Origin: Rhodoferax sp.
GTDB taxonomy: Bacteria; Pseudomonadota; Gammaproteobacteria; Burkholderiales; Burkholderiaceae_C
DNA length: 64,000 nt
Direction of reading: 5' to 3'
NCBI RefSeq assembly: GCF_012927445.1
Contig: NZ_JABBPD010000008.1
Location: forward strand, 372,001-436,000
A program made the translations under genes and the position numbers. Below, in pieces: positions 1 through 64,000 of the stretch. The stretch's first letter is position 1. Each line of letters begins with the position of its first letter. Under the pieces are notes generated by a model. That model was not told the DNA's origin. It worked only from the letters and a program-made list of their open reading frames with translations, and did not search any database.

Positions 1-688
1 CGAGCTTGAGTTGAAATCCGATGCGCCGTGAGAGGTCGGCCACTCGACGGGAATGGCCAGCCAGGCTGCCGCCGCGCATTTCGATCAGGGTTGAGAACAC
101 CTTGATGGAGGTAACAAAGCTGCTCTTGAGCTTTTCATTGGCGCCTAGCAGGGACTCGTTGGCGATCCTGAGCTCGGCCGTGCGCGCCTCGACCTTGGCT
201 TCCAGACTCGCGTTGAGGGTCTTGAGCTCCTCATTCTGGGAGAGGGTCAGGGCTTCGAGACGTTTTTTTTCCTGCTCCAGTGCTTGGCGCTCAAGCGCAT
301 GCCGCACGATCAGTACGATGTCGTTGTCATCCCAGGGCTTGGTGATGTAGCGGTAGATTTCTCCCCGGTTGATCGCGTCGATGATGGAGCTGATGTCCGA
401 GTAACCGGTGAGCAGCAGGCGCACCGTGTCGGGCCAGCGAACCCGCACCTGTTCAAGAAACTTGGCGCCATCCATCTCGGGCATGCGCATGTCGGAAATC
501 ACGAGATCAACAGATTCGGTTTCCAATAGCGCCAATCCGGCTTTGCCACTTTCCGCGACAAGCACCTGGTAGCCCTTGGTTCGAAACAGGCGTCGCAGGG
601 ACGACAAAATATTGGGCTCGTCGTCCACGCACAGAATCGTGGGCGCTTTTGTCTTGCGGGTGTCTGGCGCTGTGCTGGCTTCGGTCAT
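1..688 (-). CDS. Response regulator with receiver domain and start of an HD-GYP type output domain (partial)
   Basis: This gene is absent from the ORF track because it runs off the left edge; 229 codons are visible. It starts at the ATG on 688-686, which overlaps the TGA of the upstream kinase gene as ATGA, so the pair is translationally coupled. Residues about 16-135 form a receiver domain with the acidic pair in VDDEPNIL, the phospho-acceptor Asp in VISDMRMPEM (about residue 66), and the Lys in YRYITKPWDD. A coiled-coil linker of about 60 residues follows (LEALTLSQNEELKTLNASLE). The visible C-terminal end reads LAGHSRRVADLSRRIG, the typical beginning of an HD/HD-GYP domain, with the first His in GHSRRVA. 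HD-GYP domains of the RpfG family are usually c-di-GMP phosphodiesterases; whether this one keeps the HD and GYP motifs cannot be seen. Family assignment is good, activity is inferred. Confidence 0.85.
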   Translation of the reverse strand, partial: MTEASTAPDTRKTKAPTILCVDDEPNILSSLRRLFRTKGYQVLVAESGKAGLALLETESVDLVISDMRMPEMDGAKFLEQVRVRWPDTVRLLLTGYSDISSIIDAINRGEIYRYITKPWDDNDIVLIVRHALERQALEQEKKRLEALTLSQNEELKTLNASLEAKVEARTAELRIANESLLGANEKLKSSFVTSIKVFSTLIEMRGGSLAGHSRRVADLSRRIGFQLKL

Positions 689-2235
689 GCTTGACTCTCT
701 TTGTAGGCTGCTGGCGTTGCCGACTGGTTAATGGGCAGCGTGACGCGGAAGGTGCTGCCTTTGCCCATTTCAGTCTGTACGTCGATACTGCCGTGGTGCT
801 TTTGGACGATGCCATAGGACAATGACAAGCCCAAGCCGGTGCCTTTGCCCACAGGCTTGCTGGTGAAAAAAGGATCAAAAATACGCGGCAGCACTTCCTT
901 TGGGATGCCCGTACCCGTGTCGGCCACTTCAAACCAGACCTTGCCAGTCTCGACCCCCGTGCGCACGGTGATTTGGCCGCGTGCGGGGCCGATGGCGTCG
1001 GCGGCGTTGATCAGCAGGTTCATCACCACCTGGTTGATTTCTGAGGAAATGCATTGCACTTCGGGCAGAACGTCGTAGTCCTTCACGATGTCGGCTTTGT
1101 ACCTCACCTCGTTGTTGACCATATTAAGTGTCGCATCAATGCCCTGAAGCAGGTTGGTGAATTGCCAGTCCAGGCTGGCGTCCACATGCGAGAAGTCCTT
1201 GAGATTCTGCACGATTGTTCGGACCCGTACGAGACCCTCTTTGGATTCGCGCATCAGAGTCGGGATGTCCTCTTTGAGGAAACCGAGCTCAATGTCGTTT
1301 CTCAAGGTCTCAAGCGCTAACCGGGTCTGCGCATTGCCATGAGAGCTTTCCGCCTTTTCGTAAGCGTCCAACATCTGAAACAGGTCCGCGAGGTATTTTT
1401 CGAGCGTGCCGAAATTGGAGAAGATATAGCCAATCGGGTTGTTGATCTCGTGCGCGACTCCGGCGGCCAGTTGCCCGATTGAGGCCAGCTTTTCGGACTG
1501 TGCCAGATGCTCTTGTGCCATTGAGAGTTTGGCATTGAGCTCATTCAATTCTGTATTGCGGCTCAGCAGGGCGGCCTCAGCCGCCTCGCGTCGCGCAACA
1601 TCTTCCAGCAGAGCCCGATTGGTTTGCGCCAGTTCAGTGGTTCGCTTTTCAATCAATTCTTCCAGCGTACTCTGGTACTTGAGCAGGGCCTCTTCGGCAC
1701 GTTTGCGGCCGGTAATGTCTTGCAGTGTTTCAACGGCCCCGGCAATCGATCCGTCTGAATTGCGCAACGGGGTGGCCGTGAAGAGCAGCCAGCATCCGTC
1801 GTCGCCAAGATGAGGGAAAAACGCCTCGGTTTCGTAGGCGTCTGCAATGAGTTGCGATCGGTGGGCTTGGTTCGTGTACAGGCGTTCCAACTCATCGGCG
1901 GCGGACTCATCCACAATCAGGTCGGCCAGAACCGGTCGGTCGTGGTCATAGAAGACCTGACCGAGTTTGCGCTCGCCGATCATGTCCTGCGCCTTCACGC
2001 CCAGCAGATTTTCGCACGCCTTGTTGAAATGCGTCACCACATGCTGGGTGTTGATCACGAAAGTGGGTACCGGGCTGGCATCAAAAAAGCCGGCCAGACT
2101 CAGATCATCCAGGTGATGTGCTTCCATTGGGGTAGCCTGATTTGAGATGCTCAAGGATTTTTCTCCATTCTGGTGTTTAAAGCGAGACAGGCCCGTGGCA
2201 ATAGGCGGCACGAGGTTGTCTTCGTCCTTGGACAA
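685..2235 (-). CDS. PAS-domain sensor histidine kinase
   Basis: This 516-aa kinase has no obvious membrane segment, so it is probably cytoplasmic. A PAS domain spans about residues 45-180 (FFDASPVPTFVINTQ to LQDITGRKRAEE), then a long coiled coil at 180-250. The HisKA dimerisation domain carries the phospho-acceptor His in QLAAGVAHEINNPIGY (H262), and the HATPase domain shows the N box in LLINAADA, G1 in VADTGTGIP and G2 in GKGTGLGLSLS. A His followed by EINNP and this ATPase type resembles the NtrB/DctB-like kinase group. The gene overlaps the downstream response regulator by four bases, so that regulator is the likely partner. What the PAS domain senses is not evident. Confidence 0.9.
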   Translation of the reverse strand: MSKDEDNLVPPIATGLSRFKHQNGEKSLSISNQATPMEAHHLDDLSLAGFFDASPVPTFVINTQHVVTHFNKACENLLGVKAQDMIGERKLGQVFYDHDRPVLADLIVDESAADELERLYTNQAHRSQLIADAYETEAFFPHLGDDGCWLLFTATPLRNSDGSIAGAVETLQDITGRKRAEEALLKYQSTLEELIEKRTTELAQTNRALLEDVARREAAEAALLSRNTELNELNAKLSMAQEHLAQSEKLASIGQLAAGVAHEINNPIGYIFSNFGTLEKYLADLFQMLDAYEKAESSHGNAQTRLALETLRNDIELGFLKEDIPTLMRESKEGLVRVRTIVQNLKDFSHVDASLDWQFTNLLQGIDATLNMVNNEVRYKADIVKDYDVLPEVQCISSEINQVVMNLLINAADAIGPARGQITVRTGVETGKVWFEVADTGTGIPKEVLPRIFDPFFTSKPVGKGTGLGLSLSYGIVQKHHGSIDVQTEMGKGSTFRVTLPINQSATPAAYKESQA

Positions 2236-2279
2236 ATCCAGTGAGGGTGTTCATGACGATTCAGCCGTTCGGTAGCGGG

Positions 2280-5200
2280 TCATGAAGCCCGTCCGGTCGG
2301 GGTTAATGTCACGAGTATTCCCCGGGATCGCGAGTTCGCGCCCATCGTGTTCCACTTGACAAGGTAGCCGGCGCGATCAATCCGTAGTTCACAGGGCACC
2401 CCTTCAACGGCACCGGCAATGGCTGTATCGAGCGCAGGCAGGGCATCGGCCAGTTTTGCGCCCAAGAGGGGGCCAGTCTGGACGAACAGCTGCTCTGCGG
2501 CGGTATTGACGAAAGCCATCAGACCTTCGTCGTCCACGCCAATGACCGGCAGCGGCATGTACTGCATGGCTTCACGCGCGATCGCCAGGCTGGATTCGTC
2601 GCGTTCGATCTGGTGGCGTGTCTTTTGCAAAACGTCACCGAGTTGCCGGTTGGCGGCGACCAGTTCCTGGTTTGTGCTGCGGATTTTGATGTCGAGCTGT
2701 CGGTTATCTTCCAGCAGTTCCTTGTGTTCAAAAGCCTTGTGGATGTGTTCGCGAAGCTGCCCGTCCTCCCATGGTTTGGTGAGAAAGCGGTAGACGGCCC
2801 CTTCGTTGATGGCATCGGTGACGAATTTCAATTCGGTATACCCCGACAGGACGATACGGATGGTGTCGGGGTAGTTGACCTTGGCCGCGCGCAGAAACTC
2901 CACGCCGGTCATGCCGGGCATGCGCTGGTCGGAGATGATGACGTCGACTTTGTGCGTGGACAACACCTCCAGACCCTCCGACCCGCTGTTGGCGGTCAGG
3001 ATGATGTGACCATCCGGCCTGAACAGGCGTTTGAGCGAGGCCAAAATACTGGGTTCGTCATCAACCAACAGCAAGGTCCGTTGCGGTTTTTTGAGCCGCA
3101 GCAGATGGGGCGGTAGCTGCCGACCTTCGGCAAAGAGCTCTTCAATGGCCTGGGCGGAAACAGGTCGGGAAAAGAAATAACCCTGAATTTCGTCACAGAT
3201 ATGCGTGCGCAGGATCTCACACTGGGCTTCGGTCTCCACGCCCTCGGCGATCACCTTCAGACCCAGGCCATGGGCCATGGAGACGATCACCTTGACAAGC
3301 ACGTTGTCGCTCTGGCTGGTGGCTATTTCACGCACAAAGGACTGGTCAATCTTGACCTTGTCAAAGGGGAAGCGTTTGAGGTAACTCAGCGATGAGTAAC
3401 CCGTGCCAAAGTCGTCGAGCGCGAGTTTTACGCCCAGTTCCTTGAGTTTCATGAGCATGGCCTCGCTTCGGTGAATATCCTCCATCAGTGCCCCCTCGGT
3501 TACTTCGAGGTAAATAAGCGCAGGATCGATTCGCGCCTCAGCGAGGACATTCTCTACTTGTTCAATCAAATCGGCATCACGAAACTGAAGGGGTGAAACG
3601 TTGATCGCCACAGGCGGCACCTTCATGCCCTTGTCCAGCCAGGTGCGAATATCGCTACAAGCCCGCCGTAATACCCATTCGCCAATGCCCTTGATCAGCC
3701 CCGATTTTTCGGCCAATGGAATGAATTGGACCGGCGAGACAGAACCCAATTCGGGGTGCTGCCAGCGCAACAGCGCTTCCAGACCGCTGATTTGTCCGGT
3801 CTGCAGGTCGACCAGCGGTTGGTAGACCAGTTGCAGTTGATTCAACGCGGCCGCATTGCGCAAGGCCTGGGTCATGTGGTTGCGGTCGGCCGCTTCCTGG
3901 TACATGTCGTCGCTATAGACCTCGAAGGTGTTGCGCCCATTGGCCTTGGCGCGGTGCATGGCTATTTCCACCGCCTTGAATAGCGAGTCAAAGTCGCGGC
4001 CGTTGTCGGGGTAACTGGCGATACCGATGGAGACGGTCACGGTCAACTCGTGATCGCCCATTTGACAGGGTTGTGCCAGCTTTTTTAACAGTTCGGTGGC
4101 CAGCTGCGCAGCATCGGCCGAAGCGGTGCCGGGTAGCACCAGGACAAATTCCTTGCCGCTTGAGCGTGCCACCGTATCCTGGGCACTTACCGTGGCACAT
4201 AGCCGTTTGGCCACTTCCATCAGCAACTCGTCGCCGACGTGGTGTCCCAGGGTGTCGGTGATCCGCTTGAAATGGTCGATGCCCAGCAGCATCATGCTCA
4301 GGGTTTCGCTGTCGCGGTGCACCGCGCTGATCGATTGCGCGGTACGGTCCTTGAGCAGCGCGCGGTTAGGGAGGCCAGTGAGGTGGTCGAAATGGGACAG
4401 CCACTGGATGCGGCTTTCTGCGAGCTTGGCATCGCTCAAGTCATTGAAATTACCGAGGTAGTGCGTGATCTGCCCTTGCTCGTCGCGCATCGCTGAAATG
4501 GCCAGCCACGCCGAGTATTCAGTGCCGTCTTTGCGGCAATCCCGGATTTCACCGGCCCAGTAATCCTGGATCTTGATGGCCTTCCACATGGCACGGTAGA
4601 ACGCCGGGCTGTGCTGCCCGGAAGACAAGAGGCGCGTGTTCTGGCCTAACAGTTCCGCCTCGGTGTAGCCGCTGATCGTGGTAAAGGCCTTGTTGACCAT
4701 GACGATATTGCCCTGGGCATCTGAAATTGTGATGCCTTCGCGGCCCTGGGCGAAGACCTGCGCGGCGAGTTTGATTTGCGTTTGTTGCGCTTTGATCAAG
4801 TCTTCATCCTGTTTGCGCACGCTGATATCGGTTTGCGTGCCAATCATTCGCAAGGGTGTGCCGTCTTCGCTGCGGCTGACCACCATGCCGCGATCGAGGA
4901 TCCACAGATAGCCCCCGTCCTTGCACAAGACCCGGTGTTCGCGGAGGTAAATTGCGGTCTTGCCGTCGAGATGCGCATGCAATGAAGTGTGGGCGTCGGC
5001 CCGGTCCTCTGGATGAATGCGCTTTTCCCACTCCTGCGGATCATTCCCAATTTCGTCTTCGGCAAAGCCGAGCATGGCCTTCCCGAGCCGGGTGAAAAAC
5101 ACCGTGCCGTTGGCAATGTCCCAATCCCAAAGGCCATCCCCGGACCCTTCAATGGCAAATTTCCAGCGAAATTCGCTTTCCTTCAAGTCCTTTTCCCGGT

Positions 5201-6353
5201 GCGCCAAAGTTGCAATGAGCCGATTGAATCCTCCGATCAACAGGCCAATTTCATCCTGCTTGCTTATCGGCAAGGGCTGCAAGGGCTGGTTTGCTACCGG
5301 CAGGGTTGCCAGCGTATTCATGGCCGCCAGCAGCGGTGAGAGTTGGCGCCGTAACAGCCACCAGGTCAGGCTACCCGCCAGCAGGGTGAGGAGAATAGTG
5401 GCCCCCAGCATGCGCTGCTGCATGGCTCGAATCGGGGAAAAAGCTTCCGTGGTCGGTAGCCCGATACCCATAAACCAGCCTGCCAAGGGGATGCTTTTGG
5501 CCGCAGCCAGTTCTTCTTCGCCACGGAAATTAACAAGAATGCCATAGCCTTCGTAGCCTTGGGCGAACTTGTCGTGCAGCGGGTTGATGCCGGGGGCGGG
5601 GAGCGGTCGCATGATGCGGCTTGTGTCGGAACTGGTCACGAACAGGTTGTGTTGCGGCGCTGCCAACAGATAGGCGCCAGTCTTCCCATAACTGTGGTTG
5701 GTGATCTTTTCCAGAAAATTGGGTGCACCCAGGTTGGTGACCCCCGCCAAGGCCCCGATAACCTTGCCTTGCGCATCGCGAATAGGTGCGGCCATGACGA
5801 CAACTGGTGACAGCAGCTTTTTGCCCATGACCGGTCGACCGATGCTTGTCTTTCCTTCGTTGAGCGCGGCAGCAATGAAATCTCTGTCCAGGTAATTGAC
5901 GCCGAGCCGTTCTGCCGAGCGTGGAATAGAAGCCGTTGCCACGCCATCAAGCCGGGTGACGAAGATGCCTCCATTAAACAGGCGCTGAAAAATAGACAAC
6001 TGTTCCAGATAGGTCTGCAAGGCCGCCGTCTTGTTCAGCATGGCCGGGTCAACGTTGGCTGCAACTTTTTCCAGTGCGCTCAAGCGTTCGTCCAACTCGT
6101 CATTGATCCCTGCTGCGATCAGCGACACGGTCGAAAATTGCTGTTCACCCAATAGGCGCTGCATATCTTCCCGCAGCATGCGACTGGCGTAGAACGACAG
6201 GGACCAAATTCCGACGAGAAAAATCGTCAGCGTGAAGAGGGTCACTTTTGTTTTTAGCGACAGGCACTGAAAGAAGCGAAAGTTCATACAGGTTTCAACG
6301 TCAATTGGGCTTCTAAAGGGGCCGGAGCTTTTTATTGATTTATGAAACGGCAA
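2280..6353 (-). CDS. Multidomain c-di-GMP protein: Cache-HAMP-PAS-PAS-GGDEF-EAL-REC-PAS
   Basis: This is a very large (1357 aa) membrane signalling protein. There is a TM helix at about 36-58, a periplasmic double-Cache region at about 60-310, a second TM at about 315-335, HAMP to about 390, two PAS/PAC modules (about 395-650), a GGDEF domain (about 655-820), an EAL domain (about 830-1085), a receiver domain (about 1100-1225), a coiled coil and a C-terminal PAS. The GGDEF signature is degenerate (ARSSGKEFVLVLP), so cyclase activity is unlikely. The EAL domain looks intact (EALLRW, INVSPLQF, LEVTEGAL, DDFGTG, EGVET), suggesting c-di-GMP phosphodiesterase activity. The receiver resembles the one in the neighbouring HD-GYP regulator (VDDEPSILASLKRLF against VDDEPNILSSLRRLF). 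The track start is a TTG at 6353; an ATG 22 codons later (6287) just before the first TM is an alternative. Neither has a clear Shine-Dalgarno. Confidence 0.88.
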   Translation of the reverse strand: MPFHKSIKSSGPFRSPIDVETCMNFRFFQCLSLKTKVTLFTLTIFLVGIWSLSFYASRMLREDMQRLLGEQQFSTVSLIAAGINDELDERLSALEKVAANVDPAMLNKTAALQTYLEQLSIFQRLFNGGIFVTRLDGVATASIPRSAERLGVNYLDRDFIAAALNEGKTSIGRPVMGKKLLSPVVVMAAPIRDAQGKVIGALAGVTNLGAPNFLEKITNHSYGKTGAYLLAAPQHNLFVTSSDTSRIMRPLPAPGINPLHDKFAQGYEGYGILVNFRGEEELAAAKSIPLAGWFMGIGLPTTEAFSPIRAMQQRMLGATILLTLLAGSLTWWLLRRQLSPLLAAMNTLATLPVANQPLQPLPISKQDEIGLLIGGFNRLIATLAHREKDLKESEFRWKFAIEGSGDGLWDWDIANGTVFFTRLGKAMLGFAEDEIGNDPQEWEKRIHPEDRADAHTSLHAHLDGKTAIYLREHRVLCKDGGYLWILDRGMVVSRSEDGTPLRMIGTQTDISVRKQDEDLIKAQQTQIKLAAQVFAQGREGITISDAQGNIVMVNKAFTTISGYTEAELLGQNTRLLSSGQHSPAFYRAMWKAIKIQDYWAGEIRDCRKDGTEYSAWLAISAMRDEQGQITHYLGNFNDLSDAKLAESRIQWLSHFDHLTGLPNRALLKDRTAQSISAVHRDSETLSMMLLGIDHFKRITDTLGHHVGDELLMEVAKRLCATVSAQDTVARSSGKEFVLVLPGTASADAAQLATELLKKLAQPCQMGDHELTVTVSIGIASYPDNGRDFDSLFKAVEIAMHRAKANGRNTFEVYSDDMYQEAADRNHMTQALRNAAALNQLQLVYQPLVDLQTGQISGLEALLRWQHPELGSVSPVQFIPLAEKSGLIKGIGEWVLRRACSDIRTWLDKGMKVPPVAINVSPLQFRDADLIEQVENVLAEARIDPALIYLEVTEGALMEDIHRSEAMLMKLKELGVKLALDDFGTGYSSLSYLKRFPFDKVKIDQSFVREIATSQSDNVLVKVIVSMAHGLGLKVIAEGVETEAQCEILRTHICDEIQGYFFSRPVSAQAIEELFAEGRQLPPHLLRLKKPQRTLLLVDDEPSILASLKRLFRPDGHIILTANSGSEGLEVLSTHKVDVIISDQRMPGMTGVEFLRAAKVNYPDTIRIVLSGYTELKFVTDAINEGAVYRFLTKPWEDGQLREHIHKAFEHKELLEDNRQLDIKIRSTNQELVAANRQLGDVLQKTRHQIERDESSLAIAREAMQYMPLPVIGVDDEGLMAFVNTAAEQLFVQTGPLLGAKLADALPALDTAIAGAVEGVPCELRIDRAGYLVKWNTMGANSRSRGILVTLTPTGRAS

Positions 6354-6509
6354 GAGGTGCCGCGGCGGTGCAGGTCCACTGAATCAGATTTTTTTGAACT
6401 GGCTTCGCGTGCCTGCTAGCGTGCGGTCTTCAATGGACGCATGGTGCTGCGTCAATATACATCGCTGAATAATATTCTTGCTGGCTGTCTATGACATTAC
6501 GCAACAAAA

Positions 6510-7988
6510 CTAGTCCAACCAAGCCCCTGTTGGTGCTTGTCGGGCCAGTGATCCGGCCACCAAGGGGGTGTCAATGTGCCAGTGCTCGGCAGCCAGGCCA
6601 TGCTGGTAGACCGCCTGGCTGGCGGCGGTGAAGGCGGCCAGCCCCTCCGCCAAGCGGGCCCCGACCATGCCGGCCAGCACATCGCCGGTGCCGGCTGTGG
6701 CTAATCGGGCATTGCCGGTGGGGTTGATGACCGGTGTTTGACCGGGCGCGGCAATGACGGTGCCCGAGCCTTTGAGCACCACAGTGCAGTCAAAGCGCTG
6801 CGCCAGTTGCTGGGCGGCTGCCAACCGGTCGTGTTGCACCTCAGCCGCGGTGCGGCCCAGCAAGCGGGCGGCTTCCAGGGGATGGGGTGTCAGTACCGTG
6901 GCCGCAAGACGCTTGCCGCGGGTCAGCAGCAGGGTTTCGAGTTGGCTGTCATTTGCTATTGAGTTGATAGCATCAGCATCAATTACAACGGCGGCTGAAG
7001 TCGCTAATATCCTGGCCAGCGGGCCGCGGATGGCGTCTCCGCCGCCACAGCCGCAGACCACCGTCATGGCCTTGAAATCCAGCCTATCGATCGGTCGGAA
7101 CATCAGTTCGGGCTGGCTTAGGTCGACCTTCAGGCTGCCGCCATCCAGCAGTCCCACAAAGACCCGGCCCGCGCCCGCATACAGGGCGGCAGAGGCCGCC
7201 AGCAGGGCCGCACCCGTCATGCCCTCGGCACCGCCCACCACCGCGACATCGCCGAAACTTCCTTTGTGCGAGGCGTGGCGCCGTGCCACCGCGTCTGGCG
7301 CGCCCGCCAACCAGGCCGTGGGCGTGGCGATTGGCCGAGCCACTGATGGGTTGTGCCCCGTATCCAGCTCGTCCAGCCAGACGGTGCCTGCGGCGTCGCG
7401 TCCATGGGCGGTAAACAAACCGGGTTTGAGAGTGAGCAGACTCAAGGTGTGCCGGGCTGTGACGCTGTGCTGCGCCATCGCGCCGGTGTCGGACTGTAGT
7501 CCGGTGGGTATATCCACGGCCAGCACGGGGGCGGGGCCCGCATTCATCAGGTTGATCCAGTGCGCCATGCGGCCTTCTGGCGCTCGATGGTCGCTACCGA
7601 TGCCCAGCAGGGCATCGATGCACAAGTCGTAGTCTTGCGGCGGCGTATCAGTGAAGCTGACCCCGGCCTCGACCGCACGGCCATAGGATGTGGCAGCGTC
7701 CTTGGGCGCTTTGCCGGGGCTGCCCAGCCAGGTCACCACGGGTGATTTTCCCCAGTGCTGCAGGTGCAGGGCGGCTTCCAGTCCATCGCCACCGTTGTTG
7801 CCGGGGCCGCACGCTATCCAGATGCGTCGGGCGTGGGGTGCGATTGCCAGGGCCAGTTGCGCCACCGCCAGGCCGGCGCGTTGCATCAAGGTATGGGGTG
7901 GCAGGGCCGCTTGAGCGGCGTGTTCGATACGGCGGGTGGCGTCAACGCTGTACAAGGCATGGCGTGCGCGGAAGTCAATTTTCAGCAT
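6510..7988 (-). CDS. nnr: Bifunctional NAD(P)H-hydrate epimerase / ADP-dependent NAD(P)H-hydrate dehydratase
   Basis: This enzyme repairs damaged (hydrated) NADH and NADPH in the cytoplasm. The track ORF starts 84 codons too early; the ATG at 7988 gives MLKIDFRARHALYSVDATR, a normal YjeF start, and lies four bases after the stop of the MBL gene. The 492-aa product has an N-terminal epimerase domain (nucleotide motif CGPGNNGGDGL at about 60-70, IDALLGIGSDHRAPEG at about 124-140) and a C-terminal ribokinase-like dehydratase domain (HKGSFGDVAVVGG at about 241, ATAGTGDVLAGMVGA at about 430). Residues about 330-346, which include the conserved VVIDADAIN motif, are encoded by DNA that matches the dispersed repeat (6951-7000), an odd coincidence discussed in the findings. 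It is the last gene of the HDOD-MBL-nnr group. Confidence 0.93.
   Translation of the reverse strand: MLKIDFRARHALYSVDATRRIEHAAQAALPPHTLMQRAGLAVAQLALAIAPHARRIWIACGPGNNGGDGLEAALHLQHWGKSPVVTWLGSPGKAPKDAATSYGRAVEAGVSFTDTPPQDYDLCIDALLGIGSDHRAPEGRMAHWINLMNAGPAPVLAVDIPTGLQSDTGAMAQHSVTARHTLSLLTLKPGLFTAHGRDAAGTVWLDELDTGHNPSVARPIATPTAWLAGAPDAVARRHASHKGSFGDVAVVGGAEGMTGAALLAASAALYAGAGRVFVGLLDGGSLKVDLSQPELMFRPIDRLDFKAMTVVCGCGGGDAIRGPLARILATSAAVVIDADAINSIANDSQLETLLLTRGKRLAATVLTPHPLEAARLLGRTAAEVQHDRLAAAQQLAQRFDCTVVLKGSGTVIAAPGQTPVINPTGNARLATAGTGDVLAGMVGARLAEGLAAFTAASQAVYQHGLAAEHWHIDTPLVAGSLARQAPTGAWLD
6951..7000 (+). repeat. Dispersed ~50-bp repeat, copy inside nnr
   Basis: The sequence atttgctattgagttgatag and onwards through acggcggctgaag matches the family pattern TTTGCTATTAAATTAATAGC-TGCTTGCGCATATTCCACGGGGGCTAGAG seen elsewhere in the window. 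In the sense of nnr it encodes about residues 330-346, read in the same frame as the other in-gene copies. Confidence 0.5.
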
Positions 7989-7992
7989 GGCG

Positions 7993-8880
7993 CTAAAACT
8001 CGTAGGTTTCACCCTCGCGGGCCAGCCGATAGACCGGACCACCCGCTTCGGGTGGGTTGTCAGCGAGCACTTGCCGGAAAACTTCATCGAGCGCGTCATC
8101 GCTGCGGGTGGGTTCGTGGTGCGTACAAAACAGCAGCTTGGCCCCGGCGTCTTTGGCGTACTTGATGCTGGAGTTGAAAGTGCCGTGCCCCCAGCCCTTT
8201 TTGGCCGGGTATTCCTGCTCGGTGTAGGAGCAGTCTGCAATCAACACATCCACCCCGCGCATGGCACGCAGGATGCTGTCGGCTTTTTCGTCGACGAAGG
8301 TTTGATACTCGGCATAGCCGTCATCTTCCGGCTCATAAATGTTCATCGGGGGCTCATGGTCACCGGTAAAGAAGACGGATTTGCCATTGGCTTCAATCCG
8401 GTAGCCGAAGTCGATGACGGGATGGTTCATTAGGTAGGGGGTGACCGTCGCGGAGCCAATCTGGATGCTTTGTTCCGGCGCGAGCGTGACATATTCAATG
8501 CGGCCCTTCATCTCGGCCTCGCGCACCGGAAAATAGCTGTACTGCAGTTGCACCGACATGATGTGCTCCACGCCTTTGCCCGATACCGGGTCAAACGCAC
8601 CATGCAGTCGCAGCAGGTTGCCAGGAATGAAGTTGGGGATGAAAAACGGCAAACCCTGAATGTGGTCCCAGTGCGAGTGGGTGATGAGCACATTGGCCGT
8701 TACCGGCAACTCCGCCAGCAAGGTCTGGGACAGAGGGAAGATGCCGGTGCCTGCATCAATAATGATCAGCTCATTGTTGTCGGTGCGTATCTCTATGCAG
8801 GTGGTGTTGCCGCCATAGCGCACGGTGTTCGGGCCGGGTGATGCAATGGAACCGCGGACACCCCAAAATCTGACTTTCAT
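7993..8880 (-). CDS. MBL-fold metallohydrolase (beta-lactamase-like, RNase Z-like group)
   Basis: The 295-aa protein begins MKVRFWGVRGSIASPGP, typical of a bacterial MBL-fold group often annotated as cAMP phosphodiesterase-like or RNase Z-like hydrolases. Metal-binding residues are visible in ITHSHWDHIQG (H68, H70, D72, H73), MNHPVIDFGYRI, TGDHEPP, and a late His pair in CTHHEPTRSDD. No signal peptide is seen, so it is probably cytoplasmic. A good Shine-Dalgarno (GAGGGG) precedes the ATG at 8880. It sits 9 bases after the HDOD gene and 4 bases before nnr, so the three are likely cotranscribed. The substrate is unknown. Confidence 0.88.
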   Translation of the reverse strand: MKVRFWGVRGSIASPGPNTVRYGGNTTCIEIRTDNNELIIIDAGTGIFPLSQTLLAELPVTANVLITHSHWDHIQGLPFFIPNFIPGNLLRLHGAFDPVSGKGVEHIMSVQLQYSYFPVREAEMKGRIEYVTLAPEQSIQIGSATVTPYLMNHPVIDFGYRIEANGKSVFFTGDHEPPMNIYEPEDDGYAEYQTFVDEKADSILRAMRGVDVLIADCSYTEQEYPAKKGWGHGTFNSSIKYAKDAGAKLLFCTHHEPTRSDDALDEVFRQVLADNPPEAGGPVYRLAREGETYEF

Positions 8881-8889
8881 GCCATCCCC

Positions 8890-9732
8890 TCAAATTTTCG
8901 AAAAAATCTTGGCTTCCTCGAACAGGGGCGCCAAGTCTCCCAACGACACGATGATTTCGTCCAGCGTGCCTCCCAGCCGTTTGGCAATGGGGGCGGGGAG
9001 TTCATCAATCCAGGGATTCCCCCCAAACCCGAAGGCCAGCTTTTTACTGATCTGGTTGGCGGCAAAGACACACGCAATCATGGGGGTGTCCTTGAGTTCC
9101 GGTCCGTACTGGCAACGAATGGTCTCCACCAAGTCAGCGGGAAAGCGCCATTTTTCCACCAGCATTGCACCCACCACGGCATGGTCGGCACCGATGACCT
9201 CGCGCAGTGCCAGATGCAGAGAGGTTTCATTCCATTGGCTGATTTCCAGCGCTTTGCGAAATTCCTGCGGCATGAACTGGGCAAACACTACTTTGCCGAA
9301 GTCGTGCAACAGGCCGGCAATAAAGCAGTCCATCGGGTCGGCGCCATCCACCCGCAGCGCCAACTGCTTGGCGATGCCCGCGGTGGCCAGCGAGTGAATC
9401 AGGTACTGTTGACCGTCAAAACCGGCCGCATTGTGTGCCGGCAAGATGCCGATGGCGGCAATGCTCAAGGCCAGGTTTTTGATGGTGTTGAAGCCCAGAT
9501 ACACCACCGCGTGGTTGATCGACGTGATCTGCTTGGGCAGGCTGTAGTAGGCGGAATTAACGACCCGCAGCACCTTGACCGTGACCACCGGGTCTTTGTC
9601 AATCACCTGCACCAGGTCCTTGGGCGAGCAATTGACGTCGCGGGTCAGCTCCAGAATTTTTTGGACACTTTTTGGAAACGCGGGCATGCCATCCACCGCA
9701 GCGGCCAGTTTTTGGGAGAGTTCAGGGCTCAT
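8890..9732 (-). CDS. HDOD domain protein
   Basis: This 280-aa protein consists almost entirely of an HDOD domain (about residues 10-210), recognisable from MPAFPKSVQKILELTRD, VIDKDPVVTVKVLRVVNSAYY, INHAVVYLGFNTIKNLALS and GLLHDFGKVVFAQF. HDOD is a non-catalytic relative of HD phosphohydrolases found in bacterial signalling and chemotaxis regulators. No receiver, GGDEF or EAL domain is attached. It is the first gene of the probable HDOD-MBL-nnr operon. The ATG at 9732 has no obvious Shine-Dalgarno. Its biological role here is unknown. Confidence 0.88.
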   Translation of the reverse strand: MSPELSQKLAAAVDGMPAFPKSVQKILELTRDVNCSPKDLVQVIDKDPVVTVKVLRVVNSAYYSLPKQITSINHAVVYLGFNTIKNLALSIAAIGILPAHNAAGFDGQQYLIHSLATAGIAKQLALRVDGADPMDCFIAGLLHDFGKVVFAQFMPQEFRKALEISQWNETSLHLALREVIGADHAVVGAMLVEKWRFPADLVETIRCQYGPELKDTPMIACVFAANQISKKLAFGFGGNPWIDELPAPIAKRLGGTLDEIIVSLGDLAPLFEEAKIFSKI

Positions 9733-9783
9733 AATTTGAATTGTCTGTCAACACTCTATTGTGTCAACTTAAAAAGCACGACA

Positions 9784-11037
9784 TTAAGTGCGCAGTCGTC
9801 CGACGCCAAACCCACTCATATCCAGGTCAGGCGTCCGGCCGGCGATCTGGTCGGCCAGGGCTCTGGCTGAGCCGCAACTCAGCGCCCAGCCACTGGCGCC
9901 ATGCCCGAGGTTCAGCCACAGACCCGCAATCCCGCTGACGCCGATGATCGGCGGTCCGTCCGGGAGCATGGGGCGCGCGCCTTTCCACTCCTGAACCCCG
10001 TTGGACAGGTTGGCGGCACCTGGAAACCAGTCGTGCAAAACCTTGTACAGCGTTTGCAGGGAGCTGGCCCTTTTTTTGTCGGGTGACCCGCCGAGTTCGG
10101 CGCATCCTGCCACGCGCACGCGGTTGCCCAAGCGAGAAATAGCCACCAGATAGTGTTCGTCCATCACGGCACTGCGGGGGCCGTTGAGCGGCTCACGAAT
10201 GGTGGCGCTGATGGAGTAGCCGTAGACGGCGGCCAATGGCATATGCAGGCCCAAGGGATCAAGCAGCCGGGCTGAGTCCAGTCCGGCGCACATCACAGCG
10301 GCGTCAAACTGGCGCGGCGCGTTTTCGCCGGCAATGCCAAGTGCCACTCCGGCGGACGGCAAAACATGGGTGACCGTGGTGTTGAATGAAAATTTCACGC
10401 CCATGCGCTGCGCTTCAGTTTTGAGCAGCAGGGCGAACTGGCGGCAGTTGGCAGCTTCGTCGTCCGGTAAATAGACCGCACCAAAAAATGCCGTGTCCGG
10501 ATTGAGTGCCGATTCGATGTTGCGGGCGGCCACGGGGTCGAGCTCTTTGAACGCCACACCGGCATCACGCAGTACCTGCAGACCCGGCTGCACGCCTTTG
10601 CTGTCCTTCTCGGTTCGCAGCAGCATCATGAAGCCGTCGCTGCGCTCGTATTCCAGCTTCAGATTCGCCGTGATGTGGTGTAACCGTTCTGAGCTGTAAA
10701 ACGCCAGACGTTGCAGGTGGGCCCGGTTGACCAAGAAAGTGTCCAGTTTACAGGCGCGAGACCACTGCCAGAGCCAGGCCAACTCGCGCCCGGAGAGTGG
10801 CAGCCCTACTTTGATGGGCGCATAGCGGCTGAATAAATGCTGAATCAGCTTGGCCGGCATTCCAGGTGCAGCCCAAGGCGTGACGTAGCCCGGTGCCACG
10901 ATGCCGGCGTTGGCAAAACTGGCTTCCTCGGCGGCGGCCCCGCGCCGCTCCAGCACGGTGACTTCGTGCCCGTCACAGGCCAGCTCGTAGGCCGTGGTGA
11001 TGCCGATGATGCCGGCACCAATAACTGCAATCTTCAT
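9784..11037 (-). CDS. dadA: D-amino acid dehydrogenase, FAD-dependent (DadA family)
   Basis: The 417-aa flavoprotein oxidises D-amino acids to 2-oxo acids and ammonia, feeding electrons to the respiratory chain at the inner membrane. The N-terminal dinucleotide-binding fold is clear: MKIAVIGAGIIGITTAYELA with the acidic VLERR end. The DAO-family core continues to the C-terminal FAD contact region GVSGIAGLWLNLGHGASGWALSCGSARALAD. Length fits DadA (about 430 aa). AAGGGATT precedes the ATG as Shine-Dalgarno. Its partner alanine racemase (dadX) is not adjacent. A copy of the dispersed repeat separates it from the upstream amidase. Confidence 0.87.
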   Translation of the reverse strand: MKIAVIGAGIIGITTAYELACDGHEVTVLERRGAAAEEASFANAGIVAPGYVTPWAAPGMPAKLIQHLFSRYAPIKVGLPLSGRELAWLWQWSRACKLDTFLVNRAHLQRLAFYSSERLHHITANLKLEYERSDGFMMLLRTEKDSKGVQPGLQVLRDAGVAFKELDPVAARNIESALNPDTAFFGAVYLPDDEAANCRQFALLLKTEAQRMGVKFSFNTTVTHVLPSAGVALGIAGENAPRQFDAAVMCAGLDSARLLDPLGLHMPLAAVYGYSISATIREPLNGPRSAVMDEHYLVAISRLGNRVRVAGCAELGGSPDKKRASSLQTLYKVLHDWFPGAANLSNGVQEWKGARPMLPDGPPIIGVSGIAGLWLNLGHGASGWALSCGSARALADQIAGRTPDLDMSGFGVGRLRT

Positions 11038-11060
11038 GAATCCCTTTTTTCTTATGCTTT

Positions 11061-11113
11061 ATTGGCTCTAGCTCCCGTTGCTATTGCGTAAGCAGCTATT
11101 ATTTATGTAGCAA
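11061..11113 (-). repeat. Dispersed ~50-bp repeat at the 3' end of the amidase gene
   Basis: The segment attggctctagctcccgttg...gcgtaagcagctattatttatgtagcaa is a clear family member in inverse orientation. In the amidase sense it reads TTGCTACATAAATAATAGC, so the last four codons (LLHK) and the TAA stop of the amidase lie within the repeat. Confidence 0.7.
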
Positions 11114-12427
11114 GTTTTCGATTTGAAGCGCGATGTTGAGTACCGGGTCGTCGTGCATGGCGCCAGCCCAGATCATCAAACCCACCGGTAGCTCATCAGG
11201 CGTGTGGCAGGGGATCGAGATGGCACAGCCGTCAAGCATGTTGATGGCACTGGTGTTTCGCAGTAATTGGGTGTTGACCTGAAAAAAAGCGTCATCACGT
11301 TCGCTCCCTGGCGCCACATCGGCAATTGGAGGGGCCACGATGGGGACGGTGGGTGACAGAAAAGCATCAAAGCCCTGCATGGCCGTCTCCATCGTGTTAA
11401 TCCAGTGGCGTCGGGCGTCTTCAAGCTCTATGTATTCGTAAGCGCGCATTGTCGCACCGCGCTGGATGCGGGCCGCGACGCGTGGGTCGTAAAGATGGGC
11501 TTTTTGTTTCAGCAGATGGTGATGCCAGGCGTAGCTCTCGGCAGCCGAAAAGCCACCAGTTGCCTGAATGTGCTGGAGTTTATTGAGTTCAGGCAGCGCC
11601 AGTTCGTCAATATGGGCGCCCGCATCGCGCAATGTTTTAAGGGTGCGCTGCCAGGCGCGGGACACGGTGGCGTCCAGTCCGTCCAGCATCAAGGTGTGAA
11701 CCACACCCAGGCGGTAGGCGCCAAGCGGAGCGGTGCTACGTGTGACTTGGCGCTGGGCCAATAGCTCGTGGGCCAGGATGGCGTCTGGCACGGAGCGGGT
11801 GAGGGCGCAGACGGTGTCCAGGGTGGTCGACAGCGGCAGCGCGCCTGCCGTTGGCACCAGTCGGGCGGTGTTTTTGAAGCCGACGATGCCGTTGAGGGCG
11901 GCCGGAATGCGAATCGAGCCGCCGGTGTCGGATCCCAGTCCAATAAATGCGGCGCCCGTTGCCACGGAAACGGCCGCCCCGGACGAAGACCCGCCCGGAA
12001 TGCGGGGCACGTCCGTCGGGCTGGCGTTGGCCGGGGTGCCGAAATGCGGATTGACGCCCACCCCCGAGAAGGCAAACTCGACCATGTTGGTGCGGCCGAT
12101 AAAAGCGGCACCCGCGCGGCGCAGCCGGGCAACGGCCAGACTGTCCTGCGCTGCCAGTGGCGCGTCACGGAGCGCGAGGGAGCCGGCGCTGGTGGTCTGC
12201 CCGACGACATCGAACAGATCCTTGATGGAGACCGCCAGGCCCGCCAGCGGTTTTTTCTCAATATCCCGGGTACTGGCAACAGCACGGGCCTCGGCAAAAG
12301 TTTGCTGGAGAAAAACATGGTCGCAGCGCGCTGATTGCGCCGTATCAATGGCCTGCTCAATTTCTGCTGTGGGGTGCATCTGGCCGGTGCGCAGCCCGTG
12401 CCGCGTTGTGTGGAGGTCTGGGAGCAT
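11099..12427 (-). CDS. Amidase (amidase signature family, GatA-like)
   Basis: The 442-aa protein belongs to the amidase signature hydrolases. The Ser-cisSer-Lys triad is visible: Lys in LAGLAVSIKDLFDVVG, the cis-Ser in PRIPGGSSSGAAVSVA and the nucleophilic Ser in GLGSDTGGSIRIPAAL. It is not next to gatC or gatB, so a role in Glu-tRNA amidation is unlikely; catabolic hydrolysis of an amide of unknown identity is more plausible. The C-terminus and stop lie in a dispersed repeat. It is divergent from rpsB; the ATG at 12427 is about 20 bases from the rpsB -10 candidate and has no strong Shine-Dalgarno. Confidence 0.87.
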   Translation of the reverse strand: MLPDLHTTRHGLRTGQMHPTAEIEQAIDTAQSARCDHVFLQQTFAEARAVASTRDIEKKPLAGLAVSIKDLFDVVGQTTSAGSLALRDAPLAAQDSLAVARLRRAGAAFIGRTNMVEFAFSGVGVNPHFGTPANASPTDVPRIPGGSSSGAAVSVATGAAFIGLGSDTGGSIRIPAALNGIVGFKNTARLVPTAGALPLSTTLDTVCALTRSVPDAILAHELLAQRQVTRSTAPLGAYRLGVVHTLMLDGLDATVSRAWQRTLKTLRDAGAHIDELALPELNKLQHIQATGGFSAAESYAWHHHLLKQKAHLYDPRVAARIQRGATMRAYEYIELEDARRHWINTMETAMQGFDAFLSPTVPIVAPPIADVAPGSERDDAFFQVNTQLLRNTSAINMLDGCAISIPCHTPDELPVGLMIWAGAMHDDPVLNIALQIENLLHK

Positions 12428-12444
12428 GGGGTCGCAGGGGTGAG

Positions 12445-12453
12445 TGTTATAAT
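12445..12453 (+). promoter_or_regulatory. Candidate extended -10 promoter for rpsB-tsf
   Basis: TGTTATAAT is an extended -10 element (TGN followed by a perfect TATAAT). No good -35 is seen 17 bases upstream, which is acceptable for an extended -10. It would give an rpsB leader of about 150 bases. Confidence 0.5.
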
Positions 12454-12504
12454 TTTTGGCTTTACTGGGTAGTCAAGTGGCGGCTCAGTAAAAAAATAAG
12501 CAAA

Positions 12505-12578
12505 CCAGTTTCATCAAGGTGTTGCGGCTTTTGCAGGCAAATTCAAAAATGCCTTCAGATGAAGCAAAAACGAACTGG
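12505..12578 (+). promoter_or_regulatory. Structured rpsB leader, candidate S2 autoregulatory region
   Basis: In the untranslated leader CCAGTT-TCATC (12505-12515) can pair with GATGA (12558-12562) and AACTGG (12573-12578), leaving a purine-rich bulge. Inside it AGGCA (12535-12539) can pair with TGCCT (12550-12554). rpsB leaders of other bacteria are known to bind S2 for autoregulation; function here is inferred from position and folding only. Confidence 0.35.
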
Positions 12579-12606
12579 ATTTTAGACCTAACCTTTGGAG
12601 TTAAAC

Positions 12607-13359
12607 ATGTCAGTTACCATGCGCGAAATGCTGGAAGCCGGTGTCCATTTCGGCCACCAAACCCGCTTCTGGAACCCCAAGATGGCCCCGTTCATTTTCG
12701 GTCATCGCAACAAAATTCACATTATCAACCTGGAAAAATCGCTGCCGATGTTCCAGGAAGCAGCCAAATTTGCACGTCAAATTTCTGCCAAGCGCGGTAC
12801 CGTGCTGATGGTGGGTACAAAGCGTCAAGCGCGCGAAACCGTTGCAGAAGAAGCCCAGCGTGCTGGTGTTCCTTATGTTGACCAGCGCTGGCTCGGCGGT
12901 ATGTTGACCAACTTCAAGACGGTCAAGACTTCCATCAAGCGTCTTAAAGACATGAAGATCCAGCAAGAAGCCGGTCTTGATGCGCTGAGCAAAAAAGAAC
13001 AGTTGATGTTTGCCCGTGAAATCGCCAAGCTTGAGCGCGACATTGGTGGCATTCAAGACATGACGGTTCTGCCGGATGCAATTTTTGTGATTGATGTGGG
13101 TTTCCACAAAATTGCCATTGCTGAAGCCAAAAAACTCGGCATTCCCCTGATTGCAGTGGTTGACACCAACCATTCGCCTGAAGGCATTGACTACGTCATT
13201 CCTGGCAATGACGACTCATCCAAGGCTGTGATCTTGTATGCCCGTGGCATTGCTGATGCGATCATTGAAGGCCGTGCCAATATGGTTGACGATGTTGCCA
13301 AGGCCATGGTTGCTGAAAGCGCTGATGAATTTGTCGAAGTGAACGAGGCTGCTGCCTGA
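12607..13359 (+). CDS. rpsB: 30S ribosomal protein S2
   Basis: The 250-aa protein is S2 of the small subunit. It begins [19 protein letters not shown], followed by [13 protein letters not shown] and the family motif [20 protein letters not shown], with [23 protein letters not shown] near the C-terminus. The track ORF adds four codons from a TTG, but GGAG at 12597-12600 lies six bases from the ATG at 12607, which is the true start. It is followed by a terminator-like hairpin before tsf, as is common in this operon, giving more rpsB than rpsB-tsf transcript. Confidence 0.98.
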
Positions 13360-13375
13360 GTTTGTCTGTGACCCC

Positions 13376-13407
13376 AAAAAAGGGGGCTTTGTGGCCCCTT
13401 TTTTTTA
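13376..13407 (+). terminator. Hairpin with T-run between rpsB and tsf
   Basis: AAAAAGGGGGC-TTTGTG-GCCCCTTTTTTTT forms an A/T-flanked GC stem followed by a T-run. It looks like an intrinsic terminator or attenuator separating rpsB from tsf; part of the stem is symmetric enough to act on the other strand too. Confidence 0.8.
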
Positions 13408-13447
13408 GTCCCTTTTTAAATAATTAAACTGAGTACGGAGAATAAAA

Positions 13448-14371
13448 ATGGCTGCAATTACCGCAAGCATGGTCGCTGAACTGCGTGGCAAAACTGACGC
13501 GCCCATGATGGAGTGCAAGCGTGCATTGACTGAAGCTGAAGGCGATATGGCCAAAGCTGAAGAGTTGTTGCGTGTCAAGCTGGGCAGCAAAGCCGGCAAG
13601 GCTGCTGGACGCATCACCGCTGAAGGCGTGGTCACCAGCTATATCGATGGCAATGTGGGTGCCTTGCTCGAAGTTAACTGCGAAACCGACTTCGTTACTA
13701 AAAATGACAGCTTTTTGGCGATCGCCAATGCCGCTGCAGAACTGATTGCCAAGAACAATCCTGCTGACGTGGCGGCTCTGGGCGCTCTGCCCTATACCCA
13801 AGACGGCTTTGGTCCGACACTGGAAGACGTGCGCAAGGGCCTGATCGGCAAGATCGGCGAGAACATGAGCTTTCGTCGTTTCAAGCATTTCGCTTCTGGC
13901 GCCAAGCTTGCCGCGTATTTGCACGGCACGCGTATTGGTGTGGTGGTCGAATTTGAAGGTGATGAAACAGCCGCCAAGGATGTGGCTATGCACGTCGCAG
14001 CGATGAAGCCAGTGGCGTTGTCTAGCGCCGATGTGCCTGCCGAACTGGTAGCCAGAGAGCGTTCCGTGGCTGCGGCCAAGGCGGCTGAAGATGCAGCTGT
14101 TGCGACGGCTGCGGGCAAGCCCGTTCAGTCGGCTGAGATTGTCGCCAAGCGTATTGAGGGCGGTGTGCAGAAATTCCTCAAGGAAGTGTCACTGTTTAAT
14201 CAGTCCTTCGTGAAGAATGACAAGCAGACTGTTGAGCAGATGCTCAAGGCCGCTGGCACGACCGTCAAGAGCTTCACGCTGTATGTGGTTGGCGAAGGCA
14301 TTGAAAAGAAGGTAGATGACTTTGCTGCAGAGGTAGCGGCTCAAATCGCAGCGGCCAAGCAGGGCAGCTGA
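13448..14371 (+). CDS. tsf: Elongation factor Ts
   Basis: The 307-aa protein is the guanine-nucleotide exchange factor for EF-Tu. The N-terminal UBA-like domain ([30 protein letters not shown]) and the EF-Ts core ([15 protein letters not shown]) are clear; further core sequence includes VALHV-like [14 protein letters not shown]. Length is typical of beta-proteobacteria. GGAG nine bases ahead of the ATG serves as the ribosome binding site. Confidence 0.98.
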
Positions 14372-14378
14372 TCGTCAT

Positions 14379-14448
14379 CCTGGCTGCGATAGCCAGGTTA
14401 TTCCATGTCCAAATTCAGATCGAGATCATCGGGCTGAATTTGGATTTA
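14379..14448 (+). terminator. Two hairpins between tsf and pyrH
   Basis: CCTGGCT-GCGAT-AGCCAGG (14379-14397) is followed by a perfect 11-bp stem TCCAAATTCAG / CTGAATTTGGA (14408-14418 with 14434-14444) and then TTTATT. The second could be a weak terminator or a processing site. Confidence 0.5.
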
Positions 14449-14483
14449 TTCCATTCAACATTCATCACTTCAAGGAATCCATC

Positions 14484-15206
14484 ATGACCATCGCCACACC
14501 AGCCTACAAGCGCATATTGCTCAAGCTGTCAGGCGAAGCCTTGATGGGGGATGACCAGTTTGGCATCAACCGCGACACCATTGTTCGCATGGTGAACGAG
14601 GTGGCCGAAGTTACCCGCCTGGGGGTGGAAGTTGCCGTGGTGATTGGCGGCGGCAATATTTTTCGTGGCGTGGCAGGCGGTTCGGTCGGTATGGACCGGG
14701 CCACGGCGGATTACATGGGCATGCTGGCTACGGTCATGAATGCACTGGCCTTGGGCGACGCCATGAACAAAGCGGGCCTGACCGCTCGCGTCATGTCGGC
14801 GATCGCCATTGAGCAAGTGGTTGAGCCTTATGTCAGGCCTAAGGCTTTGCAGTACCTCGAAGAGGGCAAGGTTGTTATTTTTGCCGCGGGTACTGGCAAT
14901 CCGTTTTTCACCACCGATACCGCCGCTGCGTTGCGGGGTGCAGAAATTGGTGCTGAAATCGTGCTGAAGGCCACCAAGGTCGATGGGGTTTACTCCGCCG
15001 ATCCTAAAAAGGACCCGCTGGCCACCCGCTACAGCAAAATTTCGTTTGATGAAGCGATGTCACAAAATCTGGGCATCATGGATGCCACTGCGTTTGCCTT
15101 GTGCCGCGATCAAAAATTGCCAGTTAAAGTATTCTCCATATTCAAACATGGCGCACTCAAGCGCGTGGTGATGGGGGAAGATGAAGGTACGCTGGTCTAT
15201 GCCTGA
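14484..15206 (+). CDS. pyrH: UMP kinase
   Basis: The 240-aa cytoplasmic enzyme phosphorylates UMP to UDP in pyrimidine synthesis. It belongs to the amino-acid kinase fold: [21 protein letters not shown] at the N-terminus, [32 protein letters not shown], and the phosphate/acceptor region [20 protein letters not shown] and [23 protein letters not shown] precedes the ATG. It lies in the conserved tsf-pyrH-frr order. Confidence 0.98.
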
Positions 15207-15265
15207 CCCTGTCAGAATTGCAACGCGCAAACAGTGTCCTTTGAACAGTTGAGTAGGAGAGCTAT

Positions 15266-15826
15266 ATGCCGATTTCTGAAATTAAAAACACGGTTGAAGT
15301 CAAGATGGATCAATCCATCGCTGCATTCAAGAACAACCTGACCAAGATTCGTACCGGCCGGGCAAATCCCGCGTTGCTCGATACAGTTCAGGTTGACTAT
15401 TACGGTTCCCTGATGCCGATCAGTCAGGTGGCGAATGTGTCCTTGCTGGATTCCCGCACCATCAGCGTCCAGCCTTGGGAAAAAGGCATGGGCGCCAAGA
15501 TTGAAAAAGCCATTCGCGACAGCGATTTGGGTCTCAATCCGTCTTCCATGGGCGATTTGATTCGTGTCCCGATGCCCGCCATGTCGGAAGAGCGTCGCAA
15601 GGAATTGACCAAAGTCGTGCGGAATGAAGGTGAAAGCGCCAAGGTCGCTGTGCGCAATCTGCGCCGTGATGCCAATGAAGCCGTTAAAAAAGCGGTCAAA
15701 GACAAGCTGGCTTCTGAAGATGATCAAAAACGGACGGAATCAGAAATCCAGAAAACGACGGATCGCCACATTGTCGTCATTGACCAATTGGTGGCCGCTA
15801 AAGAACAAGACATCATGGCGGTCTGA
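15266..15826 (+). CDS. frr: Ribosome recycling factor
   Basis: The 186-aa protein dissociates ribosomes from mRNA after termination, together with EF-G. Diagnostic stretches are [45 protein letters not shown] and [18 protein letters not shown]. Length is standard (about 185). TAGGAGAG precedes the ATG. Confidence 0.98.
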
Positions 15827-15853
15827 CGTCAGTCAGACGCTTTAATTCTCTAC

Positions 15854-16585
15854 ATGACTTCGCCTAGCGTGGTTCCTCACCATATTGCCATCGTCATGGA
15901 TGGCAATGGGCGTTGGGCGTCTAAACGGTTTCTTCCGCGTGTTGTCGGCCACAAGCAAGGGGTTGATGCGCTTCGCCGCTGCGTCAAGGCTTGTGCGGAC
16001 CGGGGCGTGGGCGTGTTGACTGTGTTCGCTTTTTCTTCAGAGAACTGGAATCGTCCGGCCGAAGAGGTCTCCGGTTTGATGAGTCTTTTTGCCATGGCGC
16101 TTACCCGCGAGGTGCCGCAACTCAAGGCCGATGGTGTGCAGATCCATTTTGTGGGTGAGCGCACTACGCTGTCGGAGAAGGTGATTGCGGGTATCGAACA
16201 GGCGGAGTTGTCGACGGCATCCAATACCCGCTTGATTTTGAATGTTTGCTTTAATTACGGCGGTCGCTGGGACATCGTTCAGGCCGCCGAAAAATTAGTG
16301 GCCCAAGGCCAGCCCGTGACAGAGCTAAATTTAAACGGGGCAATGGCATTGGCGCATGTTCCTGATCCCGACCTGGTCATTCGCACTGGTGGAGAGCAAC
16401 GCATCAGCAATTTTCTGTTGTGGCAAACGGCCTACTCAGAGTTTTATTTCAGCGACAAGCTCTGGCCAGAGTTTGATGAAGAGGCGCTTGATCTCGCCAT
16501 TGAAGCTTTCAGTCAACGTGAAAGACGGTTTGGTAAAACATCAGGCCAGCTTGCTGAGCAGGCAATCATCCCTACCGTTGTTTGA
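15854..16585 (+). CDS. uppS: Isoprenyl transferase (undecaprenyl diphosphate synthase)
   Basis: This 243-aa cis-prenyltransferase makes undecaprenyl diphosphate, the lipid carrier for peptidoglycan and O-antigen. The catalytic Asp is in HHIAIVMDGNGRWASKR (D16), and FAFSSENWNRP, NVCFNYGGRWDI and DPDLVIRTGGEQRISNFLLWQTAYSE are all conserved. The start at 15854 has no clear Shine-Dalgarno, and the gene is 27 bases after frr. Confidence 0.97.
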   Translation: MTSPSVVPHHIAIVMDGNGRWASKRFLPRVVGHKQGVDALRRCVKACADRGVGVLTVFAFSSENWNRPAEEVSGLMSLFAMALTREVPQLKADGVQIHFVGERTTLSEKVIAGIEQAELSTASNTRLILNVCFNYGGRWDIVQAAEKLVAQGQPVTELNLNGAMALAHVPDPDLVIRTGGEQRISNFLLWQTAYSEFYFSDKLWPEFDEEALDLAIEAFSQRERRFGKTSGQLAEQAIIPTVV

Positions 16586-16594
16586 GGAATTCAG

Positions 16595-17440
16595 ATGCTA
16601 AAACAGCGCGTTATCACGGCTCTCGTTCTGCTGCTTATCTTGCTGCCAGCCCTGTTCTATCACTCGCCCGTGCCATTTTGTGCGATTAGCCTGGTCCTGA
16701 TCGCCGCCGGTGCCTGGGAATGGGCTCGACTCAATGGCTATGGTCCAGTGGGGTCGCTGCTTGCCGGCTTTATTTGTGTCGTCGTCTGCTCGCTAACCTG
16801 GTGGCTGGGTGTCCTTGAGCAATCACTGCCCGTGCTGTGGCTACTTGCCGGGGCGGCTTGGGTGCTGGCCGGCGCTTGGGTGTTGCATCGTGGTGTGTCG
16901 GCGTGGTCCGGCCATCCACAGGTGGTCCGGCTGGTGTCTGGGCTTGTTGCGCTCTGGCTGGCTTGGCTGGCGGTGGCGCAGGCGCGGGTGATTGGGATCA
17001 ATTTCCTGCTTTCCATTCTGGTGCTGGTCTGGGTGGCGGATATCTTTGCCTATTTTGCGGGTAAGGCGTTCGGCGGACGATTCAGCCATGGCAAGCTCGC
17101 GCCCAGCATCAGTCCTGGTAAAAGCTGGGAAGGTGTTTGGGGTGGCATGGTGGGCGTGCTCGTCTTGGCCTTTGTCTGGCGTTGGGCTGATACCGCATGG
17201 GCCACCACGGTCCCCAGCTTGTACAGTCACCTTGGACTTAGAGGTGGATGGCTGCTGCTGATTGCGGTCGTGTTCCTGGCTGCGATGAGTGTGGTGGGTG
17301 ATTTGTTTGAGTCGCTGGTCAAGCGCAGTGCGGGCGTCAAAGACAGTAGCGGCCTGCTGCCAGGCCATGGCGGTGTGCTCGATCGGGTCGATGCTTTATT
17401 GCCCACGCTGCCGCTGGCGATGATGCTCTACTCCGTGTAA
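16595..17440 (+). CDS. cdsA: Phosphatidate cytidylyltransferase (CDP-diglyceride synthase)
   Basis: The 281-aa polytopic inner-membrane enzyme makes CDP-diacylglycerol from CTP and phosphatidate for phospholipid synthesis. Multiple hydrophobic helices are evident from residue 5 on. The CTP transferase signature near the C-terminus is visible as SLVKRSAGVKDSSGLLPGHGGVLDRVDA, preceded by LAPSISPGKSWEG. GAGGAATTC just upstream gives a ribosome binding site overlapping the uppS stop region. Confidence 0.96.
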   Translation: MLKQRVITALVLLLILLPALFYHSPVPFCAISLVLIAAGAWEWARLNGYGPVGSLLAGFICVVVCSLTWWLGVLEQSLPVLWLLAGAAWVLAGAWVLHRGVSAWSGHPQVVRLVSGLVALWLAWLAVAQARVIGINFLLSILVLVWVADIFAYFAGKAFGGRFSHGKLAPSISPGKSWEGVWGGMVGVLVLAFVWRWADTAWATTVPSLYSHLGLRGGWLLLIAVVFLAAMSVVGDLFESLVKRSAGVKDSSGLLPGHGGVLDRVDALLPTLPLAMMLYSV

Positions 17441-17448
17441 AAGCGCCG

Positions 17449-18660
17449 ATGAATGATTTGGAAAACATTGTGAAGCAACGCATCGCCATACTGGGCTCGA
17501 CCGGATCGATTGGGGTCAGTACGCTGGATGTGATTGCCCGGCATTCCGACCGGTTCGAGGTTTTTGCCCTCAGTGCTTCAACGCAGATTGACCTGATGCT
17601 GCAGCAATGTGTGCAGTTCAAACCCGTGTTTGCGGTCATGGCGAGCGAGCCTCATGGTCGCGCGCTGGAGCAAAAATGCCAGGCGCTCAATTTGACGACC
17701 CGGGTTCTCTGGGGTGCGCCTGCGATCACCATGATCGCATCGCATGAACAGGTCGATGCGGTGATGGCGGCGATCGTCGGGGCGGCTGGACTTGCCTCAT
17801 GTCTTGGGGCGGCCCGGGCCGGCAAACGCTTGTTGCTGGCCAACAAGGAAGCGCTCGTGGTTGGTGGCGATTACTTCATGCAAGCGGTCAAGCAAGGGGG
17901 GGCGAAACTTCTGCCGATTGACAGCGAGCATTCAGCCGTTTTCCAGTCACTGCCCGATGATGCGGCCTCGTGGGCGCGTCAGATTGATAAGATCATTCTC
18001 ACCGCCTCTGGCGGGCCATTTCGTCAACGCGATCCCCTTACGCTTCGTGATGTGACGCCGGAGCAGGCCTGTGCCCATCCCAATTGGGTGATGGGCCGCA
18101 AGATTTCCGTTGATTCCGCCACGATGATGAACAAGGCGCTGGAAGTCATTGAAGCACGCTTTCTTTTTGATGTCGCACCGGATCAGATCGAGGTGGTGAT
18201 TCATCCGCAAAGTGTCATCCATTCGATGGTGCAGTACAAAGACAATTCCGTGGTCGCGCAACTTGGCACACCCGACATGAAAGTGCCGATTGCTTATGGC
18301 CTGTCCTGGCCGGATCGCATCGCGTCCGGTGCCGCCGCATTGAACTTTCGCTCAATGGCGGACATGACGTTTGAGTCGCTGGATTCGAATGGGCACGAAC
18401 AACGCTTTCCAGGCTTGAAGCTGGCGTGGTCAGTTTTGAAAGCCCCCTCTGGTACGACCGCGGTGTTGAATGCGGCCAATGAAGTGGCTGTGGCCGCCTT
18501 TCTTGACCGGCAAATCCGCTTTGACCAGATTCACGTTGTCAATCTGGAAACGCTTGAAACAGTCGCCACCGCCAGTCCGCAGTCGCTGGAAGATCTGTTG
18601 GCGCTGGATGCGCTATCCCGTGACGTCGCTCACCGGATGGTCCGTCGTGTTGGCGTTTAA
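17449..18660 (+). CDS. dxr: 1-deoxy-D-xylulose 5-phosphate reductoisomerase
   Basis: The 403-aa enzyme converts DXP to MEP with NADPH, the committing step of the non-mevalonate isoprenoid pathway. The NADPH motif is IAILGSTGSIGVSTLDV; the substrate and metal site is LLPIDSEHSAVFQSL; ILTASGGPFR, HPNWVMGRKISVDSATMMNKALEVIEA and VVIHPQSVIHSMVQYKDNS are diagnostic. An in-frame GTG at about 17470, with GGA upstream, would give a start closer to that of other Dxr proteins (KQRIAILG), so the exact start is uncertain. Confidence 0.97.
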   Translation: MNDLENIVKQRIAILGSTGSIGVSTLDVIARHSDRFEVFALSASTQIDLMLQQCVQFKPVFAVMASEPHGRALEQKCQALNLTTRVLWGAPAITMIASHEQVDAVMAAIVGAAGLASCLGAARAGKRLLLANKEALVVGGDYFMQAVKQGGAKLLPIDSEHSAVFQSLPDDAASWARQIDKIILTASGGPFRQRDPLTLRDVTPEQACAHPNWVMGRKISVDSATMMNKALEVIEARFLFDVAPDQIEVVIHPQSVIHSMVQYKDNSVVAQLGTPDMKVPIAYGLSWPDRIASGAAALNFRSMADMTFESLDSNGHEQRFPGLKLAWSVLKAPSGTTAVLNAANEVAVAAFLDRQIRFDQIHVVNLETLETVATASPQSLEDLLALDALSRDVAHRMVRRVGV

Positions 18661-18681
18661 TCAATTTTCTTTGGAATCATC

Positions 18682-20043
18682 ATGCTGACACTTGCAGCAT
18701 TTGTGCTCGCACTCGGGCTATTGATTGCCGTGCACGAATACGGGCACTACCGCATGGCCGTCGCCTGTGGCGTCAAAGTCCTTCGGTTTTCCATCGGCTT
18801 TGGGAAGACGCTGTTTCGTTGGCAACCCAAGGGCTCATCAACCGAGTTTGTTATTGCGGCCTTTCCGGTGGGGGGCTACGTCAAGATGCTTGACGAGCGG
18901 GAGGAGCCGGTGGCCAGCGAAGAGCGGCATCTTGCGTTCAATACCCAGCCCTTGCGCTCGCGTATTGCCATCGTCGCGGCGGGCCCTGTGGCTAATTTAC
19001 TGCTGGCGGTTCTGCTGTATGCCGTCGTCAATTGGAGCGGGATGCAACTTCCCGCGGCGATCTTGGCAAGCCCCGAAGCGGGATCCATCGCTGAACGGGC
19101 CGGATTGATCGGCGGGGAACGGGTCCAGCGTGCCGGCTTTGATGGGGATGAACTCCAAAGCGTCGAATCGTTCGAAGATATTCGCTGGTTTTTGACCCGG
19201 GGTGCCTTGGAGGGGCAGGATGTACGCTTGGTGGTGAGCGGCCCTGTTGGCGCTACACCTAGCGACGTGTTGCTGAAACTCAGTGGCATGGACGCCAGCG
19301 AGGCGAATGCTGATTTGTTTCGCAAGATCGGCATCGTGGGACCTTTCTCCCGCCCTGTCATTGGCGAGGTAACAGCGGGTGCTGCGGCCGATAAAGCGGG
19401 CCTACGGAATGGCGACGTGGTGCGACAGGTGGGGTCGGTGTCTATTGTGGACGGACAGCAGTTGCGTCAGCTGATTCGGGCGTCGGTTTTGAACGGCGAA
19501 GCGGCGCCATCAGTCTGGAAAATTGATCGTGCCGGCACACAGTTTGATGTAACGGTCAAGCCGGAGGTCCGGCAAGAAGGCGAACTTGTGATCGGGAGAA
19601 TTGGCGCCTATGTCGGGGCGATCCCTGAACTGGTGTTGGTGCAGTATGGTGCGGCAGACGGCCTGTGGCGCGGCTTGATCCGCACCTGGGATGTCTCGGT
19701 CTTGACGCTCAAAATGATGGGGAAGATGCTGGTGGGTGATGCCTCACTCAAGAATCTCAGTGGACCTTTGACGATTGCTGACTACGCGGGAAAGTCTGCC
19801 GGTATGGGATTAACGCAGTACCTGTTATTCCTTGCCTTGATCAGCGTTAGTCTGGGTGTTTTGAATTTGCTCCCGTTACCGGTTTTGGATGGTGGCCACC
19901 TGATGTATTATCTTTGGGAGGGACTCACGGGCAAACCTGTCTCTGACGCTTGGATGGAGCGCTTGCAACGAGGTGGTATTGCGCTTCTGTTGGTCATGAT
20001 GTCGATTGCCCTCTTCAACGATATCACCCGCTTATTTGGCTAA
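18682..20043 (+). CDS. rseP: RIP metalloprotease RseP (site-2 protease)
   Basis: The 453-aa inner-membrane zinc protease performs the second, intramembrane cut of anti-sigma factor RseA. The first TM carries the zinc motif HEYGH (H18-H22), two PDZ domains fill the periplasmic middle (roughly 115-300), and the third metal ligand lies in LPLPVLDGGHLMYYLWE near the C-terminus. TTGGAATC precedes the ATG. It sits just before bamA, consistent with its link to envelope stress. Confidence 0.97.
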   Translation: MLTLAAFVLALGLLIAVHEYGHYRMAVACGVKVLRFSIGFGKTLFRWQPKGSSTEFVIAAFPVGGYVKMLDEREEPVASEERHLAFNTQPLRSRIAIVAAGPVANLLLAVLLYAVVNWSGMQLPAAILASPEAGSIAERAGLIGGERVQRAGFDGDELQSVESFEDIRWFLTRGALEGQDVRLVVSGPVGATPSDVLLKLSGMDASEANADLFRKIGIVGPFSRPVIGEVTAGAAADKAGLRNGDVVRQVGSVSIVDGQQLRQLIRASVLNGEAAPSVWKIDRAGTQFDVTVKPEVRQEGELVIGRIGAYVGAIPELVLVQYGAADGLWRGLIRTWDVSVLTLKMMGKMLVGDASLKNLSGPLTIADYAGKSAGMGLTQYLLFLALISVSLGVLNLLPLPVLDGGHLMYYLWEGLTGKPVSDAWMERLQRGGIALLLVMMSIALFNDITRLFG

Positions 20044-20091
20044 TTTCTGGTGTCGACAATCAACACCAGCTTGACTTCTCAATATTTAAAA

Positions 20092-22392
20092 ATGCAATTT
20101 AATCGTTTTCCCCTGCGCTCAGTCTCTGCCGTGGCTTCGCTGCTTTTTGTGGCCAGCACGGCGTGGGCCGTCAATCCTTTCACCGTACGCGATATTCGTA
20201 TCGAGGGCTTGCAGCGTGTGGAGCCGGGAACCGTCTTCGTTTCGCTGCCGGTTCGGGTTGGCGATGTTTATGACGACGAAAAAGGGACGTCGGCGATTCG
20301 GACTCTTTTTGGTTTGGGTCTGTTCAAGGACGTGCGGATTGAAGTCAATGGCGATGTGCTGGTGATCGTTGTTGAGGAGCGGCCTACGGTGGCCGATGTT
20401 GACTTCGTTGGTACCAAAGAATTCGATAAGGACGTTCTCAAAAAAGCCTTGCGCGATGTCGGACTGTCCGATGGCCGCCCTTTTGACAAGGCGCAACTTG
20501 ACCGTGCTGAGCAGGAGTTGAAGCGGCAGTACATCAATCGCAGCCTGTATGCGGCAGAAGTTGTGACGACGGTGACACCGATTGAGCGCAACCGGGTCAA
20601 CCTGACATTTACCGTGGTTGAAGGTGCGCCTGCCAAAATCAGTGAAATCCGAATTGTCGGCAACAAGGTGTTTGATGAGTCGAAGTTGCGTGGTCTGTTT
20701 GATCTTGACACCGGCGGCTGGTTGAGCTGGTATACCAAGTCGGATCGCTATTCACGCGCCAAACTCAATGCTGACATTGAAACATTGCGATCCTATTATT
20801 TGACTCGGGGCTATCTGGAGTTCAAGGTGGACTCAACGCAGGTTGCGATTTTGCCCAACAAGACTGACATTGCCATCACAATCAACATCACTGAAGGCGA
20901 GCGTTTTATCGTCAGCGGCGTCAAGCTGGATGGCAATTTCCTCGGCAAAGATGATGAGTTCAAATCGCTCGTGACAATTCGACCCGGCGAAGCATATAAC
21001 GCTGACGAAGTGGCTAAAACGACCAAGGCTTTCACCGATTATTTTGGTAATTTTGGATTTGCTTTCGCTCGAGTGGAAGCCCGCCCTGAAATTGATCGAG
21101 TTAACAACCGTGTTGCCTTGGTTCTTCAGGCCGAACCTTCCCGTCGGGCTTATGTCCGCAAAATTAATGTGGCCGGTAACAATCGGACCCGTGACGTGGT
21201 GGTGCGCCGGGAGTTTCGGCAGTTTGAGGCGTCCTGGTATGACGGCGACAAGATTAAATTGTCGCGTGACCGCGTTGATCGCTTGGGCTATTTCAAGGAC
21301 GTAGGGATCGAGACCCAGGAAGTCCCCGGTTCGCCAGACCAGGTTGACTTGACTCTCAATGTGGTTGAAAAACCCACCGGAAGCCTGAGTTTGGGGGCCG
21401 GGTTTTCAAGTGGCGATGGACTTGGACTCTCGTTTGGTCTGAGTCAGCAAAACGCATTCGGCTCTGGCAACTCGCTGGGCGTACAGATCAATACGAGCAA
21501 GATCAATCGTGCGATCGTTTTTAATACAACTGATCCATACTTTACGGCGGATGGCGTTTCACGCACCATTGACGTTTACCACCGGACTTCCAGCCCGTAC
21601 CAGGATCAAAGCTATTACCAGCTTCAGACCTCCGGCGGCAGTTTGAGGTTTGGGATTCCATTCACCGAGTCCGATACGGTGTATTTCGGTGCCGGCCTGG
21701 AGCAGACCACCATCGTGCCCGGTACGCTCTTGCCAACCTCTTACCAAGAATACGCCAACCAGTTTGGACTTACCAGCATGGCGGTTCCTCTGACTGTCGG
21801 TTGGTCGCGTGACAAGCGTGACAGTGCCCTGGCACCTAACTCTGGCCGCTATCAACGCGCCAATGCTGAGTGGTCCCCAGCGGGTGATGCCCGCTACCTG
21901 CGCGCCACCTACCAATATCAGGAGTTCATTCCCCTGAACAAGCAATTTACTGCGGCGTTCAACGGTGAAATCGGCTGGGGTACGGCCGTTGGCGATCGAC
22001 CTTACCCGGTATTCAAAAATTTCTACGGTGGCGGTTTGGGTTCGGTCCGTGGCTTTGAGCAGGGTAGCCTGGGACCGCTGGATGAAACTGGAACGGTCGT
22101 CGGCGGGACCCGGAAAATTAATTTGAATGCTGAACTGCTGACGCCGTTTCCCGGCGCCGGCAATGACCGTTCGTTGCGGATGTATGCGTTTTGGGACGTC
22201 GGCAGTGTGGCAGGCGACGACCGAGGATTGGCCAGCAATGTAAATGCGAGCAGCCTGCGTTCTTCTGTGGGCGTCGGTATTAGCTGGATATCACCGGTGG
22301 GTCCTTTGCGGCTGGCATTCGCCAAGCCGATCAAGAAGTTTGAAGGCGATAAAATACAGACCATGCAATTTCAAATTGGGACCTCTTTCTAA
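20092..22392 (+). CDS. bamA: Outer membrane protein assembly factor BamA
   Basis: BamA is the core of the machinery that folds beta-barrel proteins into the outer membrane. The ATG at 20092 gives a 766-aa precursor starting with a proper signal peptide (MQFNRFPLRSVSAVASLLF, cleavage after TAWA); the track ORF adds 14 codons from a GTG at 20050 and neither start has a good Shine-Dalgarno. Five POTRA domains follow (VRDIRIEGLQRVEPG, VDFVGTKEFDKDVLKKAL, ISEIRIVGNKVFDESKL, FIVSGVKLDGNFLG, VRKINVAGNNRTRDVVVRRE), then the barrel, with the lid-loop motif GSVRGFEQGSLGP and a C-terminal Phe. Confidence 0.96.
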   Translation: MQFNRFPLRSVSAVASLLFVASTAWAVNPFTVRDIRIEGLQRVEPGTVFVSLPVRVGDVYDDEKGTSAIRTLFGLGLFKDVRIEVNGDVLVIVVEERPTVADVDFVGTKEFDKDVLKKALRDVGLSDGRPFDKAQLDRAEQELKRQYINRSLYAAEVVTTVTPIERNRVNLTFTVVEGAPAKISEIRIVGNKVFDESKLRGLFDLDTGGWLSWYTKSDRYSRAKLNADIETLRSYYLTRGYLEFKVDSTQVAILPNKTDIAITINITEGERFIVSGVKLDGNFLGKDDEFKSLVTIRPGEAYNADEVAKTTKAFTDYFGNFGFAFARVEARPEIDRVNNRVALVLQAEPSRRAYVRKINVAGNNRTRDVVVRREFRQFEASWYDGDKIKLSRDRVDRLGYFKDVGIETQEVPGSPDQVDLTLNVVEKPTGSLSLGAGFSSGDGLGLSFGLSQQNAFGSGNSLGVQINTSKINRAIVFNTTDPYFTADGVSRTIDVYHRTSSPYQDQSYYQLQTSGGSLRFGIPFTESDTVYFGAGLEQTTIVPGTLLPTSYQEYANQFGLTSMAVPLTVGWSRDKRDSALAPNSGRYQRANAEWSPAGDARYLRATYQYQEFIPLNKQFTAAFNGEIGWGTAVGDRPYPVFKNFYGGGLGSVRGFEQGSLGPLDETGTVVGGTRKINLNAELLTPFPGAGNDRSLRMYAFWDVGSVAGDDRGLASNVNASSLRSSVGVGISWISPVGPLRLAFAKPIKKFEGDKIQTMQFQIGTSF

Positions 22393-22910
22393 TGAATAAC
22401 TTTTTACGTCAATGCTGTACGGGCATTTTTCTGGGTGGCCTGCTTGTGTCTGCGCAGGTGCAGGCGCAAGAGTTCCGCATCGGGTTTGTCAGTACCGACC
22501 GGATTTTCAAGGAGGCCAATACCGCCAAGGCGGCACAGGCCAAGCTGGAGCAGGAATTTTCCAAGCGCGAGAAAGAGCTGGTCGATCAGGGGGCAACCTT
22601 GAAGTCAATGGCCGACAAGTTCGAACGTGAAGCGCCGACTTTATCGGAAAGCCAACGGGCGACCCGTCAAAAGCAGTTGGTTGAGCAGGATCGCGACTTT
22701 CAGCGCAAGCGCCGAGAGTTCCAGGAAGACCTGAATTCCAGAAAAAACGAAGAACTGCAGCAAGTGCTTGAACGGGCCAACAAGGTCGTGAAGCAGGTTG
22801 CGGAATCCGAAAAGTATGACTTGGTGCTTCAAGAGGCGGTTTATGTCAATGCCAAGCACGACATCACCGACAAAGTCATCAAGGTTCTGAATTCGGGCAG
22901 CGTTAAATAA
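22392..22910 (+). CDS. ompH: OmpH/Skp family periplasmic chaperone
   Basis: The 172-aa product carries unfolded outer-membrane proteins across the periplasm to the Bam complex. A signal peptide ends at about QVQAQE. The mature start EFRIGFVSTDRIFKEANTAKAAQAKLEQEF is typical of Skp, followed by long charged tentacle helices (about 50-140). Its ATG overlaps the bamA TAA by one base (TAATG), so the pair is coupled. Confidence 0.95.
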   Translation: MNNFLRQCCTGIFLGGLLVSAQVQAQEFRIGFVSTDRIFKEANTAKAAQAKLEQEFSKREKELVDQGATLKSMADKFEREAPTLSESQRATRQKQLVEQDRDFQRKRREFQEDLNSRKNEELQQVLERANKVVKQVAESEKYDLVLQEAVYVNAKHDITDKVIKVLNSGSVK

Positions 22911-22932
22911 TCACGCGCAAGGTTTGTGAAGG

Positions 22933-23919
22933 GTGACGCTACGTCTAGGCTCGATTGTTGAGGTACTCGGTGGTGAGTTGCATGGTGATGCCGGCCTCAA
23001 CATCGAAGGTCTGTCGCCACTCGAAACGGCGACTCCCCAGCACCTGAGTTTTCTCAGTCATCCCAAGTACCAGAGCCAGTTGGCGGCATCAAAAGCCGCT
23101 TGTGTCATTGTGGCTCCCTCAATGCGCGCCGTGGCCTTGTTGCGCGGGGCCTGCATTGTGGTGGACCAACCCTATTTGTATTTTGCCCGCGTCACGCAAC
23201 TGTGGAAAAAAAGCATGGCGCAAGCTGTGCGTCCACTGGTTCATCCCAGTGCAGTGATTGACGCCGAGGCTTTTGTTCATCCGCTGGCCCGTATTGGCGC
23301 TTTGTGCGTGATTGAGCGGGGCGCCCGTATTGGTGCCGACACCGAACTCAAGTCTCGGGTAACCGTGGGTGAGAACTGTGTCCTGGGTGAGCGATGCCTT
23401 GTGCATTCGGGGGTCGTCATTGGTGCGGATGGTTTCGGCTTTGCGCCAAATGCGGGGGCTTGGGAGAAGATCGAGCAATTGGGTGCTGTCCATATTGGCA
23501 ACGATGTTGAAATTGGCGCGAATACCTGTATTGATCGCGGCGCCTTGCAAGACACCATCATCGAAGATGGGGTCAAGCTCGACAACCTGATCCAGATTGG
23601 CCATAACGTGCGGGTTGGCAAACACACGGCGATGGCGGGCTGTGCCGGTGTGGCGGGCAGTGCCACCATTGGGTCGCATTGCACCATTGGCGGCGGCGCG
23701 ATCGTGCTGGGGCATCTCGTCTTGGCCGATGAGGTCAATATTTCTGCCGCAACCGTGGTGACCCGGTCGATTCGCAAACCGGGGCATTACACCGGCATGT
23801 TTCCCCTTGACGAGAATGCCGCCTGGGAAAAAAACGCGGCCTCTCTCAAACAGTTGCACAGCTTGCGCGATCGCATTCGGGCATTAGAAGATAAATTAAA
23901 AACATTGGAACAACCATGA
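22933..23919 (+). CDS. lpxD: UDP-3-O-(3-hydroxyacyl)glucosamine N-acyltransferase
   Basis: The 328-aa enzyme adds the N-linked acyl chain in the third step of lipid A synthesis. A uridine-binding N-terminal domain (about 1-100) precedes left-handed beta-helix hexapeptide repeats (about 110-290). The catalytic His is in [22 protein letters not shown], and [20 protein letters not shown] is family-specific. Start is a GTG at 22933 after GTGAAGG; no better in-frame start is seen. It overlaps fabZ by ATGA. Confidence 0.97.
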
Positions 23920-24356
23920 TGAACATTCACCAGATTCTCAAGCAGCTGCCACACCGTTATCCGTTTTTATTGGTAGATCGGGTGCTCGCCATTGAAAAAG
24001 GCAAAAGCATCAAGGCGCTGAAGAATGTCACCATCAACGAGCCGTTTTTTGAAGGACATTTTCCACACCGCCCGGTGATGCCGGGCGTGCTGATGCTGGA
24101 AGCCCTGGCACAAGCCGCGGCCCTGCTGGCCTTTGACGCGCTGGGGACGTCACCGAGCGATGAAATGGTTTATTACTTTGCCGGCATCGATGGTGCCCGC
24201 TTTAAGCGACCGGTGGAGCCGGGGGACCAGCTGATTCTGGAAGTCGAATTGTTGCGAATGAAAGCCGGTATTTTCAAGTTCAAGGCACGCGCTCTGGTCG
24301 ATGACGAACTCGCTGTGGAAGCCGAGTTGACCTGTGCCATGCGCAATATCACCTGA
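23916..24356 (+). CDS. fabZ: 3-hydroxyacyl-[acyl-carrier-protein] dehydratase FabZ
   Basis: The 146-aa hot-dog fold enzyme dehydrates beta-hydroxyacyl-ACP in fatty acid elongation. The active site His is in [20 protein letters not shown] and the Glu in [23 protein letters not shown] is diagnostic. ATG overlaps the lpxD stop (ATGA). A second Met follows at once, so the start may be either. It balances fatty acid and lipid A precursor use and is usually found within this lpx cluster. Confidence 0.97.
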
Positions 24357-24366
24357 GGCTTGACGG

Positions 24367-25161
24367 GTGACAGCAATTCATGCCACGGCTATTGTGGATC
24401 CCGGGGCCGAACTCGATAGTTCGGTGACGGTAGGGGCTTACACGCTCATTGGGCCTCACGTCAGGGTAGGGGCCGGCACCACCATTGGTCCGTATTGCGT
24501 ACTGGAAGGTCACACCACCATTGGGCGTGAGAACCACATTTTCCAGTTCAACTCGCTGGGGGCCATTCCGCAGGATAAAAAATATGCTGGCGAGCCTTGT
24601 GAGTTGATCATTGGCGATCGCAATACCATTCGCGAGTTTTGTACCCTCAACATTGGTTCCCCGGGGGACACCGGCGTCACGCGGGTGGGTGACGACAACT
24701 GGCTGATGGCGTATGTTCACCTGGCGCACGATTGCGTCGTTGGCAACAACACCATTTTTGCTAATAATTCCCAGCTGGCCGGCCATGTGCAGGTCGGGGA
24801 CTGGGCGATTCTGGGCGGTTTTACCGTGGTGCATCAGTTTGTGAAAATTGGGGCTCACAGCATGACCGCGATGTGTACGCTGCTGTTTGCTGATCTGCCA
24901 CCCTTTGTCATGTGCCAGGGTCAACCGGCGCAAGCGCGTTCCATGAACTACGAAGGATTGCGTCGTCGTGGTTTTTCGCCGGAACGAGTGTCTGCTGTCA
25001 AAGCCATGCACAAGGCTTTGTACCGCGACGATCTCACCTTGCAGGCAGCCCGTGCGCGCATTGCGGAATTGACTCAAACAAGTCCTGAGTCCTCGCCTGA
25101 TGTGGAGATGATGCTCTCATTTTTAGAGCAAGCATCGCCGCAACGCGGCATCGTGCGCTGA
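24367..25161 (+). CDS. lpxA: UDP-N-acetylglucosamine O-acyltransferase
   Basis: This 264-aa trimeric beta-helix enzyme performs the first step of lipid A synthesis. Hexapeptide repeats run from [20 protein letters not shown] to about residue 190; the catalytic His region is [21 protein letters not shown], and [28 protein letters not shown] marks the C-terminal helical domain. GTG start at 24367, 10 bases after fabZ. Confidence 0.97.
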
Positions 25162-25176
25162 TCCGGCGATCTCGGC

Positions 25177-26439
25177 ATGAACGACTTGAGTACAGCCGGG
25201 CGGCCCACTGTTGTGCCGCCACTTGGTGACTCGACTAGGGTGATAACGCCGTTTTTGGCGCGCAGTGCGACACCCGAAGGGTCAGGCCAAGGGGTGAAGT
25301 TTGCGATGGTGGCAGGGGAAACCTCGGGTGATCTGCTGGCTGGTTTGCTGCTGGACGGCTTGCGTGAGCGCTGGCCCGCCATGAAGGCCGTCGGGATTGG
25401 TGGTCCGCAGATGGCCCGCCGCGGCTTTGAGGCCTGGTGGTCGCATGACAAATTGTCGGTGCACGGCTATGGCTGGGAGGTGCTACGCCGTTACCGCGAG
25501 ATTGTCGGCATTCGCGCGCAGCTCAAAACTCGCCTGCTGTTGCAACGCCCGGATGTATTCATCGGCGTGGACGCTCCTGATTTCAATCTTGACCTCGAAG
25601 CTGGGCTCAAAGCGCAGGGCATCAAGACGGTGCATTTTGTGTCGCCGTCGGTCTGGGCCTGGCGCCCGGAGCGGGTCGAAAAAATCCGCCGCAGCGTCGA
25701 CCATGTGTTGTGCATCTTCCCGTTTGAGCCAGCCTTGCTGGCGCAGCACGGTATTCAAGCCACCTATGTCGGTCATCCGCTGGCCAACGTCATCCCGCTG
25801 GAGCCCGACCGGTCAGGCGCGCGGGCGGCGTTGGGACTGACAGATGCCGACCAAGTGGTCGCCATTCTGCCCGGAAGTCGAATATCCGAAATCAGGCATC
25901 TCGCTTCGATATTTTTTCGGGCTGCAGCCCTTATGCAGCTTGCGCAGCCAGCTATAAAATTTATAGTGCCGGCGGTACCGTCGTTGAAAGCCGAAATTGA
26001 GCAAGCCGCCCGTGCCAGCGGTCTGCTGACGAACCTGCAGATCATTGAAGGCCAGTCGCATACCGTTTTCGCCGCCTGCGATGTCACGCTGATTGCCAGT
26101 GGCACTGCCACGCTGGAGGCCGCTTTGTTCAAGCGTCCGATGGTGATTGCCTACCGCATGGGCTGGCTGTCGTGGCAGATCATGCGACGCAAGAAGCTGC
26201 AGCCCTGGGTCGGTTTGCCTAACATTCTTTGTCAGGATTTCGTGGTGCCCGAATTGCTGCAAGACGCCGCTTCGCCGCAGGCCCTGGCCGATGCGGTGTT
26301 GCTTTGGCTGGATGCCAAGGTGACTGCACCTGAAAAAATTGCTGCCCTACAACAAAAATTCGCCGAGTTGCATGTGCAACTGCAGCGCGACACACCACGA
26401 ATAGCCGCCCATGCGATCCAGCAAGTACTCCAAGGCTGA
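25177..26439 (+). CDS. lpxB: Lipid-A-disaccharide synthase
   Basis: The 420-aa peripheral membrane glycosyltransferase (GT19) joins UDP-2,3-diacylglucosamine and lipid X. Family motifs are [76 protein letters not shown] and [15 protein letters not shown]. There is an unusual extension of about 40 residues before the normal start ([11 protein letters not shown]). Residues about 246-265 are encoded by DNA matching the dispersed repeat (25913-25970), in the linker and first helix of the second domain. It overlaps rnhB by 29 bases. Confidence 0.97.
25913..25970 (-). repeat. Dispersed ~50-bp repeat, copy inside lpxB
   Basis: ttttttcgggctgcagcccttatgcagcttgcgcagccagctataaaatttatagtg resembles the family, in inverse orientation. 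It encodes [19 protein letters not shown] in LpxB, in the same frame as the copies in the methyltransferase and DUF4149. The match is looser than those. Confidence 0.5.
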
Positions 26440-27043
26440 GCAAGCCGACACCAAACAAGCCGCTCTGGTTTGGCATCTTCCCGGTCTGGTCGCCGGCGTG
26501 GACGAGGCTGGGCGTGGCCCGCTGGCCGGCCCCGTGGTCGCCGCGGCTGTCATTCTGGATGAGTTAAACCCGATCAAGGGCTTGGCGGATTCCAAAATAC
26601 TCACCGCGCTGCGCCGCGAAAAGCTGTTTGATGAAATTCGCGCCAAAGCGCTGTGCTTCTCCATTGCCGAGGCCAGCGTCGAGGAAATTGAACAACTCAA
26701 CATTCTGCAAGCCACGCTGCTCGCCATGCGCCGGGCGGTAGAAGGCCTGCGGCTTAAACCGAACAAAGTGCTGGTGGACGGCAACCGTCTGCCCGTGCTG
26801 GACATGCTGGCCGAAGCCATCGTCAAAGGCGACGCCACCGTGCCTGCCATTTCCGCCGCCTCCATTTTGGCCAAAGTACATCGTGACCGCTGGTGCGCCG
26901 AGTACGACCAGCAGTTTCCGCAATATGGTTTTGCCAAGCACAAAGGGTATGGCACCGCCGAGCATCTGGCTGCCTTGCGTGCGCATGGTGCCTGTCCGCA
27001 ACACCGCAAAACCTTCCGCCCCGTGACCGAGGTGCTGCGATGA
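26411..27043 (+). CDS. rnhB: Ribonuclease HII
   Basis: The 210-aa enzyme cleaves RNA in RNA-DNA hybrids, including single ribonucleotides in DNA. Catalytic acidic residues lie in [18 protein letters not shown] and VLVDGNRLP, and [22 protein letters not shown] is conserved. A roughly 20-residue N-terminal segment rich in Lys and Ala precedes the domain. The start ATG at 26411 lies within the end of lpxB. The stop overlaps the next ATG (ATGA). Confidence 0.97.
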
Positions 27044-27831
27044 CGATACAAGTCCAGCACATCACGTCGCGGGATAACACTTTTCTCAAAGACCTGCGGC
27101 GCTTGTCGCAGGACAACACGGCCTATCGCAAGCAGGGCCGCTTTTGGGTAGAAGGGGATCATTTGTGCCGAGCGGCTCTGGTGCGCGGTGTGCAGCCTTC
27201 TGTTGGTATTTTCTCTGAGTCATTTTGGCCTCTGGCCCCCGTTGAATGGGCGCAGGCAGCTATTAAAAACATAGTAATTCCAGACGCTTTTTTCCATGAC
27301 ATCAGCGGTCTGGAGTCGCCGGCCAGCATGGGCTTCGTGTTCGATCTGCCGCAGAGTGCAGCATTGCAGCCTCAGATGGCCTCCGTCATCCTGGATCGGG
27401 TGCAGGATGCGGGCAACGTCGGCTCCATCTTGCGCAGTGCCTCGGCCTTTGGTTTCAAACAGATCATTGCCCTCAAGGGCACGGCTGCGCTGTGGAGTCC
27501 GAAAGTGCTGCGCGCTGGCATGGGTGCCCATTGGGGCTTGCAACTGATGGAGGGTGTGCTGCTAAGCGAGCTTGACAAGTTGGACATGCCCATTCTCGTT
27601 ACCAGCTCACATCGAGGTTCATATTTACACCAGGCGCTACAAAATAAAGAGCTTCCCACGACCTGTGCATGGGCACTGGGGCACGAAGGGCAGGGTGTGA
27701 GCGAGGCATTGGAGGCGCTGGCCAGCCTGCATGTTCGGATTGCCCAGCCGGGCGGCGAAGAGTCGCTCAATGTGGCTGCTGCCGCCGCCATTTGTCTGCA
27801 CGCCAGTGCCACCGTATCTTTGCCAGCTTGA
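27040..27831 (+). CDS. TrmH/SpoU family RNA 2'-O-methyltransferase
   Basis: The 263-aa SPOUT methyltransferase probably modifies rRNA (RlmB/TsnR-like). The track ORF starts in the wrong place; the ATG at 27040 overlaps the rnhB TGA and gives [20 protein letters not shown], the expected start with a substrate-binding N-terminal domain (about 1-95). SPOUT motifs: [31 protein letters not shown] and [18 protein letters not shown]. Residues about 61-80 ([20 protein letters not shown]) are encoded by an almost perfect copy of the dispersed repeat, between the N-terminal domain and the SPOUT core. The precise RNA target is not deducible. Confidence 0.92.
27222..27279 (-). repeat. Dispersed ~50-bp repeat, copy inside the rRNA methyltransferase gene
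   Basis: attttggcctctggcccccgttgaatgggcgcaggcagctattaaaaacatagtaatt is close to the family consensus in inverse orientation and is fully translated in the methyltransferase frame. This is the best in-gene example. Confidence 0.8.
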
Positions 27832-27903
27832 GCCCCGCCGCCGCGACAAGCGCGGGAGATTTAAAACCCGCCGGGTCGCCCACGCAAGGTTGACCCCCTC
27901 GGC

Positions 27904-27909
27904 TATAAT
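27904..27909 (+). promoter_or_regulatory. Candidate -10 element for carAB
   Basis: A perfect TATAAT lies 124 bases before the carA start. No convincing -35 is seen at 16-18 bases; TTGACC at 27890 is only eight bases away. The leader between this site and carA shows no recognised regulatory fold. Confidence 0.4.
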
Positions 27910-28032
27910 GGGTGGCTTCACCGCATCCTGTACGCCTAGAGCCCTCTCAAGCCAATTCCCTCACAAAAGCAAGTCAAGAGTTGTCTCTTGAGCGCGTTTT
28001 GGCGTACCCGAAAACCCCATCCGGAGAAACCA

Positions 28033-29226
28033 GTGCTTTTGTCTTTACAGGGATCATTCCCCCCCGCCATTCTGGCGCTTGCAGACGGCACGGTGTTTGT
28101 TGGAAATTCCATTGGAGCCACTGGCTCTACCGTCGGCGAGGTGGTGTTCAACACCGCCATGACCGGCTACCAGGAAATCCTCACAGACCCGAGCTACTGC
28201 CAGCAAATCGTCACACTCACCTACCCGCACATCGGCAACTACGGCGTTAACACGCAAGACGTCGAAGCGGCCAAGGTGCACGCGGCCGGCCTGATCGTCA
28301 AGGATGTGCCGCTTGTCATGTCCAATTTTCGCGCCAGCATGACGCTGCCGCAGTATCTGCTGCAACAGAATACGGTCGCGATTGCCAACCTTGATACCCG
28401 CCAGCTGACGCGTCATTTGCGCACCCAAGGGGCGCAAAACGGCTGCATTCTGGCGTTGGCCGCGGGTGAATCGATCACCCAGGCCGCCATTGATCAGGCG
28501 CTGGCACTGGCGCAAGCCGCACCCGGCATGACGGGGACCGACCTGGCCAAGGTCGTGTCGGTCAAAGTCGCCTATGAGTGGACGCAGACTGAATGGCAGC
28601 TGGCGCATCCGCAACTGGAGGGCAAGCCCGGTTATGGCGTGCAGGCGAGCCCGAAGTTTCACGTTGTGGCGTACGACTTTGGTGTCAAGTTCAACATTCT
28701 GCGGATGTTGGCCGAGCGCGGTTGCCGCGTCACGGTGGTGCCGGCGAATACCAGCGCGGCCGAGGTGCTCAAGCACCAGCCCGACGGTATCTTTTTGAGC
28801 AACGGCCCGGGCGACCCCCAGGCTTGCGATTACGCCATTGCGGCAGTCGCCGAATTGATCGAGTCGGGCATCCCGACCTTCGGTATTTGTCTGGGGCACC
28901 AGATCATGGCGTTGGCCTCGGGTGCCAAGACCTTCAAGATGAAGTTTGGTCACCACGGGGCCAATCATCCGGTCAAAGACCTGGACACCGGCCGCGTCAG
29001 CATCACCAGCCAGAACCACGGTTTTGCGGTGGATGAAAAAACGCTGCCAGCCAACCTGCGCGCCACGCATATCAGCCTGTTTGACGGCACATTGCAGGGC
29101 TTGGCCTGGACGGGCAAGCCGGCGTTTTGCTTCCAGGGCCACCCGGAAGCATCCCCCGGACCACACGATATTGCCTATTTGTTTGACCGCTTCACCGCGC
29201 TGATGGAGACCCGCAACAATGCCTAA
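28033..29226 (+). CDS. carA: Carbamoyl-phosphate synthase small subunit
   Basis: The 397-aa glutaminase subunit supplies ammonia to CarB for carbamoyl phosphate (arginine and pyrimidine synthesis). The track ORF starts 15 codons early; GGAG at 28023-28026 lies six bases before a GTG at 28033, giving [22 protein letters not shown]. The CPSase small domain ([21 protein letters not shown]) is followed by a class I amidotransferase with Cys in [13 protein letters not shown] and the His/Glu pair in [13 protein letters not shown]. It overlaps carB by eight bases. Confidence 0.97.
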
Positions 29227-32200
29227 GCGTACCGACCTGAAAAGTATTCTCATCATCGGCGCTGGCCCGATCATCATTGGTCAGGCCTGCGAGTTCGACT
29301 ACTCCGGCGTGCAAGCCTGCAAGGCGCTGCGCGAAGAGGGCTACAAAGTCATCCTGATCAACAGCAACCCCGCCACGATCATGACCGACCCGGCCACGGC
29401 CGATGTCATTTATATTGAGCCCATCACCTGGCAGACGGTCGAGAAGATCATCGCCAAAGAGCGGCCTGACGCCATTCTGCCCACCATGGGCGGCCAGACC
29501 GCGCTCAATTGCGCGCTCGACCTGTGGCACCACGGCGTGCTGGAAAAATACAATGTCGAACTGATTGGCGCCAGCCCCGAGGCCATCGACAAGGCGGAAG
29601 ACCGCCTGAAGTTCAAGGATGCCATGACCAAGATTGGTCTGGGTTCGGCCCGTTCGGGCATTGCGCACACGATGGACGAAGCCTGGGTGGTGCAAAAGAC
29701 GCTGGGCTTTCCGACCGTGATTCGGCCCAGCTTCACGCTGGGTGGCACCGGTGGCGGCATTGCCTACAACTCGGAAGAGTTTGAGATTATTTGCAAGCGC
29801 GGCCTGGAAGCCTCGCCCACCAATGAGTTGCTGATTGAAGAGTCACTCCTGGGCTGGAAAGAGTATGAGATGGAAGTCGTGCGCGATAAGGCCGACAACT
29901 GCATCATCGTCTGTTCCATCGAGAATTTAGACCCGATGGGCGTGCACACCGGCGACTCCATCACGGTGGCGCCAGCGCAAACGCTGACCGACAAGGAATA
30001 CCAGATTCTGCGCAATGCCTCGCTGGCGGTACTGCGTGAAATTGGAGTGGATACTGGCGGCTCCAACGTGCAATTCTCCATCAATCCCGAAGACGGGCGC
30101 ATGGTCGTGATCGAGATGAATCCGCGCGTGTCTCGCTCCTCGGCGTTGGCGTCCAAGGCCACTGGTTTTCCGATTGCCAAGGTGGCGGCCAAGCTGGCGG
30201 TGGGCTACACACTGGATGAGTTGCGCAATGACATCACCGGGGGGACGACTCCCGTGAGTTTTGAGCCGAGTATTGACTACGTGGTCACCAAAATTCCACG
30301 TTTTGCGTTCGAGAAATTCCCGGCGGCGGACAGCCGGTTGACGACCCAAATGAAATCGGTGGGCGAAGTGATGGCGATTGGTCGCACCTTCCAGGAATCG
30401 TTCCAGAAAGCCTTGCGCGGTCTGGAAGTCGGCGTCGATGGCATGAACGAAAAAACGCAAGACCGTGAAGTGCTGGAAAAAGAACTGGGTGAGCCCGGTC
30501 CCGAGCGCATCTGGTACGTGGGCGACGCCTTTGCGATGGGCATGAGCGTGGAAGAAGTGTTTGCGCTGACCAAGATCGACCGCTGGTTTTTGGTGCAGAT
30601 CGAGCAGATCGTCAAGATCGAGCTGGAACTGGAAACGACCACGCTCGACGCCATTGATGCGCCCACCTTGCGTGCGCTCAAGCAAAAAGGTTTTTCTGAT
30701 CGCCGTCTGGCGCGTCAGTTGAAAACTACGGACACCGTCATTCGCGAGAAGCGTCTCGCCCTGGGTGTGCGCCCGGTGTACAAACGCGTGGACACTTGTG
30801 CGGCCGAGTTTGCGACCGATACCGCTTACCTGTATTCGACCTATGAGTCCGAGAACAGCGAATGCGAAGCCGAGCCGACGTCCAAGAAGAAAATCATGGT
30901 GCTCGGTGGTGGTCCGAACCGCATTGGTCAGGGCATCGAGTTTGACTATTGCTGCGTACATGCGGCGCTGGCGATGCGTGAAGACGGCTACGAGACCATC
31001 ATGGTCAACTGCAACCCCGAGACGGTTTCAACCGACTACGATACCTCAGACCGACTGTATTTCGAGCCACTCACACTGGAAGACGTGCTCGAAATCGTCG
31101 ACAAGGAAAAACCATTTGGCGTGATCGTGCAGTACGGTGGCCAGACGCCGCTCAAGCTGGCACTGGACCTGGAAGCCAACGGCGTGCCCATCATCGGCAC
31201 CTCGCCTGACATGATTGATGCAGCGGAAGACCGTGAGCGTTTCCAGAAGTTGCTGCACGAGCTGGGCTTGCGCCAGCCGCCCAATGCCACCGCCCGTACC
31301 GAGCCTGAGGCACTTGAAAAAGCCGCCGCGCTGGGTTACCCGCTGGTGGTGCGCCCCAGCTACGTTCTGGGTGGGCGCGCCATGGAAATCGTGCATGAGC
31401 AGCGCGATCTGGAGCGTTATATGCGTGAAGCCGTCAAAGTGAGCCACGACTCGCCGGTGCTGCTGGACCGTTTTTTGAATGACGCCATTGAATGCGATGT
31501 GGATTGCATTCGGGATGCTGGCTCAGCGACCCAGGAGGGCAGTACCTTCATCGGTGGTGTGATGGAGCACATTGAGCAAGCGGGTGTCCACAGTGGCGAC
31601 TCAGCCTGCTCGCTGCCGCCTTACAGCCTGAGTGCTGAAACGGTGACCGAGATCAAGCGCCAGACCGCCGCGATGGCCAAGGCTCTGAATGTGGTGGGTT
31701 TGATGAATGTGCAGTTTGCCATCCAGAACATTGATGGCAAAGACGTGATTTTTGTCCTGGAGGTCAACCCGCGTGCCTCACGCACCGTGCCCTTTGTGTC
31801 GAAAGCCACCGGCATTCAGCTGGCCAAAGTGGCAGCACGCTGCATGGTTGGCCAGTCGCTGGCGTCGCAGGGCATCAAGAATGAAGTGACGCCGCCGTAT
31901 TTCAGCGTGAAAGAAGCCGTGTTCCCGTTCGTCAAGTTTCCTGGTGTGGACACGATTCTCGGCCCCGAGATGAAATCCACAGGAGAAGTCATGGGCGTGG
32001 GCAAAACGTTTGGTGAGGCCTTTGTGAAATCACAAATGGGGGCCGGGACCAAACTGCCGAGGCCATTCAAGCCCACGGGCGAGGCTTCGGGCAAGATCTT
32101 TATCTCGGTAAAAAACCACGACAAACCGCGTGCCATCGAAGTCGCGCGTGCGCTGGCAGCCATGGGGTTTTCTGTGATTGCAACCAAAGGAACTGCCGCT

Positions 32201-32494
32201 GCCATGAACGCCGCGGGTGTGTCCTGTGGGGTGGTCAACAAAGTGACCGAAGGCCGGCCGCACATTGTGGACATGATCAAGAACAACGAAATTTCCTTGG
32301 TTATCACCACCGTGGAAGAACGGCGTAACGCGATTGCCGACTCACGGCAGATTCGGACATCGGCTTTGCTGGCCCGGGTCACGACCTTCACGACCATTGC
32401 CGGTGCCGAAGCGGCAGTGCAAGGCATGCCGCACATGGATCATCTGGACGTGATTTCTGTGCAGGAAATGCATGCGCAGTTGCTTGCCGCTTGA
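29219..32494 (+). CDS. carB: Carbamoyl-phosphate synthase large subunit
   Basis: The 1091-aa subunit forms carbamoyl phosphate from bicarbonate, ammonia and two ATP. Two homologous ATP-grasp halves are evident: [22 protein letters not shown] opens the first, [19 protein letters not shown] (about residue 560) opens the second. [21 protein letters not shown] and [17 protein letters not shown] mark the ATP sites. The C-terminal allosteric MGS-like domain begins at about 960 ([19 protein letters not shown]). Length is normal. Confidence 0.98.
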
Positions 32495-32530
32495 TTCTGA
32501 ACTGACTATCACGGCATAATCAGCCTCTCA

Positions 32531-32569
32531 AGATACCGCCGAACGGCAACGCTCGGCGGTATCTTTTTG
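32531..32569 (+). terminator. Intrinsic terminator after carB
   Basis: AGATACCGCCGA and TCGGCGGTATCT form a perfect 12-bp stem around a ten-base loop, followed by five Ts. Confidence 0.9.
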
Positions 32570-32598
32570 TATTACATAAAACTCAAACGGAGCAGTAC

Positions 32599-33075
32599 GT
32601 GGCGACCATTCCCATCACCAAGCGCGGCGCTGAAAAGCTCAAGGCCGAGCTGCATAAACTCAAGACCGTAGACCGTCCTTGGGTTATTAACGCTATTGCC
32701 GAAGCCCGCGCACAGGGCGACCTGAGCGAGAACGCCGAGTATGAAGTCGCCAAAGACCGTCAAGGCTTTATTGAAGGGCGTATTCAGGAAGTTGAAAGCA
32801 AGCTGTCAATCTGCCAGATCATTAATCCGGCCGAACTGGACGCTGAAGGCCGTGTGGTATTTGGTGCCACCGTCAAGCTCGAAGACGAAGATTCAGGTGA
32901 TGTGGTGACTTATCAGATCGTCGGGGAAGATGAGGCTGACATCAAACTGGGTTTGGTCAATATTGGCAGCCCGATCGCCCGCGCGTTGATTGGCAAGGAG
33001 CAAGGTGATACTGCAGAGGTTCAGGCGCCCGGCGGCATTAAGCGCTATGAAGTGGTGACGGTTAGTTACGTTTAA
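32599..33075 (+). CDS. greA: Transcription elongation factor GreA
   Basis: The 158-aa protein rescues stalled RNA polymerase by stimulating transcript cleavage. An N-terminal coiled coil carries the acidic tip (GDLSENAEYEVAKDRQGFIEGRI) and a C-terminal FKBP-like domain follows (VFGATVKLEDEDSGDVVTYQIVG). Start is a GTG at 32599 with GGAG a few bases upstream; the protein start matches other beta-proteobacterial GreA (ATIPITKRGAEKL). Confidence 0.97.
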   Translation: MATIPITKRGAEKLKAELHKLKTVDRPWVINAIAEARAQGDLSENAEYEVAKDRQGFIEGRIQEVESKLSICQIINPAELDAEGRVVFGATVKLEDEDSGDVVTYQIVGEDEADIKLGLVNIGSPIARALIGKEQGDTAEVQAPGGIKRYEVVTVSYV

Positions 33076-33079
33076 TTTG

Positions 33080-33496
33080 ATGCCACGGTTGCCGGTGTTG
33101 GTGGCGGCTCTGTGGTGGGTCAGCCTGAGCACCATCGGGTTTTTGGTTGTGCCCATGCTGTTTGTGTATCTGCCAACACCCGCGATGGCCGGCAGTATGG
33201 CCGCCAAGTTGTTCTCGGCTCAAACGTGGGTATCTTCTGGCTGCGGAATGCTGTTGCTAATATTGGTGAATAGGTCGCTAGCCCCCGTTCCTACTGCGAG
33301 AGTAGCTATTATTTTAGTAGCGGTTGGTGTTTTGATGGCGCTGTTGGCCGAGTTTGCTGTGGCGCCGCGAATTGTGGCTCGGGATAACTTACGAGTGTGG
33401 CACAGTGTTGGCAGTGCCATGTATTTGCTGCAGTGGCTTTGCGCTGCGGCGACATTCTGGAAATTGATGCCGCCGCGTCAGGAAAATCAGGTCTGA
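33080..33496 (+). CDS. DUF4149 family membrane protein
   Basis: The 138-aa protein has four predicted hydrophobic helices (about 5-30, 48-63, 74-92, 112-130) and fits the DUF4149 group often found after greA in Burkholderiales. The function is unknown. The track begins at a TTG directly before the ATG at 33080; the ATG is preferred. It follows greA by four bases. Residues about 66-81 (RSLAPVPTARVAIILV) are encoded by a copy of the dispersed repeat, in the loop and the beginning of the third helix. Confidence 0.8.
   Translation: MPRLPVLVAALWWVSLSTIGFLVVPMLFVYLPTPAMAGSMAAKLFSAQTWVSSGCGMLLLILVNRSLAPVPTARVAIILVAVGVLMALLAEFAVAPRIVARDNLRVWHSVGSAMYLLQWLCAAATFWKLMPPRQENQV
33273..33323 (-). repeat. 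Dispersed ~50-bp repeat, copy inside the DUF4149 gene
   Basis: ggtcgctagcccccgttcctactgcgagagtagctattattttagtagcgg matches the family in inverse orientation and is translated as RSLAPVPTARVAIILVA, the same frame as in the methyltransferase ([16 protein letters not shown]). Confidence 0.75.
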
Positions 33497-33960
33497 CTGC
33501 GTTTTTTGATACTGATTTGCTTGGGCTTGGCGCGCTTCACCTGACCACCGGCCGTCAGACGCTGATTGCCAAGAACGCGCAGCGTTTTGACTTCTGGACG
33601 CTGGCCGGCCATTTTGCTGTATTTCAGCACTTTGATATCGCGTGGGCCAGGCATGCGGTTTTCATCCACGGCCTTTTCCCGCTCTGGCATGGGTCTCCAA
33701 AGTACGAGAAGTTTACCGATATGTTGAATGGGAGCGGCATTGAGTTCGTCAGCCAAAGTCTGAAACATGGCTTCACGGGCTGCCCGGTCGTCAGAAAAGA
33801 CGCGGATCTTGATCAGTCCATGGGCGTTCAAAGCCGCGTCGGCTTCTTTTTTAACAGCGGCAGTGAGTCCATCACCACCAACCATGACCACGGGGTCAAG
33901 GTGATGCGCTTCGGCACGATGTTCTTTGCGTTGGGCAGGGGTCAATTGAATTTGAGACAT
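33487..33960 (-). CDS. yhbY: YhbY family RNA-binding protein
   Basis: The CRS1/YhbY domain binds RNA and is associated with ribosome assembly. The track ORF starts 31 codons too early; [23 protein letters not shown] at 33960 is the normal start. The domain fills about residues 1-97 ([32 protein letters not shown]); a basic C-terminal extension of about 60 residues ([35 protein letters not shown]) makes the 157-aa protein longer than the E. coli form. It is divergent from rlmE with only 28 bases between start codons, and its end overlaps the DUF4149 gene end by ten bases. Confidence 0.92.
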
Positions 33961-33988
33961 GCCGGTATTATCGGTCACGAAGGTAAAA

Positions 33989-34663
33989 ATGAAAGTCAAA
34001 ACTAAAAGCAGCAAGGTAAACCGGGCGTGGATTAACGAACACGTCAACGACACCTACGTCAAACTGGCCACGCTTGAAGGTTACCGTGCCCGCGCCGCCT
34101 ACAAGCTTAAGGAAATTGATGAAGCCTTTGGTTTGATCAAGCCAGGCCAACTGGTGGTTGATCTTGGGTCGACTCCCGGCGCCTGGAGTCAGTACGTCAG
34201 GCGCAAAATGTCGCCCAAAACGGCAACCAGCGGTGGGGCAGCAGCGGGTGCGCTCAATGGAACCATCATCGCTTTGGATATCCTTCCGATGGACCCGGTT
34301 GAGGGGGTTGTCTTTTTACAAGGTGATTTTCGTGAAGCGGATGTCTTGCAACGGTTGACGGATGAAATGAAGGGGCGACAGGCGGATGTGGTGGTGTCCG
34401 ACATGGCCCCGAATTTGTCTGGCATTGCTTCTGCCGATGCCGCACGAATTGAAAATTTGGTGGAGTTGGCGATTGAATTCGCACAAAACCATATGAAGCC
34501 ACAGGGTGCGCTGGTCGTCAAAGTCTTTCATGGCGGTGCTTACGATCAGCTTGTCAAGCGATTCAAAGCAACATTTTTGCTGGTCAAACCGATCAAGCCC
34601 AAGGCTTCCCGTGACAAGTCGTCGGAAACGTTCCTGGTCGGTGTGGGTCTGAAGTCAACCTGA
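33989..34663 (+). CDS. rlmE: 23S rRNA (uridine2552-2'-O)-methyltransferase
   Basis: The 224-aa RlmE/FtsJ enzyme methylates U2552 in the large subunit A loop. The SAM motif is [15 protein letters not shown]; the catalytic K-D-K-E pieces are [35 protein letters not shown] and the [11 protein letters not shown] end. The track begins at 33959, but GAAGGT before the ATG at 33989 favours [15 protein letters not shown] short Gly/Ala-rich insert ([13 protein letters not shown]) lies after the first motif. It sits before ftsH, the usual order. Confidence 0.96.
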
Positions 34664-34713
34664 AACCCATGCGTTGTCTGTGGCCGAAAATCTGAATACC
34701 CGATCCATCACGT

Positions 34714-34743
34714 CTTGAAACGCCTAAAATAAGTCCCAGTTAT
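34714..34743 (+). promoter_or_regulatory. Candidate heat-shock (sigma-32) promoter for ftsH
   Basis: CTTGAAA (34714-34720), 14 bases, then CCCAGTTAT (34735-34743) resembles the sigma-32 pattern CTTGAAA / CCCCATNT. E. coli ftsH is a heat-shock gene. Only the sequence similarity is seen here. Confidence 0.4.
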
Positions 34744-34781
34744 GTCTAGTCTTCTTATTTGCGTCCATATTGGAGCCTCGC

Positions 34782-36707
34782 TTGAATAATCAGTGGTTCT
34801 CGAAAATTGCCGTCTGGCTTGTCATTGCCCTTGTGCTTTTCACTGTCTTTAAACAGTTTGATACGCGGGGTACGGCAGGCGCCGCTTCGCTGGGGTATTC
34901 CGATTTTCTGGAAGAAGTTCGCGGCAAGCGGATTAAAAGCGCCATCATTCAGGAAGGCCAGGGCGGTACTGAAATCATTGCGGTCACCAACGATGACCGA
35001 AAAGTCAGAACCACTGCCACATACCTTGATCGTGGTCTGGTCGGTGACCTGATTGCCAATGGCGTCAAATTTGATGTGAAAGCGCGTGAGGAAGGCTCCT
35101 TGCTGATGACTTTGCTGGTCAGTTGGGGGCCCATGTTGCTATTGATCGGTGTTTGGGTCTACTTTATGCGGCAAATGCAGGGCGGCGGCAAAGGTGGCGC
35201 GTTCAGCTTTGGCAAAAGCAAGGCCCGCTTGCTGGATGAAAATACCAATACGGTTACTTTTGCCGATGTCGCCGGTTGCGATGAGGCCAAAGAAGAAGTT
35301 AAAGAAGTCGTCGATTTTTTGAAGGATCCGGCCAAATTCCAAAAACTCGGTGGCCGGATTCCTCGTGGCCTGTTGCTGGTTGGCCCGCCTGGAACTGGCA
35401 AGACCTTGTTGGCCAAAGGCATTGCCGGTGAAGCCAAGGTGCCATTCTTCTCTATTTCAGGTTCTGATTTTGTTGAAATGTTCGTTGGCGTGGGTGCATC
35501 CCGTGTACGCGATATGTTTGACAACGCCAAGAAAAATGCCCCCTGCATCATTTTCATTGATGAAATTGACGCGGTGGGCCGTCAGCGCGGTGCTGGCTTG
35601 GGTGGCGGTAACGATGAACGTGAGCAAACCCTGAACCAGATGCTGGTCGAGATGGATGGCTTTGAGACCAACGTCGGCGTGATCGTGGTGGCGGCGACCA
35701 ACCGTCCAGATATCCTTGATGCCGCGCTGTTGCGTCCAGGACGTTTTGACCGACAGGTGTATGTCACCTTGCCCGATATTCGTGGCCGCGAACAGATTCT
35801 CAATGTGCATATGCGCAAGGTGCCTTTGGGGCAGGACGTCAATGCGGGTGTTATCGCGCGTGGTACACCGGGTATGTCGGGCGCTGACCTTGCCAATTTA
35901 TGCAACGAAGCGGCTTTGATGGCGGCGCGCCGCAATGCCCGTACGGTGGAAATGCAGGATTTTGAGAAGGCCAAAGACAAGATTCTGATGGGACCTGAGC
36001 GCAAAAGCATGGTCATGCCCGAGAGTGAACGCAAGAACACGGCGTACCACGAATCTGGTCATGCTTTGATTGGCAAAATGCTGTCCAAATGTGATCCCGT
36101 TCACAAGGTGACCATTATTCCGCGTGGTCGCGCTTTGGGCGTCACCATGAGCCTGCCCGCGCAGGATCGTTACAGCTACGACAGCGAATACATGCTGCAT
36201 CAGATCAGCATGCTGTTTGGTGGCCGTATTGCTGAAGAGGTGTTCATGAACCAGATGACCACGGGCGCCAGTAACGACTTTGAACGTGCAACCCACATTG
36301 CACGTGACATGGTGACCCGTTATGGCATGACCGACGCCTTGGGTCCTATGGTTTATGCTGAAAATGAGGGTGAGGTCTTTCTGGGTCGCTCTGTGACCAA
36401 GACGACCAACATGAGCGAGCAGACGATGCAGAAAGTTGATGCGGAGGTTCGCCGCATCATTGATCAGCAATACAGTTTGGCGCGCAAGCTCATTGAAGAC
36501 AATCAGGACAAGATGCACGCCATGGCCAAGGCCTTGCTGGAGTGGGAAACCATTGACAGTGACCAGCTTGATGACATCATGGCTGGAAAAGAGCCCCGTC
36601 CTCCGAAAGACTGGACGCCGCGTGTGTCCTCGGCATCAGGTGGGGACAGCAATAGTGGTGGTGGCGCACCGGCGGTGAAGCCTGACGCGGCACCGACAGC
36701 CGCCTAG
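34782..36707 (+). CDS. ftsH: ATP-dependent zinc metalloprotease FtsH
   Basis: The 641-aa inner-membrane AAA protease degrades misfolded membrane proteins and regulators such as LpxC and sigma-32. Start is a TTG at 34782, six bases after GGAG, giving [20 protein letters not shown]; the track TTG at 34770 overlaps that Shine-Dalgarno and is unlikely. Two TM helices flank a periplasmic segment. AAA motifs: [37 protein letters not shown] and the SRH around [20 protein letters not shown]. The zinc site is [13 protein letters not shown]. The C-terminus is Gly/Ala/Pro rich. It overlaps no neighbour. Confidence 0.97.
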
Positions 36708-36722
36708 TTGCTAGGTGAATTG

Positions 36723-36753
36723 AAAAACGGGGCATTACTGCCCCGTTTTTTTT
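36723..36753 (+). terminator. Intrinsic terminator after ftsH
   Basis: AAAAACGGGGC-ATTACT-GCCCCGTTTTTTTT: a strong GC stem with flanking A/T pairing and a run of eight Ts. Confidence 0.92.
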
Positions 36754-36820
36754 GATAACTTGCCAATGCGCCCTTTCGGTCATTCATAATTTCCGCTTTC
36801 TTTAAAGTGCCAGGTTCGCT

Positions 36821-37693
36821 ATGAAATGGATCACCACCCGATTTCTTATTGATTTGACAACCCCCCAAATCATGGGGATTGTCAATGTCACGCCCGACTC
36901 GTTCTCTGATGGCGGGCAGCACGCGTCCACGGCAGCTGCTTTGCGACATTGTGAAAAGCTCATTAATGAAGGTGCTGATATTCTGGACATCGGCGGTGAA
37001 ACGACCCGTCCAGGCTCCTTGTCCTTGCCGTTGGAAGAAGAACTTACTCGTGTCCTGCCGGTGGTACGGGAAGCCGTCAGGCTGGGTGTGCCTGTGTCTG
37101 TCGATACCTACAAACCTCAAGTGATGCAGGCCGTGCTGGATCTTGGTGCTGACATCATCAACGACATCTGGGCCTTGCGCTGGACGGACTCAAACCCTGC
37201 CGTTGCGCCATTGGATGGGCTGCAAGTCGTGTCACGGCATCCTTCGTGTGGTGTCTGTCTGATGCACATGCACCGTGAGCCTTTAACGATGCAGAGCGCC
37301 CCCATGGAGGGCGATGTTGTTGCGCAGGTGCGATTGTTTCTGGATCAGGTGGCCCAGAATTTACAAGGGCAGGGGGTTGATAAGGGGCGGATTGTGATCG
37401 ATCCCGGGATCGGTTTTGGTAAAACTGTGGCGCAGAACTTTGCGCTGCTGAAACGCCAAAATGAATTATTGACCAGCGGCTATCCCCTGCTGGCAGGGTG
37501 GTCGCGAAAATCATCGCTGGCAGCAGTCACCGGCATTGATTCAATCTCGGAGACAATCTTGGTTGTCCATGAACGCATGGTTCCCAGTGTGGCCGCTGCT
37601 CTGCTGGCGGTGGAACGCGGTGCCTCCATTGTCCGGGTGCACGACGTGCGGGAAACAGTGCAAGCAATCAAGGTGCTAAATGCTACTAAATAG
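36821..37693 (+). CDS. folP: Dihydropteroate synthase
   Basis: The 290-aa TIM-barrel enzyme joins p-aminobenzoate and dihydropterin diphosphate in folate synthesis. Motifs: IMGIVNVTPDSFSDGG, DILDIGGETTRPGS, VPVSVDTYKPQVMQAVLDLGADIINDIW, VIDPGIGFGKTVAQNF, LLAGWSRKSSLAAVTG, and SIVRVHDVRETVQAIKV. The last codons (ATK) and the TAG stop lie in a dispersed repeat copy. Start ATG at 36821 has only a weak CAGG upstream. Confidence 0.97.
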   Translation: MKWITTRFLIDLTTPQIMGIVNVTPDSFSDGGQHASTAAALRHCEKLINEGADILDIGGETTRPGSLSLPLEEELTRVLPVVREAVRLGVPVSVDTYKPQVMQAVLDLGADIINDIWALRWTDSNPAVAPLDGLQVVSRHPSCGVCLMHMHREPLTMQSAPMEGDVVAQVRLFLDQVAQNLQGQGVDKGRIVIDPGIGFGKTVAQNFALLKRQNELLTSGYPLLAGWSRKSSLAAVTGIDSISETILVVHERMVPSVAAALLAVERGASIVRVHDVRETVQAIKVLNATK

Positions 37694-37729
37694 ATAGCAT
37701 GGAGTTGAGTAAATTAAAGGGCTAGAGAA
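37680..37729 (+). repeat. Dispersed ~50-bp repeat at the folP-glmM junction
   Basis: atgctactaaatagatagcatggagttgagtaaattaaagggctagagaat is a family copy in direct orientation. It gives folP its last codons and stop, and its end (CTAGAGAAT) provides the purine-rich sequence just before the glmM ATG. Confidence 0.7.
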
Positions 37730-37734
37730 TAAAA

Positions 37735-39066
37735 ATGAACAGAAAATATTTTGGCACAGATGGCATTCGCGGTACCGTGGGGCAAGCGCCCATCACGCCT
37801 GATTTCGTGTTGCGTCTGGCGCATGCGGTGGGTCGTGTCCTCAAGAAATCTGAAGGGCGACCAACGGTATTGATTGGCAAAGACACCCGCATCTCTGGCT
37901 ACATGCTGGAAAGTGCGTTGGAGAGTGGTTTTAACTCTGCCGGTGTGGATGTGGTGCTACTGGGCCCTTTGCCAACGCCTGGCGTGGCCTATTTGACACG
38001 GACTCTGCGGGCCTCACTGGGGGTGGTTATCAGCGCCAGTCACAACCCCTTTGCTGACAATGGCATCAAGTTTTTCAGTGCCAAAGGGACCAAGCTGTGC
38101 GATGCATGGGAGACGGATGTTGAGGCTGCGCTGGGTGAGGACCCGGCTTGGGCGGACTCTGCCAATCTGGGCAAGACCCGTCGGCTGGACGATGCGGCAG
38201 GCCGTTATATCGAATTCTGCAAAAGTACTTTTGCCAATGACTTGACACTCAAAGGCCTGAAAATTGTGGTGGACGCCGCGCATGGCGCGGCCTATCACAT
38301 TGCGCCCAAGGTGTTTCACGAACTGGGTGCAGAAGTTGTGGCTATCGGTTGTTCGCCCGATGGGTTGAACATCAATCACGAAGTGGGTGCCACTCACCCA
38401 CAGGCTTTGATTGAAGCGGTCAAGATGCATCAGGCCGATTTTGGCGTCGCGCTCGATGGCGACGCTGACCGTCTGCAACTGATTGACGCTAACGGCCGCC
38501 TGTACAACGGTGACGAGCTTTTGTACCTGATCGCAGACGACCGCCTGGGGCGTGATGAAGAGGTGCCAGGCGTGGTTGGTACTTTGATGACCAATATGGC
38601 GGTGGAGGTGGCACTGAAGGCCCGTGGCGTGCAATTTGTGCGCGCTAAAGTGGGTGACCGTTACGTACTGGAGGAGCTTGAAAAGCACCAGTGGCTGCTC
38701 GGTGGAGAAGGCTCTGGCCACTTGCTGGCGCTTGACAAACACACCACAGGGGATGGATTGATTTCGGCCTTGCAGGTGTTGCAAGCTTGCGTTCGAAGTG
38801 GCAAAAGCATGGCCGAATTGCTAGCCAGTGTTACCTTGTTTCCCCAAACCCTGATTAATGTTCGCTTGAAACCGGGCCAGGACTGGAAAGCGAGTTCCAA
38901 TCTCGCCAGTGAAACGCAAGCGGTAGAGACTGAATTAGGTGATAGCGGGCGTTTGCTGATACGGGCGAGTGGCACCGAGCCCCTGTTGCGAGTGATGGTG
39001 GAGGCACGGGATGCCGCACAGGCCAAGGCGTGTGCTGAACGGATTGTTGACACAATTTCCGCTTGA
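37735..39066 (+). CDS. glmM: Phosphoglucosamine mutase
   Basis: The 443-aa enzyme converts glucosamine-6-phosphate to glucosamine-1-phosphate for peptidoglycan and lipopolysaccharide. Motifs: [16 protein letters not shown], the phosphoserine loop [18 protein letters not shown], metal loop [15 protein letters not shown], sugar loop GGEGSGH, and phosphate site [15 protein letters not shown]. The only purine-rich stretch before the ATG is AGAG at the edge of the dispersed repeat. Confidence 0.97.
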
Positions 39067-39375
39067 TCTTGCCGCAAATTTATTGGCGTGAATTCGCAGC
39101 GTTGATTACTTTGATCTCGCGTTAGTAGCGGCACGGCTGAAGACTGTTTGATGGTTATGGCATCTCTCCGATGGGTTCAGAACCGCTGATTGTGTTCAAT
39201 ACGACTAATTAGGCCCCCTTTTTTGCAGCACCCCTGCACATGGGGTCGGGGCAATTCCTACAAATTTTGTAGCTAAGCATGGCGAAACTTTGATGTACGC
39301 GCTCGTTTGGCCAAATTTCTTCAGCTAATTCTCGGTACGGCGAGGGTTTGACGCGCAAGCGGCTTTTGATTAAGA
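39067..39375. other. Gene-free stretch between glmM and the TetR gene
   Basis: No plausible coding sequence is seen. It contains a perfect short palindrome CTACAAA-T-TTTGTAG (39258-39272) that could be a binding site, and a CCCCC-TTTTTTT run (39213-39225) without a clear stem. Confidence 0.5.
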
Positions 39376-39399
39376 TGGTAAGTAATTAAATACTTACCA
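39376..39399. promoter_or_regulatory. Perfect 24-bp palindromic operator upstream of tetR-type gene
   Basis: TGGTAAGTA-ATTAAA-TACTTACCA has perfect nine-base arms and ends one base before the ATG of the TetR gene. Position and symmetry fit an autoregulatory TetR operator overlapping the promoter. Confidence 0.75.
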
Positions 39400-39400
39400 A

Positions 39401-40024
39401 ATGAAGCAAGCTTCCATGCAACCCGCAGTCACCCGTCTCCCGACTGAAGCACGTCAAGCTGAAATCGTCGCTGCCGCACTGCACTTGGCTCAGGACAGCA
39501 GTCCAGCCGCTATCACCACCACCGACTTGGCCAATGCCGTCGGACTGAGTCAGGGTGCGCTGTTTAAGCACTTTCCCTCCAAAGAGGCCGTCTGGCTGGC
39601 CGCCATGGCATGGGTGGCCGAGCATCTGCTGCGTTCACTCCATCTTGCCGCGCAGCAGGCCAGCTCGCCCCTTGCCGCCCTGCGAAACGTGTTCGATGCG
39701 CATGTGAATTTTGTTGTGGCTTATCCTGGCGTGCCGCGCGTAATTTTTCACGAACTGCAGCAAGCGGTGGACTCACCGCTCAAGCAGCAGGTGCGTGGAC
39801 TCATGCAAGGCTACCGTCAGTTGCTGCTGGGTCTGCTGGAGTCGGCCGTGCAGCGAGGTGACGCCGCGCCCGACCTGGATGCCCCGGCTGCCGCGACCTT
39901 GTTCGTCGGTATCGTGCAGGGTTTGGTCATGCAATCCATGTTGAGCGGTCAAATTTCCAGCATGAACACTGAAGCCCCGCGCGTTTTCCAACTCTATTTA
40001 TGCGGCATCCGCAAAACACCATGA
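39401..40024 (+). CDS. TetR/AcrR family transcriptional regulator
   Basis: The 207-aa repressor has an N-terminal helix-turn-helix (about 15-60: QAEIVAAALHLAQDSSPAAI, TTDLANAVGLSQGALFKHFPSKEAVWLAAM) and an all-helical ligand domain. It heads an operon with an efflux adaptor, permease and ATPase and overlaps the adaptor by ATGA, so it very likely controls them. The perfect palindrome next to its start codon suggests autorepression. With the operator against the ATG there is no room for a normal Shine-Dalgarno; translation may be leaderless or start at the ATG at 39416. Confidence 0.9.
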   Translation: MKQASMQPAVTRLPTEARQAEIVAAALHLAQDSSPAAITTTDLANAVGLSQGALFKHFPSKEAVWLAAMAWVAEHLLRSLHLAAQQASSPLAALRNVFDAHVNFVVAYPGVPRVIFHELQQAVDSPLKQQVRGLMQGYRQLLLGLLESAVQRGDAAPDLDAPAAATLFVGIVQGLVMQSMLSGQISSMNTEAPRVFQLYLCGIRKTP

Positions 40025-41211
40025 AGCTCAAGGCCCCATCCTCCAAAGTCATCACGCTGGGCCTTTTGGGCGTGGTACTTTTAATCGCCGTCGGGTTTGT
40101 CATCCGGCGCGCCGGACCGTTGGCACCTGTGCGTGTCACGGTGGTGCAAGCCACGGAGGGATCGCTGACGCCGGCCATTTACGGTATCGGTACGGTAGAA
40201 GCGCGGCGCAACTACCTGATTGGGCCTACAACCGCGGGCCGCGTGTTGCGCGTGCTGGTTGACGCGGGGGACACCGTCAAGGCGGGCCAGTTGCTCGCCG
40301 AAATGGATCCCGTGGACTTGGACCACCGACTCCTGGCGCTTGATGCCTCGGCGGCACGGGCGTCTAGTGTGATTCTGGTGTCGGACGCACAAGCGGTCGA
40401 TGCGGCGGCGCGTCGTGAACTGGCCGCCATTAACGCCCGGCGTTATGTAGAGTTGGGTCAGCAAAGTTTCGTGAGTGCTGGCGCGGTGGAATCGAAAGTG
40501 CAGGAACAGACTTCGGCCGACGCTGCTTTACGCGCGGCGCAAGCCAATCAGCTGGCGGCATCCCAGGATCTAACGCGGCTCAAGGCCGAGCGCGCCGGAC
40601 TGCTGCAGCAGCGCCAGAGCGTACGTCTAGTGGCCACCCAGGATGGCATTGTCTTGTCGCGCGATGCCGAGCCCGGTTCCACTGTCGTGGCGGGGCAATC
40701 GGTACTCAAGCTGGTCGATCCCGCCAGCCTGTGGGTCAAGGCTCGCTTTGATCAGGGACGATCGGCTGGACTGGCGACAGGTTTGCTCGCTGATATCGTG
40801 TTGCGCTCCAATGCCGCCAGCACCTTGCGTGGCAAGGTGGTTCGCGTGGAGTTGCAGGGTGACAGCGTGACGGAGGAGCGTGTGGCCCAGATTGCATTTG
40901 ATGCCCTGCCTGCTGGTATTTCGGTTGGCGAGTTGGCTGAGGTGACGCTCAGTCTGCCCGCTACGCCACGCGCGCTGTTGCTGCCGAACGCCGCCATCAA
41001 GCGCCTTGGAGGACAAAGCGGCGCCTGGGTGCTCAGTGAAAGCGGCCCCAAGTTTGTTCCTTTGCGTTTGGGGCAAGCGAGCCTGGATGGCCAGGTGCAG
41101 GTGCTTGAAGGCTTGCAAGCCGGGGCGCAGATCGTTGTTTACAGTGGAAAAGAGATCACTGCGAAAAGCCGAATTCAGATCGTTGCCAGCCTTGCCGAGC
41201 ATGCACCATGA
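40021..41211 (+). CDS. Efflux adaptor subunit (HlyD/MacA-like periplasmic adaptor)
   Basis: The 396-aa protein has one N-terminal TM helix (KVITLGLLGVVLLIAVGFVI), lipoyl halves (GIGTVEARRNYLIGPTTAGRV and VRLVATQDGIVLSRDAEPGSTVVAG), a helical hairpin between them and beta-barrel/membrane-proximal domains. It would bridge the inner-membrane ABC transporter and an outer-membrane channel; no channel gene is intact nearby. The ATG at 40021 forms ATGA with the tetR-type stop; the track start at 40000 is less likely. Confidence 0.88.
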   Translation: MKLKAPSSKVITLGLLGVVLLIAVGFVIRRAGPLAPVRVTVVQATEGSLTPAIYGIGTVEARRNYLIGPTTAGRVLRVLVDAGDTVKAGQLLAEMDPVDLDHRLLALDASAARASSVILVSDAQAVDAAARRELAAINARRYVELGQQSFVSAGAVESKVQEQTSADAALRAAQANQLAASQDLTRLKAERAGLLQQRQSVRLVATQDGIVLSRDAEPGSTVVAGQSVLKLVDPASLWVKARFDQGRSAGLATGLLADIVLRSNAASTLRGKVVRVELQGDSVTEERVAQIAFDALPAGISVGELAEVTLSLPATPRALLLPNAAIKRLGGQSGAWVLSESGPKFVPLRLGQASLDGQVQVLEGLQAGAQIVVYSGKEITAKSRIQIVASLAEHAP

Positions 41212-42398
41212 TCAGCCTGGCTGGCCGCGACATCCTTCATTCGTGGCCCAAGTTCGTCTTGACGGGCATCGGCCTGGGCCTGCTGATCGGCGTCACCCTG
41301 ACCATGGCCGGCGTCTACCGTGGCATGGTGGACGATGCGCTCATGCTGCTGAACAACAGTGGCGCTGATCTCTGGGTGGTGCAAAAGGACACGCAGGGGC
41401 CGTACGCCGAGTCATCCAGTCTTCGCGATGACGTGTACCGATCCGTTTCGGGGATGCCTGGTGTGGCGCGTGCCGCCAATGTGACCTATCTCACGATGCA
41501 GGTTCGGCGTGATAACACTGACGTTCGTGCCATGGTCGTAGGCGTAGAGCCGGGCCAACCGGGTGAACCGGGCTACCTGATTGCGGGTCGACACATGACG
41601 CGCAACCACTACGAGGCGGTGGCCGACGTGAAAACCGGCTTTTCGGTCGGCGAGCGCATCAAGATTCGCCGCCATGATTACCACGTGGTGGGTCTCACGC
41701 AACGCATGGTGTCCTCCGGTGGCGATCCCATGGTTTTCATTCCGCTGCCTGACGCGCAGGAGGCGCAGTTCCTGAAGGACAACGACGCCATCGTCAATGA
41801 TCGTGCCCGCACCGCCGCCAACCCGGCGCTCAATCGGCCCGGAGTGCCGGGTCTGCTGGAGGCCATCCAAAACTCGCAAAGCAGCAACCATAACGTTAAT
41901 GCCGTGCTGGTGCAGATTCGCCCTGGATTTGATGCCGAGCAGGTGGCTCACCCCATTCGCCGCTGGAAGCACCTGCAAGTGTTCACCCGGGAGCAGATGG
42001 AAGATATTTTGGTGGCCAAGTTGATCGCCACCTCTGCCAAGCAGATCGGCATGTTCCTCGTCATCCTTGCTATTGTGAGCGCGGCCATCGTGGCGTTCAT
42101 CATTTACACCATGACACTGGGCAAGCTGCGCGAGATCGCGGTGCTCAAGCTCATTGGCACGCGCAACCGGACGATTGCCAGCATGATCCTGCAACAGGCT
42201 TTGGGTCTCGGGCTGATCGGGTTCATCGTTGGCAAGACGGCAGCCACCATTTGGGCCCCCATATTTCCCAAGTACGTACTGCTGGAAACCGGTGACGCCG
42301 TGCGTGGCTTTGTTGCGGTCATGATCATCTGTGCTTTGGCCAGCACGCTTGCCATCCGCGTGGCACTGCGCGTCGACCCGGCTGCGGCCATTGGATGA
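41208..42398 (+). CDS. ABC transporter permease (FtsX/MacB-like, DevC type)
   Basis: The 396-aa membrane protein has an N-terminal TM (FVLTGIGLGLLIGVTLTMAGVY), a large periplasmic domain of about 240 residues and three C-terminal TM helices (about 282-306, 330-350, 366-388). The cytoplasmic coupling segment LGKLREIAVLKLIGTRNRTIASMIL is typical of FtsX-like permeases. It overlaps the adaptor gene by ATGA and precedes the ATPase by nine bases. Such adaptor-permease-ATPase sets export lipids, peptides or drugs; the substrate is unknown. Confidence 0.9.
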   Translation: MISLAGRDILHSWPKFVLTGIGLGLLIGVTLTMAGVYRGMVDDALMLLNNSGADLWVVQKDTQGPYAESSSLRDDVYRSVSGMPGVARAANVTYLTMQVRRDNTDVRAMVVGVEPGQPGEPGYLIAGRHMTRNHYEAVADVKTGFSVGERIKIRRHDYHVVGLTQRMVSSGGDPMVFIPLPDAQEAQFLKDNDAIVNDRARTAANPALNRPGVPGLLEAIQNSQSSNHNVNAVLVQIRPGFDAEQVAHPIRRWKHLQVFTREQMEDILVAKLIATSAKQIGMFLVILAIVSAAIVAFIIYTMTLGKLREIAVLKLIGTRNRTIASMILQQALGLGLIGFIVGKTAATIWAPIFPKYVLLETGDAVRGFVAVMIICALASTLAIRVALRVDPAAAIG

Positions 42399-42407
42399 GG
42401 ATGCATC

Positions 42408-43115
42408 ATGAGTGAACTGGGTATTCGCATTGAGGGTTTGAGCAAGCGTTATGGCGAAGGCGATGCCGCCGTGGATGCGCTCAAGGATGTGAACATGAGC
42501 GTTGCCCCGGGCGAGGTAGTCGGCCTGATCGGCCCCTCGGGTTCGGGCAAGAGCACGCTGCTCAAATGCCTGGGCGCCGTGATCAAGCCCACTGCGGGTC
42601 GTATGACGCTGGGCAACACGACGATTTACGACAACGGCTGGACGCTGTCCGACCTGCGCGCCCTGCGGCGGGACAGCATCGGTTTTGTGTTCCAGGCGCC
42701 GTACCTGATTCCGTTTCTGGACGTCACCGACAACGTGGCCCTGCTGCCCATGCTGGCAGGTCTGCCCAACGCCAAGGCACGCGTTCGCGCCCGCGAGCTG
42801 CTGGCGGCACTCGATGTGGGGCATCGCGCCAAAGCCGAGCCCTCGCAGCTCTCAGGTGGCGAACAACAGCGTGTGGCGATCGCGCGGGCACTGGCCAACC
42901 AGCCCCCCGTGATTCTGGCGGACGAGCCCACGGCGCCGCTGGACAGTGAACGAGCTCTGGGCGTGATGCGCATCCTCAACCAGATGGCGCAGCAGTACCG
43001 AACCGCCATCATTGTGGTCACGCACGATGAAAAAATAATTCCCACCTTCAAGCGCATTTATCACATCCGCGACGGCCGCACGTTTGAGGAAGCCGGCCAG
43101 GGCCTTAGCCTTTAG
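42408..43115 (+). CDS. ABC transporter ATP-binding protein (MacB/LolD/DevA type)
   Basis: The 235-aa ATPase powers the preceding permease. Walker A is GLIGPSGSGKSTLLK, the signature is QLSGGEQQRVAIARALAN, Walker B and D-loop are VILADEPTAPLDSERA and the switch His is in IIVVTHDEK. The Pro in DEPTAPLDS is slightly unusual (Gly-Asn or Ala-Leu is common). Last gene of the TetR-led operon. Confidence 0.93.
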   Translation: MSELGIRIEGLSKRYGEGDAAVDALKDVNMSVAPGEVVGLIGPSGSGKSTLLKCLGAVIKPTAGRMTLGNTTIYDNGWTLSDLRALRRDSIGFVFQAPYLIPFLDVTDNVALLPMLAGLPNAKARVRARELLAALDVGHRAKAEPSQLSGGEQQRVAIARALANQPPVILADEPTAPLDSERALGVMRILNQMAQQYRTAIIVVTHDEKIIPTFKRIYHIRDGRTFEEAGQGLSL

Positions 43116-43152
43116 ATTGGCGGAAATTTCTTTGCCACTATAAAATTCAGCC

Positions 43153-43485
43153 ATGAACTGGCTAAGAAGACTTCCCGGATTTCAGCAAACGCCGTATGGG
43201 TTTGAGTGGCGGTTGCTGCGCCTGATGCCGACTGTTTGTGTGGCCGGCGCCTTGTTACCTGCACTGATGTCTTTTGCCGCCCGTTTTTTGATCACGACGG
43301 GCAGCGCCGCCGAGTTAGCCCGACGCATTCAGCTGTTCGATTTTGTGATGATCGGTTTGGTGATCTTCATCTGGACGCTGGTTCTGACGGTGACCATTGG
43401 CTGTGTCATCGTGTGGCTGATGAAAGGCCCTGCGTACGTGGCCGATGGCTATGAGGTGTCGCACAGTGACACACCCAAAGCTTGA
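43153..43485 (+). CDS. Small hypothetical membrane protein
   Basis: I do not recognise this 110-aa protein. It has two hydrophobic helices (about 24-50: LMPTVCVAGALLPALMSFAA; about 65-90: FVMIGLVIFIWTLVLTVTIG) and a polar C-terminal tail. It lies 37 bases after the ABC ATPase on the same strand but has its own spacing, so cotranscription is uncertain. Codon use looks like that of the neighbours, which supports it being real. Confidence 0.65.
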   Translation: MNWLRRLPGFQQTPYGFEWRLLRLMPTVCVAGALLPALMSFAARFLITTGSAAELARRIQLFDFVMIGLVIFIWTLVLTVTIGCVIVWLMKGPAYVADGYEVSHSDTPKA

Positions 43486-43489
43486 TTTT

Positions 43490-43905
43490 CAGGTGCTTCT
43501 TCTGCGTTCCTGGTCAGCATAGAGCATGGATAAATTGCTGAGATTCGGTACCACGATGTCGGGTGAAACTCCGCCGCCCAGGGTACGAAATTTGGTGGTC
43601 TGAGCTTGCTAGGTACGGGCCGCCAACAGTTCATTGTTGCTCAGTGTGATGAGCTTGCGCCTGTGGTGTAGGTATTGCACCTACGGGTCATCGTCCACGA
43701 TCACCGAGTAACGCCGTGGCTGTTCGATTCGTAGGACACGCCACTCGGCGATGAACATGTCAAAGCAGGTCTGCTCCACAGTGGCCAGCGAGGTGCCGTT
43801 TGAAATCGCCTGGGTCATCGCTTCGCAGCACGATATCTTCCAAGGCGCGACTGTCAATCAACAAACTCACACCACGCCAGAGATGTGCTTTGGTTTCACG
43901 TCGCT
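43490..43905 (-). pseudogene. Probable decayed gene of unknown family
   Basis: On the minus strand a protein-like reading can be followed only by allowing a frame change and stops: RRETKAHLWRGVSLLIDSRA, then (other frame) SNGTSLATVEQTCFDMFIAE and RRYSVIVDDDP, a TAG, VQYLHHRRKLITLSNNELLA, another TAG, and TTKFRTLGGGVSPDIVVPNL. The last part vaguely resembles the C-terminal region of NodT-type outer-membrane channels (ALGGGW), which would fit the neighbouring efflux operon, but the rest does not, so no family is assigned. It fills most of the gap between the 110-aa gene and olsB. Confidence 0.35.
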
Positions 43906-43910
43906 TTGTG

Positions 43911-43943
43911 CTGTCACGTAAATGCCATGAAGTTGCCATCGAG
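43911..43943 (+). promoter_or_regulatory. Candidate PHO box upstream of olsB
   Basis: CTGTCAC-gtaa-ATGCCAT-gaag-TTGCCAT-cgag: three 7-base units at exact 11-base spacing, compared with the PhoB pattern of CTGTCAT repeats separated by four bases (6/7, 5/7 and 5/7 matches). It lies about 80 bases before the olsB-like start. Confidence 0.45.
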
Positions 43944-44023
43944 CCGTAACGTTAAGCCGCCACTATTCGGTAGAGATAGGAAAAAAGCGCAACCATGTCC
44001 CAACGTGATTCAAGGAGATAGAA

Positions 44024-44872
44024 ATGAAAGAATTGCCAAATCCCACCTTCGCTTTGTCCCCGGTATCTTTGCCCAAGGGATTATTTCACCGATCCAGTGC
44101 ACATTTTCATGGCTCAAATCAAGCGCCCGTACCTCAGGTGGCGCAAGCCGGTCTTGCCGTTTCATGGGCCAGACACAATGACGAAGTTCGACAGGCACAG
44201 CGCTTGAGGTACCGGGTGTTCTCCGAAGAAATGGGAGCCCGACTGGATACCACCATCCCCGGGCACGATGTTGATCTGTTCGATAACTACTGCGAGCATC
44301 TTCTTGTGCGTGATCAGGTCACCAAGGAAGTGATCGGGACCTATCGGGTTCTCACGCCAGTACAAGCCAGACGCGTCGGTAGCACCTACAGCGATATCGA
44401 GTTTGACCTTACCCGCCTGCGTAGCTTGCGCGAGCGCATGGTGGAGTTGGGGCGCAGTTGCGTGCATCCTGACTATCGCCACGGCGGTGTCATCATGGCC
44501 TTGTGGGGTGCGCTGGCGGAGTTCATGGTGCGCAATAAGCTGGACACCATGATTGGCTGCGCGAGCATTCCCATGCTGCATAACGGGATCGTCAGCGGCG
44601 ACGTGGCCGCCAGCATCTGGCACCAACTCGCCCAAAGTCACATGGCGCCCATCGAGCACCATGTCCACCCGCGGTTGCCCTTGCCAGTTGAGCAATTGGA
44701 CAGTGGTTTGCCCGTTGAGCCTCCTGCATTGATCAAGGGTTATCTGCGTCTGGGCGCCAAGATTTTGGGTGCGCCGGCTTGGGATCCAGATTTCAATACA
44801 GCCGATCTGCCCATGATGATGCGCATCAATGATCTGCCTCCCCGTTACCGCAAGCACTTCTTGGGTACGTAA
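44024..44872 (+). CDS. olsB: L-ornithine N(alpha)-acyltransferase-like GNAT protein (OlsB family)
   Basis: The 282-aa protein matches the OlsB/hemolysin-like acyltransferase group that makes lyso-ornithine lipid from ornithine and 3-hydroxyacyl-ACP. Family sequence: QAQRLRYRVFSEEMGARLD, FDNYCEHLLVRDQVTKEVIG and VELGRSCVHPDYRHGGVIMALWGAL. A 50-residue N-terminal tail is not typical. A strong AGGAG lies seven bases from the ATG. It overlaps the following phosphoesterase by TAATG and heads a three-gene operon. The partner acyltransferase OlsA is not in this window, so full ornithine lipid synthesis would need a gene elsewhere. Confidence 0.8.
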   Translation: MKELPNPTFALSPVSLPKGLFHRSSAHFHGSNQAPVPQVAQAGLAVSWARHNDEVRQAQRLRYRVFSEEMGARLDTTIPGHDVDLFDNYCEHLLVRDQVTKEVIGTYRVLTPVQARRVGSTYSDIEFDLTRLRSLRERMVELGRSCVHPDYRHGGVIMALWGALAEFMVRNKLDTMIGCASIPMLHNGIVSGDVAASIWHQLAQSHMAPIEHHVHPRLPLPVEQLDSGLPVEPPALIKGYLRLGAKILGAPAWDPDFNTADLPMMMRINDLPPRYRKHFLGT

Positions 44873-45735
44873 TGCGGGCGGCCTTCGATGACATGGGGCC
44901 GTGGAGCAGCAGCTCGATACCCGATGCAGACGATGACCAAGAAGATGAATTCAACAATAAGCGGTATCGGGCTATTTTCATTTCCGATCTGCATCTGGGG
45001 ACCCCCGGTTGTCAGGCCAGCGCACTGCTGGATTTTTTGAAGTCGCACCCCAGCGAGTATTTGTATTTGGTGGGCGACATCGTGGACGGCTGGCAGTTAC
45101 GACGCCGATGGTATTGGCCGCAATCCCACAATGATGTAGTGCAAAAACTGTTGCGTCGGGCGCGTAAAGGTTGTCATGTTGTTTATGTTCCGGGCAACCA
45201 TGATGAGTTCGCACGGGGCTTTGTCGGTCACCAGTTTGGTGGCATTGAAGTGACAGAAGATGCGATTCACACCACCGCGGATGGTCGCAATTTATGGATC
45301 ACACATGGCGATTATTTTGATGGTGTCATTCAGTGTGCCAAGTGGCTGGCCTATCTGGGCGACAACCTGTATGAATTGACGTTAAAGCTCAATCGCCATC
45401 TCAACCATTGGCGCACCCGCCTGGGCTTACCGTACTGGTCGCTCTCGGCCTATCTCAAACACAAGGTCAAGAAGGCGTTGAACTATGTGACTGATTTTGA
45501 GGTGGCGGTCGCCAATGAGGCCAAACGACGCGGTCATCAGGGGGTTGTCTGTGGTCATATTCACCGTGCCGAAATGCGCGACATCAATGGAACGCTCTAC
45601 TGCAATGACGGCGACTGGGTCGAAAGTCGCACTGCCTTAGTCGAGCACGACGACGGCCGGCTGGAATTGTTGCACTGGGCACCAGTTTCAGAGACGCAGG
45701 GGCAGAGTCACAAAACTGGGGCAACCGTCGCGTGA
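44872..45735 (+). CDS. Metallophosphoesterase of the PlcP / UDP-2,3-diacylglucosamine diphosphatase-like group
   Basis: The 287-aa calcineurin-like phosphoesterase shows all metal motifs: FISDLHLGTPG, YLVGDIVDGWQLRRRWYWPQ, VYVPGNHDEFARGF, LWITHGDYFDGV and VVCGHIHRAEM. Proteins of this form are usually annotated LpxH-like, but the same group contains PlcP of Sinorhizobium (SMc00171), a phospholipase C that releases diacylglycerol from membrane phospholipids under phosphate limitation. Placement between olsB and a glycosyltransferase, and outside the lpx cluster, favours the PlcP reading; that is inference. GTGA overlap with the next gene. Confidence 0.8.
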   Translation: MRAAFDDMGPWSSSSIPDADDDQEDEFNNKRYRAIFISDLHLGTPGCQASALLDFLKSHPSEYLYLVGDIVDGWQLRRRWYWPQSHNDVVQKLLRRARKGCHVVYVPGNHDEFARGFVGHQFGGIEVTEDAIHTTADGRNLWITHGDYFDGVIQCAKWLAYLGDNLYELTLKLNRHLNHWRTRLGLPYWSLSAYLKHKVKKALNYVTDFEVAVANEAKRRGHQGVVCGHIHRAEMRDINGTLYCNDGDWVESRTALVEHDDGRLELLHWAPVSETQGQSHKTGATVA

Positions 45736-46781
45736 AAATAGCACTGGTCACAGATGCTTGGCTGCCGCAAGTCAACGGCGTCGTCACCACGCTGGTCGAA
45801 CTGGTGCGCGAGCTTGAAAGCCTCGGCCATCAAATCGATGTGATTCATCCCGGACAGTTTAAAACCCGTCCTTGTCCTGGCTATGCGGGCATTGAACTGG
45901 CGGTCCGCTCAGGCAAAAACCTGTCGCAAAAACTTGATGGGCTGGCGCCGGATGCCATTCATATCGCCACCGAGGGGCCACTGGGGTGGGGCGCGCGAGC
46001 TTACTGCATCAAGAAAAAAATAAAATTCACGACGGCATTTCACACCAAATTTCCGGAAATTTTGCACGCAGCATTGAACGTTCCGCTTGCATGGGGTTAC
46101 GCTTTACTCCGCCATTTCCATAAGCCGTCGTCGGGCGTCATGGTGCCGACACAAGGGGTTCTGCGCATGCTCGATCAGCGCGGTTTTCGCAACCTTCGCC
46201 GCTGGACGCATGGCGTGGACATGGCGTTGTTTGCCTATCACGAGCAGCCAACAATTTACCCCTTGTTGGGTGCGCTGGCGCGTCCTGTTTCCTTGTTTGT
46301 TGGGCGGCTTTCCTACGAAAAGAACATTGAGGCGTTCTTGCAGCTGGATACCCCGGGAACTAAAGTGGTGTGTGGTGTCGGTCCATTGGGGGCGTCGTTA
46401 CAAGAACGCTATCCCTTGGTGCGCTGGCTGGGCAATTTGCCACGCGATGAGCTGGCACTGGTTTATGCCGCGGCTGACCTTTTTGTGCTGTCCAGCAAAT
46501 CAGAGACTTTCGGCTTGGTGATGCTGGAAGCGATGGCGTGTGGTACTCCGGTTGCGGCTTATCCCGTAGACGGACCGCTGGAGGTTTTAGGGCAAAGCAG
46601 TGGCGCGGCGTTGGGTGGCGCACTGCACCATGATCTGTTGACCGCCTGGTACCGCGCGCTGGCGGTGCCGCGGCACGAAGCACGTAACCGTGCGCAGGTT
46701 TTCAGTTGGACTCGGGCCACGCGCCTGTTTTTGGAGCATCTGGTCCCTGTGCGAAGCGTGCTCCCGGCTGGGCCTGACTAG
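45732..46781 (+). CDS. GT4 family glycosyltransferase
   Basis: The 349-aa protein is a GT-B fold glycosyltransferase. The N-terminal acceptor domain begins MKIALVTDAWLPQVNGVVTT, HTKFPEIL is typical of the diacylglycerol/mannosyl group, and the donor-site motif is SKSETFGLVMLEAMACGTPVAA. It starts at a GTG that overlaps the preceding TGA. Related enzymes (MgtA/PimB-like; Agt with PlcP) put sugars on diacylglycerol to make phosphorus-free glycolipids. Together with the preceding genes, this suggests lipid remodelling; donor and acceptor are not proven. Confidence 0.85.
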   Translation: MKIALVTDAWLPQVNGVVTTLVELVRELESLGHQIDVIHPGQFKTRPCPGYAGIELAVRSGKNLSQKLDGLAPDAIHIATEGPLGWGARAYCIKKKIKFTTAFHTKFPEILHAALNVPLAWGYALLRHFHKPSSGVMVPTQGVLRMLDQRGFRNLRRWTHGVDMALFAYHEQPTIYPLLGALARPVSLFVGRLSYEKNIEAFLQLDTPGTKVVCGVGPLGASLQERYPLVRWLGNLPRDELALVYAAADLFVLSSKSETFGLVMLEAMACGTPVAAYPVDGPLEVLGQSSGAALGGALHHDLLTAWYRALAVPRHEARNRAQVFSWTRATRLFLEHLVPVRSVLPAGPD

Positions 46782-46794
46782 TTGCATCTTGTTA

Positions 46795-46812
46795 CTGTCA
46801 TACGGTTGACAT
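46795..46812 (+). promoter_or_regulatory. Candidate PHO box / -35 upstream of ppk
   Basis: CTGTCAT-acgg-TTGACAT: a perfect first PHO half and a 5/7 second half at 11-base spacing. It lies about 50 bases before the ppk start. PhoB control of ppk is known in some bacteria; here only the sequence is seen. Confidence 0.45.
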
Positions 46813-46863
46813 CAATTTGGTCAACAATCGTCATCTATTTGTAATATACGGGCCCGGTACGAC

Positions 46864-48954
46864 ATGTCTCCTTCCATTCGTCAGTCGAAATTGACTCAGG
46901 TCTCTTCTGCAGTTGCATTGCTTGATCGCGATCACAGCATTCTGGCTTTCAATGAGCGGGTGCTGGATTGGGCCTACCGAGTGGATGTTCCACTGCTGGA
47001 GCGCCTTCGTTACCTGTGTATCGTGTCATCCAATCTAGACGAGTTTTTTGAGGTCCGTGCTGAACCTCATTTGGCGGCAAACCAGAATAAAGACGAAAAA
47101 GGACTCTATTCGGTAGAGTCTTTCAAAAGGCTGGCGGTCGCTGCGCATACCCTGGTGGCGCATCAATACGCGCTGTACAACGATGATTTGATGCCCGCCC
47201 TGGAAAAACAAGGCATCAAAATTGTGTCGCATGGCGAGCGCAACGTTGAGCAGCGCCGGTGGGTCAAGCTGTATTTTGAGCGTGAAGTTCGGCCCTTGTT
47301 AATTCCGGTTGGACTGGATCCATCGCATCCGTTTCCGCAGGTCGCCAACAAGTCCCTCAATTTTATTGTCCGCTTGAGCGGACGTGATGCGTTCGGGCGT
47401 GAAAACGAAATTGCGATCGTGAAGGTGCCGCGTGTTTTACCGCGCATGATCCGTATGCCGGAGCGGGTTTGTGGACAGACTAACTTTTTTGTATCGCTGT
47501 CGAGCGTGATTCGGGCTCACCTGGCTGAGTTGTTTCCCGGACGCGATGTTGGGCAATTTTCACAGTTCCGCGTTACCCGTCACTCAGACCTCGCGGTCGA
47601 CGAAGACGAAGTCAAAAATTTGCGTACGGCACTGCGCAAGGGTTTACAGCACCGTAATTTTGGCCAGGCGGTGCGGCTTGAGGTGTCGGCCGGATGTTCT
47701 GAATATCTTTCAGCCTTTCTGCTGAAACAGTTTGAATTGCCGGAGCAGGCGCTTTACCGTGTCGCTGGCCCGGTCAACCTGGTTCGGCTAACGCAATTAG
47801 TGGATCTGGTCGATGCGCCGCAGCTGTGCTTCCCTTTCTACAAGTCGTGTTATCCGACCCAACTGACACCCGGTTTATCGTTCTTCGATCAACTCAAGCA
47901 GGGTGATGTTTTGATTCACCAGCCCTTTGAGAGTTTTGACGGGGTTTTGGCATTTTTGCGTGAAGCCGTGAATGACCCGAACGTGCTGGCGATCAAGCAG
48001 ACCATCTACCGTACCGGCAGTGACGCCGCGCTCATGGATTTGCTGCGAGAGGGCGTACGTCGCGGCAAGGAAGTGACGGTGGTGGTGGAGCTGAAAGCCA
48101 GGTTTGATGAAGAGGCCAACATCAACTGGGCCGAAATGCTGGAGTCCATTGGGGCGCAGGTCTTGTATGGGGTGGTCGGACTAAAAACCCACGCCAAAAT
48201 GATGTTGATTACGCGCCGCGAAGGTAAGCAGCTCAAGCGCTACGCCCATTTGTCTACAGGTAATTACAACCCCCGAACTGCGCGCCTGTACACCGACTGG
48301 AGCCACCTGACGGCTGACCCCTTGCTCACCGCCGATCTGGAGCATGTGTTCGTTCACTTGGCCAGTCACAGCCGCTTGCCCAAACTGAACCGGGTACTGT
48401 TGGCTCCGTTTTATCTGCATGCCAAACTGATTGAGAAAATCAATGACTTGGCTGCCGTAGCCGCTTCTGGTGGGGTGGGGCGCATCGTTGCCAAGATGAA
48501 TGCATTAACGGATGAGACGCTCATTCATGCCTTGATCCGAGCAGGGCAGAAGGGCGTCAAAATTGACCTCATCGTGCGTGGCGCCTGCATGTTGCCAGCC
48601 CAGGTGCCGGGGCTGACGGACAACATTCATGTTCGTTCCGTGATCGGTCGTTTTCTGGAACACTCGCGGGTTTTCTACTTCCGCCGAGATGAGGTGGAAG
48701 AACTTTACCTCTCTAGTGCGGACTGGATGAACCGCAACATGATGCGTCGGGTGGAACTGGCTTGGCCGGTCACTGACCCGGTGCAACGTCAGCGCATTAT
48801 TGATGAATGTCTGGTGGCCTACCTGCATGATGGCGTCGATGCCTGGGATTTATTGCCGGATGGCACTTATGCCCGCGTCAAAAAAGTGGGCCATCGTGTA
48901 GCGCATGGTGCACAAGCCGCTTTGATGGTGCGCTATGCCGGGCAGGACGATTGA
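46864..48954 (+). CDS. ppk: Polyphosphate kinase 1
   Basis: The 696-aa enzyme reversibly makes polyphosphate from ATP. The four PPK1 domains are present: N-terminal helical (HSILAFNERVLDWAYR, LRYLCIVSSNLDEFFEVRAE), head domain (DPSHPFPQVANKSLNF), and the C1/C2 catalytic domains with the autophosphorylated His in GVVGLKTHAKMMLITRRE, then YAHLSTGNYNPRTARLYTD and LIVRGACMLP. Length is typical. A possible PHO box lies upstream. sixA starts one base after its stop. Confidence 0.97.
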   Translation: MSPSIRQSKLTQVSSAVALLDRDHSILAFNERVLDWAYRVDVPLLERLRYLCIVSSNLDEFFEVRAEPHLAANQNKDEKGLYSVESFKRLAVAAHTLVAHQYALYNDDLMPALEKQGIKIVSHGERNVEQRRWVKLYFEREVRPLLIPVGLDPSHPFPQVANKSLNFIVRLSGRDAFGRENEIAIVKVPRVLPRMIRMPERVCGQTNFFVSLSSVIRAHLAELFPGRDVGQFSQFRVTRHSDLAVDEDEVKNLRTALRKGLQHRNFGQAVRLEVSAGCSEYLSAFLLKQFELPEQALYRVAGPVNLVRLTQLVDLVDAPQLCFPFYKSCYPTQLTPGLSFFDQLKQGDVLIHQPFESFDGVLAFLREAVNDPNVLAIKQTIYRTGSDAALMDLLREGVRRGKEVTVVVELKARFDEEANINWAEMLESIGAQVLYGVVGLKTHAKMMLITRREGKQLKRYAHLSTGNYNPRTARLYTDWSHLTADPLLTADLEHVFVHLASHSRLPKLNRVLLAPFYLHAKLIEKINDLAAVAASGGVGRIVAKMNALTDETLIHALIRAGQKGVKIDLIVRGACMLPAQVPGLTDNIHVRSVIGRFLEHSRVFYFRRDEVEELYLSSADWMNRNMMRRVELAWPVTDPVQRQRIIDECLVAYLHDGVDAWDLLPDGTYARVKKVGHRVAHGAQAALMVRYAGQDD

Positions 48955-48955
48955 C

Positions 48956-49417
48956 ATGGATCTGGTCTTGTGGCGTCATGCAGAGGCCCAAGAATGGCTA
49001 GAAGGCTGTAATGATCTGGCTCGACCCCTCACTTCGCGCGGTGAAAAGCAGGCGGCACGCATGGCCAGTTGGCTGGATCGACAGTTGCCTGAAGGAACGC
49101 GGATTTTGGTAAGTCCCTCACGTCGTACCGAACAGACCGCGATTGCACTGGGTCGAAAATTTAAAGTAAGACCAGAGCTGGCACCTGACTGCAGTGTCGC
49201 CCAACTGCTTGAGTTGGTGCAATGGCCGGGTGCAAAAGGGACGGTGTTGGTGGTGGGCCATCAGCCCACGCTGGGGCAGACCATTGCCCAGTTGCTTGGT
49301 CTGAATGCCACCGAGTGCGCGGTAAAAAAAGGCGCTGTCTGGTGGCTGCGCAATCGGGAGCGAGAATCACATTCTCAAACGGTGGTGGTCACCGTGCAGT
49401 CGCCAGAAGTGCTTTAG
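48956..49417 (+). CDS. sixA: Histidine phosphatase SixA-like
   Basis: The 153-aa phosphohistidine phosphatase family protein begins MDLVLWRHAEAQEW with the catalytic His in RHAEA; a second conserved His is in LVVGHQPTLGQ. SixA acts on phospho-His in phosphorelay and PTS proteins. The track start (48935) lies inside ppk; the ATG at 48956 directly after the ppk stop is the real one. Linkage to ppk suggests cotranscription. Confidence 0.9.
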   Translation: MDLVLWRHAEAQEWLEGCNDLARPLTSRGEKQAARMASWLDRQLPEGTRILVSPSRRTEQTAIALGRKFKVRPELAPDCSVAQLLELVQWPGAKGTVLVVGHQPTLGQTIAQLLGLNATECAVKKGAVWWLRNRERESHSQTVVVTVQSPEVL

Positions 49418-49430
49418 CAAGTAAAGCACT
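49408..49430. terminator. Hairpin at the sixA stop
   Basis: AGTGCTTTA-GCAAG-TAAAGCACT is a perfect nine-base stem that includes the sixA stop codon. It lies between convergent genes but has no T-run, so termination is uncertain. Confidence 0.4.
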
Positions 49431-49463
49431 GGCGGGTGCACTCCCGATTCGTGAGCCGTCTGC

Positions 49464-50039
49464 TTAGGCTTTGGATGGACGTCCGGTCTTGATCGCTGGC
49501 ACCGCCTTCAACGCAGCCAAAAACGCCATGTCTGACATCGCGGCTAATGCCTTGATGCCAGCACGGATCAATTCGCTCTTTTTGACTGGACTGGCCAGTT
49601 TTCCAGCGCGTTGCTTCAGATCTTCCAGCACGGTGAATTCGACTTTAGGAATCGTAAAGCTGTCACGCACCAACTTTGGTTTTTTTGCCTTGGCTGTCTT
49701 TTCAATCTTTGCCTTGGCCAAAGCTTTGACAACTGGTTTAGCGGCCGGTTTAGCCAGTGGCTTGGCAGGAACTTTGACAACCGCTTTAACGGGTGCCTTG
49801 ACCGCTGTCTTGGCGGTTACTTTAACCAGCGGCTTAAGCGGTGTCTTAGCCGCTGCCTTAACTGGCGCCTTGGCAACCGAAACTGATTTTTTGGCGACGG
49901 GTTTCGCCGTAGCTTTGACGGCGACTTTTTCTAAAGCCACTGGCATCGCTGGCGTCGTTGCGATCTTGATTGGAGCGGAAGGCGCTACGACTGCTTTCAC
50001 GGCATCGGTAGTTTCGATTGTTTTTTCTGTTGTCGCCAT
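49464..50039 (-). CDS. Histone H1-like Lys/Ala/Pro-rich protein with conserved C-terminal domain
   Basis: The 191-aa protein has a long low-complexity half (about 30-120) of KPxAK / KAPVKA repeats like histone H1 and AlgP, which bind DNA non-specifically. The C-terminal 70 residues are different: LVRDSFTIPKVEFTVLEDLK followed by KKSELIRAGIKALAAMSDMA and a basic end AIKTGRPSKA. I have seen similar C-termini in beta-proteobacterial proteins but know no function. GGAAAG precedes the ATG. It lies convergent to ppk-sixA and divergent from the EAL gene. A DNA- or polyphosphate-binding role is a guess. Confidence 0.75.
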   Translation of the reverse strand: MATTEKTIETTDAVKAVVAPSAPIKIATTPAMPVALEKVAVKATAKPVAKKSVSVAKAPVKAAAKTPLKPLVKVTAKTAVKAPVKAVVKVPAKPLAKPAAKPVVKALAKAKIEKTAKAKKPKLVRDSFTIPKVEFTVLEDLKQRAGKLASPVKKSELIRAGIKALAAMSDMAFLAALKAVPAIKTGRPSKA

Positions 50040-50073
50040 AGTGAGCTTTCCTTTAAATAAACGGGGTATATAG

Positions 50074-50101
50074 TTTATATCGTTAACTAAAAAGCCGTCA
50101 A
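50074..50101 (-). promoter_or_regulatory. Promoter of the histone H1-like gene
   Basis: On the minus strand TTGACG (50101-50096), a 16-base spacer and TATAAA (50079-50074) form a good sigma-70 promoter about 35 bases before the start codon. Confidence 0.65.
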
Positions 50102-50154
50102 GTTGATTTGACTTGTCACACCCATGTCACTCAATACTTTTAGACTGACAAAAA

Positions 50155-50160
50155 TATAAT
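50155..50160 (+). promoter_or_regulatory. Candidate -10 for the EAL-CBS-GGDEF gene
   Basis: TATAAT lies 20 bases before the ATG at 50180. No convincing -35 is seen at the usual distance. Confidence 0.35.
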
Positions 50161-50179
50161 TAATGAACGTTGGAATTCA

Positions 50180-52078
50180 ATGAGCTTTCTTCCGCTTGCG
50201 GCTATGACAGCCATCCCCGCGATGGATTCTTCTCCGGTTGATCTGGCACGACGACTTGGCACAGGTGCCAAGTTGATGCCAATCGCCTTGCGTTCAAATG
50301 CGGTGCGACGCGGGCGGGGTCCTTTGGCTGGCTTGATGCGCAGCAACGGACTCTATCCCGTGTACCAGCCGATTGTGTCGCTGCTTGATGGATCCATTTT
50401 TTCGCATGAGGCGCTGATCAGAGGGCCGCAAGGCAGCTCATTTCATGCCCCGGATGCCTTGCTGGCAGCTGCCGCACAAGAAAGCTTGAACTTTGAGTTT
50501 GAGAATTTCTGTGTCATCGAAGCGCTTGATCGCTGGGGCACGCTCAGTGAGTCAGGCCGTTTGTTTGTCAACATCAGTGCCGAGGTGCTGGTGCAGGTGC
50601 TCAAGCAGTGCGGGCGTGATCGCTTGCTGGAGTTGATGGGTGGTTATGGCGTATTGCCGCGCATGTTGGTGCTTGAGATCACCGAGCATGAGCGGGTGAC
50701 TGACATGGACTACCTGGCGAGTGTTGTTCAAGAAATACGCGCGGCTGGCGTGTCACTGGCACTGGACGATTTTGGTGATGGCCGATCAAGTCTGAGACTG
50801 TGGTCGCAGCTCAAACCTGAATTTGTGAAGATCGATAAATACTTCACCAAGGACATCAGTCAGCACGCCGACAAGCTCAAAACGATTCAGGCGCTCCAGC
50901 AAATCGCCGCCATTTTTGACACCGCACTGATTGCCGAAGGCATTGAGACCGAAGACGACTTGCGCGTTCTGCGAGACCTCGGCATCACCTACGGACAGGG
51001 CTATTTTCTCGGGCGCCCGGCACTGTTGCCGCGGGAGCAGATCGACGCCGAGGCGTTGGATGTGATGCTGGACCGCCGGGTTGCCGTGTTTCCCGAACTG
51101 CGGCGGGCATCCAATGCTGGCACCCTCAGTCGTCTTGCGGTGGTGGAGGCGCCCCCCGTCAGCTTGACCACCACCAACGATGCCCTGGCAACCCTGTTTT
51201 TGGCCCACACCAAGCTTCATGCGGTGGCGGTCGTTGACGGCATTCGGCCCGTGGGCATCATCAACCGTTCACTGTTCATGAATGAATACAGCAAGCTGTA
51301 TTACCGGGAAGTCTGGGGCCCCAAGTCGTGCATGACGCATGCCAATCTGGAACCCCGCCTGATTGAGCGCAACCACAATGTGGATGAGCTGATCGGCATT
51401 CTCACGTCGGATGATCAGCGCTATCTGGCCGATGGTTTCATCGTGACGGACAACGGTCGCTATGTCGGGATGGGGACGGGCGAGCAGCTGGTGCGTTCTG
51501 TCACTGAAACGCGCGTAGAAGCGGCACGCCACGCCAATCCGCTCACCTTTTTACCGGGCAATATTCCCATCAGCCAGCATATCGAGCGGCTCTTGAACAG
51601 TGGGGTTGAATTTGTTGCCTGCTATGCCGACCTGAATAATTTCAAGCCATTCAACGACCAATATGGTTACTGGCGCGGTGATGAAATGATCCGTTTGGTG
51701 GCCCGGCTCGCCTTGGCACACTGTGATCCCCGCTGTGACTTTGTGGGGCATGTGGGCGGCGACGACTTCATCATCTTGTACCAGAGCGCTGACTGGCAAC
51801 AGCAATGCGAGCAGTTCGTGAGCGAGTTTGCAGAGCGTGCCGTTGAGTTATTCGACGCGCCGGCCCGCGAGGCGGGCGGCATTCTGGCCGAAGACCGGCA
51901 TGGCGTGTCCCGGTTTTTCCCTCTGACCACGATATCGATCGGTGCGGTCAAAATTAAGCGGGACGAATTTACCAGCGCGGAGCAAGTGGCATCGGTCGCC
52001 GCACGGGCCAAGCACGACGCCAAAACCTGCGGCGAAGGTTTGCTGATTCTGGATACTTCGGAAATCAGCAGTCTGTAA
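50180..52078 (+). CDS. c-di-GMP protein with EAL-CBS-GGDEF order
   Basis: This 632-aa protein has no TM segment. An EAL domain (about 55-300) comes first, with SHEALIRGP, FVNISAEVL, LEITEHE, ALDDFGDG (usually DDFGTG) and AEGIETEDD. A CBS pair follows (about 320-450: AVAVVDGIRPVGIINRS, DGFIVTDNGRYVGMGTGEQL), then a GGDEF domain (about 455-625) with HVGGDDFIILY, close to the active consensus. Both activities are possible. This reversed domain order with CBS in between is a known minor class; CBS domains often bind adenine nucleotides. Its last 14 bases overlap the convergent ppx end. Confidence 0.9.
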   Translation: MSFLPLAAMTAIPAMDSSPVDLARRLGTGAKLMPIALRSNAVRRGRGPLAGLMRSNGLYPVYQPIVSLLDGSIFSHEALIRGPQGSSFHAPDALLAAAAQESLNFEFENFCVIEALDRWGTLSESGRLFVNISAEVLVQVLKQCGRDRLLELMGGYGVLPRMLVLEITEHERVTDMDYLASVVQEIRAAGVSLALDDFGDGRSSLRLWSQLKPEFVKIDKYFTKDISQHADKLKTIQALQQIAAIFDTALIAEGIETEDDLRVLRDLGITYGQGYFLGRPALLPREQIDAEALDVMLDRRVAVFPELRRASNAGTLSRLAVVEAPPVSLTTTNDALATLFLAHTKLHAVAVVDGIRPVGIINRSLFMNEYSKLYYREVWGPKSCMTHANLEPRLIERNHNVDELIGILTSDDQRYLADGFIVTDNGRYVGMGTGEQLVRSVTETRVEAARHANPLTFLPGNIPISQHIERLLNSGVEFVACYADLNNFKPFNDQYGYWRGDEMIRLVARLALAHCDPRCDFVGHVGGDDFIILYQSADWQQQCEQFVSEFAERAVELFDAPAREAGGILAEDRHGVSRFFPLTTISIGAVKIKRDEFTSAEQVASVAARAKHDAKTCGEGLLILDTSEISSL

Positions 52079-53573
52079 GCGTCAGTGACCAGGGGGTCTT
52101 CTGCCACGCCAGCACTTCTTCCTGTAGCAAATGAGCCGACTGTGGAAAGGTGTGGGCCCAACCCGGACGGCAGCCAATGGCAAAGTTGTTGGTAATTCCG
52201 ACCTCCCGCGTCAGATACAAGCCATTCAAATCCGGGTCACGCCGGGCGTGGCACAAAATAACGGCCAAGCGCAGAGCAAGCAACTGCTGCACAAAAATTT
52301 CGTCTTCAAAGTCCACTTCCAGCTTGCGCAGTTTTCCGCGGTGCCCCAGCACCAACAGGCTGAGCTTGTGCAGTTCGGATAAAGCGAAGCCCATGGCATC
52401 GGAATTGTCCAGAATATAGGCACCGTGCTTGTGGTAATCGCTGTGCGAGATCTGGCTGCCAATTTCATGCAACTGGGCGGCCCAGGCCAGCTTTCGGTTC
52501 AAGCGCTCATCGGTCTGGTTATCGGGCGCGGGGGTCTGGCTTTGCAATTGCGCAAACAGATGATTGGCCACTTTGCCCACGCGCAGGCCATGAACCGTGT
52601 CCGTGCCGAACTTGACGGCGAGGCGCTGCACCGACTTGGAGCGAACATCGGTCTGCTCTGACGTGCTGCCCAGCAAGTCAAATAACAGGCCGTGTCGAAG
52701 ACCACCGGTTGCTTGTTGCATTTGATCAATTTGCAGCAGATCAAATACCGCCCGCAAAATGCTCAAGCCGCCACCGATGACCGCCCGCCGGTCGTCTTTC
52801 ATGCCGGGCAGACGCAGTCGATCTGCACTTTGCGCGCTGATGAGCTTGTCCAGCAGCCAGTCCAAGCCTTCCCGGCTGACGCAGCCGCTGGGCCAACCGG
52901 CCGCGGTCAAGACATCGCCCACGGCGCCCACCGTGCCGGCCGAGCCGTAAGCCACGTCCCAGGCATCGCGCCGATAGGTATTGAGTGCTTCGTCCAGCAC
53001 GGCCTTGGCCGCAATTTCAGCCATTTCAAAGGCGTGCCGGGAGAATTGGTTATTCGGGAAATAGCGTGTGGACCATGCAATGCTGCCGACGCGATAGGAT
53101 TCCATTTGTTTGGGCTCAAAACCCTGACCCAGGATCAGCTCGGTCGAACGGCCGCCAATGTCAATTACCAAACGACGCTCATTCCCTTGGGGCAGGCCGT
53201 GGGCGACACCCTGGTAAATCAGCCGTGCTTCTTCCCGGCCGGAGATGACGTCAATGGGAAACCCGAGCATGGTGTTGGCCTGAACCAGAAATTCATCGCG
53301 GTTACGGGCTTCACGCAGGGTTTGTGTGGCCACCGCGCGAACTTCGCCACTGTTGAAGCCGGCCAGTCGCTCGCCAAAGCGGGCCAGGCAATCCCAACCC
53401 CGTTCCATGGCTTCCGTCGTCAGGTTGCGCTCGACATCCAGACCGTTGCCTTGGCGAACGGTTTCCTTCAAGTATTCGGTGCGGTAAAACTGACCGTGTT
53501 CAATGCGCCCAATTTCAAGGCGAAAACTGTTTGACCCCAAATCCACGGCCGCCAGGCGAGTTCCATCTTGCAT
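52065..53573 (-). CDS. ppx: Exopolyphosphatase
   Basis: The 502-aa Ppx/GppA family enzyme removes terminal phosphate from polyphosphate (a GppA role on pppGpp is possible). The track ORF starts 21 codons early; AGGA before the ATG at 53573 favours MQDGTRLAAVDLGSNSFRLEIG. Family motifs: AVDLGSNSFRLEI, REEARLIYQGVAHG, VIDIGGRSTELILG, and the C-terminal HD-like part (WAAQLHEIGSQISHSDYHKHGAYIL). It is encoded opposite to ppk. Confidence 0.95.
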   Translation of the reverse strand: MQDGTRLAAVDLGSNSFRLEIGRIEHGQFYRTEYLKETVRQGNGLDVERNLTTEAMERGWDCLARFGERLAGFNSGEVRAVATQTLREARNRDEFLVQANTMLGFPIDVISGREEARLIYQGVAHGLPQGNERRLVIDIGGRSTELILGQGFEPKQMESYRVGSIAWSTRYFPNNQFSRHAFEMAEIAAKAVLDEALNTYRRDAWDVAYGSAGTVGAVGDVLTAAGWPSGCVSREGLDWLLDKLISAQSADRLRLPGMKDDRRAVIGGGLSILRAVFDLLQIDQMQQATGGLRHGLLFDLLGSTSEQTDVRSKSVQRLAVKFGTDTVHGLRVGKVANHLFAQLQSQTPAPDNQTDERLNRKLAWAAQLHEIGSQISHSDYHKHGAYILDNSDAMGFALSELHKLSLLVLGHRGKLRKLEVDFEDEIFVQQLLALRLAVILCHARRDPDLNGLYLTREVGITNNFAIGCRPGWAHTFPQSAHLLQEEVLAWQKTPWSLTLTDC

Positions 53574-53918
53574 CAATTGATTCCTGTTTTTTCGGTGTGC
53601 AGCATAGCACTCAGGCACGGCCTGTTTATCGATCATATTGTTTCGGCCTGGACGCTAGCGTTTGGGTGTGATCATGCTCAATGTGACGGACGATCAACTT
53701 CCAGTTTGTGTCGTGAAGTTTGATGGAAAAATCGCTCACATGAACCTATGCTGCTGCTGGCGTGTCCCCCAATCATCGCTGCTTGATGGCAAGCGGGCGG
53801 CTTTGGCGGGACTTTACACAGCCTGCCAACGATAGAGCAGTTTCGTGACGGCGTTATGACAAATGCCGCCGGGGCTCAAAAACCAGGGCTGGCGCTGGTT
53901 CTCAAGTTATTCATTGCG
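53574..53918. other. Gene-poor stretch between ppx and the CHRD gene
   Basis: No convincing gene is seen. On the minus strand a short open stretch (VSDFSIKLHDTNWKLIVRHI, from about 53741) could be a remnant or a small peptide but has no supporting start signal. Confidence 0.4.
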
Positions 53919-54371
53919 TTACTCCCGCAAAATGATCTGTCCCCGGATCTCCCCGTCCGGATGGGCGGCGGTGTGGACATTGACGTACCACGTGCCCGCC
54001 AGCAGGTCTTCCACTTGCGCCGGCGTCAGCGTCGCCTTGCCTTCCAGCGGGCTGTTGACCGCGCCAGTCATCGGCAAAGCGACTTTTGAGTTGAGGCCAA
54101 TGAGAGCCGGGCCATGAAAGTGGATGGCGGTGGCGGGGCCGCTCAAGCCGGTATAGGACAGCTTCCAGCGCAACAGTCTGGTTTTCTTGTCCAGCACGGC
54201 ATCCACGTGGCCGGTCGCCGGGGTGGCCACGGGTGGCACCTGGTTCATGCCGGTCATCTGGGTACTGAATGCCGCCAGGTGGGCGTTGGGTTGTAGCACG
54301 CTGCAGCCGGCCAGGGTAAAGGCAATGGCGGTGGTGGCCAGCACTGAGCGCACGGTACGATAAAAACGCAT
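53919..54371 (-). CDS. CHRD domain lipoprotein
   Basis: The 150-aa protein has a lipoprotein signal (FTLAGCSVLQ, Cys at about 23) and a CHRD domain over most of the mature part: TQMTGMNQVPPVATPATGHV, AIHFHGPALIGLNSK and GTWYVNVHTAAHPDGEIRGQII. CHRD domains occur in secreted and membrane-anchored proteins with poorly defined roles. It is a single gene with no clear operon partner. The AxxGC lipobox is Ala-Gly-Cys. Confidence 0.88.
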   Translation of the reverse strand: MRFYRTVRSVLATTAIAFTLAGCSVLQPNAHLAAFSTQMTGMNQVPPVATPATGHVDAVLDKKTRLLRWKLSYTGLSGPATAIHFHGPALIGLNSKVALPMTGAVNSPLEGKATLTPAQVEDLLAGTWYVNVHTAAHPDGEIRGQIILRE

Positions 54372-54679
54372 ATGTATTTCCTTCCGGTCATTTCGATGGA
54401 TCGAAATTTGAAAATCAGTGTAGGGCTCGGCGCAACGGGTTGGGCGCTTTCATGGTGGAATATTTGTAACAAAATATGCCGCTAGCCGCCGCCATTCCTG
54501 CGCTATATGCTATTAATATAATAGCAAATTATGGGCTGTTCGTGAGCGCCGATGGCTCGGCTGCAAATAAGCTAATAACAAAAGCATCGTTCTGGCGGGC
54601 GGGCCAGGCATGACAATTCTTATCTGTGGTTTGCCCTGCAAGCCCGTCAATCAACACCAACCGAACCGCGAGCATCGCC
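54372..54679. other. Intergenic region between the CHRD and PaaK-like genes
   Basis: This divergent region holds a palindrome GCTATTAATATAATAGC (54509-54525) that belongs to or resembles the dispersed repeat, followed by repeat-like sequence to about 54575. No coding sequence is evident, although the track ORF (from a GTG at 54626) enters it. Confidence 0.5.
54507..54575 (+). repeat. Possible dispersed repeat member upstream of the PaaK-like gene
   Basis: tgctattaatataatagcaaattatgggctg shares the GCTATTA...TAATAGC core, but the right half differs from the main family. It could belong to a subfamily. Confidence 0.4.
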
Positions 54680-56032
54680 ATGAGCCCCGTCCAACGTCAT
54701 AGCCCGCCCAGTGACCAGAAATACTGGGACGAGGCGCTTGAAACCCAACCCCGCGCCGCGTGGGACGCCTTGAAGCTGCGCCTGCTGCAGGAACACCTGG
54801 CGCACGCTTACCAGAATTCGCCTTATTACCGCGCCAGTTTTGACGCGGCCGGCGTGCACCCCGATCAGGTCAAGAGCCTGGACGATATCCGGCGCTTCTC
54901 CTTCATCGACAAGCAAATCCTGCGCGAGCGCCAACTGGCCGTCCTGCCGTTTGGTGATCTGGTCGCCGTGCCCGAGCGCGACATTGTCTATATCTCGGCC
55001 TCCAGCGGCTCCACCGGCGTGCCGACCGCATCCCCGTTCACGGCACAAGACTTTGAAGACTGGATGGACTACGAAGCGCGCCAGTTCTGGTCCTCCGGCC
55101 TGCGCCCGGAAGACCGCTATTGCCATTCGCTGAACTTTTCGCTCTTTGTCGGCGGCCCCTGCGTGCTGGGTGCCCAGAAAGTGGGGGCCCTGTCGATCCA
55201 CGCCGGCACCGTGCCGTCCGAGCGCCTGCTCACCATCATCAGTCAGTTTCAGGCCACGGCCATCTGGACCACACCGTCTTACGCCTGGTATCTGGGGGAG
55301 ACGGCGGTCAAGCAAGGCATTGACCCGAAAAAAGACCTCAACATCAAACGCATTTTTGTCGCCGGCGAACCGGGTGGCTCGATCCCGGAAACCCGTCAGC
55401 GCATCGAGGCCTTGTGGGGCGCCGAGGTCTATGACTACTACGGCCTGTCCGACATCTTTGGCTCCTGCGCCGGCATGTGCGAGGAAAAAGACGGGCTGCA
55501 CTGGGCCGAGGACCACATCCTGGTGGAAGTGCTGGACCCCAAGACCAGTGAACCGGTGCCCGAGGGCGAGCGCGGTGAGATGGTGTTGACCACGCTGAAA
55601 AAAACGGCGCGGCCGATGATCCGTTTTCGGACCGGCGACATCGTCACCTTCACCTCCGCGCCCTGCAACTGCGGGCGCACCTCGATTCGGCTGAAGGGCG
55701 TGCACGGACGGCTGGACGACATGCTCATCATCAAGGGCGTCAATCTGTTTCCCAGCGATGTCGAATCCATCGCGCGCAAGGACCATGATTTTTCCGGCGA
55801 GTACAAGCTGATCGTGGAGCGGGTGAATCACCTGGACGTGCTGACGGTGGAGGTCGAGCGCTCCAACACCTTTGCCGGCCATGACGAGGAACTGGCGGCC
55901 CGTTTCAATGGCCATCTGAAATCGGTCACCGGGGCGACCGCCACGGTGCGCATCCTGCCGCCCGACGCCCTGCCGCGCGCCACGCACAAGGCCAAGCGGG
56001 TGGAAGACCGCAGAACCGGTGTCTGGGGCTGA
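54680..56032 (+). CDS. Phenylacetate-CoA ligase family protein (PaaK-like)
   Basis: The 450-aa adenylate-forming enzyme activates an aryl or related acid to its CoA thioester. Motifs: ISASSGSTGVPTASPFTAQD (AMP-binding P-loop), VYDYYGLSDIFGS, MIRFRTGDIVTF, CNCGRTSIRLKGVHGRLDDML and IIKGVNLFPSDVES. The track ORF begins at a GTG 18 codons earlier; the ATG at 54680 gives a more normal N-terminus, but its Shine-Dalgarno is weak. No other paa genes are nearby, so the substrate may not be phenylacetate. It is followed at about 90 bases by metQ. Confidence 0.87.
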   Translation: MSPVQRHSPPSDQKYWDEALETQPRAAWDALKLRLLQEHLAHAYQNSPYYRASFDAAGVHPDQVKSLDDIRRFSFIDKQILRERQLAVLPFGDLVAVPERDIVYISASSGSTGVPTASPFTAQDFEDWMDYEARQFWSSGLRPEDRYCHSLNFSLFVGGPCVLGAQKVGALSIHAGTVPSERLLTIISQFQATAIWTTPSYAWYLGETAVKQGIDPKKDLNIKRIFVAGEPGGSIPETRQRIEALWGAEVYDYYGLSDIFGSCAGMCEEKDGLHWAEDHILVEVLDPKTSEPVPEGERGEMVLTTLKKTARPMIRFRTGDIVTFTSAPCNCGRTSIRLKGVHGRLDDMLIIKGVNLFPSDVESIARKDHDFSGEYKLIVERVNHLDVLTVEVERSNTFAGHDEELAARFNGHLKSVTGATATVRILPPDALPRATHKAKRVEDRRTGVWG

Positions 56033-56066
56033 GGCATATGCAAATAGCTATAAATTCGTTGGGGAA
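56030..56066 (-). repeat. Degenerate repeat fragment after the PaaK-like gene
   Basis: On the minus strand aatttatagctatttgcatatgcc resembles the AATTAATAGCTGCTTGCGCATATTCC part of the family. Weak match. Confidence 0.25.
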
Positions 56067-56121
56067 AGACGACGCAACCCCTACCATCGTGCCCTTATCT
56101 GTCTATTGGAGAAAACCCGTC

Positions 56122-57006
56122 ATGCGCTTCCAACCTCTTGTCTCAGCGGCTGCCCGCTCACTTGCCGTCATCGCCTTGGGCCTTGGCGTCGTCGCGGCCT
56201 CGGCGCAGATCACGCCCAAGACCATTGTTTTTGGCGTCGCCCCCGGCCCTTATGGCGACCTGATCAAGACCGCCATCCAGCCTGGACTGGAAAAGAAGGG
56301 CTACAAAGTCGTGGTCAAGGAATTCAGCGATTACGTCCAGCCCAATCTGGCACTGGCCAACAACAGCATCGACGCCAATCTGTTCCAGCACCGCCTGTAC
56401 CTGGACAAGTTCTCGGCCGACAAGGGCCTCAAACTGTCGCCGGTGATCAATGTGCCGACCGCCGGTCTGGGCATCTACTCGCACAAGATCAAGTCGCTCG
56501 ACCAGTTGAAGAAGGGCGACATCGTGACCCTGGCCAATGACCCGACCAACTTGGCACGCGCCCTGCGCCTCCTGGCCAAGGAGGGTTTGCTGACCTTCAA
56601 GAAGGACATCGACCCGGTTCAGGCGTCGGAAAAGGACATCGAGCAGAACCCGCGCGGACTGGTGTTCAAACCGCTGGAAGCGGCGCAACTGCCACGCACG
56701 CTCGACAGCGCTGCCGCCTCGGTGGTCAATGGCAACTTTGCCATTGCGGCGGGCCTCAGCCTGGCGAGCGCGCTCAAGCTGGAAGAGCTGGACGAGAACA
56801 TCAAGAACCTGGTCGCGGTGAAAACGGCTGACCTCGACAAGCCTTTTGTGCAGGACATCAAGCAAGTGATCGAATCGCCCGAGTTCCTGGCCGCGGTCGA
56901 TGATCCCAAACATATCTTCAAGGAATTCCAGAAGCCGGAGTGGATGAAAGCGAAAGCGGCCAAAGCCAGCGCTGGCGCCAAGGCCGCCAAAGCAGTCAAG
57001 AAATAA
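56122..57006 (+). CDS. metQ: Methionine ABC transporter substrate-binding protein
   Basis: The 294-aa NlpA family protein binds methionine in the periplasm. The track ORF starts 28 codons early; GGAG about ten bases before the ATG at 56122 and the signal peptide (MRFQPLVSAAARSLAVIALG, cleavage near AASAQ) fix the start. No lipobox Cys is seen, unlike E. coli MetQ. Family sequence: IVFGVAPGPYGDLIK, VKEFSDYVQPNLALANNSIDANLFQH and ANDPTNLARALRLL. The C-terminus has an odd Lys/Ala-rich tail (KAAKASAGAKAAKAVKK). First of metQNI. Confidence 0.92.
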   Translation: MRFQPLVSAAARSLAVIALGLGVVAASAQITPKTIVFGVAPGPYGDLIKTAIQPGLEKKGYKVVVKEFSDYVQPNLALANNSIDANLFQHRLYLDKFSADKGLKLSPVINVPTAGLGIYSHKIKSLDQLKKGDIVTLANDPTNLARALRLLAKEGLLTFKKDIDPVQASEKDIEQNPRGLVFKPLEAAQLPRTLDSAAASVVNGNFAIAAGLSLASALKLEELDENIKNLVAVKTADLDKPFVQDIKQVIESPEFLAAVDDPKHIFKEFQKPEWMKAKAAKASAGAKAAKAVKK

Positions 57007-57028
57007 ACTGCTGTAAGCCACCCCGCAG

Positions 57029-57066
57029 ACGGATCAGGCTTGACGCCCGGTCCGTTTTGTTTTTTG
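57029..57066 (+). terminator. Hairpin with T-rich tail between metQ and metN
   Basis: ACGGATC-A-GGC-TTGAC-GCC-C-GGTCCGT followed by TTTGTTTTTT. It may act as a partial terminator so that metQ is expressed above metNI. Confidence 0.75.
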
Positions 57067-57086
57067 CGCTTTTTATCCCAGGCAAG

Positions 57087-58157
57087 ATGATCAAACTAGA
57101 CAATATTTCCGTCGATTTCGAGCTGCGCGGCCAGCAGGCGAAGGCGATCAAGGCCGTCGACCAGGTCTCGCTGCATATTCGACGCGGCGAGGTGTTCGGC
57201 ATTGTCGGCACCAGCGGCGCCGGCAAGAGCACGCTGCTGCGCACCATCAACCTGCTGGAGCGCCCGAATGCGGGCCGGGTGCTGGTGGACGGCGAGGACA
57301 TTACCGACCTGACCGGCAGCGCCTTGCGGTTGGAGCGGCACAAGATCGGCATGATCTTTCAGCACTTCAACCTGATGCACAACCGCACGGTGTTCGACAA
57401 CGCCGCCTTCGCCTTGCGCGTGGCGGGCAAGAGTGAAGCGGAAATCCAGCAGCGGGTGCCGGAAATCCTGAAGCTGGTCGGGCTGGAGGACAAAGCCCAG
57501 GCTTATCCCTCGCAACTGTCCGGCGGCCAGAAACAGCGCGTCGGCATCGCCCGCGCCGTGGCCAACCATCCCGCGGTGTTGCTGTGCGACGAGCCGACTT
57601 CGGCGCTGGACCTGGACACCTCGGCGGCGATTCTGGAGCTGCTCAAAGAGATCAATGTGCGCCTCGGCATCACCATCGTGCTGATCTCGCACGAAATGAG
57701 CGTGATCAAGAAAATTTGCAGCCGGGTCGCCGTCATGGCGGGCGGCCGGGTGGTGGAGCAGGGCGATGCGTTCGATATTTTTGCCACGCCGCAGGCGGAC
57801 TTCACCCGCCAGCTGGTGGCGCATACCTTCAACCTTGACATTCCGGAACACCTGATCGAGAACATTCCTGGGACCGTGCTGAAAGTGCTGTTTCTGGGGG
57901 ACAAGGCCGAGGATTCGGTGCTTTCTGCCACCTCGATCCGCTTTGGCGTGTCGGTCAATATCCTGCACGGCAAGATCGAATACATCGGCAGCCGCGCCGT
58001 CGGTTTGCTGGTGGTGCGGCTGGCCGACTTGCCGGCCGAGGTCGTGCCGCCAGAGCTGGCCGCGCCCTACGCCACACCTGCAGCGGCACGCATCGCTGCT
58101 GCCGTGCAATTTATCCGCGACAACGCAACGCAAGTAGAGGTTCTCCATGCTCATTGA
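57087..58157 (+). CDS. metN: Methionine ABC transporter ATP-binding protein
   Basis: The 356-aa ATPase energises methionine import. The track ORF starts far upstream inside metQ; the ATG at 57087 gives MIKLDNISVDFELRG. Walker A is GTSGAGKST (about 41-49), signature QLSGGQKQRVGIARA, Walker B VLLCDEPTSALD, and a C-terminal NIL domain (about 265-350), which in MetN senses methionine. It overlaps metI by 11 bases. Confidence 0.95.
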   Translation: MIKLDNISVDFELRGQQAKAIKAVDQVSLHIRRGEVFGIVGTSGAGKSTLLRTINLLERPNAGRVLVDGEDITDLTGSALRLERHKIGMIFQHFNLMHNRTVFDNAAFALRVAGKSEAEIQQRVPEILKLVGLEDKAQAYPSQLSGGQKQRVGIARAVANHPAVLLCDEPTSALDLDTSAAILELLKEINVRLGITIVLISHEMSVIKKICSRVAVMAGGRVVEQGDAFDIFATPQADFTRQLVAHTFNLDIPEHLIENIPGTVLKVLFLGDKAEDSVLSATSIRFGVSVNILHGKIEYIGSRAVGLLVVRLADLPAEVVPPELAAPYATPAAARIAAAVQFIRDNATQVEVLHAH

Positions 58158-58815
58158 CTGGTCATCCCTGGGTACCGATCTGGTCACCGCCTTTGGCGAA
58201 ACCTTCCTGATGGTCGGCATCGCCAGCGTGCTGGCCATTGTCATTGGCCTGCCGCTGGGTTTCTTGCTGCATGTCACCAGCCGCAAGCTGTTCTGGGCCA
58301 ACCGCTTTGCCAATGTTGCCGGTAACTTTCTGGTCAATCTGGTGCGCTCGGTGCCGTTCGTCATCCTGCTGGTGTTGCTGCTGCCGCTGACCCAGTGGGT
58401 GCTCGGTACCACCATCGGCCCGACGGCGGCGTCGGTGCCGCTGTCGCTGGCGGCCATCGTCTTCTACGCCCGCATGGTTGAAGCCTCGTTGTGCGAGGTT
58501 GACCCCGGCATCATCGAAGCGTCGCAGGCCTTCGGCGCCAGCCCGCTGCGCATCATCTGCACCGTGCTGTTTCCCGAAGCCTTGCCCGGTTTTCTGCGCG
58601 GTTTCACCGTGACGCTGATCAGCCTGATTGGCTTCTCGGCCATGGCCGGCATTGTGGGCGGCGGTGGCGTCGGCGATCTGGCCATCCGCTTTGGCTACTA
58701 CCGCTACCAGACCGACGTGATGGTGGTAACGGTGGTCGCCCTGGTGGTGCTGGTGCAGATTGTGCAAATGGGGGGCGACTGGCTGGCCCGCCATGCGGAC
58801 AAAAAAGACGTGTGA
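58147..58815 (+). CDS. metI: Methionine ABC transporter permease
   Basis: The 222-aa inner-membrane permease has about five TM helices and the EAA coupling segment EASQAFGASPLRIICTVLFPEALPGF. Its last 52 codons (from 58660) are duplicated at 62310-62465 with eight differences, all synonymous. The 3' end may therefore have been replaced by incoming DNA or copied by it. The CDS itself is intact (ends ARHADKKDV). It is the last gene of metQNI. Confidence 0.95.
   Translation: MLIDWSSLGTDLVTAFGETFLMVGIASVLAIVIGLPLGFLLHVTSRKLFWANRFANVAGNFLVNLVRSVPFVILLVLLLPLTQWVLGTTIGPTAASVPLSLAAIVFYARMVEASLCEVDPGIIEASQAFGASPLRIICTVLFPEALPGFLRGFTVTLISLIGFSAMAGIVGGGGVGDLAIRFGYYRYQTDVMVVTVVALVVLVQIVQMGGDWLARHADKKDV
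58660..58815 (+). repeat. Direct repeat, left copy: 3' end of metI
   Basis: This 156-base segment pairs with 62310-62465. I count eight mismatches (58674, 58680, 58728, 58737, 58741, 58773, 58800, 58812), all silent in the metI frame. The two copies bracket the two-ATPase cassette. Confidence 0.95.
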
Positions 58816-59076
58816 TTCAGCAGAACGGTGCGTCTGCGGCGCGCCGCAGCGCAAGGCCTGCTGTGGGTTGAGTTTTGCTACTTAATTAATAGCTTCTTAC
58901 GCAATGTGGACGAGGTCTGGAGTCTGTTTTTATATAAAAATAGGCTAACACGGCGGTCACTGAATCAATAGCAAGCCTGGATCGCTTCTGCGCTGCGCAA
59001 GCCATCACCGTCAATTCCACGGTGGCCGAAGGCAATGCGGCGTTGTTGTGGAGTGAGTTAATGATGTGGTTGATTT
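58816..59076. other. Intergenic region after metI
   Basis: It contains a perfect palindrome CTGCGGCGCGCCGCAG (58834-58849) and a dispersed repeat copy (58873-58924). No gene is seen; the convergent ATPase gene ends at 59077. A short open stretch (RFCAAQAITVNSTVAEGNAA, about 58980-59040) is not recognised. Confidence 0.5.
58873..58924 (+). repeat. Dispersed ~50-bp repeat downstream of metI
   Basis: ttttgctacttaattaatagcttcttacgcaatgtggacgaggtctggagtc: direct-orientation family member, 58 bases after the metI stop. The displaced metI end has a corresponding copy at nearly the same distance. Confidence 0.7.
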
Positions 59077-61029
59077 TCATGGAGGTGAATCAACTTCGGC
59101 TTTTCGAAAGAGGAATTTTTCAATCAGTCTGCGTTCTTCGGATGGAAGAGCTAACAAAGCTTTGCTATTTGGGTCTTTATTAAGGAGCTCATAGGCATCG
59201 AACATTCGAGAGAAGGCACCGAGAGTTTTTTTAGTTTGACGGCTATTATTTCGTCCAATATATGCCTTAAAAAAGTATTCCATCCACTCGAGTTTTCGTG
59301 CCTGACTATCATCCTCTTCGGGGAACGCGAGCAGTAGGCCTGCAAATACATGCGCCCGATATGCTGCCAAAGCTTCAACCACCAGCGGAAGTAATCTTTT
59401 TCCTTCTTTGGGATTAATCGAATAGAGCTTGCTACCACAAGCTATTAACGCGGCAGCGAAAGCAACTGCATGACGTTTGTTAAATTTGATCTTGGAGATT
59501 GCGTGACCAAAGGATGTGGTGAGCTTATGAGCTAAGTTTTCGTCTGTTAGTAGCTCAGATTCGTTGGCAGACTGCAAAACTCGAATTCCCAACTCAACCC
59601 GCGCTAATGTGGCATCGCCACCAATTGCATCCAACTCATCCATTAGGCCAATGATCTCTTCAATGCTGCCGTGAGCGATAGCTGCCAGCAAATCCTTTTC
59701 GGTAGCCTGGACTTTGGGGTCTGTATTGCTTTCTCGTACCAGCGATAGCGCTTTCTCGATATAGCGCACATCAATACGGCGAAATGGTTCGGAATGGCTC
59801 AGCCAAGCCTGTAATTCATCCTCGGTGTACCAAATGCGCAAAATCTCCACGAACAAGTTGACCGGCCCGCCGCGTTGCTTCTTCACCTCCATGCACAGGC
59901 GCATGAGGGGCTCGCAGAGTTCGTAATAGCTTTCCCGTCCCTGCTCGATGGAGCGCACGTAGCGTTTGTCTTTGAGCTGCTTGAGTTGGCTGGAGCAAGT
60001 CTGGTGTGTGATGAAGCACGACTTGGCAATCAGTTTAACCGGCGCCGCGCCCCGGTAGTTCACCAGGTACTCCACGATCTTGCGTTGCTGGCCCGACAGC
60101 TCTTTCATGCGTGCCTGGTAGTAGGGCGTCAACTCATCGAGCGTGTGCATGAAAGCGGGCACCAGTTCGTCCAGCGCTTCCTTGCTTAAAAATTGGGCAA
60201 AGATGATGTAGATACGCGGGTTGCCTTCGGCGAGGTGATGGACGGCGCGAATGCGGGCCCGGCCCTCGGGCGTTTCAATGAAGGCGGCCAGACTTTCATC
60301 ACCCCGCTCCACGGCAATTTTGCCCAACAGGTTGACCACATCCTCAAACCCCAGTTCCTTAAGCGGCTCAATGTCAAAGAACCCGTAGAAGGCGGATTTG
60401 TGCAAGCTCACGCCCGCAAACAGGGACGGCGTGGTGCAGACCAGCACCATGTTGTTGTGGTTCTGAATGAAGGCGCGCCAGGCTTTCTGGCCCTGGTCAC
60501 CGAGTTGGTCAAACAGATCATCCAGGTTTTCCAGCAACACAAGGAGGCGTTTTGTGCCCAATACGTCTAGCAAAATGGACTCCGCCAGCTTTTCCGCTTC
60601 TTTGAGGCTTAACTCGTACAGGGGCGTGGTGCGCGCTTCAATTTCCAACTCGGGGTAGCTGGCGTCCAGTGTGCGCAGGATGCGCAGCACCAGTTCAAAG
60701 AAACTCGTCACACCCCATTCTTCTTCGCGCATCCAGGCAATCAGGGCTTTGTCCTGGGCCTCTGGGGTTTGTGTCAAGCGGTGGTGGAGCAAGGAGATCA
60801 GGTGGGTTTTGCCGATACCCCGGGGGCCGACAAACAGGGTGTGGTGGCTGCTGCCTGTGCGCAGACTGTCCATCACGTTGTCCAGGCAGCGTGCAAGGAC
60901 GGGTTCGCGTTGCACAAGCATGGCTTCCAGGGTTTCCGGCGCCATCAAGCTGGGGGTGAAATGCGACAAGTAGAGGGCCTTGCCCGCCAGCGTTGACTCG
61001 GTTGCGTTCGTGCGTGACTCGGTGCTCAT
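59077..61029 (-). CDS. P-loop ATPase with winged helix and divergent C-terminal module (unknown function)
   Basis: The track start is 48 codons too early; the ATG at 61029 overlaps the upstream ATPase stop as ATGA, giving 650 aa. Walker A is FVGPRGIGKTHLIS (G68-T75), Walker B LLVLLENLDDLF (about 162-173), a sensor-2-like AEGNPRIYIIFAQF (about 267-280), then a winged helix (about 312-383: GQQRKIVEYLVNYRGAAPVK, SQLKQLKDKRYVRS). This resembles ORC/Cdc6-like or archaeal-type/STAND ATPases. The C-terminal ~250 residues (from about 404) look helical and are not recognised; their DNA is clearly AT-richer than the N-terminal part. It forms a two-gene operon with the next ATPase, flanked by the duplicated metI end. 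Function unknown; defence or stress response is possible. Confidence 0.8.
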   Translation of the reverse strand: MSTESRTNATESTLAGKALYLSHFTPSLMAPETLEAMLVQREPVLARCLDNVMDSLRTGSSHHTLFVGPRGIGKTHLISLLHHRLTQTPEAQDKALIAWMREEEWGVTSFFELVLRILRTLDASYPELEIEARTTPLYELSLKEAEKLAESILLDVLGTKRLLVLLENLDDLFDQLGDQGQKAWRAFIQNHNNMVLVCTTPSLFAGVSLHKSAFYGFFDIEPLKELGFEDVVNLLGKIAVERGDESLAAFIETPEGRARIRAVHHLAEGNPRIYIIFAQFLSKEALDELVPAFMHTLDELTPYYQARMKELSGQQRKIVEYLVNYRGAAPVKLIAKSCFITHQTCSSQLKQLKDKRYVRSIEQGRESYYELCEPLMRLCMEVKKQRGGPVNLFVEILRIWYTEDELQAWLSHSEPFRRIDVRYIEKALSLVRESNTDPKVQATEKDLLAAIAHGSIEEIIGLMDELDAIGGDATLARVELGIRVLQSANESELLTDENLAHKLTTSFGHAISKIKFNKRHAVAFAAALIACGSKLYSINPKEGKRLLPLVVEALAAYRAHVFAGLLLAFPEEDDSQARKLEWMEYFFKAYIGRNNSRQTKKTLGAFSRMFDAYELLNKDPNSKALLALPSEERRLIEKFLFRKAEVDSPP

Positions 61030-62225
61030 ACGGCTGCTCCCGTCTGACCCATCGCCAGGCTGCGATGCCACACCCACCAACGCTTGACGACGGTGAACTT
61101 GAAGCCAATTTCGCCATTGGCATGGCGCAGAAAATAATGGTCGCGCTCCAGCAGACGCGACAGTTCTATCCACTGTTGCTGCTCAATCAGGGGGTAGGCC
61201 GCCTTGGCCCGCCTGATGGCGTCGGCGATAGACAGGGTGCCGGTGCATGAGGCCACCGCATCCAGCAGGGCCAGACACTCGGCACGCTGATTGCCGTAGT
61301 AATCCGAGGTGCGATCTTCATAATGCTGCACATCCCAGGGGTTGTCGCTGGAATGAATGCCGTGTTCTATCACCGCGCTCACCGTTTGCATGTCAATGGG
61401 CTGTTGGAGTGACGCCGGGTTTTTAAGCAGCGCTGAGACGACGTGATGAATGTAAAACGGGATGCAGTCCAGCGATTTGGCGGTTTCTTCAAAAATGTCT
61501 TGCGTTGCAGCTATCAAGTTGTTGTCGATGAAAAGGCGCTCTAACAGCCCCGCCGCATCGGGGAGTGCCAGCGGTTCCACTTCGATCGACAGCATGTCGT
61601 TCACGGGCGTGTTGTTGTAGCCCTGCTCCTTGAGTCTGCGCACGATATGGTGCAAGCCCAATGAACCCGTGAACACCATGCGCAGCTTGTTGGCATGCTG
61701 CTGGCGCAGGGCGCGCAAGGTGTCGAGCAATTCCATGGCTTCTTGCGGGTTGGTCTTGGCGATGATTTCCAACATCCAGGGCAGTTCGTCCCACAAAAAA
61801 ACAACCCGTTCGATGGCGTTGTTTTCGTCAAGATGCGCAATGGCATCGCCCAGCATTTGCTTCCATTGCTTGGTTGCAAAATTCGGCAATTTGAGGGGAC
61901 CAATTTGTGTGCCACCTAACTGCTCCACCGTACTCTGCAACCAGTTCCTGAAATTGGTTTTGGCTTCGAGATGCGGGTAAAGATCGGCCATGACGTAATG
62001 CACAAACTCCGAAGCACTGCGAATGCCACCAATGTCCCGTTTGATAACAGCCCAGTTGTCTGGCGCAGTGGCTTTGAATTTTTCCAGGACGTGGGTTTTG
62101 CCGGTTCGTCGCTCTGCCACGATCAAAATACTTTGTTGATCAAGCGCTGACTGCAAGTAAGCAACGACTGTGTCGCGCCCCACGATGTCATCGAGCTGAA
62201 GAATGCCGCCTGGATTGGGTTTCAT
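61026..62225 (-). CDS. P-loop ATPase, archaeal-ATPase/STAND-like (unknown function)
   Basis: The 399-aa protein is upstream in the two-gene operon. A short N-terminus (ILQLDDIVGRDTVVAYLQSA) leads to an unusual Walker A, IVAERRTGKTHVLEKF (A37-T44, with Ala replacing the first Gly), and Walker B ERVVFLWDELPWML (about 139-152). A sensor-1-like strand reads RMVFTGSLGLHHIVRRLKE, as in archaeal-type ATPases (MNS group), and the C-terminal part (about 300-399) looks like a winged helix with a Trp-rich end (KRWWVWHRS). No nuclease or membrane domain is seen. It shares no close similarity with its partner beyond the P-loop core. The partner ATPase is coupled through ATGA. What the pair does is unknown. 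Confidence 0.8.
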   Translation of the reverse strand: MKPNPGGILQLDDIVGRDTVVAYLQSALDQQSILIVAERRTGKTHVLEKFKATAPDNWAVIKRDIGGIRSASEFVHYVMADLYPHLEAKTNFRNWLQSTVEQLGGTQIGPLKLPNFATKQWKQMLGDAIAHLDENNAIERVVFLWDELPWMLEIIAKTNPQEAMELLDTLRALRQQHANKLRMVFTGSLGLHHIVRRLKEQGYNNTPVNDMLSIEVEPLALPDAAGLLERLFIDNNLIAATQDIFEETAKSLDCIPFYIHHVVSALLKNPASLQQPIDMQTVSAVIEHGIHSSDNPWDVQHYEDRTSDYYGNQRAECLALLDAVASCTGTLSIADAIRRAKAAYPLIEQQQWIELSRLLERDHYFLRHANGEIGFKFTVVKRWWVWHRSLAMGQTGAAV

Positions 62226-62309
62226 AATAAAAGACTTCTATTTACGATGAAATTATTGTACGTTTGTTTCAACGTGCGTTGGTAGCGATGTCTTCTGTTT
62301 TTCCGTATT

Positions 62310-62465
62310 GGCGGTGGCGTCGGTGATCTCGCCATCCGCTTTGGCTACTACCGCTACCAGACCGACGTGATGGTGGTCACGGTGGTGGCCTTGGTGGTGC
62401 TGGTGCAGATTGTGCAAATGGGCGGCGACTGGCTGGCCCGCCATGCGGATAAAAAAGACGTCTGA
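62310..62465 (+). pseudogene. Displaced 3' end of metI (right direct repeat copy)
   Basis: The frame continues from VGDLAIRFGYYRYQTDVMVV to ARHADKKDV and a stop, with no start of its own. All eight differences from intact metI are silent, so this was part of a functional gene until recently. It is followed by a terminator and repeat, as expected of the original operon end. Confidence 0.9.
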
Positions 62466-62494
62466 TCGAGGCGCGCTTCAACTTGCCCGGTGTG

Positions 62495-62530
62495 GGCGGG
62501 CGCCAGCGGTCGATGGCGCCCGCCGTTATT
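62495..62530 (+). terminator. Strong hairpin after the displaced metI end
   Basis: GGCGGGCGCCA-GCGGTCGA-TGGCGCCCGCC is a perfect 11-base GC-rich stem followed by GTTATTT. It probably ended the original metQNI transcript before the cassette came between. Confidence 0.75.
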
Positions 62531-62580
62531 TGCTATCTATGTCATAGCTGCTTGCGCAGATAAGACGGGGGCTGGCGGCT
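62528..62580 (+). repeat. Dispersed ~50-bp repeat after the displaced metI end
   Basis: atttgctatctatgtcatagctgcttgcgcagataagacgggggctggcggct: clear direct-orientation family member. Confidence 0.75.
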
Positions 62581-62751
62581 GATTTGTCATTAATTTCTGT
62601 TCTGACGCCAGTTGCCGGCACCCGCCCGCATCCCGACGGGCAGGATGGACGCGCGGGGAGCGCGACCGCCTGCATCGCGCCCGTGACATTAAGGCGGTGT
62701 AATAGAGGCTATGCAGATCAAACCAACCAATCAACACAATGGGTATTTCTC

Positions 62752-64000
62752 TTGAGCTCTGACGTTCTGGCTAAGCTGTCGCTGGCCGCCTTTGAGCGCG
62801 TGGTGAATGCCACCTCGGGCTTTCGTTCCCGCCCGGGCCAGCATGATATGGCGCAGCGCATTGCCAGCGCTTTATCGGGCGTGAACCTGGGCGAGCACCC
62901 CAACCCCGGCAAGGCCATCACCGTCATTCAGGCCGGCACCGGTGTCGGCAAGTCGGCGGCTTACCTGTCGACCACCGTGGCGATGGCGCTGGCGCTGAAA
63001 ACCCGGGTGGTTGTGTCCACCGCCACCGTCGCTCTGCAAGAGCAGCTGATGACCAAGGACTTGCCGGCGCTGGCCGCCGTGCTGGAAACCCCTTTTGTTT
63101 TTGCTCTGGCCAAGGGCCGGGGCCGTTATGTGTGCAAACTCAAGCTGGAGCGCCTGGTGGGTCTCGGCGGGGACGAGGCGAGCGACGACCTGTTTGAGCC
63201 CGATGAGGACCAGCCGCCACCACGCAACGCCTATGCCAAACAACTGCAGGGCGAGGACCCGGAAGAGCGCCGTATGAAACTGTATGACTCGTTGGCGACG
63301 GCGCTGGCGAGCGGCAAATGGGACGGCGACCGCGACAACCTGGCCGAGCAGCCAGAGTCACGCGACTGGTCGGCGGTGGCGGCGGAGCGCCACACCTGCA
63401 CCGCCCGGCACTGCCCGCGTTTTCGCGACTGCAGTTACTACAACGCCCGCACCAAGCTGGCCGAGGCCCAGGTGATCGTGGCCAACCACGATCTGGTGCT
63501 GGCCTCCTTGGGGCGCAAGGCGCTGCCCGAGCTGGACAACTGCCTGGTGGTGTTTGACGAAGGCCATCACCTGCCCGCCGTGGCGTTGGACCAGTTCTCC
63601 AGCAGCATGGATTTGTCCAGCCTGCGCTGGCTCGATAAACTGCCCAAAACCTTGCACGAGGTCAGTGGAAAAATTCACGTCGAACTGGCGCAGGATGTGA
63701 ACACGCTGGCGCAGCAGCTCAAAACCGCGCTGTTTGACGTCGGCCGCATGGTGATGGATTTGCTCAACGTGAACGCCACCGGCTATGACGGTGTCTATCG
63801 CTTCAAGAACGGCGTGCTGCCCGCTGAGTTCACCGACCCCATCACCCTGATTCAGGGCCATGCTGCCGGCTTGTCGAAAGCGCTGGAAGCGCTGGGCGCC
63901 GAGGTGAAACTGCTGGCCAAAGAAGACCCGTCGCAAGCGGTGAGCTGTTCGCTGCTGTACGCCAAACTGGGTCAGTTGGCCCCCAAACTCGGCAGCGTGG
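62752..64000 (+). CDS. dinG: ATP-dependent DNA helicase DinG (partial)
   Basis: The gene runs off the right edge (416 codons visible) and is therefore missing from the track. DinG is an XPD-like, iron-sulfur 5'-3' helicase. Walker A is IQAGTGVGKSAAYLS; motif Ia VVVSTATVALQEQLM; four Fe-S cysteines are visible in GRGRYVCKL, ERHTCTARHCPRFRDCSYY; the DEAH box appears as VVFDEGHHLP after VIVANHDLVLASL. The start is uncertain: the first in-frame start is a TTG at 62752 without a Shine-Dalgarno, and an out-of-frame ATG at 62739 opens only a seven-codon frame. Confidence 0.93.
   Translation, partial: MSSDVLAKLSLAAFERVVNATSGFRSRPGQHDMAQRIASALSGVNLGEHPNPGKAITVIQAGTGVGKSAAYLSTTVAMALALKTRVVVSTATVALQEQLMTKDLPALAAVLETPFVFALAKGRGRYVCKLKLERLVGLGGDEASDDLFEPDEDQPPPRNAYAKQLQGEDPEERRMKLYDSLATALASGKWDGDRDNLAEQPESRDWSAVAAERHTCTARHCPRFRDCSYYNARTKLAEAQVIVANHDLVLASLGRKALPELDNCLVVFDEGHHLPAVALDQFSSSMDLSSLRWLDKLPKTLHEVSGKIHVELAQDVNTLAQQLKTALFDVGRMVMDLLNVNATGYDGVYRFKNGVLPAEFTDPITLIQGHAAGLSKALEALGAEVKLLAKEDPSQAVSCSLLYAKLGQLAPKLGSV

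Follow-up and report, generated by a model that had tools for sequence, protein, structure and literature searches.

A horizontally transferred pair of related STAND-class ATPase genes in Rhodoferax sp. as a candidate two-component NLR-like immune receptor

Gene content of the cassette

The window (the whole 64,000-nt stretch of Rhodoferax sp. DNA that was analyzed) carries two intact reverse-strand genes, here designated A and B, flanked by fragments of other genes (Table 1). The first-pass annotation described A and B as a translationally coupled pair of P-loop ATPases, and this description holds: the same −4 overlap of the A stop and the B start is present in five close relatives. The 698-aa open reading frame obtained mechanically for B uses an upstream GTG; it is the ATG start that is kept in relatives.

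Table 1. Features of the A–B cassette and its flanks, in window coordinates.
Feature	Position	Strand	Remarks
metI 3′ end (intact metI), left copy of 157-bp direct repeat	58660..58816	+	reading frame
putA 3′-end relic, 73 bp	58976..59048	+	79–82% identical to putA 3′ ends of L002, L074, L075, and L078
Gene B, 650 aa	59077..61029	−	intact; conserved ATG at 61029; NTPase, winged helix, variable helical C-terminus
Gene B C-terminal tail, residues 621–650	59080..59169	−	motif LLALPSEERRLIEKFL; 31–50% identity in close relatives
Gene B hypervariable helical domain (putative sensor), residues 403–620	59170..59823	−	identity and dN/synonymous comparison
Gene B winged helix and preceding DELTPYY motif, residues 301–385	59875..60129	−	HTH matches
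Gene B Walker-B-like ENLD, residues 167–170	60520..60531	−	alignments; longer stretch LLENLD
Gene B Walker A GPRGIGKT, residues 68–75	60805..60828	−	R70, G71, G73, and K74 invariant in 14 homologs
ATGA overlap of A stop and B start, 4 nt	61026..61029	−	sequence
Gene A, 399 aa	61026..62225	−	intact; ATG start; ORF; STAND/ATPase_2-like P-loop ATPase
Gene A C-terminal region, winged-helix-like, ending ...KRWWVWHR	within 61026..62225	−	
Gene A sensor-1-like TGS, residues 186–188	61662..61670	−	G187 and S188 invariant in 15 homologs
Gene A Walker B region WDELP, residues 145–149	61779..61793	−	D146 and E147 invariant in 15 homologs
Gene A Walker A AERRTGKT, residues 37–44	62094..62117	−	R39, R40, G42, and K43 invariant in 15 homologs
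TACAAT adjoining operator-like dyad	62255-62260	−	
Operator-like dyad CACGTT-N6-AACGTA upstream of A	62259..62276	−	upstream block kept in several relatives
Second metI 3′ end, right of cassette	62310..62466	+	95% identical to left copy, all differences synonymous

The A protein matches AAA_22 in Pfam (E 3e-7). A profile of the A family finds the archaeal Walker/STAND ATPases 2qen and 2fna (~2e-10), and the predicted model of A (mean pLDDT 70) has 2fna (3e-9) and 2qen as its top Foldseek matches, with ORC, RuvB, NLRs, and CED-4 at weaker scores. The Walker A motif of A had been regarded as unusual; it proves to be a hallmark of the entire family, since 15 diverse homologs share the form xxRRxGK[ST] with four invariant residues (Table 1). 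The Walker-B-like stretch reads LWDELP in full. In PADLOC, the candidate PDC-S27 gives a partial match to A (18.5 bits, E 1.8e-4, residues 13–260), with lower scores for A homologs, and a strong full-length match is absent; a match to TniB (E 0.05) covers the P-loop only. By sequence profile and predicted model, A is a STAND-class module.

The B protein matches AAA_16 (E 1.2e-7), and several HTH models place an ArsR/MarR-type winged helix at residues ~310–375, likewise in B homologs, which also give weak matches to AAA_16, NACHT, and nSTAND. The PADLOC matches of B concern only the winged helices of unrelated proteins, or the P-loop. The winged-helix segment (residues 301–385) is 90–94% identical among close relatives. 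The C-terminal 250 residues of the window B are predicted to be all helical, and match no repeat model or family. The likeness to ORC that had been noted for the B core does not amount to full-length ORC/Cdc6 orthology: PF24389 matches along just 28 residues (E 0.0026), and TIGR02928 scores 11 bits where its cut-off is 181. Structure prediction, which had been proposed for both proteins, was informative for A, and gave a B model of a quality too poor to support a fold. Across homologs, B ranges in length from 298 aa (Segatella, NTPase and winged helix only) to 1370 aa; TPR arrays account for the extra length in many distant B homologs, and are present in most of the long ones. We read B as a STAND-like receptor composed of an NTPase core, a winged helix, and a variable C-terminus, although the minimal Segatella B, which has no such C-terminus, indicates that a sensor is not universal among B proteins.

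A and B had been taken to be two different ATPases. They are two P-loop proteins, but their profiles align over 301 columns from the P-loop to the winged helix (hhalign probability 96%), on which basis both are read as related STAND-class modules. The spacing between the A stop and the B start ranges from −11 nt to +17 nt (−4 or −8 in most cases), and at ~31 further loci a same-strand B follows each A whose neighbor could be examined; some of the B genes at these loci are truncated or run off contig ends, and one Moraxella A is interrupted by an IS5 element. Pairwise distances of A and B are correlated (Mantel r 0.96 for 24 pairs, 0.89 without close relatives), with 0 of 5000 permutations as high, a correlation that shared species history alone can give. 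The few lone B-like genes are from Mycobacterium (core only) and Sphingobium. As noted at first reading, neither A nor B has a nuclease, protease, membrane, or other effector domain detectable in Pfam, NCBIfam, PADLOC, or PHROGs.

Transfer and distribution

The cassette was initially seen as a discrete unit between metI and dinG, a picture that has to be revised, because a 157-bp second metI 3′ end and the 73-bp putA relic also lie beside the genes. All differences between the two metI copies are synonymous, which identifies the second copy as an allele and not a drifted duplicate; none of 19 same-genus dinG loci examined has metI beside dinG. The genome's own putA is sited elsewhere, and its protein is only 49–56% identical to the PutA of locus L012. 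In L002, L012, and apparently L004, the cassette is convergent to a putA gene. A foreign putA relic in the window and putA-convergent cassettes in relatives suggest that the window cassette probably derives from the putA-adjacent site of a relative; the relic and the second metI 3′ end are horizontal-transfer scars. Insertion by an integrase-like route at the 3′ end of metI, for which the 157-bp duplication had been the prompt, was rejected: there is no recombinase, and the foreign putA scrap indicates ordinary recombination after transfer. No integrase, transposase, terminal repeats, or origin accompany the cassette. Neighboring genes differ between loci, and the close relatives of the window pair sit among ordinary genes. 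The upstream region of A includes an operator-like dyad (Table 1); a promoter and terminator scan gave a result not above chance, and there were no Rfam matches.

The pair is single-copy in its 3.94-Mb genome, and is accessory, as had been proposed. Within the family, 5 of 251 sampled genomes have a relative of A; the figures are 6 of 399 for the phylum as a whole and 3 of 240 for another of its classes (counts that include the query genome wherever it was sampled). Full-length relatives occur in 6 of the 274 genomes sampled for the class. Overall, homologous pairs are present in ~1–2% of genomes. The pair is absent from a same-genus genome (G215), so it is not universal in the genus. Weak matches to the A profile (E ~1e-11 to 1e-16), mostly to the N-terminal P-loop part, were considered generic ATPases and were excluded as members. 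Close relatives are found in Rhodoferax, Polaromonas, and other Burkholderiales; distant relatives occur elsewhere in Pseudomonadota, and are carried by Moraxella osloensis and Methylomonas plasmids and by one Bacteroidota plasmid. There are no relatives in viral contigs or annotated phages, and a phage or prophage origin was rejected for this reason.

Variability of the B C-terminus

The domain order first given for B (core, winged helix, long helical C-terminus) is supported by the domain matches, and can be refined in that the C-terminus is hypervariable, exchanged, and sensor-like. Among six close relatives (the window, L002, L003, L004, L005, and L012), identity is ~80% along the whole of A and 80–89% in the B core (NTPase and winged helix), whereas past the motif IWYT (residue ~402) it drops to 20–45%. 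For residues 403–620 taken separately, identity is 18–35%, as against 84–94% for the core. The corresponding dN values are 0.06–0.14 for the B core and 0.46–1.2 for the C-terminus, where synonymous sites are mostly saturated. GC content is lower in the B C-terminus in all six (0.46 versus 0.58 in the window). The same discontinuity exists within a species: comparison of two M. osloensis plasmids, pNP7-2 and pSKB0120-2, gives a dS of 0.08 for A and 0.25 for the B core, and saturated synonymous sites (pS 0.83) for the B C-terminus. The last ~30 residues of B are somewhat better kept, and most B proteins finish with a readable related motif (as judged by eye), LxxLxPExRxxAxxhL.

This jump in synonymous divergence goes beyond fast amino-acid change, and points to recombination in which a diverged homologous segment took the place of the B C-terminus. 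Positive selection in place was rejected as the sole cause of the variability, given that synonymous sites are saturated too. The B C-terminus is swapped as a module, which matches the expectation for a sensor.

Genomic neighborhoods

Recurrence of the pair near defense genes, raised by the first-pass annotation, is seen at individual loci. On M. osloensis pNP7-2, the pair comes after Qat genes; the genes ahead of it encode a protein kinase and a 7-cyano-7-deazaguanine synthase, besides an annotated qatD. On pSKB0120-2 (L142), the last 17 nt of B also belong to the next gene, which has an Avs4-type N-terminus (its first 164 residues match that of Avs4, E 1.7e-42); another long ATPase gene comes after it. 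At L033 a Ppl homolog (E 4e-39) begins ~12 nt after B, and at L115 an AbiL-like ATPase and a Fic protein are nearby. A Sphingobium plasmid has a lone B beside Pycsar and AbiE genes; TIR and E1/E2-JAB genes lie on the other side of the record start.

A neighbor scan was less convincing: with PADLOC, 111 neighbors compared with 111 control proteins gave no clear enrichment of defense genes once look-alikes were removed. The neighbor matches to mad3 and mad8 were UvrA, that to mad2 was PrmC-like, and those to DrmD/DpdE/BrxH were a RapA-type helicase; control matches to Cas12f models were probably TnpB, and those to DndA/SspA models were probably cysteine desulfurase. We claim no enrichment, because the strong neighbor matches are mostly housekeeping look-alikes and the control has look-alikes of its own. 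A role in defense has the support of the individual loci, and not of statistics.

Comparison with known systems

No profile search puts both proteins in a characterized family, consistent with the initial view that this is not a named system, and the PADLOC 2023 release, Pfam, NCBIfam, and the open-licence papers searched yielded no two-gene system that matches, although a description elsewhere is possible. Known bacterial NLR-like receptors are mostly a single STAND protein with a fused effector, or a STAND protein with a protease or nuclease partner. The parts of the A–B pair are of this known STAND/NLR-like kind; its obligate pairing, absent effector, and swapped sensor would be new.

The pair resembles Avs and bNACHT in being sporadic and horizontally transferred, and one copy has an Avs4-like gene immediately after it. 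It differs in that B has no N-terminal effector and the related second ATPase A is always co-encoded; neither A nor B matches an Avs profile, and the P-loop of one homolog reaches only 10 bits against Avs4. C-terminal sensors are highly variable in antiviral STANDs (PMC10907252). CARD-NLR systems (LypABC) have an NLR-like ATPase, TPR-like repeats, and a co-encoded partner with a divergent ATPase domain (PMC13236601), but A and B are without the CARD, protease, and nuclease. MalT/PH0952 and IniR combine a STAND core with a TPR sensor (PMC6468293), as distant B proteins do, but are single-protein switches or regulators with no second ATPase and no swapped sensor.

SSO1545 (2fna) and PABY2304 (2qen), of the Pfam ATPase_2 type, share with A the fold type and the xxRRxGK[ST] form of the P-loop; however, identity to A is ~12–14% by structural alignment, and they have no known co-encoded B partner. 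PDC-S27 is a single-gene candidate that is longer (474 positions) and has no B partner. For TniB/IstB/MuB-type ATPases, there is no full profile match to A, and no transposase in the cassette. Plant sensor/helper NLR pairs also consist of two related NTPase switches, one with a variable sensor; this is an analogy only, with no claim of orthology.

Proposed function and alternatives

We posit that A and B form a horizontally transferred two-component STAND (bacterial NLR-like) immune receptor that acts by itself, a reading to which we give an even chance; its target would probably be phage. The mechanism that we infer, from ligand to assembly, role of A, output, and purpose in defense, is as follows. 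The helical C-terminal domain of B would be the sensor, and would bind a ligand, probably a protein from an invader or a phage. Binding would release autoinhibition, allowing the NTPase/winged-helix core to pass from the ADP to the ATP state and driving assembly; STANDs with TPR sensors have been described as resting in an autoinhibited ADP form and assembling upon inducer binding (PMC6468293). A, a sensorless second STAND module, would be an obligate partner of B in this assembly, and would either relay the response or carry it out. As neither protein has a recognizable effector, the output may be the NTPase activity of the A/B complex, or may depend on the recruitment of some other effector. 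A more specific version, which we advance tentatively, is that of a paired NLR in which sensor B and sensorless A co-assemble and the ATPase assembly is itself the output, with no catalytic effector. Counted against the receptor reading are the missing effector domain, the ordinary neighbors of the close relatives, the neighbor scan with no clear enrichment, the absence of phage relatives, the B model of too low a quality to bear out the fold, and the minimal Segatella B.

It is unlikely, but deserves consideration, that B together with A is instead a transcription regulator of the MalT/IniR type, with the winged helix binding DNA, A assisting the switch, and the C-terminus sensing a small molecule or envelope signal. 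The resemblance of the B winged helix to ArsR/MarR regulators and the operator-like dyad upstream of A are consistent with such a role, and MalT is itself a STAND with a TPR sensor (PMC6468293). However, neighboring genes are not conserved, leaving no obvious target operon, and sensor exchange at saturating divergence beside a near-unchanged core is unexpected for a metabolic regulator. Moreover, a winged helix in this position is an ordinary part of the STAND core, and MalT-type systems are not known to include a partner ATPase.

A little less probable still is that A–B is a sensing module that needs a third, exchangeable effector gene, as the Avs4-like gene (L142) and the Ppl homolog (L033) directly after B could suggest; a third gene is missing from most loci, those of the window's close relatives among them, and Avs4 and Ppl systems work alone, so these genes may be mere defense-island neighbors. 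We consider very unlikely a DNA-loading or transposition ATPase pair (ORC/Cdc6-, TniB/IstB-, or clamp-loader-like) serving the replication or mobility of an element, for although the cassette clearly moves between genomes and has weak similarities to ORC, RuvB, and TniB, it stands alone at varied sites in relatives with no transposase, integrase, terminal repeats, or origin, the TniB match is limited to the P-loop, and neither TPR arrays nor an exchanged C-terminus would suit such a pair.

If the immune receptor reading is true, an obligate pair of related STAND proteins with one sensor and no visible effector would represent a different architecture, with a logic like that of plant sensor/helper NLRs. 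The natural allele series, with the same A, a near-identical B core, and different C-termini even within a species, would make sensor specificity testable by swaps.

Flanks and upstream region of the cassette

The cassette formed by gene A (STAND-class P-loop ATPase) and gene B (STAND-like ATPase with a winged helix) is flanked by scars on both sides. In two loci of close relatives (L002 and L012), an intact putA lies convergent to the cassette; thus, the foreign putA scrap probably constitutes a record of the donor site. The two copies of the metI 3′ end are 95% identical, and differ only by synonymous substitutions. Intergenic sequence at 62544-62594, a dispersed repeat, has 82-92% identity to other places in the same genome; across the cassette from it, near 58873-58930, there is sequence that looks similar.

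Features flanking the cassette (window coordinates)
Feature	Position	Length	Location
putA 3′-end relic, foreign	58976-59048	73 bp	between metI and gene B
metI 3′ end, direct repeat	58660-58816 and 62310-62466	157 bp	one copy each side of cassette
Operator-like dyad CACGTT-N6-AACGTA with abutting TACAAT	62255-62276		upstream of gene A

The dyad block is partly retained in several relatives (consensus TACGTT-N6-AACGTA), and one of the winged helices may mediate autoregulation through it.

Neighboring genes at related loci

Among the PADLOC defense-system models, mad3 (PDLC04135) and mad8 (PDLC04140) strongly match a housekeeping UvrA (E 1e-92 and 1e-38, respectively); thus, matches to these models alone provide no evidence of a MADS system.

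In Moraxella osloensis pSKB0120-2 (L142:7122-10868), the end of gene B is overlapped by 17 nt by a gene for a 1248-aa protein, in which an Avs4-like N-terminal domain (E 1.7e-42) is fused to an ATPase; another long ATPase gene follows. A lone, TPR-bearing B homolog is encoded on the conjugative Sphingobium baderi plasmid NZ_CP128177.1 (L083 and L084), within a dense defense region that includes Pycsar, AbiE, TIR, and E1/E2-JAB genes. One contig with an A-B pair also carries a second, different pair of adjacent ATPase-like genes (L030:8184-10902), one member of which has a TPR-like match. In Mycobacterium avium plasmid pP4-4a (L081:4932-7627), the gene for a B-core-like protein that lacks the C-terminus overlaps a serine/threonine protein kinase gene, and the two could represent a further STAND-type pairing.
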